A DNA stretch of 32,440 bases from Nocardioidaceae bacterium (GTDB lineage Bacteria; Actinomycetota; Actinomycetes; Propionibacteriales; Nocardioidaceae): positions 1-32,440 of the forward strand of contig JABFXA010000199.1 in NCBI GenBank assembly GCA_013361955.1, read 5' to 3'. Of this stretch, positions 1 to 32,440 are shown piece by piece; within the stretch, counting starts at the first letter, position 1, and each line of letters begins with the position of its first letter. The translations under genes were made by a program, and so were the position numbers. Under the pieces are notes generated by a model. The model was not told where the DNA came from. It was given only the letters and a program-made list of their open reading frames with translations, and ran no database searches.

Positions 1-452
1 AGGTCCGGCACCCCGCGGACCAGGCCCTGCACGTGGTCCCAGGAGTCCACCGACCAGTGCGGCCAGTCGTAGACGCTGAGGTACCCGGCGGTCGCGCCGG
101 CCACGACCGTGACGGTCGCCAGGGTTGCAAGCACCCGCCGGCGGCGCACCCGGGGGTCGACGGCCTCGGCGCGCTCCGCCACCCGCCCGGCCCAGCCCCG
201 GGCGCGCTCGAGCCAGCGGCGTGCGAACTCGAACTCGGTGGCCAGGATGGCCAGCCCGATCGGGATCACCACGACGGCGGGGCCGGGGGTCACCAGCATC
301 ACCACCCCGGCGGCCACGACGAACGCGCCGACGACGCCGACGAGCACCTTGGTGGCCAGGCTCACGGCAGGATGGGCGTGCAGCAGACGGTGCAGCCGGC
401 CGTGCGTACGCTCGGCCTCCGACGGCGCCTGGAGGTGGGTGTCGGACGGCAC
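1..452 (-). CDS. PGPGW-type transmembrane protein (partial, C-terminus off the left edge)
   Basis: Reading from a GTG at 452 the minus strand stays open to the window edge. After a basic N-terminus containing SEAERTHGRLHR there is a hydrophobic hairpin of two membrane segments, roughly residues 34-75, separated by the signature TPGPAVVVIPIGLAIL. This is followed by the charged stretch EFEFARRWLERAR and a third hydrophobic segment ending in YLSVYDWP. The layout matches the small actinobacterial membrane proteins of the PGPGW family (TIGR02611-like), whose function is unknown. The start is uncertain because no good Shine-Dalgarno precedes the GTG; the frame remains open further upstream but shows no better start. 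It is transcribed away from the SsgA-family gene, leaving a 276-bp divergent intergenic region. Family assignment is from the motif and topology only. Confidence 0.75.
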   Translation of the reverse strand, partial: MPSDTHLQAPSEAERTHGRLHRLLHAHPAVSLATKVLVGVVGAFVVAAGVVMLVTPGPAVVVIPIGLAILATEFEFARRWLERARGWAGRVAERAEAVDPRVRRRRVLATLATVTVVAGATAGYLSVYDWPHWSVDSWDHVQGLVRGVPD

Positions 453-728
453 CCGTCCAGTGTTCCAGAGGCCCCGGGAGCCGTCCGCCGAATCGGCACT
501 TGCCGACCCGTAACTCCAGCGGGTGACGGCGGTTGTCCATTCGGACAGGGAGGTCTGGACGTTCGGTGTTCCCGGAGCAACCGGGGCAGAACCGGACACA
601 ACGTCGCAGTCAAGTCCCGTGGCTGCAAAAAGTTTCAAGGATTCTGTTTGGTTTCGCGTCATGGGGCCAACCCCGAAGCGTCTCCTTGACGAGTCCGGTG
701 GGGACGACCCTGGGAGGAAGGCACGACG
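453..728. other. Divergent intergenic region between PGPGW gene and ssgA-like gene
   Basis: I see no gene here. The right half (about 620-660) is clearly more AT-rich than the surroundings, containing runs such as GCAAAAAGTTTC and GGATTCTGTTTGG, as expected for promoter DNA. I could not assign a confident -35/-10 pair. A small inverted repeat, TGTCC-ATTC-GGACA, lies near 535-548. A good ribosome-binding site, GGAGGAAGG, at about 713-721 belongs to the following gene. Confidence 0.4.
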
Positions 729-1169
729 ATGGACTACTCGATGAACACCGCGCCGCTGACGGTGACGCAGCCGGTGACGCTCGAGCTGATCGACCCGACG
801 GGCGCGGTCACGCCGCTCGAGGCCGAGCTGCACTACGACCCGCGCGACCCGTACGCCGTGACGACCGTGTTCATCACCGGCGCCAGCCAGGTCCGTTGGA
901 CCTTCGGCCGCGACCTGCTGATCGAGGGCCTCTACGAGCCCTCGGGCGACGGTGACGTGCACGTCTGGCCGTGCCTCGACTCCGAGGGCCACGCCGTGGT
1001 GATCATCGAGCTGTGCTCCCCCGACGGCGAGGCGCTCGTGCAGGCCCGCACCGGCGACCTGAGCAGCTTCGTCGACCGGATGAGCAAGGCCGTCGAGGTC
1101 GGCGCCGAGTCCGCGCACCTGGACATCGACGCGACGATCACCGCGATCTTCGCCGCCGAGGCCGCCTGA
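729..1169 (+). CDS. SsgA-family sporulation/cell-division regulator
   Basis: This 146-residue protein has the length and character of the SsgA-like proteins, which occur only in actinobacteria and help place the division machinery (SsgB recruits FtsZ in Streptomyces). Visible features are an N-terminal strand region TLELIDPTGAVTPLEAEL, the conserved block YDPRDPYAVTTVF, and RWTFGRDLLIEGL near residues 58-70, followed by DVHVWPCL. The C-terminal third, with SSFVDRMSKAVEVGAES, fits the family helix. The start has a good Shine-Dalgarno (GGAGG) about 11 bases upstream; a second ATG four codons in is possible. Non-sporulating Nocardioides-type organisms usually keep one SsgB-like copy, so an SsgB-like role is the likeliest, but the paralogue cannot be told from sequence alone. 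Confidence 0.88.
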   Translation: MDYSMNTAPLTVTQPVTLELIDPTGAVTPLEAELHYDPRDPYAVTTVFITGASQVRWTFGRDLLIEGLYEPSGDGDVHVWPCLDSEGHAVVIIELCSPDGEALVQARTGDLSSFVDRMSKAVEVGAESAHLDIDATITAIFAAEAA

Positions 1170-1208
1170 CCCCGACCCCGCGTGGGGTGTGGCCGGGCCC
1201 GTCGTGGC

Positions 1209-1233
1209 TAGGGTTGGCTGGGAGGACCAACCC
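1209..1233 (+). promoter_or_regulatory. Candidate -10 box and hairpin/operator before CGNR gene
   Basis: A TAGGGT hexamer at 1209-1214 could be a -10 box, giving an untranslated leader of about 55 bases. It overlaps a perfect 7-bp inverted repeat, GGGTTGG (1211-1217) and CCAACCC (1227-1233), whose 9-base loop contains GGAGGA. The structure could be an operator for the downstream regulator itself or an RNA hairpin. Assignment is tentative. Confidence 0.3.
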
Positions 1234-1275
1234 ACCGTCGTCGGTACACCGACCGCAGCAGCCAGGAGGCCGGAC

Positions 1276-1839
1276 GTGCTGTTCAGCCACGACACGGAGC
1301 ACTCGCTGGACTGCGTCGTCGACCTGGTGAACACCGCGGCCGCGACCGCCGGCGGCGCCGAGGAGCAGCTGCCGGACACCGAGGCGCTCGCCGCGTTCGT
1401 CGTCGACCACGACGTCAGCGAGGTCGGCGAGCTCACCGAGACCGACCTGCGGGATGTGCAGCGGCTGCGCGCGGCCCTCGCCGCCGTCTTCGACAGTCCC
1501 GACGACGCCACCGCCGCCTCCGCCGTCAACGCCCTGGTCTCCCGGGCCGGGGTGACCCCGCGACTCACCGACCACGACGGCTACGACTGGCACATCCACT
1601 ACTTCGCGCCCGGTGCCTCCCTCGCCGAGCACCTGGCCGTCGACTGCGGGATGGCGCTGGCCACGGTCGTCGCCGCGGGCGAGCGTGAGCGGCTCCGGCG
1701 CTGCGACGCCCCCGACTGCGAGCACGTCCTGGTGGACCTGTCCCGCAACCGCTCCCGCCGCTACTGCGACGCGCGCACCTGCGGCAACCGGCTGCACGTC
1801 GCGGCGTACCGCGAGCGCCGCCGCGCGGGGGTCAGCTGA
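1276..1839 (+). CDS. CGNR zinc-finger transcriptional regulator (ABATE domain)
   Basis: The 187-residue product ends in a zinc-finger module CDAPDCEHVLVDLSRN followed by RRYCDARTCGNRLHVAAYRERR, which contains the diagnostic CGNR tetrapeptide and four cysteines able to bind zinc. The N-terminal part, with SLDCVVDLVNT and a mid-region RLTDHDGYDWHIHYFAP, matches the ABATE/DUF1470 domain that always accompanies it. Members are putative DNA-binding regulators of unknown target. I chose the GTG at 1276 because AGGAGG lies 6-7 bases upstream and the protein then starts with the typical LFSHDTE sequence. Longer reading back to a GTG at 1189 would add 29 residues of low-complexity sequence and run through the inverted repeat. 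The gene stands alone and is convergent with pabC, with only 3 bases between stops. Confidence 0.88.
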   Translation: MLFSHDTEHSLDCVVDLVNTAAATAGGAEEQLPDTEALAAFVVDHDVSEVGELTETDLRDVQRLRAALAAVFDSPDDATAASAVNALVSRAGVTPRLTDHDGYDWHIHYFAPGASLAEHLAVDCGMALATVVAAGERERLRRCDAPDCEHVLVDLSRNRSRRYCDARTCGNRLHVAAYRERRRAGVS

Positions 1840-1842
1840 CCC

Positions 1843-2664
1843 TCACGGGTCGCTGTGCTCGGCCTCCCGCTCGGCCCACAGCTTCTGGCACTGGGCGGTC
1901 ACCGGACCCGGCGCCGGCAGGTCGCGGCCGTCGACCCGGTGCACGGGCTGTACGTCGCGGGTCGTGGAGACCAGGAACACCTCGTCGGCCGTCTCGAGCA
2001 CCTGCACCGGCTCGTCGACCTCGCGGCCGCCGTACCACTCGAGCAGCAGCGCGCGGCTGATCCCGGCCAGGCAGCCGGCGGCGAGCGTGGGGGTGCGCAG
2101 CTCACCGTCGACCACGTAGAAGACGTTCGAGCCGGTGCCCTCGCACAGGTGGCCGGCCAGGTTCGCGAAGACCGCCTCCCCCGCGCCGCGCTCGGCGGCG
2201 TAGGCGAGCGCGACGACGTTCTCGGCGTACGACGTGGTCTTGAGACCGGCGAGCGCCCCCCGCTCGTTGCGCGGCCACGGCACGGTGACCACCGAGGCCG
2301 TCGGCGTCGCTGGCCGGAGCACGTCCGCGACCACGACGAGGGTCGGTGGGCTGTCGCCGCGGCCGGAGCCGAGCGGTGCGTCGCCCCCGGTGTAGGTGAT
2401 CCGCAGTCGGCCCAGGCTCAGGTGCTCGCGCGCCAGGACCGAGGCCACCCCGCGGCGTACCTCGGCGTCGTCGAGGGCTGGGAGGCCGAGCCCCGCGGCC
2501 GACCGGGCCAGCCGGTCGAGGTGCCGGGTCAGCGCGAACGGCGTGCCGTCGACCACCTTCACGGCCTCGAAGACGCCGTCGCCGACGGTGAACCCGTGGT
2601 CGCTGACCGGGACCGCGGCGGCGGTGGGATCGTCGAGCAGCCGGCCGTTCACCCATGCGTGCAT
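1843..2664 (-). CDS. pabC: Aminodeoxychorismate lyase / class IV aminotransferase
   Basis: The 273-residue product is a fold-type IV PLP enzyme. It opens with MHAWVNGRLL, has the family block SDHGFTVGDGVFEAVKV at residues 21-37, the putative PLP lysine K142 in GLKTTSYAEN, and the cofactor-phosphate region EGTGSNVFYVVDG. The family contains aminodeoxychorismate lyase (4-aminobenzoate for folate), branched-chain aminotransferase and D-amino-acid aminotransferase. The short length and isolation favour PabC, but substrate is inferred. The start is an ATG at 2664, placed 7 bases after a TACGCT -10 box (minus strand, 2672-2677) with no Shine-Dalgarno, so the mRNA is probably leaderless. A longer frame runs to 2919 but only by reading antisense through two tRNA genes. 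Confidence 0.85.
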   Translation of the reverse strand: MHAWVNGRLLDDPTAAAVPVSDHGFTVGDGVFEAVKVVDGTPFALTRHLDRLARSAAGLGLPALDDAEVRRGVASVLAREHLSLGRLRITYTGGDAPLGSGRGDSPPTLVVVADVLRPATPTASVVTVPWPRNERGALAGLKTTSYAENVVALAYAAERGAGEAVFANLAGHLCEGTGSNVFYVVDGELRTPTLAAGCLAGISRALLLEWYGGREVDEPVQVLETADEVFLVSTTRDVQPVHRVDGRDLPAPGPVTAQCQKLWAEREAEHSDP

Positions 2665-2717
2665 GGGTGCGAGCGTAGGCGGCCAGGTGCGTCGCACACG
2701 CGGGCAGGGACCCGAAT

Positions 2718-2745
2718 TTGTCATTGGCGCGTCGTCCGATAAAGT
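2718..2745 (+). promoter_or_regulatory. Promoter of the tRNA cluster
   Basis: TTGTCA at 2718-2723 and TAAAGT at 2740-2745 form a -35/-10 pair with a 16-base spacer. Transcription would start near 2752, about 36 bases before tRNA-Gly. The AT-rich patch stands out in an otherwise very GC-rich surrounding. Confidence 0.6.
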
Positions 2746-2787
2746 TCTCACGCACATCCGGTCGGGTGCCCGATCCGGACGTGACAA

Positions 2788-2860
2788 GCGGACGTAGCTC
2801 AGTTGGTAGAGCGCAACCTTGCCAAGGTTGAGGTCGCGAGTTCGAGCCTCGTCGTCCGCT
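2788..2860 (+). tRNA. tRNA-Gly(GCC)
   Basis: The acceptor stem GCGGACG (2788-2794) pairs with CGTCCGC, the D stem GCTC with GAGC, the anticodon stem CAACC with GGTTG around the loop TTGCCAA (anticodon GCC), and the T arm GCGAG-TTCGAGC-CTCGT follows. The discriminator base is T. The 3' CCA is not encoded. First of three co-oriented tRNA genes. Confidence 0.97.
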
Positions 2861-2883
2861 CGGAGAAGATGGTGCAGGCTCCT

Positions 2884-2954
2884 GGTGGAGTGGCCGAGAG
2901 GCGAGGCAACGGACTGCAAATCCGTCTACACGGGTTCAAATCCCGTCTCCACCT
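2884..2954 (+). tRNA. tRNA-Cys(GCA)
   Basis: The acceptor stem GGTGGAG (2884-2890) pairs with CTCCACC (2947-2953). The anticodon arm is ACGGA-CTGCAAA-TCCGT, giving anticodon GCA, and the T arm is CGGGT-TCAAATC-CCGTC-like. The discriminator base is T2954 and CCA is not encoded. It lies 23 bases after tRNA-Gly, in the Gly-Cys-Val order that is common in actinobacteria. Confidence 0.96.
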
Positions 2955-2991
2955 CGATTGCTCGGACTCCACCGGAGGATCGAGTCGTCAC

Positions 2992-3066
2992 GGGCGATTG
3001 GCGCAGTGGTAGCGCGCTTCCTTGACACGGAAGAGGTCACTGGTTCAAACCCAGTATCGCCCACCA
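2992..3066 (+). tRNA. tRNA-Val(GAC)
   Basis: The acceptor stem GGGCGAT (2992-2998) pairs with ATCGCCC (3056-3062). The anticodon arm CTTCC-TTGACAC-GGAAG gives anticodon GAC, and the T arm ACTGG-TTCAAAC-CCAGT is canonical. Unlike its two neighbours this gene encodes the 3' CCA (3064-3066). No integrated element or att-like repeat follows it. Confidence 0.97.
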
Positions 3067-3073
3067 GCACGAC

Positions 3074-3103
3074 ACAGCCCCTGGTCCGCGGATCGGGGGC
3101 TGT
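3074..3103 (+). terminator. Terminator of the tRNA cluster
   Basis: A perfect 8-bp stem, ACAGCCCC (3074-3081) with GGGGCTGT (3096-3103), has a 14-base loop and is followed by TGCGTTC rather than a clean T run. Its position 8 bases after the tRNA-Val CCA fits the end of the tRNA transcript. Confidence 0.65.
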
Positions 3104-3272
3104 TGCGTTCATCGCCTCGTCGGGCAGCCGGCGGAGGTCAGCCGTCGGGGGCGACGCGCCACGCGGTCTCTGCCTCGGGACGCCGACGTCCGGGAGTTCA
3201 CGCGGAACGGGTGAGCAGCGCACCGGGCCGCCCGAGGGACCGTGCCGTGATGACGCGGAACGGCGCCCGGGC

Positions 3273-3857
3273 ATGAGCGAGCATTCCCGTCGCCGGCGGG
3301 GCACCCGCGGTCCGGTGTCCCCGCGGACCGCCCAGCGCCGTGCCGTGATGGCGTCGATGGTCCGGGCGACGCTGGTGACGGTGGTGGGCTTCGGCCTGTA
3401 CTTCACGCTGCCGTTCGACGAGAAGACGGCCTTCAACAGCGCCGCCGCGCTGTTCGTCGGGCTGATCCTCGTGGCCGGGATGTTGGTCTGGCAGGCACGG
3501 ATCATCTCGACCTCGCCGTACCCCCGCGTCCGGGCGCTCGAAGGGCTGGTCACGACGTTCCCGATCGTGATCCTGCTGTTCGCCACCACCTACTTCGTGT
3601 ACGGCGAGCGCGAGCCGGCCAACTTCTCCGAGTCCATGACCCGGGTCGACTCGCTGTACTTCACCGTCACCGTGTTCGCGACGGTGGGGTTCGGCGACAT
3701 CACGGCCGTCTCGCAGAGCGCGCGGGGCCTGGTCACCCTGCAGATGGTGGTCGACCTGGTGCTGATCGGGCTGGTGGTCCGGGCGTTCGTGGGCTCGGTG
3801 CAGCGCAGCCTCGAGCGCCAGGAGAACGAGCTGGAGCACGACCAGCCCGTCGAGTAG
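3273..3857 (+). CDS. Two-pore-helix (Ion_trans_2) potassium channel protein
   Basis: The 194-residue protein has a basic N-terminus (residues 1-30) and four hydrophobic segments at about 31-47, 55-73, 95-110 and 152-172. Between the last two sits the potassium selectivity-filter sequence TVGFGD (137-142) within SLYFTVTVFATVGFGDIT. The last two segments and filter form one pore module of the Ion_trans_2 type; a tetramer would make one channel. There is no voltage-sensor arginine ladder and no RCK domain, and the C-terminal tail RSLERQENELEHD is short and charged. The start is uncertain: the ATG at 3273 has no strong Shine-Dalgarno, and ATG/GTG codons at 3345-3348 would remove 24-25 basic residues. 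GFGD in place of GYGD is a known variant of the filter. Confidence 0.82.
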   Translation: MSEHSRRRRGTRGPVSPRTAQRRAVMASMVRATLVTVVGFGLYFTLPFDEKTAFNSAAALFVGLILVAGMLVWQARIISTSPYPRVRALEGLVTTFPIVILLFATTYFVYGEREPANFSESMTRVDSLYFTVTVFATVGFGDITAVSQSARGLVTLQMVVDLVLIGLVVRAFVGSVQRSLERQENELEHDQPVE

Positions 3858-3860
3858 CGG

Positions 3861-3880
3861 GGCCCCGCCCTCGTGGGGCC
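3861..3880 (+). terminator. Hairpin after channel gene
   Basis: GGCCCC (3861-3866) pairs with GGGGCC (3875-3880) around an 8-base loop, starting four bases after the stop codon. There is no T run. It overlaps the start of the next gene's promoter region. Confidence 0.45.
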
Positions 3881-3882
3881 GG

Positions 3883-3911
3883 TTGTGGCGCGGTCCGGGA
3901 CCCGACAGACT
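3883..3911 (+). promoter_or_regulatory. Candidate promoter of first STAS gene
   Basis: TTGTGG (3883-3888) and CAGACT (3906-3911) are separated by 17 bases. The expected start site near 3918 leaves about 49 bases of leader before the GTG at 3967. Confidence 0.4.
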
Positions 3912-3966
3912 GGACATCGCCTCGGACGTGCGCGAGGGCACCGTCCGGTGGCGAGGAAGCAGGGTC

Positions 3967-4359
3967 GTGACCGAGATCAGCGAGTACGACGAGGGTCGGG
4001 TGGTGGTCCACCCGGGCTCCGACGTCGTGGGGCTCGGCGGCGTGCTCGACGTGTTCAACGCCGCGGGCGTCCGCGCCCGGCTCCTCGCGCTGCTGCGATC
4101 GCGTCCCCTGATGACCCTCGATCTCGACGACGTCACGATCCTGACCGCCGCCGGGGTCCGCCTCCTCGAGGAGGTGCGGCAGGCGGCACGCGCCGCCGGC
4201 ACCGAGCTGCGGATCGTGGTCGACGAGAAGCGACCCGCGCACCACGTGCTGCGTCGCACCGGCAGCCTCGACCTGCTGGATCCCGGCGCGGACGACGACC
4301 TCGAGGCCCTCGACGACCTGCCCGACCTCACCGCGGGCGACGAGGTCCCGCGCGGCTGA
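3967..4359 (+). CDS. STAS-domain protein with degenerate phospho-acceptor site
   Basis: The 130-residue product has the STAS fold pattern: an opening strand RVVVHPGSDV, a central strand MTLDLDDVTILTAAGVRLLEEV, and a later strand GTELRIVVDEKRP. STAS proteins of this size usually act as anti-sigma-factor antagonists (SpoIIAA/RsbV type) that are switched by phosphorylation of a serine in the motif D-S-[TSN]-G. Aligning the central block with the three neighbouring paralogues (FIDSTGLG-type) puts TAAG where they have DSTG or DSNG, so both the aspartate and the serine are replaced. The protein would not be phosphorylated in the usual way and may be constitutively binding or have another role. The start chosen is the GTG at 3967, about 8 bases after GAGGAAG; an upstream GTG/ATG at 3883 is possible but lies inside the promoter region. 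The C-terminus is very acidic. Confidence 0.75.
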   Translation: MTEISEYDEGRVVVHPGSDVVGLGGVLDVFNAAGVRARLLALLRSRPLMTLDLDDVTILTAAGVRLLEEVRQAARAAGTELRIVVDEKRPAHHVLRRTGSLDLLDPGADDDLEALDDLPDLTAGDEVPRG

Positions 4360-4458
4360 GGATCCCGACCGCCGGCTGAGATGATTTGCCGGTTCCGGCC
4401 ACGGCTGGTCCAGAACTGTGTTTTCGTTGTCGCGACGGTTGGGTAAACCTTGGTTCCA

Positions 4459-4527
4459 GAAGGTTGACGCAGCTGCCACCTTCGAGAAGCGCCCCGCCTC
4501 AATCCCCCAGGTCCGGCGGGGCGCTTC
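4459..4527 (+). ncRNA. Possible small structured RNA ending in a strong terminator
   Basis: The 185-bp gap between the STAS stop (4359) and the next gene holds two tandem hairpins. The first is GAAGGT (4459-4464) with ACCTTC (4478-4483) around a 13-base loop containing GCAGCTGC. Two bases later comes the 13-bp terminator stem. An upstream, unusually T-rich stretch near 4420-4450 could be a promoter, though I cannot assign a clear -10. Two adjacent hairpins, the second with a C5 loop, recall actinobacterial sRNAs such as 6C RNA, but the match is not good enough to name it. It may equally be only the 3' end of the STAS mRNA. Confidence 0.22.
4486..4527. terminator. Strong bidirectional terminator hairpin
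   Basis: A perfect 13-bp stem, GAAGCGCCCCGCC (4486-4498) with GGCGGGGCGCTTC (4515-4527), encloses a 16-base loop containing CCCCC, and is followed by GCCTTTCCC. It separates the plus-strand STAS gene from the convergent minus-strand gene whose stop is at 4545. It is the most stable hairpin between these genes. Confidence 0.8.
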
Positions 4528-4544
4528 GCCTTTCCCGGGCACGG

Positions 4545-4775
4545 TCACCGCGGGGTGAGCAGCGACTCCGGGAGCCACTCCTCCACGACCGACCAGGTGC
4601 CGGCGCGCAGCTGGGCGACGTACACGACCCGGCCCTCCCAGGCGCCGGCCACCGACCGCCACTCGACGAGCAGGCCGGGCCGCTTCACGCCGCGCTCGTC
4701 GGCGGCACCCGAGACCCAGCAGTGCCGGGCCGGGCAGGCCTCGTCGGCCGACCCCATCCGGACCCGGGCGGACAT
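4545..4775 (-). CDS. Small conserved-type hypothetical protein
   Basis: I do not recognise the family. The product is 76 residues from the ATG at 4775, which has AGGGGG six bases upstream; ATGs at 4781 and 4799 would give 78 or 84 residues. The sequence contains a possible metal-binding pair, ACPARHCWV, near the N-terminus. A beta-rich, tryptophan-rich body follows with LLVEWRSVAG, WEGRVVYVAQL and WSVVEEWLP, a pattern of short alternating strands like a small SH3-like barrel. Support for being real comes from the coding-like codon use, the position directly upstream of a strong shared terminator, and a convincing Shine-Dalgarno. It is divergent from the second STAS gene. Function unknown. Confidence 0.6.
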   Translation of the reverse strand: MSARVRMGSADEACPARHCWVSGAADERGVKRPGLLVEWRSVAGAWEGRVVYVAQLRAGTWSVVEEWLPESLLTPR

Positions 4776-4874
4776 CGGCATCCCCCTGGGTGCGTTCATC
4801 CCTCCGGCCACGTCGTCAGGATGACACACATTCGCACGGGTGTTCGAAGCAGCGGTCGGGTGATCGTGCCCACC

Positions 4875-4915
4875 GTTTCGAGCCGTTCCTCGGGGGCAAC
4901 CCTCGTCACGAGGGT
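4875..4915 (+). promoter_or_regulatory. SigB-like promoter motif and palindromic operator before STAS gene 2
   Basis: GTTT at 4875-4878 and GGGCAA at 4894-4899 are spaced by 15 bases, resembling the GTTT-N13/15-GGGTAT pattern of SigB/SigF-class promoters. Directly overlapping the end of the -10-like element is a perfect interrupted palindrome, ACCCTCGT-C-ACGAGGGT (4899-4915), 22 bases upstream of the start codon. It could be a repressor operator at the transcription start or a leader hairpin. Confidence 0.35.
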
Positions 4916-4937
4916 GCTCTGCTGGGGAGGGAGACAC

Positions 4938-5294
4938 ATGCTGCTGCGCCTCTCCGTGGAGGAGCGCGTGCCGTACGTCGTGGTCACCGCCACGGGCGAC
5001 CTGGACGTCTCCACCGCCGGGACCCTCGCCACCGCGGTGTCCAACGCCTTCTCCGACGGGTACGCCGGCGTGCTGGTCGACCTGGCCGGCGTCTCCTTCG
5101 TGGACTCCAACGGCATCACCGCGCTCCTCGCCGGCCACCGGGCCGCGCGACGTGCCGACGGCCGGTTCGCGCTGGTCGCGCCGAGCCCGCAGGTACGCCG
5201 GGTGCTCGCCCTGCACAGGCTCGACCGGGACCTCCCGGCGTACGCGAGCGTGGCGCTCGCGCTGGCCGGACCGGGCGACGGGACCGTCGGGTAG
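4938..5294 (+). CDS. STAS-domain anti-sigma factor antagonist
   Basis: This 118-residue protein is a stand-alone STAS domain. It begins MLLRLSVEERV, has VVTATGDLDVSTAGTL and the core VLVDLAGVSFVDSNGITALL. The phospho-acceptor serine of the antagonist family is present in DSNG. Proteins of this type bind an RsbW/SpoIIAB-like kinase when unphosphorylated and so release a sigma factor; the partner is not in this window. The ATG at 4938 has GGGAGGGAG placed just upstream. The protein is most similar to the next gene (same MLLRL start and same strand order), suggesting tandem duplication. The upstream palindrome at 4899-4915 may regulate it. Confidence 0.85.
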   Translation: MLLRLSVEERVPYVVVTATGDLDVSTAGTLATAVSNAFSDGYAGVLVDLAGVSFVDSNGITALLAGHRAARRADGRFALVAPSPQVRRVLALHRLDRDLPAYASVALALAGPGDGTVG

Positions 5295-5395
5295 GCTGCC
5301 CCGACCGGATGGGGAGACCGGTCGCGCGGCTACGAGCAGGGCGCCGTCCTGCCGGCAGCGCGGACCACCAGCCCAGACCACCGAGGGACCACTGA

Positions 5396-5737
5396 ATGCT
5401 GCTGCGCCTGGACGTCGAGGACCGCGACGGGACCGCCCTGATCACCGCCACCGGTGAGATCGACGCCGCGACCGCCGACTCCCTCTCGACCGCCGTCACC
5501 GGCGCCCTCGAGGACGGGAGCCCACGCGTCCTCGTCGACTTCGCGCAGGTCACCTTCATCGACTCCACCGGCCTCGGCGTGCTGGTCAAGGCGCACCGCG
5601 GCGCCGGCGAGAAGGGCGCCATCTTCGGCGTGGTGCACCCGACGCCGCAGACCCTGAAGCTGATCCGGGTGCTGGGTCTCGACCTGCTGCTGAACATCTA
5701 CGACTCACCCGAGCAGGCGCTGGCCGAGCCGAGCTGA
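5396..5737 (+). CDS. STAS-domain anti-sigma factor antagonist
   Basis: The 113-residue stand-alone STAS protein opens MLLRLDVEDRDG and contains ITATGEIDAATADSL and the core VLVDFAQVTFIDSTGLGVLV with the canonical DSTG phospho-site. It is the best match in the window to the RsbV/SpoIIAA consensus. The ATG at 5396 follows GAGGGACCACTGA. It lies 101 bases after the preceding STAS gene, so the two may share a transcript. The middle of the gap contains no convincing terminator. Its cognate anti-sigma kinase is not nearby, so the regulated sigma factor cannot be named. Confidence 0.87.
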   Translation: MLLRLDVEDRDGTALITATGEIDAATADSLSTAVTGALEDGSPRVLVDFAQVTFIDSTGLGVLVKAHRGAGEKGAIFGVVHPTPQTLKLIRVLGLDLLLNIYDSPEQALAEPS

Positions 5738-6004
5738 CCCCCCCGGACAGCCATCGACGCCCGGCCCGCCCGGGTCATGGACAGGCCCGGCGCCACCGCG
5801 TACGGTCGAGCACGTCCAGGGTCCCCCCAGGAGCCGCCAACCAGACGGCTCTGACCCTCGGCCACCTAGCGACGAGTATCTCGGTCAAGCAGCGGCCCGG
5901 GCATTCGGGAATTCCAGGTGCGACATGACGTCGCAGACATTGCCTTTCCCCTTCCCCTCCCCTCGGCGTCGACACCGCACGCCCGAGCCTGGAAGGACCA
6001 CCCG
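5738..6004 (+). other. Intergenic region before STAS gene 4
   Basis: No open reading frame here has coding character. A small inverted repeat TGCGAC-ATGAC-GTCGCA lies at 5919-5935, and GGAAGGA just before 6005 serves as the ribosome-binding site. I see no confident promoter. Confidence 0.3.
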
Positions 6005-6361
6005 ATGCGCCTAGCCGTCACCTCGGACGTCGAGCACGGGGTGGGGGTGGTGGTGGCCAGCGGCGAGGTGGACCTGGCGACCGCCCCGTCGCTGCGCCAG
6101 GCGATCAGCGACCACCTCGCCGCGGGGCAGACGCTGCTGCTGCTGGACATGACCGACGTGACCTTCATCGACTCGACCGGGCTCGGCATCCTCGTCGGCG
6201 CGGCCAAGAAGGCGCGCGGCCTCGGCGGCTCGATGCGGCTGGTGTGCGACAACCCGCGGATCCTGCGGCTGCTCACCATCACCGGGCTGGCGCGGGCGCT
6301 GCCGGTGCACCCGACCCGCGCCGAGGCCGTCCTCGACTGGCGCGACGAGGCGGTCGGCTGA
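6005..6361 (+). CDS. STAS-domain anti-sigma factor antagonist
   Basis: The 118-residue protein is again a single STAS domain, with VVASGEVDLATAPSL, the core LLLDMTDVTFIDSTGLGILVGA and an intact DSTG phospho-serine motif. RLVCDNPRILRLLTITGL forms the usual C-terminal helix-strand region. The ATG at 6005 has GGAAGGA about 8 bases upstream, whereas extending to 5918 would add 29 proline-rich residues without homology. It is convergent with the RCK-type potassium channel gene, whose stop is only 7 bases away. Together with the three preceding genes it forms a four-gene STAS series within 2.4 kb. Confidence 0.87.
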   Translation: MRLAVTSDVEHGVGVVVASGEVDLATAPSLRQAISDHLAAGQTLLLLDMTDVTFIDSTGLGILVGAAKKARGLGGSMRLVCDNPRILRLLTITGLARALPVHPTRAEAVLDWRDEAVG

Positions 6362-6368
6362 CGACGCC

Positions 6369-7463
6369 TCAGTCGTCCTCCTCGGTGGTGCTCGTCTCTC
6401 CGTGCGTGCCCGGGCGGGGCGCCCAGGGCAGCTCCTCGGCGGGGCGTACGACGATCAGCCGGTCGCCGCGCACCAGCTGGGTCACCGCGGGGTCGAAGTA
6501 GCGGTGCACCTGGCCGTCGCGGACCACGGCGATGACCTGGTCCGGCAGGGCCTGCGGCTGCTTGCCCACCTCGGGCACCAGCAGGTCGCGCTCGGCCACC
6601 TCGAGCCCCTCGCCGTACGACAGCAGGTCCTCCATCACCTCGCCGAGCGTCGGGCTCAGCGACGAGAGGCCGATCATCCGGCCCACCGCGTCGGACGAGG
6701 TGACCACCGCGTCGGCGCCGCTCTGCCGGACCAGCTGGACGTTGTCGGCCTCGCGGACCGCAGCGACGATGTAGGCGTCCGGGTTGAGTTGCCGGGCGTT
6801 CAGCGTGGAGAGCACCGTCGAGTCGTCGCGGTCGGTGGTGATGATCACCTGCTTCGCGGCGCCGACCCCGGCGCGCCGCAGCACCTCGCGGCGGGTGGCG
6901 TCGCCGGTGACCACCGCGATCCCGTCGGCGTGCGCCTCGCCGAGCGCGGTGCTGCTCGGGTCGACGACGACGATCGACTCCCGGTCGATGCCGTTGCTGA
7001 CCAGGGTCTGCACGGCGCTGCGGCCCTTGGTGCCGTAGCCGACGACGACCACGTGCTCGTCCATCTTCTTCCTCCAGCGGGCGACTCGGAACATCTCGCG
7101 GCCCTGCGTGGCGAGGACCTCGAGGGTGGTGCCGATCAGCAGCACCAGGAAGGCGATGCGCAGCGGCGTGATGATGAACGCGTTGATCAGCCGGCTGTGG
7201 TCCGCGGCGGGGGTGATGTCGCCGTAGCCGGTGGTGCTCAGGGTGACCGTCGTGTAGTAGATCGAGTCGACGAGGCTGACCCGCCCGGTCGGGTCGTTGT
7301 TGTCGTGGTAGCCCGGGCGGTCGAAGTAGACCAGACAGACGGTGAACACCAGGATGCCCGCCGCGAGCAGCACCCGCCGGGTCAGCTCCCACCACGGGGA
7401 CCGGGTGCTCGCCGGGAGCCGGACCCTGCCCCGGGGCTCGCTGTCGATGGTCGCGTCAGGCAC
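6369..7463 (-). CDS. RCK-domain (TrkA-N) potassium channel
   Basis: About 364 residues. After a soluble N-terminus come membrane segment 1 (about 33-50), a pore loop with the filter TTGYGD (about 80-85) and membrane segment 2 (about 95-117). A cytoplasmic RCK domain follows, beginning VVVVGYGTKGRSAV with the dinucleotide-binding GxGxxG, an acidic strand end IVVVDPSS, and a TrkA-C-like end containing DQVIAVVRDGQVHRYFDP and GDRLIVV. This is the MthK-like architecture: potassium efflux or uptake gated by a ligand on the RCK ring. I prefer the GTG at 7463, which has GAGG 8 bases upstream; a GTG at 7472 is the other candidate. It follows the 115-residue membrane-anchored protein by under 20 bases and is probably co-transcribed. 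Confidence 0.87.
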   Translation of the reverse strand: MPDATIDSEPRGRVRLPASTRSPWWELTRRVLLAAGILVFTVCLVYFDRPGYHDNNDPTGRVSLVDSIYYTTVTLSTTGYGDITPAADHSRLINAFIITPLRIAFLVLLIGTTLEVLATQGREMFRVARWRKKMDEHVVVVGYGTKGRSAVQTLVSNGIDRESIVVVDPSSTALGEAHADGIAVVTGDATRREVLRRAGVGAAKQVIITTDRDDSTVLSTLNARQLNPDAYIVAAVREADNVQLVRQSGADAVVTSSDAVGRMIGLSSLSPTLGEVMEDLLSYGEGLEVAERDLLVPEVGKQPQALPDQVIAVVRDGQVHRYFDPAVTQLVRGDRLIVVRPAEELPWAPRPGTHGETSTTEEDD

Positions 7464-7481
7464 GGTGCGCACCTCGGGACG

Positions 7482-7829
7482 TCATCGGACCACGTCGCCG
7501 TAGATCAGGGTGGGCGCCCGGCCGTCGCGCGCCGACCCGCCGCCGGTCATCGACACGAACCGGAACCGGTCGCCCTCGGCCGGGGCGCCGCCTCGGGTCG
7601 CGCGCCGCCAGGTGCCGCACAGCACGCCGTCCTGCACGTGGCCGACCTGGCCCTCGATGCCGTCACCGCCGAGGCAGAGCCGGCCGGTGCCGGCGTCGTA
7701 GCTCTCCACGGTGGCCGTGGTCCGGCTGGTGGTGTCGGGCCCGGCCACCACCCCGACCAGGTAGCCGCCGAGGAGGCAGAACGCGCCGCCGGCGAGTGCG
7801 ACCGGCGTCGGCAGGTTCACGTTTCCCAC
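7482..7829 (-). CDS. Membrane-anchored hypothetical protein
   Basis: The 115-residue product has one N-terminal membrane segment (PVALAGGAFCLLGGYLVGVV), then an extracytoplasmic-type small domain. That domain contains ATVESYDAGTGRLCLGGDG, VGHVQDGVLCGTWRR and GDRFRFVSM; the two cysteines could form a disulfide. I do not recognise a family. The GTG at 7829 sits 7 bases after a TACCTT box (7837-7842, minus strand) with no Shine-Dalgarno, pointing to a leaderless mRNA that would continue into the potassium channel gene only 18 bases downstream. A link to channel function is possible but rests only on this linkage. Confidence 0.7.
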   Translation of the reverse strand: MGNVNLPTPVALAGGAFCLLGGYLVGVVAGPDTTSRTTATVESYDAGTGRLCLGGDGIEGQVGHVQDGVLCGTWRRATRGGAPAEGDRFRFVSMTGGGSARDGRAPTLIYGDVVR

Positions 7830-7851
7830 GCGCCATAAGGTACGGGGCCTG

Positions 7852-8406
7852 CTAGCGCTCCGGACGGAGCCCCACGCAGTCGTGCCGCCAGAACACGTCG
7901 GGGTACACGAGGGCGCCGCTCATCGCGGACTGGTCGTAGCCGGTCAGGGTGGCGACCTGGAACGCCGGCTCGGGGATGCGCACCGAGGGACGGGCGAAGC
8001 CGAGCTGGTCGCCCGGCACGAAGCCGAGTCGCGCGTAGTAGCCGGGGTCGCCCTCCAGGAAGACCAGCGGCTCGTCACGATCCTCGAGCAGCCGCAGCGA
8101 CTCCTGCACGAGCATCGAGCCGATCCCGACCCGCTGCCGCTCGGGGTGCACCGACAGCGGGCTGAGCACCAGCACCTCGACCAGCTTGTGCGGCGCGTCC
8201 AGCCAGGCCCGGGTGTAGCTCACGTGCGCGACGACCCGGTCGCGCTCCTCGGCCACGAACGACAGCCCCAGCCAGGCCACGGACCCGCGCAGGCCGTCGA
8301 GGAGCTCCGGGACCTTCTCGCCGCCGAACGCCGCCGACACCACCCGACGTACGTCGTCGTGGTCGTCGTCGCGCTCCTCACGCACCCGCGCGCTGTGAGA
8401 TGCCAT
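7852..8406 (-). CDS. GNAT-family N-acetyltransferase
   Basis: The 184-residue protein carries the GNAT acetyl-CoA-binding block VHPERQRVGIGSMLVQESL, i.e. the Q/R-x-x-G-x-G/A pattern, after the strand VLVLSPLSV. Preceding it is VAWLGLSFVAEERDRVVAHVSYT, and following it FLEGDPGYYARLGFVPG, which is typical of the YhbS-like subgroup. The acceptor substrate is unknown. The ATG at 8406 is preferred; a GTG three codons upstream is possible. A weak CAGGGT box lies 7 bases before the ATG. It is 15 bases downstream of rsgA on the same strand and is probably also read from the rsgA transcript. Confidence 0.85.
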   Translation of the reverse strand: MASHSARVREERDDDHDDVRRVVSAAFGGEKVPELLDGLRGSVAWLGLSFVAEERDRVVAHVSYTRAWLDAPHKLVEVLVLSPLSVHPERQRVGIGSMLVQESLRLLEDRDEPLVFLEGDPGYYARLGFVPGDQLGFARPSVRIPEPAFQVATLTGYDQSAMSGALVYPDVFWRHDCVGLRPER

Positions 8407-8421
8407 GCCGCCCACCCTGTC

Positions 8422-9465
8422 CTACGGCCGCGAGCGGTGCGCGTCGCGGGTGCGGCGCTTCCACTCCTTGATCCGCTCGGCGCGCAGCCGGGCGTCCTTG
8501 CGCGAGGCGATCCAGCGCAGCTCGCGCTGCAGGTGCTGCCAGCTCTCGAACCGGCGCCAGGTCAGCGACCCGTCGGCGAGGGCCGCGCGCACCGCGCAGT
8601 CTGGCTCGGTGTCGTGCGCGCAGTCGCGGAACCGGCACGTGCCGGCGAGCGCCTCCACGTCGGCGAACGTCTGCGCCACGCCGACCTCGGCGTCGATCAG
8701 TCCGATGCCACGCAAGCCGGGCGTGTCGATCACCGCCCCGCCGCCGGGCAGCGGGACGAGCTCACGGCGGACGGAGGTGTGCCGGCCGCGACCGTCGTCG
8801 CGGATCGTGCGGGTGCTCAGCACGTCGGCGCCGACGAGCGCGTTGGTGAGCGAGGACTTGCCGTGGCCGGAGGCGCCGAGCAGCGCCATCGTGAGCCGGC
8901 CCTCGACCCTGCCGCGCAGTGCGTCGACCCCCTCGCCGGTGCGGGCGCTGACCGTCAGGACGTCGACGCCCGGCGCCGCGTCGGCGACGTCCTCGGCGAA
9001 CAGGTCGGCGTCGTTGACCAGGTCGCACTTGGTGAGCACCACCAGCGGTCGCGCTCCGCTCTCCCAGGCCAGCGCGACGAGCCGCTCGACCTTGGCGAGC
9101 ACCGGCAGCGGGTGCAGGGCGACGACGACAGCGGCCACGTCGAGGTTCGTGCACAGCACCTGCCCGTGGCTGGTCTCCCCCGCGACCGCCCGCACGACCG
9201 CCGTGCGCCGGGGCAGGATGCGCTCGAGCGTGACCCGGTTGTCGGGCCAGTCGCGGAGCACGCACCAGTCCCCCGTGCACGGCCCCTCGGTGGGGTCCTG
9301 CGCCATCCGGCCCAGCAGCCCGCCGCCGATGCTGACCCGCTGCGGCCCGGACTCGGTGAGCACCGAGGCGAGCCCCCGGTCGACGCGCACGACACGGCCG
9401 ACCGTGGCGTCCGACGCCGCGGCCCACCTCGCCATGTCGGGCTCGTAGCCCAGCGACTCCAGCAC
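8422..9465 (-). CDS. rsgA: Ribosome small-subunit biogenesis GTPase RsgA
   Basis: The 347-residue protein is a circularly permuted GTPase of the RsgA/YjeQ family, acting in late 30S maturation. The order of motifs is permuted: an N-terminal OB-fold (about 20-90), then G4 TKCD (145-148), then the P-loop GASGHGKS (197-204), then G3 DTPG (247-250). The C-terminal zinc knuckle follows with C277, C282, H284 and C290 in TCRFRDCAHDTEPDC. The start is set at the GTG at 9465 because the family normally begins with LxxLGW/Y, seen here as LESLGYEPD. A TACATT -10 box ends exactly 6 bases before this GTG with no Shine-Dalgarno, so the message is probably leaderless. An ATG ten codons later would cut off the conserved LGY segment. 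Confidence 0.93.
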   Translation of the reverse strand: MLESLGYEPDMARWAAASDATVGRVVRVDRGLASVLTESGPQRVSIGGGLLGRMAQDPTEGPCTGDWCVLRDWPDNRVTLERILPRRTAVVRAVAGETSHGQVLCTNLDVAAVVVALHPLPVLAKVERLVALAWESGARPLVVLTKCDLVNDADLFAEDVADAAPGVDVLTVSARTGEGVDALRGRVEGRLTMALLGASGHGKSSLTNALVGADVLSTRTIRDDGRGRHTSVRRELVPLPGGGAVIDTPGLRGIGLIDAEVGVAQTFADVEALAGTCRFRDCAHDTEPDCAVRAALADGSLTWRRFESWQHLQRELRWIASRKDARLRAERIKEWKRRTRDAHRSRP

Positions 9466-9471
9466 GTGGGG

Positions 9472-9477
9472 AATGTA
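9472..9477 (-). promoter_or_regulatory. -10 box for leaderless rsgA
   Basis: TACATT on the minus strand, six bases before the GTG. No convincing -35 is visible at the usual distance; TGCACG lies 17 bases upstream. Confidence 0.5.
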
Positions 9478-9508
9478 TGTGGCGGGCGGCCCGGCGTGCA
9501 CGCCGTTT

Positions 9509-10603
9509 TCAGCGCCGGTGCCGTCCGGTGGCCCGCTGGTCGTCGGGATCGGGGTGCTCCCGCTCGTCGCGCGCCTGCAGCACCATCGTCTGGTCACCGG
9601 AGTCCGGGAACCGCTGCTGCTCCTCCTCGTCGCGGCGCAGCCGCGGCAGCAGCGCCTTCATCCGGAGCCGTCGGACCAGCTCCATCCGCGCCCGGGCGGT
9701 CTCCTTCTCAGGCCACACCCGGTCGAAGGCGGCGTTGAGCGCGGCGCCGATGAGCACCGCGATCGAGAGCAGGTACAGCCACAGCAGCACCACGATCGGC
9801 GCGGCGAGCGGGCCGTAGATGGACGTCGAGCCGCCCGCCGTACTGGTCAGGATCCAGCGCAGCAGGTAGGAGCCGAAGATCCACATCGCCATCGTCAGCG
9901 CGGCGCCGGGGACGTTGTAGCGCCACGAGGTCCGCACCGGCACCGACACGTGGTAGAGCGTGGCCAGGAAGCAGATGCACAGCACCACGACGATCGGCCA
10001 GTAGAGCTCGTTGAGCACGTCGAGGTCCGAGGGCACCACCCTGCGCACCAACCCCGGGCCGGCCACCACCAGCGGCAGCGTGACCACGCCGGTGACCAGG
10101 CCGAGCACGTACAGCGAGAACGACAGCACCCGGGTCTTCACGATGCCGCGGTGACCGCCGAGGCCGTACATGATCGTGATGGTGTCGACGAAGACGTTCA
10201 GCGCGCGCGAGCCCGACCAGAGCGCGAGGATGAAGCCGACCGAGATGACGTCGAAGCGGCCGCCCTCGAACACGTCGTTGAGGGTCGGCCGGACGATCGC
10301 GTCGACGGTCTGCGGGGTGAGCGCCCGTGAGCAGATCTCGATGATCGAGGTGCGGACCTGCTCGACCTGCGCCGGGCTGATGCTGTCGAAGACGTAGCCG
10401 ATCGATCCGGCGAGCCCGAACAGCAGCGGCGGCAGGGACAGCAGCGCGAAGAACGCCGCCTCGGCGGCGAGCCCGGTGACCCGGTGGCGGAAGCAGGTGC
10501 CGACCGTCGAGACGACCAGCCGCCAGGTGGTGTCGCGCGCCACCTCCCACCGTGCCGCGAGCGTGCCCGCGGTGGCGGACACGCCCTCGGACTTGACGGC
10601 CAT
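9509..10603 (-). CDS. YihY/BrkB-family inner-membrane protein
   Basis: The 364-residue protein has about six membrane segments and the family signature near the N-terminus, FRHRVTGLAAEAAFFALLSLPPLLFGLAGSIG written here as FRHRVTGLAAEAAFFALLSL then PPLLFGLAG. Later blocks are LALWSGSRALNVFVDTI, PGAALTMAMWIFGSYLLRW and IYGPLAAPIVVLLWLYLLS, all characteristic of YihY/UPF0761 (formerly called ribonuclease BN). The biochemical role is unsettled. The soluble C-terminus is arginine- and acid-rich. The ATG at 10603 lies 7 bases after a TACCGT -10 box that it shares, in overlapping form, with the divergent aidB-like gene; no Shine-Dalgarno is present. It is the first gene of the minus-strand run leading into rsgA. 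Confidence 0.9.
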   Translation of the reverse strand: MAVKSEGVSATAGTLAARWEVARDTTWRLVVSTVGTCFRHRVTGLAAEAAFFALLSLPPLLFGLAGSIGYVFDSISPAQVEQVRTSIIEICSRALTPQTVDAIVRPTLNDVFEGGRFDVISVGFILALWSGSRALNVFVDTITIMYGLGGHRGIVKTRVLSFSLYVLGLVTGVVTLPLVVAGPGLVRRVVPSDLDVLNELYWPIVVVLCICFLATLYHVSVPVRTSWRYNVPGAALTMAMWIFGSYLLRWILTSTAGGSTSIYGPLAAPIVVLLWLYLLSIAVLIGAALNAAFDRVWPEKETARARMELVRRLRMKALLPRLRRDEEEQQRFPDSGDQTMVLQARDEREHPDPDDQRATGRHRR

Positions 10604-10609
10604 GCCCTC

Positions 10610-10616
10610 TACGGTA
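10610..10616. promoter_or_regulatory. Overlapping back-to-back -10 boxes for divergent leaderless genes
   Basis: The 7-bp sequence TACGGTA reads as a -10 box on both strands: TACGGT (10610-10615) on plus and TACCGT (10616-10611) on minus. The plus ATG (10622) starts 6 bases after its box and the minus ATG (10603) starts 7 bases after its box. Only 18 bp separate the two start codons, leaving no room for either Shine-Dalgarno or untranslated leader. -35 elements are weak on both sides. Confidence 0.6.
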
Positions 10617-10621
10617 TCGAC

Positions 10622-12262
10622 ATGGACGCTGACAACCGGGCATCCACGAACCAGGCCCCGCCGCTCGTCGACCACAACACCGTCACCTCCGACCTCGCGC
10701 TGGTCGAGGCGCTCGAGCGGCACGGCGCGCCTGGTGCCGTCGACGCGCTGAGCCCGCTCGGTGCGTTGGCGAGCTCCGCCGAGGCCCGCGAGCACGGGCT
10801 CCTCGCGAACCGGCACGAGCCCGAGCTGACGGCGTACGACCGCTACGGGAACCGGGTCGACGAGGTGCGCTTCCACCCGTCGTGGCACTGGCTGATGGAG
10901 CGCGCCGTCGGGTTCGGCCTTCAGGCGGCGCCGTGGACCTCCGACGCGCCCGACGCGCACCTGCGCCGCGCCGCGGGCTTCTTCGCGTGGTCGCAGACCG
11001 AGCCCGGGCACGGCTGCCCGGTGTCGATGACGTACGCCGCGGTGCCGGCGCTGCGCGTCGACGACGCCGTCGCGAAGGAGTGGACGCCGCGGCTCGCCGC
11101 CACGACATACGACTTCGGGCTGCGGCCGGTCGCCGACAAGGCCGGCGCCCTGGCCGGCATGGGGATGACCGAGAAGCAGGGCGGCTCCGACGTACGCGCC
11201 AACGTGACGACCGCGACGCCGACGTCGGTGGAGGGCGAGTACACCCTCGACGGGCACAAGTGGTTCACCTCCGCGCCGATGAACGACGTGTTCCTGGTGC
11301 TCGCACAGACCGGGCCCGGGGTGACCTGCTTCCTGGTGCCGCGGGTGCTGCCCGACGGCAGCCGCAACCCGCTCGACGTGGTGCGGCTGAAGGACAAGCT
11401 CGGCAACCGCTCGAACGCCTCGTCCGAGCTGGAGTTCCGCGGCACCTGGGCGCAGCGGCTCGGCGACGAGGGGCGCGGCGTCCGCACCATCATCGAGATG
11501 GTCGCCGCCACCCGGCTCGACTGCGTGCTCGGGTCGGCGTCGCTGATGCGGCGCGCGCTCGCCGAGGCGTCGTGGCACGTCGCGCACCGGTCGGCGTTCG
11601 GCCGGCTGCTGGCCGACAAGCCGCTGATGCAGAACGTGGTCGCAGACCTGGCCGTCGAGTCCGAGGCCGCGACCGCGCTGGCGATGCGGCTCGCGTCGGC
11701 CGTCGACGCCGCGCACGACCCGCACGAGGCGGCGCTGCGCCGGATCGCGCTGCCGCTCGCGAAGTACTGGGTCTGCAAGCGCACCCCGATGATGGTCGGC
11801 GAGGCGCTGGAGTGCCTGGGCGGCAACGGCTACGTCGAGGAGTCCGGGATGCCGCTGCTGTTCCGGGAGTCGCCGCTGAACTCCATCTGGGAGGGCTCCG
11901 GCAACGTCAACGCGCTCGACGTGCTCCGCGCGCTGTCCCGCGAGCCGGAGGCCTTGGAGGCCTGGATCGTCGAGGTCGGCAAGGCCAGCGGCGAGGACCC
12001 GCGGCTCGACCGGGCGATCCAGGGCGTGCTGGAGTCGCTCGCCGACACCTCCACCCTCGAGGTCGGCGCGCGCCGGCTGGCCGGCCGGATGGCCGCCTGC
12101 CTGCAGGGCGCGCTGCTGGTCCGGCACGCCCCCGCAGCCGTCGCCGACGCGTTCTGCGCGACCCGCCTCGGCACGGAGTACGGCGGCACCCTCGGCACCC
12201 TCCCCTCCGGCACCGACCTGCCGTCCATCGTCGCCCGGACCACCCCCCTCGCTGCCCGCTGA
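10622..12262 (+). CDS. aidB: AidB-like acyl-CoA dehydrogenase
   Basis: The 546-residue flavoprotein follows the AidB branch of the acyl-CoA dehydrogenases. The AidB-type N-terminus NQAPPLVDHNTVTSDLAL and the longer than usual length (about 540 against about 390) separate it from ordinary fatty-acid dehydrogenases. FAD-binding blocks are GMGMTEKQGGSDVR and HKWFTSAPMNDVFLVLAQ, and the C-terminal IWEGSGNVNALDVLR holds the glutamate at the catalytic-base position. In E. coli AidB is induced in the adaptive response to alkylation; whether this one shares that role or is an isovaleryl-CoA-type dehydrogenase is not resolved. The ATG at 10622 is leaderless-type. A stem-loop overlapping both stops separates it from convergent glyA. 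Confidence 0.9.
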   Translation: MDADNRASTNQAPPLVDHNTVTSDLALVEALERHGAPGAVDALSPLGALASSAEAREHGLLANRHEPELTAYDRYGNRVDEVRFHPSWHWLMERAVGFGLQAAPWTSDAPDAHLRRAAGFFAWSQTEPGHGCPVSMTYAAVPALRVDDAVAKEWTPRLAATTYDFGLRPVADKAGALAGMGMTEKQGGSDVRANVTTATPTSVEGEYTLDGHKWFTSAPMNDVFLVLAQTGPGVTCFLVPRVLPDGSRNPLDVVRLKDKLGNRSNASSELEFRGTWAQRLGDEGRGVRTIIEMVAATRLDCVLGSASLMRRALAEASWHVAHRSAFGRLLADKPLMQNVVADLAVESEAATALAMRLASAVDAAHDPHEAALRRIALPLAKYWVCKRTPMMVGEALECLGGNGYVEESGMPLLFRESPLNSIWEGSGNVNALDVLRALSREPEALEAWIVEVGKASGEDPRLDRAIQGVLESLADTSTLEVGARRLAGRMAACLQGALLVRHAPAAVADAFCATRLGTEYGGTLGTLPSGTDLPSIVARTTPLAAR

Positions 12263-12296
12263 GCACCCGACTACGCCGGTGGCGGGGTTGCTCAGC
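12258..12296. terminator. Bidirectional terminator between aidB-like gene and glyA
   Basis: GCTGAGCA (12258-12265) pairs with TGCTCAGC (12289-12296). The two arms contain the stop codons of the two convergent genes, so one hairpin can end both transcripts. There is no T run. Confidence 0.5.
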
Positions 12297-13749
12297 TGAG
12301 CTCGAGGCCGGGGTAGAGCGGGTGGCGGCCGAGCAGCTCGGCGGAGGCGGCGCGGGTGCGGTCGGCGACGCCGTCGGCCAGCGTGTACGTCGCCTTGGAC
12401 GGCGCGCCCGCCTTGGTGGTGCCGGGGGTGGTGTTGCGCAGCACGTCGACGACCAGCTCGGCGACCGTGTCGAACTCGTCGTGGCCGAAGCCGCGGGTGG
12501 TCAGTGCTGGGGTGCCGAAGCGGATGCCCGAGGTGTACCAGGCGCCGTTGGGGTCGGCCGGCACGGAGTTGCGGTTGGTGACCACGCCGGCCTCGAGCAG
12601 CGCGCCCTCGGCCTGCCGGCCGGTGAGCCCGAACCCGGACACGTCGAGCAGCACGATGTGGTTGTCGGTGCCGCCGGTGACGAGCTTCGCGTCGCGCGAC
12701 AGGAACCCGTCGGCCAGGGACTTCGCGTTCGCCGCGATCCGCTGCGCGTAGTCCTGGAACGCCGGCTGCCGGGCCTCGGCCAGCGCCACCGCCTTGGCGG
12801 CCATGATGTGCGAGAGCGGGCCGCCGAGGACCATCGGGCAGCCGCGGTCGACGGAGCCGGCGTACTCCTCGGTGGCCAGCACCAGGCCGCCGCGCGGGCC
12901 GCGCAGCGACTTGTGGGTGGTGGTCGTGGTGACGTGCGCGTGCGGGACCGGGTCCTCGTCGCCGGTGAACACCTTGCCCGCGACCAGGCCGGCGAAGTGC
13001 GCCATGTCGACCATCAGGGTGGCGCCGACCTCGTCGGCGATCTCGCGCATCTTGGCGAAGTTCACCCGGCGCGGGTACGCCGAGTAGCCGGCGATCAGCA
13101 CCAGCGGCTTGAACTCCCGCGCGGCCGCGGCGACCCGGTCGTAGTCGAGCAGCCCGGTCTCGGGGTCCGTGCCGTAGGAGCGCTGGTGGAACATCTTGCC
13201 GCTGATGTTCGGCCGGAAGCCGTGCGTGAGGTGGCCGCCGGCGTCGAGCGACATGCCCAGCATCCGCTGGTTGCCGAGCTCGTGGCGCAGCGCCTCCCAG
13301 TCGGCCTCGGAGAGGTCGTTGACGTTCTTCGCCTGGTGCTTCTCGAGCGCCGGCGACTCGACGCGGTGCGCCAGGATCGACCAGAACGCGACCAGGTTCG
13401 CGTCGATGCCGGAGTGCGGCTGGGCGTAGGCGTACGGCGCCCCGAACAGCTCGCGCGCGTGCTCGGCGGCGAGCGCCTCGACGGTGTCGACGTTCTGGCA
13501 GCCGGCGTAGAAGCGGTGCCCGACGGTGCCCTCGGCGTACTTGTCGCTGAACCAGGTGCCCATCGTGAGCAGCACGGCCGGCGAGGCGTAGTTCTCGCTG
13601 GCGATCAGCTTCAGGGACGCGCGCTGGTCGCGGAGCTCGGCGCGTGTGGCTTCCGCCACACGAGGCTCCACCGCGCCGATCACCTCCAGCGCGGCGTCGT
13701 AGGCGGCGCTGGCCGTCTTCGCGAGGTTCTCAGGCGTGGGCTCCGTCAT
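12292..13749 (-). CDS. glyA: Serine hydroxymethyltransferase
   Basis: The 485-residue PLP enzyme interconverts serine and glycine with tetrahydrofolate, supplying one-carbon units. Clear family landmarks are [49 protein letters not shown], the PLP lysine in [15 protein letters not shown] and the C-terminal [15 protein letters not shown]. The protein is about 60 residues longer than E. coli GlyA. The extra part is mainly a charged segment after the SILAH helix, containing [20 protein letters not shown] and [20 protein letters not shown]; similar long forms exist in some actinobacteria. The ATG at 13749 stands 7 bases behind a TACGCT -10 box with no Shine-Dalgarno, so a leaderless message is likely. 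Confidence 0.95.
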
Positions 13750-13756
13750 GGCGGCC

Positions 13757-13762
13757 AGCGTA
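13757..13762 (-). promoter_or_regulatory. -10 box for leaderless glyA
   Basis: TACGCT on the minus strand ends 7 bases before the glyA ATG. No Shine-Dalgarno is present between it and the start. Confidence 0.45.
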
Positions 13763-13806
13763 GGGCCCGGGTCGGGGGCCGCGACAGGCATGGCCGCGTG
13801 TACCAA

Positions 13807-13836
13807 ATGACGGACACTCGTCTCACATCATAAGAT
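13807..13836 (+). promoter_or_regulatory. Promoter of the sulfur-assimilation operon
   Basis: ATGACG (13807-13812) and TAAGAT (13831-13836) form a -35/-10 pair with an 18-base spacer, predicting a start near 13843. A 7-bp inverted repeat, GTCTCAC (13820-13826) and GTGAGAC (13865-13871), brackets the -10 box and start site and is a candidate regulator-binding or looping site. The patch is notably AT-rich. Confidence 0.6.
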
Positions 13837-13879
13837 CTGGGTTTGTGGGGCGGCCGTCCGAGACGTGAGACTTGCGGCC

Positions 13880-13981
13880 ATGACCTTCGGAGCGACGACG
13901 AAGCACCTCGTGGTTCGACGCCACGTGGACCTCGGCCGTACGCGCTCCATGATGTGTCTGCGCTGGCTGCACACCGCCTGA
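13880..13981 (+). CDS. Cysteine-type leader peptide upstream of nirA
   Basis: A 33-codon ORF ends 107 bases before nirA. Its middle, VVRRHVDLGRTRSMMC, fits the pattern RRxHxDLxRxxS..C of the short putative leader peptides found before sulfur-assimilation genes in Streptomyces and relatives. The only cysteine codon (TGT) is residue 26, near the end, as in those peptides. It starts about 37 bases after the predicted transcription start. The ATG at 13880 has no clear Shine-Dalgarno, so a GTG at 13910 (23 codons) is a possible true start. Downstream of its stop, GCCCG and CGGGC can pair around CTGATCCAG, and further small hairpins follow. The likely role is cysteine-dependent attenuation of the operon by ribosome stalling; this is inference from context and motif. 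Confidence 0.72.
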   Translation: MTFGATTKHLVVRRHVDLGRTRSMMCLRWLHTA

Positions 13982-14088
13982 TCGCCCGCTGATCCAGCCG
14001 GGCGCGCGGTCGCCGGCAGGCCCTCTCGACGACGAGGTCGAGCACGCCCCAGCGCATCGTGCGTCTCTTTCTCGAGGAGCGCATCTCC

Positions 14089-15849
14089 GTGACACCCCCC
14101 AGCAGCACCCCCTCCACGAAGCCGACCACGGCCGCCCCGCCCACCGGGCCCGGCCGCTCCGGACGGGCCCGCCAGAAGCGCGGCGAGGGCCAGTGGGCGC
14201 TCGGCTACCAGGAGCCGCTGAACCAGAACGAGCAGTCCAAGAAGGACGACAACCCGCTCAACGTCCGGGCCCGCATCGAGAACATCTACAGCCGCCGCGG
14301 CTTCGCCTCGATCGACGGCGCCGACCTGCGCGGCCGGTTCCGCTGGTTCGGGCTGTACACCCAGCGCAAGCCAGGTCTCGACGGTGGCAAGACGGGCGCC
14401 CTGGAGCCGGAGGAGCTGGACGACGAGTACTTCATGCTCCGGGTCCGCATCGACGGCGGTCGGCTGAGCACCGAGCAGCTGAGGGTGATCGGCGAGATCA
14501 GCACCGAGTTCGCCCGCGGCACGGCCGACGTCACCGACCGGCAGAACATCCAGCTGCACTGGATCCGCATCGAGGACGTGCCGACGATCTGGGAGCGCCT
14601 CGAGGCCGTCGGGCTGGACACCACCGAGGCCTGCGGCGACTCGCCCCGGGTCATCCTCGGCTCGCCCGTCGCCGGCATCGCGGCCGACGAGATCGTCGAC
14701 GGCACCCCGGCCATCGAGGAGATCAAGCGGCGCTACATCGGCGACCCGGAGTTCTCGAACCTGCCGCGCAAGTTCAAGACCGCGGTGTCCGGGCACCCGA
14801 GCCAGGACGTCGCCCCCGAGGTGAACGACGTGTCGTTCGTCGGCACCACGCACCCCGAGCACGGCCCCGGCTTCGACCTGTGGGTCGGCGGCGGGCTCTC
14901 CACCAACCCGATGCTCGCGCAGAAGCTCGGCGTGTGGGTGCCGGTCGAGGAGGTCGCAGAGGTCTGGGAAGGCGTCATCTCGATCTTCCGCGACTACGGC
15001 TACCGGCGGCTGCGCTCCCGCGCCCGGCTGAAGTTCCTGGTGCAGGACTGGGGCGTCGAGAAGTTCCGGCAGGTGCTGGAGAGCGAGTACCTGCACCGCA
15101 CCCTCGTCGACTGCGACTCCCCGGCCGTCCCCGAGCAGCAGGGCGACCACATCGGCGTGCACCCGCAGAAGGACGGCCGGTACTTCGTCGGCGCGGCGAC
15201 CACCGTGGGCCGCGTCGACGGCCGGGTGCTCACCCGGCTGGCCGAGGTCGCCGAGGAGCACGGCTCGCGACGGGTCCGCACCACGCCGTACCAGAAGCTG
15301 CTGGTGCTCGACGTCGAGGCCGACCGGGTCGACAGCCTGGTCGGCGCGCTCGACGACCTCGGCCTGTCGGCGCGGCCGTCGTACTGGCGGCGCTCGACGA
15401 TGGCGTGCACCGGCATCGAGTTCTGCAAGCTCGCGATCGTCGAGACCAAGGAGCGCGCGGCCGACCTGGTCGCGGAGCTGGAGCGGCGGTTCCCCGACCT
15501 GGACACCCCGATCACCGTCAACGTGAACGGCTGCCCGAACGCCTGCGCCCGCACCCAGGTCGCCGACATCGGCCTCAAGGGTCAGCTGGTCCTCGACCAG
15601 GACGGCAACCAGGTCGAGGGCTTCCAGGTGCACCTCGGCGGCGGCCTCGGCCTCGACCCGCGGTTCGGCAAGAAGCTCCGGGCGCACAAGGTCACCAGCG
15701 CCGGGCTCGAGGACTACGTCACGAACGTCGTGCACGCCTTCCTCGACCAGCGCGAGGACGGCGAGCGGTTCGCCGACTGGGTGGCGCGGGCCGACGACGT
15801 CGCGCTGCGTGGCGAGCAAGGCGTCCGCGAGCTGGAGCCGGCCCGATGA
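14089..15849 (+). CDS. nirA: Ferredoxin-dependent sulfite (nitrite/sulfite) reductase
   Basis: The 586-residue protein is a siroheme/[4Fe-4S] reductase. Two ferredoxin-like and two nitrite/sulfite-reductase repeats are visible; the cluster-siroheme ligands are C440 and C446 in CTGIEFC and C482 and C486 in NGCPNAC. Siroheme-contacting segments such as TDRQNIQLHWIRIEDV are also present. Genes of this family are often named nitrite reductase, but the operon partners cysH and a sirohydrochlorin chelatase show it is the assimilatory sulfite reductase reducing sulfite to sulfide. The GTG at 14089 is chosen because GAGGAG precedes it by 9 bases; the GTG at 14059 would add ten residues. Expression is probably controlled by the leader peptide at 13880-13981. 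The stop overlaps the mini-ORF of the repeat element that follows. Confidence 0.94.
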   Translation: MTPPSSTPSTKPTTAAPPTGPGRSGRARQKRGEGQWALGYQEPLNQNEQSKKDDNPLNVRARIENIYSRRGFASIDGADLRGRFRWFGLYTQRKPGLDGGKTGALEPEELDDEYFMLRVRIDGGRLSTEQLRVIGEISTEFARGTADVTDRQNIQLHWIRIEDVPTIWERLEAVGLDTTEACGDSPRVILGSPVAGIAADEIVDGTPAIEEIKRRYIGDPEFSNLPRKFKTAVSGHPSQDVAPEVNDVSFVGTTHPEHGPGFDLWVGGGLSTNPMLAQKLGVWVPVEEVAEVWEGVISIFRDYGYRRLRSRARLKFLVQDWGVEKFRQVLESEYLHRTLVDCDSPAVPEQQGDHIGVHPQKDGRYFVGAATTVGRVDGRVLTRLAEVAEEHGSRRVRTTPYQKLLVLDVEADRVDSLVGALDDLGLSARPSYWRRSTMACTGIEFCKLAIVETKERAADLVAELERRFPDLDTPITVNVNGCPNACARTQVADIGLKGQLVLDQDGNQVEGFQVHLGGGLGLDPRFGKKLRAHKVTSAGLEDYVTNVVHAFLDQREDGERFADWVARADDVALRGEQGVRELEPAR

Positions 15850-15923
15850 ACTCACCCCACGAAACCGCACTCTGCGCTCGCTTCGCTCACTCCGTTCACG
15901 CTTCCGCGGGGACCCCGAGATGA
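15846..15923 (+). repeat. Short ATGA-junction repeat element, copy A (25-codon mini-ORF)
   Basis: Seventy bases lie between ATGA at 15846-15849 (containing the nirA stop) and ATGA at 15920-15923 (the start of the next gene). The right half includes GCTCACTCCG, CGCTTCCGCGGGGACCCCG and a small palindrome CGGGG-A-CCCCG just before the next ATG. A second copy, in inverse genomic orientation, is at 20396-20473. By hand the two share about 56 of 68 aligned positions with one compensating gap. Each copy forms an ORF of exactly 25 codons that begins in ATGA with the upstream stop and ends in ATGA with the downstream start. Removing the 70 bases plus one ATGA gives a normal 4-bp overlap of nirA and the zinc-ribbon gene, which suggests an insertion with 4-bp target duplication. 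Confidence 0.7.
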
Positions 15924-16096
15924 GCGAGCACGCGCGCGCGGTCCCGTTCCACTGCCCGTACTGCGGCGACGAGAACCTCCGTCCGAGCGAGGAGGGGCAC
16001 GGTTCGTGGGAGTGCCACTCCTGCCTGCGCGCGTTCTCGCTCAAGATGCTCGGCCTGCTCCCCCACCCCTCTTCGCACCAGGAGGCGCCGCGATGA
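15920..16096 (+). CDS. Zinc-ribbon miniprotein of the sulfur-assimilation operon
   Basis: The 58-residue protein has a zinc-ribbon: CPYCGDEN at residues 12-19 and ECHSCLRAF at about 31-39, i.e. two CxxC knuckles. The hydrophobic tail SLKMLGLLP follows. A small protein of this kind stands between nirA and cysH in Streptomyces sulfur operons, where it has sometimes been mislabelled an insertion element protein. Its role is unknown; a redox, iron-sulfur or assembly function next to two Fe-S reductases would be reasonable but is speculation. The ATG at 15920 is stop-start coupled (ATGA) to the repeat mini-ORF upstream, and its own TGA overlaps the cysH ATG. No true Shine-Dalgarno is visible, only GGGGACC. 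Confidence 0.82.
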   Translation: MSEHARAVPFHCPYCGDENLRPSEEGHGSWECHSCLRAFSLKMLGLLPHPSSHQEAPR

Positions 16097-16839
16097 CGAC
16101 GGCGACGACCGAGGCGGCCCGCCTCTTCAAGGGCACCCACGCCGACGGCCGCACCGAGGCCGAGCTCCAGCAGCTCGTCCGGCACGCCGGCGCCGAGCTC
16201 GAGCTCGCCCCCGCCGAGGTGATCATCGAGTGGGCGGTCGCGACGTTCGGCGACCGGTTCGCGATCACCTCGTCGATGAGCGACGCGGTGCTCGCGCACC
16301 TCGCGTCGACCGTGGCGCCGGACATCGACGTGGTGTTCCTCGACACCGGCTACCACTTCGTGGAGACGATCGGCACCCGCGACGCCGTCGAGGCGACGCT
16401 GCCGGTGAACCTGATCAACGTCACCCCGAAGCAGACCGTGGCCGAGCAGGACGCGGCGTACGGCAAGGACCTCTTCGCGCGCGACCCCGACCTGTGCTGC
16501 GCGCTGCGCAAGGTCAAGCCGCTCGAGGAGGCGCTGTCCGGGTACGACGCCTGGGCGACCGGGCTGCGGCGCGACGAGACGCACAACCGGGTGATCGCCC
16601 CCGTCATCGGCTGGGACGAGAAGAAGCGCAAGGTCAAGGTCTCGCCGCTGGCGCGGTGGACGGCCGACGACGTCGACCGGTACATCGCCGAGAACAACGT
16701 CCTGGTGAACCCGCTGCAGTACGACGGCTACCCGTCCATCGGCTGCTGGCCGTGCACCCGGCGCGTGGCGCCCGGCGAGGACCCGCGCAGCGGACGCTGG
16801 GCCGGCACCGGCAAGACCGAGTGCGGCATCCACCAATGA
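16093..16839 (+). CDS. cysH: Assimilatory APS/PAPS reductase with [4Fe-4S] cluster
   Basis: The 248-residue protein belongs to the adenylyl/phosphoadenylyl-sulfate reductases, which form sulfite for NirA. The PP-loop-type nucleotide region ITSSMSDAVLAHLA and VVFLDTGYHFVETI are present. Cluster cysteines are the pair C135-C136 (LCCALRKVKPL) and C218/C221 (GCWPC), and the catalytic cysteine is C244 in ECGIH. The CC...CxxC set indicates the [4Fe-4S] type that generally uses APS, rather than the E. coli-type cluster-free PAPS enzyme. The ATG at 16093 has AGGAGG upstream and overlaps the previous stop as ATGA. cysDNC (sulfate activation) genes do not follow, unlike in many relatives, so they must be elsewhere. 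Confidence 0.93.
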   Translation: MTTATTEAARLFKGTHADGRTEAELQQLVRHAGAELELAPAEVIIEWAVATFGDRFAITSSMSDAVLAHLASTVAPDIDVVFLDTGYHFVETIGTRDAVEATLPVNLINVTPKQTVAEQDAAYGKDLFARDPDLCCALRKVKPLEEALSGYDAWATGLRRDETHNRVIAPVIGWDEKKRKVKVSPLARWTADDVDRYIAENNVLVNPLQYDGYPSIGCWPCTRRVAPGEDPRSGRWAGTGKTECGIHQ

Positions 16840-16907
16840 GCACCACCACGATCCCCACCACCGACAGCGTCGTCGGGCCCACCTCGGACAGGAGGCCCCA
16901 GCCATGA
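16836..16907 (+). CDS. 23-codon coupled mini-ORF between cysH and cbiX
   Basis: Between cysH and cbiX a small ORF begins in ATGA with the cysH stop (16836-16839) and ends in ATGA with the cbiX start (16904-16907). Its threonine- and proline-rich product, MSTTTIPTTDSVV then GPTSDRRPQP, has no recognisable domain. It has no sequence similarity to the repeat mini-ORFs at 15846 and 20396. It may be a translational-coupling spacer, since it contains the GGACAGGAGG ribosome-binding site of cbiX. It could also be the remaining N-terminus of a lost gene, because cysD- or cysC-like proteins begin with similar MTTT-type sequence and normally occupy this spot. Translation is unproven. Confidence 0.3.
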   Translation: MSTTTIPTTDSVVGPTSDRRPQP

Positions 16908-17647
16908 CCGCACCCGCCCTGGTCGCCCTCGCCCACGGCAGCCGTGACCCGCGCTCGGCGCAGACCATCAAGGCGCTCGTCGACGAGGTCCGCAAGACCC
17001 GTCCCGACCTGCGCATCGAGCCGGCGTTCCTGGATCTCTCCAAGCCGTCGTTCCCGACGGTGGTCGACCGGCTCGTCAAGGCCGGGTACGACGAGATCGT
17101 CGTCGTACCGCTGCTGCTCACGGAGGCGTACCACGCGAAGGTCGACGTGCCTGCCGCGGTCCGCGAGGCCTCGGAGCGGCACGAGGGCCTGCGCATCCGC
17201 GCGACCGACGTACTCGGGCTGGAGCCGGTGTTCCTCGAGGTGCTCGACCGCCGGCTGCGGGCCGCGCTGAAGGCCGCCCGGGTCCGCGAGCTCGACGCCC
17301 TGGTGCTGGCCGCGGCCGGCTCCTCGGACCACCTCGCGAACCAGGCGGTCACCCGGCTGGCCCGGCTCTGGGGCACCCGGCACCGGCTGCCGACCGTCGC
17401 GGCGTACGCGTCAGCGGCCCCGCCGGCCACCGGCGAGGCGGTCCGCCAGTTCCGGGCCGAGGGGCGCCGGCACATCGCGGTCGGGTCGCTGTTCCTGGCC
17501 CCCGGCACGCTCCCCGACCGGGCCGGCGAGCTCGCCCTGGAGGCCGGCGCCGTCGCCGTCTCCGCCCCGCTTGGCGCCGACCCCGAGGTGGCCCGCACCA
17601 TCCTCGCCCGCTACGCCGTCGGCGCCGTCGAGCTCGTCCCCGTCTGA
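16904..17647 (+). CDS. Sirohydrochlorin chelatase (CbiX/SirB-like)
   Basis: The 247-residue protein has the two-domain CbiX layout. The N-terminal half opens with LVALAHGSRDPRSAQT, whose histidine is a metal/catalytic residue, and contains VVVPLLLTEAYHAKVDVP with the second histidine. The C-terminal half repeats the fold with less conserved LVLAAAGSSDHLANQAV and IAVGSLFLAPGTLPDR. In this operon the reaction would be insertion of iron into sirohydrochlorin to give siroheme, the NirA cofactor; cobalt insertion for cobalamin is the alternative. The ATG at 16904 has CAGGAGG upstream and is ATGA-coupled to the preceding mini-ORF. It is the last gene of the sulfur operon; a repeat-derived hairpin follows directly after the stop. 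Confidence 0.88.
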   Translation: MTAPALVALAHGSRDPRSAQTIKALVDEVRKTRPDLRIEPAFLDLSKPSFPTVVDRLVKAGYDEIVVVPLLLTEAYHAKVDVPAAVREASERHEGLRIRATDVLGLEPVFLEVLDRRLRAALKAARVRELDALVLAAAGSSDHLANQAVTRLARLWGTRHRLPTVAAYASAAPPATGEAVRQFRAEGRRHIAVGSLFLAPGTLPDRAGELALEAGAVAVSAPLGADPEVARTILARYAVGAVELVPV

Positions 17648-17766
17648 CGCCGAGGCGCGCGTACTGGTGCGTAGATCTGCGCCGAGGCGCGAGTAGTTGT
17701 GAGGACGTCCACGCAACTACGCGCGCCTCGGCGTAGCTGCGGCCGCAACAACACGCGCCTCGGCGT
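17647..17766. repeat. Four-copy palindromic repeat array
   Basis: Four related units with core CGCCGAGGCGCG occur between cbiX and lpdA: direct copies at 17647-17665 and 17678-17700, and inverted copies at 17713-17735 and 17745-17766. The fuller consensus is ACGCCGAGGCGCG followed by nGTAGTTG. Copies 2 and 3 can form a hairpin with a stem of about 20 bp and a loop of about 12-14 bases (TGAGGACGTCCACG region). Copies 1 and 4 could form an outer stem. The array could work as a terminator for the sulfur operon and looks like a REP/BIME-type intergenic repeat. No coding sequence is present. Confidence 0.8.
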
Positions 17767-17810
17767 GGTGACGTGGGCCACCGGCGTCGTGGTCGGGGCG
17801 TCGGCTCCCC

Positions 17811-17816
17811 TAGGCT
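17811..17816 (+). promoter_or_regulatory. -10 box for leaderless lpdA
   Basis: TAGGCT, seven bases before the ATG at 17824, with no Shine-Dalgarno in between (CTGCGGT). Confidence 0.5.
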
Positions 17817-17823
17817 CTGCGGT

Positions 17824-19224
17824 ATGAGCGAACACTTCGACGTCGTCGTCCTCGGCGCCGGACCCGGTGGGTACGTCGCCGCGATCCGCGCCTCGCAGCT
17901 GGGCAAGAAGGTCGCGGTCGTGGAGGACAAGTACTGGGGCGGGGTCTGCCTCAACGTCGGGTGCATCCCCTCGAAGGCGCTGCTGCGCAACGCCGAGCTC
18001 GCGCACATCATCACGCACGAGAAGGACAAGTTCGGGATCACCGGCGACGCGTCGATGGACTTCAAGCCGACGCACGCCCGCAGCCGCAAGGTGTCCGAGG
18101 GCATCGTCAAGGGCGTGCACTTCCTGATGAAGAAGAACAAGATCACCGAGGTCGACGGCTGGGGCACGCTGACCGGCCCGAAGTCGATGGACGTGGCGCT
18201 CAAGGACGGCGGCACCGAGCAGCTCACCTACGACAACCTGATCCTCGCCACCGGCGCGACCACCCGGCTGATCCCCGGTACGTCGCTGTCCGAGCGCGTG
18301 GTCACCTACGAGGAGCAGATCCTCGACGAGCAGCTGCCCGAGAGCATCGTGATCGCCGGCTCCGGCGCGATCGGCGTCGAGTTCGCCTACGTCATGAAGA
18401 ACTTCGGCGTGGACGTGACGATCGTCGAGTTCCTCGACCGGATGGTGCCGACCGAGGACGCCGAGGTGTCCAAGGAGCTGCTCAAGCACTACAAGAAGCT
18501 CGGCGTCACGGTGATGCTCTCGACCAAGGTCGAGTCCATCGACGACTCCGGCGACAAGGTCAAGGTCACCGTCTCCCCCGCGAACGGCGGCGACCAGCAG
18601 GTCATCGAGACCGACAAGGTGCTGCAGGCGATCGGGTTCGCCCCGCGCGTCGAGGGCTTCGGCATCGAGGCCGCCGGGGTCCGGGTCACCGACCGCGGCG
18701 CGATCGAGACCGACGAGTACGGCCGCACGAACGTCGACGGCGTCTACGCGATCGGCGACTGCACCGGCAAGCTGATGCTCGCGCACACCGCCGAGGCGCA
18801 GGGCGTGGTCGCGGCCGAGGTGATCGCCGGCGCCGAGACGATGCCGGTGGCCATCGACTTCATCCCGCGCGCGACGTACTGCCAGCCGCAGGTGGCGTCC
18901 TTCGGCTACTCCGAGGAGCAGGCCAAGGAGAAGGGGTACGACGTCAAGACGGCCAAGTTCCCGTTCTCCGCCAACGGCAAGGCGATGGGGCTCGGCGACG
19001 GAGTCGGGTTCGTGAAGGTGGTCGCCGACGCGAAGTACAACGAGATCCTCGGCGCGCACATGATCGGCCCCGACGTCACCGAGCTGCTGCCGGCGCTGAC
19101 CCTCGCGCAGCGGTGGGACCTCACCGCCGACGAGGTGGCCCGCAACGTGTTCGCGCACCCGACGCTGTCCGAGGCGGTCAAGGAGGCCGTCGAGGGCATC
19201 GCCGGCCACATGATCAACCTCTAG
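17824..19224 (+). CDS. lpdA: Dihydrolipoyl dehydrogenase (E3)
   Basis: The 466-residue flavoprotein reoxidises dihydrolipoamide of pyruvate and 2-oxoglutarate dehydrogenase complexes. It shows the FAD GAGPGG motif (residues 11-16), the redox disulfide C42/C47 in [14 protein letters not shown], the second dinucleotide site [14 protein letters not shown], the FAD-contacting [21 protein letters not shown] and the C-terminal catalytic [11 protein letters not shown] His-Glu segment. Length and motifs are complete. The ATG at 17824 has a TAGGCT -10 box 7 bases upstream and no Shine-Dalgarno, so translation is probably leaderless. The TCAACCTCT at its 3' end (19214-19222) is duplicated immediately after the stop (19226-19234). 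No lipoyl-enzyme partners are adjacent. Confidence 0.96.
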
Positions 19225-19236
19225 GTCAACCTCTGG

Positions 19237-19258
19237 CCGCCCGTCCCTCAGTGGGCGG
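19237..19258. terminator. Hairpin between lpdA and trhA-like gene
   Basis: CCGCCC (19237-19242) pairs with GGGCGG (19253-19258) over a 10-base loop that contains the minus-strand stop codon. It is a plausible shared terminator for the two convergent genes, without a T run. Confidence 0.4.
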
Positions 19259-19916
19259 TGGCGGTGGCGATGGTGACGCCGGCGAGGTGCGCGGAGAACG
19301 CGAGCAGCGTCAGCGCGTGGAACACCTCGTGGAAGCCGAAGTGCCGCGGGAACGGGTTCGGCCGCTGCAGCCCGTAGACCACGCCGCCGACGGTGTAGAG
19401 CAGCCCGCCGAGCGCGACCAGCGCCAGCACCGCCGGCCCGGTGTGCTCGCCGAGCGTCTTGGCGAACGGGATCGCGGCCCAGCCGAGCCCGAGGTACAGC
19501 GGCGTGCACACCCAGCGCGGCGCGGTCGGCCACAGCAGCCGGAACGCGATCCCGACCGCGGCGCCGCCCCACGCCACGGCGAGCAGCAGCGGCCGCGCGA
19601 CGCCGTCGGCGAGCAGCGCGAACGGCGTGTAGGTGCCGGCGATCAGCACGAAGATGCAGGCATGGTCGGCCCGCACCAGCAGCGTGTGCACCCGCGGGGA
19701 CCAGCCGCCGCGGTGGTTGGTCGCGGACACCGCGAAGAGCACCAGCGCGCAGGCCACAAAGACGGCGGCGCCGAGCCGCGGGACGCCGGCGCGGGCGGCC
19801 GGCACCACCACCAGCCCGGCCAGGAGCACGAGGGGGACGGCGGCCGCGTGCAGCCAGCCCCGCATCCGCGGGCGGACGGCCCGGTGTGCAGGAGGGGCGG
19901 TCACGGCGTGGCTCAC
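19248..19916 (-). CDS. trhA: Haemolysin III / TrhA (PAQR-like) membrane protein
   Basis: The 222-residue protein has about seven hydrophobic segments and the HlyIII landmarks: SATNHRGGWSPRVHTLLVRADHA written as ATNHRGG then RVHTLLVRADHACIFVLIAG, TYTPFALL, and the C-terminal HFGFHEVFHALTLLAFSAH with the conserved metal-binding histidines. Bacterial members (YqfA/TrhA) affect membrane energetics and lipid homeostasis; haemolytic activity is not implied. The GTG at 19916 is preferred because GGAGGAGG ends 5 bases upstream; the frame runs open to 19988 and an ATG at 19862 region is a shorter option. It is convergent with lpdA. Confidence 0.88.
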   Translation of the reverse strand: MSHAVTAPPAHRAVRPRMRGWLHAAAVPLVLLAGLVVVPAARAGVPRLGAAVFVACALVLFAVSATNHRGGWSPRVHTLLVRADHACIFVLIAGTYTPFALLADGVARPLLLAVAWGGAAVGIAFRLLWPTAPRWVCTPLYLGLGWAAIPFAKTLGEHTGPAVLALVALGGLLYTVGGVVYGLQRPNPFPRHFGFHEVFHALTLLAFSAHLAGVTIATATAH

Positions 19917-20021
19917 CAGGGCCTCCTCCAGGTCGTGTCGTCCCCACGTGCTTCGGCTACTCCTACCCGCTGCTGAGGCAACCGGCACATTCCGGTCAAG
20001 ACCAGTGCGTACGGCGCAGCC

Positions 20022-20399
20022 TCAGCCGACCAGCCGGTCCAGCAGGTGCTCGAGCTGCCGCGCCGGGTCGTCCGTGGTGCCGCCGTGCACCGGACCGGGC
20101 TGCACGACGGTGCTCCTCGGCGCCTTCAGGAACCCGAACCGGGTGCCCAGCGGACCCCGCCCGGCGTCGCCCGCGGACGCGTCCCCGCGGCACACCGACT
20201 CGACCGCCCGGAGGGCCGAGCACACCCCGTCGAGGTCCACCTCGGGGCTGAGCGCGGCGAGCCGCTCGCGGTCCACGTGGCAGGCGGCCTCGAGGTAGTC
20301 GGCCTGCTGGCAGTAGAGCACCACGCCGACGTTCACGAACTCCTCGCGGTCCACGCGGGGCACGCACCGGAGCACGACGTACTGGAAGGGCAGGCTCAT
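20022..20399 (-). CDS. DUF3037 protein, partner of HipA-like kinase
   Basis: The 125-residue product begins SLPFQYVVLRCVPRVDREEF and continues VNVGVVLYCQQADYLEA, the signature of DUF3037 proteins. A small C-terminal part contains GTRFGFLKAPRSTVVQPGP and ends in a helix DPARQLEHLLDRLV. The function is unknown. Genes of this family are regularly found directly after a HipA-like kinase gene, as here. The ATG at 20399 is ATGA-coupled to the mini-ORF of the repeat element; without that element it would overlap the kinase stop by four bases. No Shine-Dalgarno is visible apart from GGGGACC in the repeat. Confidence 0.83.
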   Translation of the reverse strand: MSLPFQYVVLRCVPRVDREEFVNVGVVLYCQQADYLEAACHVDRERLAALSPEVDLDGVCSALRAVESVCRGDASAGDAGRGPLGTRFGFLKAPRSTVVQPGPVHGGTTDDPARQLEHLLDRLVG

Positions 20400-20473
20400 C
20401 CGGGGTCCCCGCGGAAGCGCGACCGGAGTGAGCCCTGCGAGCGCAGGGAGCGGTTCAGAGGGGTGGGGATCAT
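20396..20473 (-). repeat. Short ATGA-junction repeat element, copy B (25-codon mini-ORF)
   Basis: Second copy of the element at 15846-15923, now on the minus strand. Seventy bases lie between ATGA (20473-20470, containing the HipA-like stop) and ATGA (20399-20396, start of the DUF3037 gene). The right half is nearly identical to copy A (GCTCACTCCG, CGCTTCCGCGGGGACCCCG). The left half is more diverged and contains a perfect CCCTGCG-CT-CGCAGGG palindrome not kept in copy A. The mini-ORF has 25 codons like copy A but uses a different reading frame of the repeat; a one-base gap on each side restores the coupling. It encodes an arginine- and serine-rich peptide (SLRSQGSLRSRFRGDPG). Confidence 0.7.
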
Positions 20474-21243
20474 GCTGCACCCTCCAGCGGCAGCCAGGAC
20501 CGGTCGCCGCCGACGCGGGCCAGCAGGAACCCGGCGTAGGTCTCGCGCAGCCCGTCGGCGTCGGGCACGCCCGGCACCGGCTCCAGCCAGTCGTCGGGGA
20601 CCAGGGCGAGCACGTCGCGGAGCAGGTCGCGGGTGACCCGCGGGGCGAGGTCGGCGTCGGCGGCGGGCAGGCCGGGGAGGTGGGCGCGGAGCACGTGGTC
20701 GGAGGCGTCGTACGGCTGCCGCGCGAAGCGCTCCGCGGGCCCGACACCACCCGCCCAGCCGTGGTGGAAGTACAGGCAGGCGCCGTGGTCGATCGCCCAC
20801 AGGTCGCCGTGCCAGACCAGCAGGTTCGGGTTGCGCCAGGATCGGTCCACGTTCGCGGTGAGCGCGTCCACCCAGAGGATCGCGGCGGCCACGTCGGGGT
20901 CGGGGGTGGTCGCGGAGTCGTACCCGAAGGAGCCGGGCAGGAAGTCGACGCCGAGGTTCAGCCCGATGCTCGCGGTGAGCAGGTCCTGCACCTCCTCGTC
21001 GGCCTCGTAGCGGCCGATCGCCTCCACCAGGTCGACCGCGACCAGCTCGGGCGTGCGGATGCCGAGGGCGCGGGCCAGCTCGCCGACCACGACCTCCGCG
21101 ACCAGCACCTTGAGGCCCTGCCCGGCGCCGCGGAACTTGCACACGTAGAAGCCGAGGTCGTCGGCCTCGACGAGTCCCGGCAGCGAGCCGCCCTCGCGGA
21201 GCGGGGCGACGTACCGCGTCGCCCGCACGGTGCGCACCGTCAC
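20470..21243 (-). CDS. HipA-like protein kinase
   Basis: The 257-residue protein is a compact HipA-type kinase without the N-terminal HipA domain. The candidate ATP lysine is K36 in FYVCKFRGAGQG, with a flexible glycine segment. DALTANVDRSWRNPN (126-140) resembles the HipA catalytic loop DxxxxNxDR..xN, and WAIDHGACLYF (149-159) stands in for the DFG-like metal-binding segment. Classic HipA phosphorylates glutamyl-tRNA synthetase and is the toxin of hipBA; here there is no HipB antitoxin, and the partner gene is DUF3037 instead. The GTG at 21243 overlaps the PPK2 stop by four bases (GTGA), so the two are translationally coupled. A toxin role is not established for this subgroup. Confidence 0.82.
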   Translation of the reverse strand: MTVRTVRATRYVAPLREGGSLPGLVEADDLGFYVCKFRGAGQGLKVLVAEVVVGELARALGIRTPELVAVDLVEAIGRYEADEEVQDLLTASIGLNLGVDFLPGSFGYDSATTPDPDVAAAILWVDALTANVDRSWRNPNLLVWHGDLWAIDHGACLYFHHGWAGGVGPAERFARQPYDASDHVLRAHLPGLPAADADLAPRVTRDLLRDVLALVPDDWLEPVPGVPDADGLRETYAGFLLARVGGDRSWLPLEGAA

Positions 21244-22091
21244 GACAGCGGGTCCTCCTCGGCCAGCCGGCGGCGCTGCTCGTCGACGTCGAAGGTGGGT
21301 GCCGGCCAGGCCGGGTCGAGCCGCCGGAACGTCTCGAGCAGCACCTGGGCCACCGCGAGCTTGCCGTACCACTTCCTGTCGCCGGGGACGACCAGCCAGG
21401 GCGCGTGCTCGGTGCCGGTCCGCTCCAGGGCGATCTCGTAGGCCTCCATGTACGCCGGCCAGAACCGTCGCTCGTCGATGTCGGAGGGGATGAACTTCCA
21501 GCTCGTGTCGGGGCTGTCCAGCCGCCGCTGCAGCCGCTTCTTCTGCTCGTCGGCGGAGATGTGCAGCATGCACTTCAGCACCGTGGTGCCGCCGTCCACG
21601 AGCCGGCGCTCGAACGCGTTGATCGCGTCGTACCGGCGCTCGATCTCGTCGGGGCTCGCGAGCCCGCGCACCCGGGCGATCAGCACGTCCTCGTAGTGGG
21701 AGCGGTCGAAGACGCCGAGCATGCCCGGCTCCGGCACCCGCGGCTCCACGCGCCACAGGAAGTCGTGCTGCCGCTCCTCCTCGGTGGGCGCCTTGAACGA
21801 CGTGATGTGCACGCCCTGCGGGTCGACCAGGCCGACCGCGTGCCGGACGATGCCGCCCTTGCCGGAGGTGTCCATGCCCTGCAGCACCAGCAGCACGCTG
21901 CGCGTCCCGCCGTGCCGGCCCTCGGCGAACAGCCGCTCCTGCAGGTCGGACAGCTCGTCGCCGAGCGCGGTGAGCGTGTCCGCGGCGTCCCCCTTGTCGC
22001 CCGAGAAGCCCGGGGTGTCCTCCGGGTCGTACGACGACAGGTCGACCGACCCGCGGGGCACGGTCAGCTGCTCGAGGAAGGACTCCGCCAT
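21240..22091 (-). CDS. ppk2: PPK2-family polyphosphate kinase
   Basis: The 283-residue protein has the PPK2 core: Walker A QGMDTSGKGG (about 71-80), the lid-type region and Walker B in LGVFDRSHYEDVLIARV, followed by TTVLKCMLHISADEQKKRL and the C-terminal RTGTEHAPWLVVPGDRKWY. PPK2 enzymes phosphorylate nucleoside mono- or diphosphates with polyphosphate (or run in reverse). The subclass cannot be assigned safely by eye. The ATG at 22091 is 7 bases after a CATAAT box (minus strand, about 22099-22104) that overlaps the TAA stop of the preceding small gene, so PPK2 can have its own leaderless transcript. It is coupled to the HipA-like kinase downstream through a GTGA overlap. Confidence 0.9.
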   Translation of the reverse strand: MAESFLEQLTVPRGSVDLSSYDPEDTPGFSGDKGDAADTLTALGDELSDLQERLFAEGRHGGTRSVLLVLQGMDTSGKGGIVRHAVGLVDPQGVHITSFKAPTEEERQHDFLWRVEPRVPEPGMLGVFDRSHYEDVLIARVRGLASPDEIERRYDAINAFERRLVDGGTTVLKCMLHISADEQKKRLQRRLDSPDTSWKFIPSDIDERRFWPAYMEAYEIALERTGTEHAPWLVVPGDRKWYGKLAVAQVLLETFRRLDPAWPAPTFDVDEQRRRLAEEDPLS

Positions 22092-22099
22092 GCGCGCGA

Positions 22100-22327
22100 T
22101 TATGCCGGTGGCCCGGGCGGTGGCCGGCGACCGCGCCGGGCGAGGCGCAGCAGGCCCAGCGTGTGCGCGGCCATCGCCAGCACCGTCGCGAGGCCCAGCA
22201 GCAGCGCGGTGCGCAACCCGAGGGCGCCGGCGACCACCAGGAACCCGAGCACCGTCGCGCTGATCGCGAGGGTGCGCACGAACGTCAGCACCGACATCAC
22301 GACCGCGAGACGGGTCTCCGGCTGCAC
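22100..22327 (-). CDS. Small two-helix membrane protein
   Basis: The 75-residue protein has two closely spaced hydrophobic segments, VLTFVRTLAISATVLGFLVV (about 12-31) and LGLRTALLLGLATVLAMAAH (about 35-54), and a proline/arginine-rich tail LARRGRRPPPGPPA. It has no recognisable domain. The GTG at 22327 has GGGAGG about 8 bases upstream. It lies 26 bases after zapE and 8 bases before ppk2, within a minus-strand gene run. The codon use matches its neighbours, supporting a real gene. The function is unknown. Confidence 0.62.
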   Translation of the reverse strand: MQPETRLAVVMSVLTFVRTLAISATVLGFLVVAGALGLRTALLLGLATVLAMAAHTLGLLRLARRGRRPPPGPPA

Positions 22328-22353
22328 CCGTCCATCCTCCCTCGGCGGGCGGC

Positions 22354-23376
22354 TCAGCCGGAGGGTGTCGCGGCCTCGGCGCCCTTGCGGGCCAGCGCCA
22401 CCAGCCGGCTGACCGCGCGGAAGTACTTCTTGCGGTACCCGCCCTCGAGCAGCGGCGGCGCGAACAGCCGGTCGAACGGGACACCGCTCGCGACCACCGG
22501 CAGGTCGCGGTCGTAGAGCCGGTCGGCGAGGACCACCAGCCGCAGCCCGACGTTCTGGTCCTCGACGGTGCGCACGTCCTCCAGACAGACCCGGGTGACC
22601 CCGTCGAGGAGCGCGCCGTACTTCGACGGGTGCAGGGTCTCCAGGTGCCGGGTCAGGTCGACGAAGTGGTCCAGGCTGGCGCCCTCGGACGTCGCCGCCC
22701 GGCGCACGGTCTCGTCCGTCGGCGGCGCCGGCGCGTCGGGCAGGCCGCGGTGCCGGTAGTCCTCGCCCTCGATGCGCACCGACGTGAAGGAGGCCGCCAG
22801 CCCCTGGATCTCGCGCAGGAAGTCCTCGGTCGCGAACCGGCCCTCCCCCAGCCGGCCCGGCAGCGTGTTCGAGGTGGCCGCCAGCCGGACGCCGGCCTCG
22901 CGCAGCCGGGTCAGCAGCGTGGAGACCAGCACCGTGTCGCCGGGGTCGTCGAGCTCGAACTCGTCGACGCACACCAGGCGGTACGTCGACAGCGCCTCGA
23001 CCGCGTCGTGGAAGCCCAGCGCCCCGACCAGGTGGGTGAGCTCCACGAACGTCGCGAACAGCTTGGGACCCGGTGCCGCGTGCCACAGCGACGCGAGCAG
23101 GTGCGTCTTGCCGACGCCGAAGCCGCCGTCCAGGTAGACGCCGTCGCCCTCGGCAGGAGGCCGACGCGACCACCACCGGCGGCGCGCCGGGGTCGGTTGG
23201 GTCCACCCGTCGAGCCACGCCCGCAGTGTCTCGACGGCCTGCTGCTGCGACGGCTCGGCCGGGTCGGGGCGGTAGGAGTCGAACGACACGCCCGCGAACA
23301 GCGGCGGCGGGACCAGGTCGTCGAGCAGCCGGTCCCGGGGCACGCGCGGGTCGCGCTCGCACAGGTGGACCGTCAC
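22354..23376 (-). CDS. zapE: ZapE-type AFG1-like ATPase
   Basis: The 340-residue protein is an AFG1/ZapE-family AAA-like ATPase. Walker A is GGFGVGKTH (84-92), Walker B is RLVCVDEFELDDPGD (133-147), and the sensor region is LAATSNTLPGRL with the family block EGGYRKKYFRAVSRL near the C-terminus. ZapE acts at the Z ring in E. coli; actinobacterial members are usually annotated the same way, but their role is less clear. The GTG at 23376 is preceded at 6 bases by TAGGGT and has no Shine-Dalgarno, indicating a leaderless message. The promoter overlaps that of the divergent ligC-like gene 22 bp away. Confidence 0.88.
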   Translation of the reverse strand: MTVHLCERDPRVPRDRLLDDLVPPPLFAGVSFDSYRPDPAEPSQQQAVETLRAWLDGWTQPTPARRRWWSRRPPAEGDGVYLDGGFGVGKTHLLASLWHAAPGPKLFATFVELTHLVGALGFHDAVEALSTYRLVCVDEFELDDPGDTVLVSTLLTRLREAGVRLAATSNTLPGRLGEGRFATEDFLREIQGLAASFTSVRIEGEDYRHRGLPDAPAPPTDETVRRAATSEGASLDHFVDLTRHLETLHPSKYGALLDGVTRVCLEDVRTVEDQNVGLRLVVLADRLYDRDLPVVASGVPFDRLFAPPLLEGGYRKKYFRAVSRLVALARKGAEAATPSG

Positions 23377-23382
23377 CGGGCA

Positions 23383-23392
23383 ACCCTACGAT
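23383..23392. promoter_or_regulatory. Overlapping divergent -10 boxes of zapE and ligC-like gene
   Basis: The minus-strand box TAGGGT (23388-23383) and the plus-strand box TACGAT (23387-23392) overlap by two base pairs. Each lies exactly 6 bases before its start codon (GTG 23376 and ATG 23399). Only 22 bp separate the two starts, and no Shine-Dalgarno fits on either side. Confidence 0.6.
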
Positions 23393-23398
23393 GCAGGC

Positions 23399-24496
23399 AT
23401 GCGCCTGCCCGTGATGCCGCCGGTCCAGCCGATGCTCGCCAAGTCCGTCAAGGGCATCCCCGACCCGGCCAGGCACGGCGGCCTGGTCTTCGAGCCGAAG
23501 TGGGACGGCTTCCGCTGCATCGTGTTCCGCGACGGCGACGAGGTCGAGCTGGCCAGCCGCAACACCAAGCCGCTGACCCGCTACTTCCCCGAGGTGGTCG
23601 AGGCGATGCGCCGGCAGCTGCCCGAGCGGTGCGTGCTCGACGGCGAGATCTTCGTAGCCATCGGCGACCGGCTGGAGTTCGAGAAGCTCCAGGAGCGCAT
23701 CCACCCCGCCGACTCGCGGGTCCGGCTGCTGGCCCAGGAGACGCCGGCCGGGTACGTCGCCTTCGACCTGCTCGCGCTCGGCGACGAGTCGCTGGTCAAG
23801 GAGCCGTTCGAGGTACGTCGGGCCCGGCTCGAGGAGGCGCTCGCCGACGTGGAGCCGCCGGTGCACCTGACCCGCACGACGACCGACCCCACGGAGGCCG
23901 AGGACTGGTTCCAGCAGTTCGAGGGCGCCGGGCTCGACGGCGTGGTCGCCAAGCCGCTGGGCGCGGCGTACCAGGAGAACACCCGCACGATGCTGAAGAT
24001 CAAGCACGAGCGGACCGCCGACGTCGTGCTCGCCGGCTACCGGGAGCACAAGACGTCGACACCGGAGCAGCCGCTGCTCGGCTCGATGCTGCTCGGTCTG
24101 TGGCACGAGGGCCGGCTGCACCACATCGGGGTGTCCGCGTCGTTCACCGCGAAGCGGCGCGCCGAGCTCTACGAGGAGCTGCAGCCGTTGGTCTGCGAGG
24201 ACCTCTCCGAGCACCCGTGGGGCGAGTGGAGCGAGTGGGCGATCGCGAACCCCGACCGGGTGCCCGGCACGCAGAGCCGGTGGAGCCAGGGCAAGGACCT
24301 GTCGTTCACCCCGCTGCGTCCCGAGCGGGTGCTGGAGGTCGGCTACGACCACATGGAGGGCAGCCGGTTCCGGCACACCGCCCAGTTCAAGCGCTGGCGG
24401 CCCGACCGCGACCCGGAGTCCTGCGGCTACGACCAGCTCGAGGAGCCGGTCTCCTACGACCTCAACGAGGTGTTGGGTGGCCCCAGCGGACGCTGA
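23399..24496 (+). CDS. ligC: ATP-dependent DNA ligase, LigC-like
   Basis: The 365-residue protein is a minimal ATP-dependent DNA ligase with nucleotidyltransferase and OB domains. The adenylated lysine is K34 in motif I EPKWDGFR. Motif III-type VAFDLLAL, motif IV GLDGVVAKPLG and motif V MLKIKHERTADVVLAGY follow. The C-terminal OB region contains RVLEVGYDHMEGSRFRHTAQ and ends with motif VI-like FKRWRPDRDPESC. Size and lack of extra domains match mycobacterial LigC, which serves repair. A LigD-type primase-polymerase gene lies 1.1 kb away on the other strand, a common association. The ATG at 23399 is leaderless-type behind TACGAT. Confidence 0.92.
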   Translation: MRLPVMPPVQPMLAKSVKGIPDPARHGGLVFEPKWDGFRCIVFRDGDEVELASRNTKPLTRYFPEVVEAMRRQLPERCVLDGEIFVAIGDRLEFEKLQERIHPADSRVRLLAQETPAGYVAFDLLALGDESLVKEPFEVRRARLEEALADVEPPVHLTRTTTDPTEAEDWFQQFEGAGLDGVVAKPLGAAYQENTRTMLKIKHERTADVVLAGYREHKTSTPEQPLLGSMLLGLWHEGRLHHIGVSASFTAKRRAELYEELQPLVCEDLSEHPWGEWSEWAIANPDRVPGTQSRWSQGKDLSFTPLRPERVLEVGYDHMEGSRFRHTAQFKRWRPDRDPESCGYDQLEEPVSYDLNEVLGGPSGR

Positions 24497-24502
24497 GCGG
24501 AC

Positions 24503-24508
24503 TACGCT
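24503..24508 (+). promoter_or_regulatory. -10 box for leaderless Usp-like gene
   Basis: TACGCT, six bases before the ATG at 24515. It begins 6 bases after the ligC-like stop codon, so this gene can have its own promoter although it follows closely. Confidence 0.5.
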
Positions 24509-24514
24509 GTGCGC

Positions 24515-25066
24515 ATGAGCGAGCCGTCGACGTACGACGTGGTCCTGCTCGTCGAGCAGCCACTGTCCGTGGAGGACGCGGTGCAGGTTCGCAGCCTGCA
24601 CCAGGAGGTCGAGGACCCGGTGCGCTACCACGTCCTCATGCCGGTCGAGGACGCCGCCGCACGAGTGGAGTCAGCGATGGGGTCGATCGCGGCGAGCGAG
24701 GTGCTCGCCTCGCCGGCCCTGGTGATGGACAGCGACAACATCCAGGAGGTCCAGCGCGAGCTGCTCGCGGCCGCGCGCAAGGACTGTGACGGCTGCGTCG
24801 AGAAGCTCAAGGCGCACGGCGCCGACGTCTCCGGCGAGGTGACGTCCGCCGACCCGGTCGACGCGCTCGCCGCCACGGTCGACGCGGTCGGCGCCGCCGA
24901 GGCGATCATCCTGACCCGCAAGCACGTGGTGGCCGAGTTCTTCCACGTCGACTGGACCTCCCGGGCCCGCCGCAAGATCGGCGTGCCGATCCTGCACCTG
25001 CTGGAGCGGGAGAACTTCGACGAGCAAGCCGAGCACTACGGCGGCGAGGGCGTCACCGGCCTCTGA
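24515..25066 (+). CDS. Usp-like hypothetical protein
   Basis: The 183-residue protein is of unknown function. It starts with a strand YDVVLLVEQP; a second Rossmann-like strand and helix run RYHVLMPVEDAAARVES, and the second half has VDAVGAAEAIILTRKHVVAEFF then KIGVPILHLLERENF. This layout of a strand, a predicted alpha/beta core and a final VPILHL strand resembles universal-stress-protein or HUP-type folds, but the ATP-binding GxxGxxxxS of Usp is absent. A possible metal or redox motif CDGC occurs at 91-94. The ATG at 24515 is leaderless-type. A TTGTCAGGCG/CGCCTGACAA hairpin just downstream ends the transcript. Genes like this are common in actinobacteria and are sometimes annotated wrongly as enzymes. 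Confidence 0.7.
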   Translation: MSEPSTYDVVLLVEQPLSVEDAVQVRSLHQEVEDPVRYHVLMPVEDAAARVESAMGSIAASEVLASPALVMDSDNIQEVQRELLAAARKDCDGCVEKLKAHGADVSGEVTSADPVDALAATVDAVGAAEAIILTRKHVVAEFFHVDWTSRARRKIGVPILHLLERENFDEQAEHYGGEGVTGL

Positions 25067-25067
25067 C

Positions 25068-25111
25068 TTGTCAGGCGGTGAGGGCGTCCGGGCGCCGTGA
25101 GCGCCTGACAA
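25068..25111. terminator. Bidirectional terminator
   Basis: A perfect 10-bp stem, TTGTCAGGCG (25068-25077) with CGCCTGACAA (25102-25111), separates the stop at 25066 from the convergent gene ending at 25120. The 24-base loop contains a further small GC hairpin (GGGCG region). Confidence 0.65.
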
Positions 25112-25119
25112 CTCGGCGG

Positions 25120-25623
25120 CTACTCGCCCACCGCTCCCCCGGCGAGCTCGACCGCGATGTCGAGGTGGCCGGCGTGCCGGGCGTACTCCTGCAGCACGTG
25201 GAAGCAGATCCAGGACAGCGTCGGCGGCTCGTCGTCGAAGCGCGGTCCCGGGGGCGCCGGCTCGTCGAGGGCGTGCGTGGCGAGCAGGTCCGTCGTACGA
25301 CGCCCGACCTCGCGCAGCATCGCGACCGGTACGTCGAGGGGCACGTCGTCGGGCACGTGCCACCGGTCGTCGCGCGCCTCCCCCCACGGGTCGTCGACGT
25401 CCTCGCCGAGGAAGCCCCAGACGAACCAGCGCCGCTCCATGTGCGCGAGGTGGCTGACCAGCTCGACCGGCGTCCACCCCGACGGCAGCCGCGACCGGCG
25501 CAGGTCGTCGTCGGACAGCGACTCCGCCTTGCGGACCACGGTCTCGCGGTAGAAGTCCAGGTAGCGCGCGAACAGCCGGCCCGGGTCGGACTCGCCGCCC
25601 CTCGGCTCGGGGAACTCGGTCAT
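25120..25623 (-). CDS. DinB/DUF664-family protein
   Basis: The 167-residue protein is a DinB-like four-helix-bundle protein. FARYLDFYRETVVRKAESLS opens the first helix, WTPVELVSHLAHMERRW carries the first metal histidines in helix two, and the C-terminal SWICFHVLQEYARHAGHLDI contributes the third histidine as in DUF664. Members often act as mycothiol- or bacillithiol-dependent S-transferases or hydrolases, but the substrate here is unknown. The ATG at 25623 overlaps the stop of the primase-polymerase gene as ATGA, so the two are translationally coupled. The terminator after it is shared with the convergent gene. Confidence 0.83.
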   Translation of the reverse strand: MTEFPEPRGGESDPGRLFARYLDFYRETVVRKAESLSDDDLRRSRLPSGWTPVELVSHLAHMERRWFVWGFLGEDVDDPWGEARDDRWHVPDDVPLDVPVAMLREVGRRTTDLLATHALDEPAPPGPRFDDEPPTLSWICFHVLQEYARHAGHLDIAVELAGGAVGE

Positions 25624-26711
25624 CGGTAGCCGATCCAGTTGCCCTGCTCGTCCCAGTGCGCCGCGACCTTCTTGCTCGGCTGCACCCGCGGGGGCTCGCC
25701 GGGCATCTTCGGGTAGTCGGGCGGGTAGGGCATCTCGCCGCGGCCCTCCTTCACCTGCTGGGCGTAGAGGTCGACCAGCGGCGTCAGGTCGTTGTGCACG
25801 TCGTCGATCGCGGCGTGCACGTCGCCGCGCTCGGCGAACCGCTCCGGCACCGTGAACAGGTTGAACCGCCGCGGGTCGCCGACGTCGTCGAGCTCGTCCC
25901 AGTCGAGCGGCGTGCTCACCGGGGCGCCCGGCTTCGGCCGGAGGCTGTACGCCGAGGCGATGGTGCGGTCGCGGGAGTTCTGGTTGTAGTCGATGAAGAT
26001 GTTGTCGCCGCGCTCCTCCTTCCACCAGTTGGTGGTCACCCCGTCGGATCGCTGCTCCAGCTCGCGCCCGAACGCGATCGCGGCGTGCCGCACGTCGACG
26101 AACTCCCAGCGCGGCTCGATCCGCACGTAGACGTGCAGGCCGCGGTTGCCGGAGGTCTTCGGGAAGCCGACCATGCCGAGGTCGTCGAGAAGCTTGCGGG
26201 CCACGCCCGCGATCCGCACCGCGTGCGAGAAGTCCGTGTCGCCGTGCGGGTCGAGGTCGATGCGCAGCTCGTCGGGGTGGTCGGGCCGGTCGCGGCGCAC
26301 CGGCCACGGGTGGAACGTCAGCGTGCCCATCTGCGCGGCCCACACCGGCACCGCGACCTCGGTCGGGCAGACCTCGTCGGCGGTGCGCCCGGAGGGAAAG
26401 GTCACCTGGGCGGTCTCGACGTACGACGGCGCGCCCTTGGGCACCCGCTTCTGGTAGAACGCGTCGGCCTTGTCGCCGTAGCCGGTGCTCAGCACGATGC
26501 CCTCGTGGACGCCCTTGGGCCACCGCTCGAGCGCGGTGGGGCGGTCGCGCAGCGCGCGCAGGATGCCGTCGCCCACGGACGCGTAGTACTCCGCCACCAT
26601 CAGCTTCGTGACCTCGGGCGTGCGGTCCGTCGCTTCGTAGATCACCCGGTCGGGGTTGGTGACCCGGACCGGGCGACCCGCGGCGTCGACCTCCGCGGCT
26701 GGTGTCGCCAT
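25620..26711 (-). CDS. LigD-type primase-polymerase (PrimPol) domain protein
   Basis: The 363-residue protein is a stand-alone polymerase domain of the LigD/PolD group of archaeo-eukaryotic primases. VTNPDRVIYEATDRTPEVTK opens the fold; QMGTLTFHPWPVRRDRPDHP precedes the metal-binding RIDLDPHGDTDF with its DxD pair. The nucleotide-binding SGNRGLHVYVRIEP and later ERGDNIFIDYNQNSRDRTI complete the catalytic site. Such proteins fill gaps and add ribonucleotides in non-homologous end joining or excision repair together with LigC or LigD. No Ku gene is seen in the window. The ATG at 26711 stands 6 bases behind TAGGTT and has no Shine-Dalgarno. Confidence 0.92.
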   Translation of the reverse strand: MATPAAEVDAAGRPVRVTNPDRVIYEATDRTPEVTKLMVAEYYASVGDGILRALRDRPTALERWPKGVHEGIVLSTGYGDKADAFYQKRVPKGAPSYVETAQVTFPSGRTADEVCPTEVAVPVWAAQMGTLTFHPWPVRRDRPDHPDELRIDLDPHGDTDFSHAVRIAGVARKLLDDLGMVGFPKTSGNRGLHVYVRIEPRWEFVDVRHAAIAFGRELEQRSDGVTTNWWKEERGDNIFIDYNQNSRDRTIASAYSLRPKPGAPVSTPLDWDELDDVGDPRRFNLFTVPERFAERGDVHAAIDDVHNDLTPLVDLYAQQVKEGRGEMPYPPDYPKMPGEPPRVQPSKKVAAHWDEQGNWIGYR

Positions 26712-26717
26712 GGGGTC

Positions 26718-26737
26718 AACCTAGCCGCCCGTACCCT
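26718..26737. promoter_or_regulatory. Divergent -10 boxes of PrimPol gene and msrB
   Basis: On the minus strand TAGGTT (26723-26718) is 6 bases from the PrimPol ATG. On the plus strand TACCCT (26732-26737) is 7 bases from the msrB ATG. The two start codons are 33 bp apart. The msrB side also has GGAGG between box and ATG, which as a leaderless message would be lost. Confidence 0.5.
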
Positions 26738-26744
26738 GGAGGAC

Positions 26745-27158
26745 ATGGCCTACGAGGTGCAGAAGACCGACGACGAGTGGCGCGAGCAGCTCAGCCCGCA
26801 GGAGTACGCCGTGCTGCGCAAGGCCGGCACGGAGCGCCCGTTCACCGGCGAGTACACCGACACCAAGACGGTCGGCGTGTACCGCTGCCGGGCATGCGAC
26901 GCGGAGCTGTTCACCAGCGAGACGAAGTTCGACTCGCACTGCGGGTGGCCGTCGTTCTGGACGCCGCTGGCCGAGGGCCGGGTCGAGTACCTCGAGGACA
27001 ACACCCTCGGCATGAAGCGGGTCGAGGTGCGCTGCGCCACCTGCGGCTCGCACCTCGGGCACGTCTTCGACGATGGCTACGGCACCCCCACCGGGCAGCG
27101 CTACTGCATCAACTCGATCAGCCTGACGCTGGAGCCCGCCCCGGCGCCGGCCGACTAG
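26745..27158 (+). CDS. msrB: Peptide methionine-(R)-sulfoxide reductase
   Basis: The 137-residue protein repairs the R-epimer of methionine sulfoxide. It has the structural zinc tetrad C48/C51 (CRACDAEL) and C97/C100 (CATCGSHLGHVFDDG), the substrate block CGWPSFWTP at 66-74 and the catalytic C121 in RYCINSISL. The enzyme is full length and stands alone without msrA. The ATG at 26745 may be translated either from GGAGG four bases upstream or leaderless from TACCCT. Its 3' end overlaps the convergent HAD gene by 41 bp. Confidence 0.95.
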   Translation: MAYEVQKTDDEWREQLSPQEYAVLRKAGTERPFTGEYTDTKTVGVYRCRACDAELFTSETKFDSHCGWPSFWTPLAEGRVEYLEDNTLGMKRVEVRCATCGSHLGHVFDDGYGTPTGQRYCINSISLTLEPAPAPAD

Positions 27159-27798
27159 CCAGGATCGCGCCCACCGCCTCCGCGAAAGACTCCGACACCA
27201 GCTCGGGTCGCGCGCCGGAGGTGTGCTCCAACGGGTCCCACGCGCGCGGCAGCCAGGCGGCGGAGGCGCCCACGGCGTGCGCGCCGGCCACGTCGGCGTC
27301 GAGGCTGTCGCCGACCATCCACGCCCCGTCCAGCGTGCTGCCGGCCCGCTCCGCGGCGGTCTCGAAGATCACCGGGTCGGGCTTGCGCACGCCGACCTCC
27401 TCCGAGATGCACACCGCGTCCACGAGCGGCCCCAGGCCGGCCGCCCGGACCTTGCGGCCCTGCCCGGCGGTCGGGCCGTTGGTGACGATCGCGATCGACC
27501 AGCCGTGCTCGCGAGCGGACGCCAGCGCCTGCCGGGTGTCGGGCGTGGTCCGGTAGCGGTCCGCGACCTGCGCGTCGTACTCGCGGCGGAACCGGTCGGG
27601 CGGCGCGTCGTACCCCGTCTCGGCGGCGACCGCCGCCAGGAACTCCTCGCGGGGGCGGTGACCGCCGCCGTCCTGCTCCACCACCCAGGCGAGCAGGTCC
27701 GGGCGGCCGCGCTCGGCGAGGAACGCCTCGGCCCAGGCGCGGAAGATCGGCGGCCGCACCACCAGGGTGTCGTCGAGGTCGCACATCAGCAGCGGCAT
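27118..27798 (-). CDS. HAD-superfamily hydrolase
   Basis: The 226-residue protein carries all four HAD motifs: DLDDTL (7-12, nucleophile aspartate), VTNGPTAG (motif II), RKPDP (motif III lysine) and VGDSLDADVAGAHAVG (motif IV). A helical cap domain, residues about 15-85, puts it in subfamily I with phosphoglycolate-phosphatase or haloacid-dehalogenase-like enzymes. The substrate cannot be deduced. The ATG at 27798 lies 6 bases after TAGGGT with no Shine-Dalgarno. The last 13 or so codons overlap the msrB coding region on the opposite strand. Confidence 0.88.
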   Translation of the reverse strand: MPLLMCDLDDTLVVRPPIFRAWAEAFLAERGRPDLLAWVVEQDGGGHRPREEFLAAVAAETGYDAPPDRFRREYDAQVADRYRTTPDTRQALASAREHGWSIAIVTNGPTAGQGRKVRAAGLGPLVDAVCISEEVGVRKPDPVIFETAAERAGSTLDGAWMVGDSLDADVAGAHAVGASAAWLPRAWDPLEHTSGARPELVSESFAEAVGAILASRPAPGRAPASG

Positions 27799-27851
27799 GC
27801 CGCCACCCTACGGAGCCGGGTTCGGAGCCCGCCGGATGCCAGGATGGGCCC

Positions 27852-29963
27852 GTGTCGTTGTCTCCGGAGCTGACCGCGCTGGCGCAGTCGTACGGCGTCG
27901 CGACCGAGTACTGGGACTGGAAGGGACACCGCGTCGAGGTCTCCGGCGAGACCGTGCACCGGGTGCTCGCCGCGATGGGGGTGCACGCGGACGACCCCGC
28001 CGAGGCGCTGCGCCGGCGGCACGAGGAGCCCTGGCTCCGGATGCTGCCGCCCTGCGTGGTCGCCGTGCGGGGCGAGCCGCACCGCTTCTGGGTGCACGTC
28101 GACCACGGCGCGCCGGCCGAGGCGTTCGTGACCCTGGAGGGCGGCACCGAGCTGCGGGTCCCGCAGGTCGAGCACTGGGTCGACCCGCGCCACGTCGGCG
28201 ACCGGCTCGTCGGGGAGGCCACCTTCGAGCTGCCCGGCGACCTGCCGCTCGGGTACCACACGCTGCGGGCGGTGTCGGGGGAGAGCTCCGCCACCGCTCC
28301 CCTGGTGGTCACCCCCGCCTGGCTGGGGCTGCCGGACCGGCTGGCCGACGGGCACGGGTGGGGCTTCGCCGTGCAGCTGTACTCGGTGCGCTCGCACCGG
28401 TCGTGGGGCGTGGGCGACCTGGCCGACCTCGCCGACCTCGCGGTGTGGTCGGCCGCCGACCTCGCCGCCGACTTCGTGCTGGTGAACCCGCTGCACGCGG
28501 CGGAGCCGACCGCGCCGATGGAGCCGAGCCCCTACCTGCCGGCGTCGCGGCAGTTCTTCAACCCGCTCTACGTGCGCGTCGACCGGGTCCCCGAGTACGC
28601 CGACCTGCCGGCGCGCGCCCGGGCGACCGTGGACGGGCTCGCCACCGGCGTGCACCTCGACCTCGATGACGCCGACGTGATCGACCGGGACACCGCGTGG
28701 ACCGCGAAGCGGGCGGCGCTCGAGCTGGTGCACGAGGTGCCGCGCAGCATCGGGCGGGAGAAGGACTTCCGGGCGTTCTGCCGGCGAGGCGGCGAGGCGC
28801 TGCGCGACTTCGCGACCTGGCGGGTGCTGGCGCTCGAGCACGGCACCGACCACCGCACCTGGCCGGCCGAGCTGCAGGACCCCGCGTCACCCGCGGTCAT
28901 GGCCGTCCGCGACGCGCACGCCGACGCGGTGGACCTCGAGATGTGGCTGCAGTGGGTGCTCGACGAGCAGCTGCAGAGCGCGCAGGCCCGGGCCGTGTCC
29001 GCCGGCATGGCGCTGGGCACCATGCACGACCTCGCCGTCGGCGTGCACCCGGGCGGCGCCGACGCCTGGCGGCTGCGGTCGACGTACGCGACGGGCATCC
29101 AGGTGGGGGCGCCGCCCGACCCGTTCAACCAGGTGGGGCAGAACTGGAGCCAGCCGCCGTGGCGGCCGGACCGGCTCGAGGAGCTCGGCTACCAGCCGTT
29201 CCGGGACATGATCGCCTCGGTGCTCCGGCACGCCGGCGGGGTGCGGGTCGACCACGTCATCGGGCTGTTCCGGCTGTGGTGGGTGCCCGAGGGGATGCGG
29301 CCGTCGGAGGGCACCTACGTGCGCTACGACCACGAGGCGATGGTGGGCGTGCTGGCGCTCGAGGCGCACCGCGCCGGCGCGGTCGTGGTCGGCGAGGACC
29401 TCGGGGTGGTGGAGCCGTCGGCGCGCGACTACCTCGCGTCCCGCGGCATCCTCGGCACCTCGATCCTGTGGTTCGAGCGCGACGAGGAGGGCCGGCCGCT
29501 GGCCGCGGAGCGCTGGCGCGAGCTGTGCCTCGCGTCGGTGACCACCCACGACCTGCCGCCGACCGCGGGCTACCTGGCCGGCGACCACGTCCGGCTGCGC
29601 GAGCGGCTCGGGCTGCTCACCCGGCCGCTCGAGGAGGAGGTGGCCGCCGACGACGCGGAGCGGGAGGCCTGGCTCGCCGAGCTCCGGCACCGCGGGCTGC
29701 TCCACGACGGAGCCGGCCCCGACGAGGTGGTGCGGGCGCTGCACGCCTACCTGGCGCTCACGCCGGCCCGGCTGCGCTGCGTGGCACTGACCGACGCGGT
29801 CGGCGACCGGCGCACCCAGAACCAGCCGGGGACCACCGACGAGTACCCGAACTGGCGGGTGCCGCTGTCCGGGCCCGACGAGAAGCCGCTGCTGCTCGAG
29901 GACGTGCTCGGCTCGGAGCGGGCGGCCGAGCTGGCGCGAGCGGTGTCGCCCGACGCCGGGTGA
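27852..29963 (+). CDS. malQ: 4-alpha-glucanotransferase (amylomaltase, GH77)
   Basis: The 703-residue protein transfers alpha-1,4-glucan segments in maltodextrin and glycogen metabolism. It has the extra N-terminal domain typical of longer bacterial MalQ, then the GH77 barrel with WGFAVQLYSVRSHRSWGVGD. By motif the catalytic residues are D467 (VRVDHVIGLFRLWWVPEG), E515 (VVVGEDLG) and D567 (TTHDLPPT), and the conserved QPGTTDEYPNWRVPL block lies near the end. The GTG at 27852 is preceded at 6 bases by a CAGGAT box, a weaker -10 than its neighbours, without Shine-Dalgarno. It is divergent from the HAD gene. Its stop is one base from the stop of the convergent acid phosphatase. Confidence 0.95.
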   Translation: MSLSPELTALAQSYGVATEYWDWKGHRVEVSGETVHRVLAAMGVHADDPAEALRRRHEEPWLRMLPPCVVAVRGEPHRFWVHVDHGAPAEAFVTLEGGTELRVPQVEHWVDPRHVGDRLVGEATFELPGDLPLGYHTLRAVSGESSATAPLVVTPAWLGLPDRLADGHGWGFAVQLYSVRSHRSWGVGDLADLADLAVWSAADLAADFVLVNPLHAAEPTAPMEPSPYLPASRQFFNPLYVRVDRVPEYADLPARARATVDGLATGVHLDLDDADVIDRDTAWTAKRAALELVHEVPRSIGREKDFRAFCRRGGEALRDFATWRVLALEHGTDHRTWPAELQDPASPAVMAVRDAHADAVDLEMWLQWVLDEQLQSAQARAVSAGMALGTMHDLAVGVHPGGADAWRLRSTYATGIQVGAPPDPFNQVGQNWSQPPWRPDRLEELGYQPFRDMIASVLRHAGGVRVDHVIGLFRLWWVPEGMRPSEGTYVRYDHEAMVGVLALEAHRAGAVVVGEDLGVVEPSARDYLASRGILGTSILWFERDEEGRPLAAERWRELCLASVTTHDLPPTAGYLAGDHVRLRERLGLLTRPLEEEVAADDAEREAWLAELRHRGLLHDGAGPDEVVRALHAYLALTPARLRCVALTDAVGDRRTQNQPGTTDEYPNWRVPLSGPDEKPLLLEDVLGSERAAELARAVSPDAG

Positions 29964-29964
29964 G

Positions 29965-30534
29965 TCAGGCGAGCTGCTTGTTGTAGTCGGGGAGCTTGTA
30001 GCCGCGGCCGTAGTTCTGCGCGCCGGCGAGGTCGGTGGGCCGGTTGCCGACGTTGGCGATCAGCGTCCAGCCCTCGTCGATGAAGTGCTGGCGGCAACGC
30101 TGCTTGCTCGCCAGCAGGTCCTCGCCCTGGCGGCGCCCGCACATGTGGGTGACCACGTAGCCGGCCCTCTCCAGCTGCCGGCGCGCACGCAGCAGTCGGC
30201 CGTCGCCGCTGAGGCGACCGGTGTTGAACAGCAGCTTCACGCCCTTGGAGCGCGCGTGCTTGGCGAACCGGAGCGTGCGACCGACCGGCTTGCCCCAGTC
30301 GTAGTGGGTGGCCAGCGAGGTGTTGTCGATGTCGAAGTTGATCGCGAGCTTCGTGCCCCCCTGGGCGACGCGCGAGTCGACGTACTTCCAGGAGCCGGTC
30401 ATCGCGGCGTCGACGTCGGCGAGCCACTTCGACTTCGACGGCAGCGCGGCGTTGGCCGGCGCCTGGACGAGTCCGACGGTGCCGGTGGTGACGAGGACGA
30501 CGCTGAGGATGGTAAAGAGGAGGCGACGGATCAC
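29965..30534 (-). CDS. Secreted HAD-type acid phosphatase
   Basis: The 189-residue protein starts with a clear Sec signal peptide (residues 1-29: RR, hydrophobic LLFTILSVVLVTTGTVGLV, cleavage near APANA-A). The mature part has the class B/C acid-phosphatase nucleophile motif INFDIDNTSLA with DIDNT at 68-72, then GVKLLFNTGRLS (motif II) and a motif IV-like LIANVGNRPTDLAG. The enzyme is expected to act outside the membrane on phosphomonoesters. The GTG at 30534 has TATGGT 6 bases upstream and no Shine-Dalgarno. The 3' end abuts malQ tail-to-tail with one base between stops, without a visible terminator. Confidence 0.85.
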   Translation of the reverse strand: MIRRLLFTILSVVLVTTGTVGLVQAPANAALPSKSKWLADVDAAMTGSWKYVDSRVAQGGTKLAINFDIDNTSLATHYDWGKPVGRTLRFAKHARSKGVKLLFNTGRLSGDGRLLRARRQLERAGYVVTHMCGRRQGEDLLASKQRCRQHFIDEGWTLIANVGNRPTDLAGAQNYGRGYKLPDYNKQLA

Positions 30535-30593
30535 CCCACCACCATAGGTGAGTCTTCACCCATCCCGGGCGCAGACGGTGAAAAACCCCCGGG

Positions 30594-31304
30594 TCAGGGC
30601 AGATCGGTCACCAGCTCGTGCGGGGTACGGCGCCGGCCGGTGTAGAACGGCACCTCCTCGCGCACGTGCCGCCGGGTCTCCGAGCCGCGCAGGTGCCGCA
30701 TCAGGTCGACGATCCGGTGCAGGTCGTCGGCCTCGAAGGCGAGCAGCCACTCGTAGTCGCCGAGCGCGAACGACGAGACCGTGTTGGCGCGCACGTCGGG
30801 GTAGTCGCGGGCCATCCGGCCGTGCTCGGCGAGCAGCCGGCGTCGTTCGGCGTCCTCGAGGAGGTACCACTCGTAGGAGCGCACGAACGGGTAGACGCAC
30901 ACGTAGGCGCGGGACTCCTCCTCGGCGAGGAACGCCGGCACGTGGCTCTTGTTGAACTCGGCAGGCCGGTGCAGCGCCATCTGCGACCACACCGGCTCGA
31001 GGCGAGCACCGAACGCGGTACGCCGGAGCCGGTGGTAGGCGTCCTGCAGCTCGTCGGCGCTGCCGGCGTGCCACCAGACCATCAGGTCGGCGTCGGCCCG
31101 GAGCCCGGCGACGTCGTAGAGCCCGCGCACGGTCACGTCGGCCGCGGCGAGCTCGTCGAAGAGCTTCTGCACCTCGGCGGCCTCGGCCTCGCGGTCGGCA
31201 GCGCCGAGCACGTCGCGGAGCCGGAACACGGACCACATCGTGTAGCGGATCACCGCGTTGAGGTCCTTCGCGGTCTTCCCCTGGTTCGGGCGCCTCTCGC
31301 TCAT
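30594..31304 (-). CDS. hemQ: Coproheme decarboxylase (HemQ/ChdC)
   Basis: The 236-residue protein belongs to the chlorite-dismutase-like fold group and is the actinobacterial ChdC, converting coproheme to haem b. It contains the N-terminal [34 protein letters not shown], the family [16 protein letters not shown] segment with the catalytic tyrosine, and [15 protein letters not shown] with the likely proximal haem histidine. The end RREHV-like segment [11 protein letters not shown] matches the C-terminus. The ATG at 31304 lies 4 bases after the hemY stop and is preceded by GAGG, so it is translated from the hemY message. The adjacency supports the coproporphyrin-dependent haem pathway. Confidence 0.95.
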
Positions 31305-31308
31305 GACC

Positions 31309-32440
31309 TCATTGTCCTCGGCCGGGCAACGCGGCCAGGACCTGGGTGGCGGCCGCCCCGGCGCCGGCGATGCAGGCCGGGATGCCGAGCCCGTCGTACG
31401 CCGCGCCGCACACCGCCAGGCCGGGGACGCCGGCCACCGCGCGACGTACGTGCGCGACGCGCTCCAGGTGGCCGACGGCGTACTGCGGGAGCCCGCCGCC
31501 CCAGCGCTGCACGTGGCTGTCCACGGGCCGCACGCACAACCCGATCGCGTCGGCGAGGTCGTGCAGGGCGATGCCGACCAGCTCCTCGTCGGGGCGCTGC
31601 AGCGCGGCCTCCTCGCGGTGCCGGCCGATCGAGCAGCGCAGCACCAGCAGCGGGTCGGGGCCGTCGCCGGCGGCGCGGACCCAGTCCCACTTGGCGAAGG
31701 AGAACGTCGAGGCCTTCACCGCCCGGCCGTCGACGGGTGGCACCAGGAAGCCGGACCCGGTGGTGGCCGGCACGTCGCGGACCCGGAAGGCCAGCGTGAC
31801 GATCGCCATGGACGCGTACTCGATCCGGGCCAGCTCCAGGGCCGCGCGCGGCACCACCTCGGAGAGCAGCCGCGCGGTCGGCGCGGCCGGGGTGGCCAGC
31901 ACCACGGCGTCGGCGTGCAGCACCTCCGGGTCGACGGTGGCCCCGACCACCAGGTTGAACCCGCCGTCCGCGGAGCGGGCCAGCTCGCGGACGGTGGCGT
32001 CGGTGCGCACGTCGAGGTCGTGGGCCGCGACGACCGCCGGCGGCAGCGTGCCGAGGCCGCCGGCCAGCCCCGCGAACACGGGTACGTCGGAGGCCGGCAC
32101 GCTCACGGCGGCCGCGGCCCGCATCAGCGACCGGTCCCGGTCGAGGAGCGCGACGACCTGCGGGACCGCGGCTCGGGCGGAGAGCTCGCGCGCGTGCCCG
32201 GCGTACACGCCACCGAGCAGGGGCTCGACCAGCCGGTCCACGACCTCCCGGCCGAACCGCTCCTCGCCCAGCCAGCCGACGCTGACGTCCTGGCCGTCGA
32301 GGTGGGTGGCGGGCAGCACGGTGTCGAGCGCGACCCGGGCCAGCCCCGCCTTCGAGAGCACGCCGGTCTCGGCCAGCGCCTTGGTGTCCAGGGGGACGCC
32401 CATCAGGGTGCGCGGCATCGGCCGCAGCCGGCCGCGCGTC
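31309..32440 (-). CDS. hemY: Coproporphyrinogen/protoporphyrinogen oxidase (partial, N-terminus off the right edge)
   Basis: The frame is open to the window edge; the internal ATG at 32418 lies in the conserved segment [13 protein letters not shown] and is not the true start. The visible 377 residues cover the HemY/CgoX substrate and C-terminal domains. Landmarks are [73 protein letters not shown] and the FAD-binding C-terminus [18 protein letters not shown]. The N-terminal GxGxxG FAD motif lies outside. Together with hemQ, the function is probably the oxygen-dependent oxidation of coproporphyrinogen III. Translation is coupled to hemQ downstream. Confidence 0.94.

Follow-up and report, generated by a model that had tools for sequence, protein, structure and literature searches.

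A dispersed palindromic repeat behind stop codons of Nocardioidaceae and its possible function as a translated relay between overlapping genes

Four-base ATGA overlaps are a common junction between bacterial genes, and they seem to offer no room for insertions. In the window analysed here, a stretch of 32,440 nucleotides from a Nocardioidaceae bacterium (contig JABFXA010000199.1), two such junctions are each occupied by a copy of the same short repeat.

Two copies in the window and their dispersed family

The first junction, on the plus strand, follows an ORF for a nirA-type nitrite/sulfite reductase (14059–15849; Pfam NIR_SIR and NIR_SIR_ferr), the TGA stop of which is located inside an ATGA at 15846–15849 and has a similar position in relatives. 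The nirA stop overlaps the ATG of a mini-ORF of 25 codons (15846–15923), and in element-free relatives the same overlap is found directly before the zinc-ribbon sequence. The mini-ORF has an ATGA overlap at each end and contains a repeat core of 65 nt (CACCCC...GACCCCG, 15853–15917) with a left spacer of 3 nt and a right spacer of 2 nt. Its stop overlaps the start of the next gene in a second ATGA at 15920–15923, a likely target-site duplication. The next gene is a small zinc-ribbon ORF (15920–16096) with two C-x-x-C pairs in its sequence and no Pfam match. At the second junction all features are on the minus strand. The upstream ORF (20470–21756) has an uncertain true start and no Pfam match in the 237 residues tested, and its stop is in the ATGA at 20470–20473. 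The core, also of 65 nt, is located at 20401–20465 with a left spacer of 4 nt and a right spacer of 1 nt, within a second mini-ORF of 25 codons (20396–20473) that likewise has an ATGA overlap at each end, and the downstream gene belongs to the DUF3037 family (20022–20399; PF11236, E 2.5e-42).

The preliminary description of this DNA had counted 70 bases between the two tetranucleotides at the nirA junction, which is correct between ATGA 15846–15849 and ATGA 15920–15923, and the distance is again 70 bases on the other strand between TCAT 20396–20399 and TCAT 20470–20473. The similarity of the two copies is 85% (E = 4.5e-15; 65 nt), slightly above its hand count of 56/68, and, as it had stated, each copy is an ORF of 25 codons with coupling through ATGA on either end, the reading frame differing between the two (MNSPHETALCARFAHSVHASAGTPR and MIPTPLNRSLRSQGSLRSRFRGDPG). 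The opposite orientation that it ascribed to them is true on the map of the window only, and relative to the genes both copies point the same way. The covariance models of Rfam 15, applied to window positions 15000–21000 with E values up to 1, give nothing over either copy; the sole match in this region is MIR6201 at 17675–17738, far below its gathering score. Positions 17647–17766 form a long imperfect palindrome with adjoining 60-nt arms that are 75% complementary, located at the end of and behind ORF 16904–17647.

The two copies belong to a dispersed, palindromic repeat family with the core CACCCCACGA...GCGGGGACCCCG and observed core lengths of 44–66 nt. The genome of the window is a draft of 4.71 Mb in 478 contigs, and a count by BLAST and exact motif gives 11 copies in it, ten with BLAST matches of E <= 1e-8 and one recognisable copy with E = 0.026, so the genome-wide search that the preliminary description proposed did find further copies, and chance similarity is not the cause. 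Two of these copies stand in tandem, chained by ATGA. In the family of the window the exact motif is present in at least 101 of 294 genomes, with up to 20 exact copies per genome among the matches listed, and the reversed motif, used as control, in 0 of 294. Among the GTDB species genomes the motif CACCCCACGA N18–48 GCGGGGACCCCG is found in at least 119 stretches with at least 124 copies. About half of the hosts of 80 such stretches are Nocardioides among the matches listed, and the others, again among the matches listed, are Flexivirga, Leekyejoonella, Knoellia, Tetrasphaera, Propionibacteriaceae, Geodermatophilus and a few unexpected MAGs. An exact-motif search favours well-kept copies. The 124 copies constitute the first set, and a held-out set of 80 regions chosen from the match list, part of them from species already in the first set, added 73 new copies after removal of duplicates. 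One 59-mer is present five times in genome G302. The exact motif is absent from the viral contigs searched, and one 59-base copy used as query at E 1e-3 gave no match in phages and plasmids. Literature searches, including one with the motif, found no description of this repeat among the papers listed, in agreement with the preliminary description, by which such an element would be new, and we know of no repeat reported to enter stop/start overlaps and to act as a coupled mini-ORF in any frame.

Stem pairs 9–12 of the core lie outside the positions that the search motif prescribes, and they are Watson-Crick in 153, 152, 126 and 126 of 172 unique cores, and the maxima in 500 shuffles are 95, 111, 94 and 83. 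This palindromic covariation is above every shuffle, indicating a selected palindrome. The folding of the two window copies is weak, with z-scores of 0.31 and -2.02 on the two strands for the first and -0.76 and -0.14 for the second. The energy of the minus strand is lower in 122 of 124 copies, and a strand-specific hairpin under selection was considered and rejected, since base composition gives much of this difference in a shuffle control; the asymmetry that remains is found at two A.C stem positions only, and one of these is part of the search motif itself.

Other repeats were noted alongside this family. A second dispersed repeat, with a stretch like GGACACGCGCGAGCGGAGCGAGCGCAGAC in both orientations, is present at L012, L013 and L015–L019 of the genome of the window (match near 1501), with about 18 bases matching the query, and L020 and L021, also of this genome, have stretches like GGTCGAGGTGCGAGCGAAGCGAGCCTCGAAACC, possibly a third repeat type. 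At L064 and L111 (Flexivirga caeni and Segeticoccus) one copy is apparently nested inside another. Copies behind TAG, TAA or TGA stops in Flexivirga, Nostocoides, Tetrasphaera and others (L050, L053, L055, L057, L084, L128 and L138) in some cases seem to extend past GACCCCG with partial conservation, and perhaps constitute a longer relative of the element.

Location at stop codons and element-free junctions

Copies of the element follow immediately after a gene's stop codon, and one orientation predominates. For the Nocardioidaceae copies, comprising the Nocardioidaceae hosts of the GTDB scan and the family of the window (n = 115), a stop triplet ends 1–4 nt left of the core in 105 cases, 103 of them TGA and 2 TAG, and at eight control offsets a stop triplet is found in 1–8 of 115. 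In other families the stop triplet is present 1–4 nt to the left in 26 of 40 copies (17 TGA, 6 TAG and 3 TAA; control offsets 0–5), and in the remaining copies of the GTDB scan in 31 of 42 (control offsets 1–3). By codon-position GC, both flanking genes are co-directional with the element for 81 of 124 copies in the first set and 53 of 73 in the held-out set, both run against it for 8/124 and 1/73, and the calls are mixed for 4 and 9, the rest having no confident call on at least one side.

In Nocardioidaceae the element is mostly located at NTGA stop/start overlaps, with an NTGA at each end. A junction copy was defined by an NTGA within 10 nt on the left and an [AG]TGA within 15 nt on the right, and 196 of the 197 distinct copies were used, one being too close to the end of its locus; 103 of the 196 are junction copies, representing 97 distinct junctions, with three rows lacking an upstream protein. 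The copies are accordingly not random in intergenic DNA. The targeting or tolerance of ATGA junctions that had been proposed from the window is supported by these 103 copies between two NTGA overlaps, but it is too narrow, as 93 of the 196 are without NTGA on both sides and copies in other families also follow TAG or TAA, and the broader rule is adjacency to a stop codon.

Both window junctions can be compared with relatives. For the nirA junction 30 loci were fetched and 24 read, our own included, and 2 of the 23 relatives are unreadable at the junction; the element is absent in all 21 readable ones, and 20 of them have an NTGA in which the upstream stop overlaps with an ATG or GTG. For the second junction 23 loci were fetched and 19 read, our own included, with the overlap judged by eye from the flanks, and in 18 of 18 relatives the element is absent and an ATGA or GTGA overlap present. 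Empty sites having no overlap would have spoken against an insertion into overlaps, and the overlap is kept in 38 of 39 element-free relatives at the two junctions. The insertion with duplication of ATGA suggested in the preliminary description fits these sites. In one pair of a filled (L075) and an empty (L046) site, the insert is flanked by ATGA at either end, and the empty site has a single ATGA. The N of the left and right NTGA is G/G in 9 copies, G/A in 15, A/G in 7 and A/A in 72 (Fisher p = 0.002), a correlation of the kind that duplication predicts. The base following ATGA is equal on the left and right in only 11 of 44 copies of the commonest class, and a target duplication, which the insertion presumably produced, is clear for NTGA only. 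What looks like the same nirA/zinc-ribbon junction in another genus (L239, genome G302) has a different copy, of 47 nt, and comparison with the window copy (L001) suggests that this overlap has been hit repeatedly, apparently independently.

Frame closure and a proposed translational relay

In 89 of the 103 junction copies the mini-ORF closes exactly at the following start codon, in 12 it is continuous with the reading frame of the downstream gene, and 2 show neither arrangement; with one copy per junction these numbers are 85, 10 and 2 of 97. When left and right halves were re-paired at random, the number of closures among the 103 averaged 49.6 over 20000 permutations and never exceeded 64. 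Closure is found in 52 of 60 copies with a left spacer of 1 nt, 12 of 14 with 2 nt, 16 of 16 with 3 nt, 9 of 11 with 4 nt and 0 of 2 with 5 nt, and the commonest pairs of left and right spacers are 1+1, 3+2, 2+0 and 4+1. Left and right spacers vary together, so that closure predominates at every left spacer of 1–4 nt and all three frames are used. None of the 89 closing mini-ORFs has a premature stop. The core itself has stops in 3, 0 and 1 of 196 copies in the three plus-strand frames and is almost stop-free in all of them, so an open frame alone is no evidence, and it is the spacing that counts. In the genome of the window all 11 copies fit the geometry, nine as ATG or TTG mini-ORFs closing on ATGA or GTGA, one with the same geometry and a CTG start, and one (L011) fused in frame to the downstream gene. 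In the loci examined the mini-ORFs have 19–30 codons.

When the downstream frame was called from codon-position GC for copies with a left NTGA, 38 were closing, 11 in frame and 3 neither in the first set, and 34, 7 and 4 in the held-out set; three of these seven "neither" rows are first members of tandems, with closure on the copy that follows. Under stricter criteria, the co-directional copies of the held-out set for which a left stop and start could be used comprise 27 exact closures, 5 near ones, 7 fusions and 8 others, most of the last without a nearby downstream start in the called frame. C-terminal read-throughs are found for 4 of 81 copies in the first set and 1 of 53 in the held-out set, and most copies lie between genes.

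A length in multiples of three, for which the preliminary description proposed to look, is not quite the rule, and what holds is that left spacer, core and right spacer together fit the next start or the downstream frame. Its idea that coupling is preserved is in line with these data, the coupling geometry being kept by compensating spacers in whichever frame the repeat is read. Among the 103 junction copies, 94 have a core whose length is 2 mod 3. For 31 non-junction copies from other families the length classes are 11, 11 and 9, and among non-junction Nocardioidaceae copies 32 of 45 are also 2 mod 3, so the length rule may partly be common descent. An identical 59-mer core is found in two frame classes (L247 and L056). 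The nearest neighbour agrees in frame class for 73 of 103 copies (shuffle mean 53.7, maximum 75), which indicates that the frame class is partly inherited with the core and that the insertion events are not fully independent. At apparently orthologous ABC-transporter junctions in two species of a genus (L011 and L027) the copy is in frame into the permease gene in both, and L027 has ATC where L011 has its ATG start, so that the repeat may now supply the start codon, with a nearby TTG as the alternative.

A Shine-Dalgarno motif is located ahead of the mini-ORF start in 48 of 103 junction copies and in 80 of 515 control stretches. The right end of the repeat has a GGGGA, and in 88 of 103 copies 7–9 nt separate its last G from the following start; the pairing of the GGGGA to the 16S tail, of which we used the presumed sequence, has a median of -5.7 kcal/mol against -3.5 kcal/mol when shuffled. 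A canonical Shine-Dalgarno sequence is present at this end in only 3 of 103 copies, and a duplex reaching -6 kcal/mol in 3% there versus 44% ahead of the mini-ORF; GGGGA may therefore be a weak substitute Shine-Dalgarno site.

From the positions and frames described above we consider it probable, at about 0.75, that this is a REP/MITE-like mobile actinobacterial repeat that comes to lie at stop codons and is retained where it serves as a translated relay of the coupling. The element would insert behind a stop codon, and a copy would persist if the nucleotides at the junction make the frame fit; the near absence of stops from every plus-strand frame of the core would allow it to stay there. A ribosome ending the upstream gene would restart on the overlapping ATG, which retains the old Shine-Dalgarno site, read the repeat as a short mini-ORF and stop on the next overlapping start codon, where the GGGGA may aid the start of the next gene. 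Less often it would run on into that gene and give an N-terminal extension. The selected trait would be the passage of ribosomes and not the peptide.

Other explanations account for some of the same data. The repeat could be a host regulatory device, in which a hairpin close to the stop would adjust polarity or the translation of the downstream gene as an attenuator or coupler, and which has been spread by copying because it is useful. Its prevailing orientation to the genes, its location next to stops in several families, a GGGGA that is spaced like a Shine-Dalgarno site and could be hidden by the left CCCC arm, and copies beside core genes that, to judge from their protein sequences, are probably nuoD, panC and dnaJ, would suit such a device. 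Against it are the patchy presence, with the motif in at least 101 of 294 family genomes and with orthologues of both window junctions that lack the element, the lack of any shared junction (97 distinct ones among 103 copies) and the mRNA strand of the window copies, which folds not clearly better than shuffles, and we regard this reading as rather unlikely. Less likely still is an ordinary REP or MITE inserting anywhere, purifying selection alone giving the look of stop-codon targeting. In-frame fits are what selection would leave, and PMC3733652 and PMC12306157 also place REPs of other bacteria close behind genes. Free intergenic DNA should, however, be at least as permissive, and NTGA junctions should make up very few of the permissive bases, whereas 105 of the 115 Nocardioidaceae copies are within 4 nt of a stop triplet and one orientation predominates.

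The mini-ORFs, open and coupled in the loci examined, might also be read as a conserved family of real small proteins between genes, which is highly improbable. The conservation is that of a DNA palindrome, and as the same DNA is read in three frames, peptides of different frame classes share no sequence; a family with a common peptide function is ruled out by this mixing of frames. An artefact of chance similarity or of draft assembly could be suspected from the 478 contigs of the genome, but the matches come from many genomes independent of each other, some of which, like G309, consist of a single contig, and the family-wide motif counts against the empty reversed-motif control refute it, leaving a negligible probability.

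Returning to the mobile relay, a wider conclusion is drawn tentatively, with somewhat less than even odds. The element may represent a class of mobile DNA that parasitises start/stop overlaps, recognising a stop codon or NTGA, entering in the sense orientation, being stop-free in all three frames, carrying its own substitute Shine-Dalgarno site and acting as a portable translational relay that does not break the operon, and depending for its movement on an enzyme so far not associated with repeats. If this is true, a repeat that enters such overlaps at 97 distinct junctions sampled, in any frame, means that an operon can gain DNA with its coupling intact, and the copies are a natural experiment on how strictly re-initiation at overlaps is selected.

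Candidate mobilisers and comparison with known systems

Movement of the element presumably comes from a separate enzyme, and the question raised is which enzyme finds stop codons. The families searched were Y1, IS110 and RVT_1. RAYT/Y1_Tnp (PF01797) is absent from all 29 genomes examined for it, among which 26 are carriers, with a positive control of 5/14, and is rejected as mobiliser for now. IS110 is over the cut-off in 5 of 10 genomes and RVT_1 in 5 of 12; both are present in some carriers and absent from the genome of the window, and they were set aside for this reason. The element profile gave nothing better than E 0.7 around 12 IS110 or reverse-transcriptase loci (up to 1.5 kb on each side). 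One copy (L115) is about 1 kb from an apparent reverse-transcriptase ORF of G302, which looks coincidental, and the genes between eight near copy pairs, read by eye, include no obvious transposase.

The attC sites of integrons are imperfect palindromes with a variable loop, located right behind the stop of a gene and co-oriented with it. The element is also an imperfect palindrome behind a stop and co-oriented with the gene, but unlike at attC sites the flanking genes keep their order in element-free relatives at both window junctions, and the conserved ends do not seem to resemble attC core boxes. With prokaryotic MITEs it shares the small size, the near-palindromic structure, the lack of a gene of its own and the short direct repeats flanking it, here NTGA. 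It differs from them in that no related autonomous insertion sequence was found among the families searched, in a target duplication that is partly demonstrated, and in its strong preference for stop codons and for one orientation.

Like the REP sequences associated with RAYT, the element is a short, dispersed, imperfect palindrome in many copies behind genes. PMC3733652 and PMC12306157 describe REPs as lying near the 3' end of the upstream ORF, and the latter reports ribosome stalling at E. coli REPs no more than 15 nt from a stop. REP copy numbers are above 100 according to PMC2817692, compared with up to 20 exact copies per genome here among the matches listed. The tetranucleotides GTAG and CGTC are absent from the palindrome termini, the conserved ends being CACCCCACGA and GGGGACCCCG, as read in the own-genome copies found without the motif and in the 124 motif copies, where both ends are fixed by the motif. 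With neither such a tag nor a RAYT found in the genomes searched, the element is not filed as a REP. It also has one prevailing orientation and direct tandems where REPs have alternating BIMEs, and it sits at NTGA overlaps, forming coupled mini-ORFs in any frame. Compatibility with coding is shared with the Rickettsia palindromic elements, which according to PMC10969869 are palindromic, compatible with translation, about 150 bp long and in frame within coding DNA; in-frame N-terminal fusions number 12 of 103 here. The Rickettsia elements are found inside genes and extend one protein, whereas the present element is mostly a separate mini-ORF between two genes, read in three frames.
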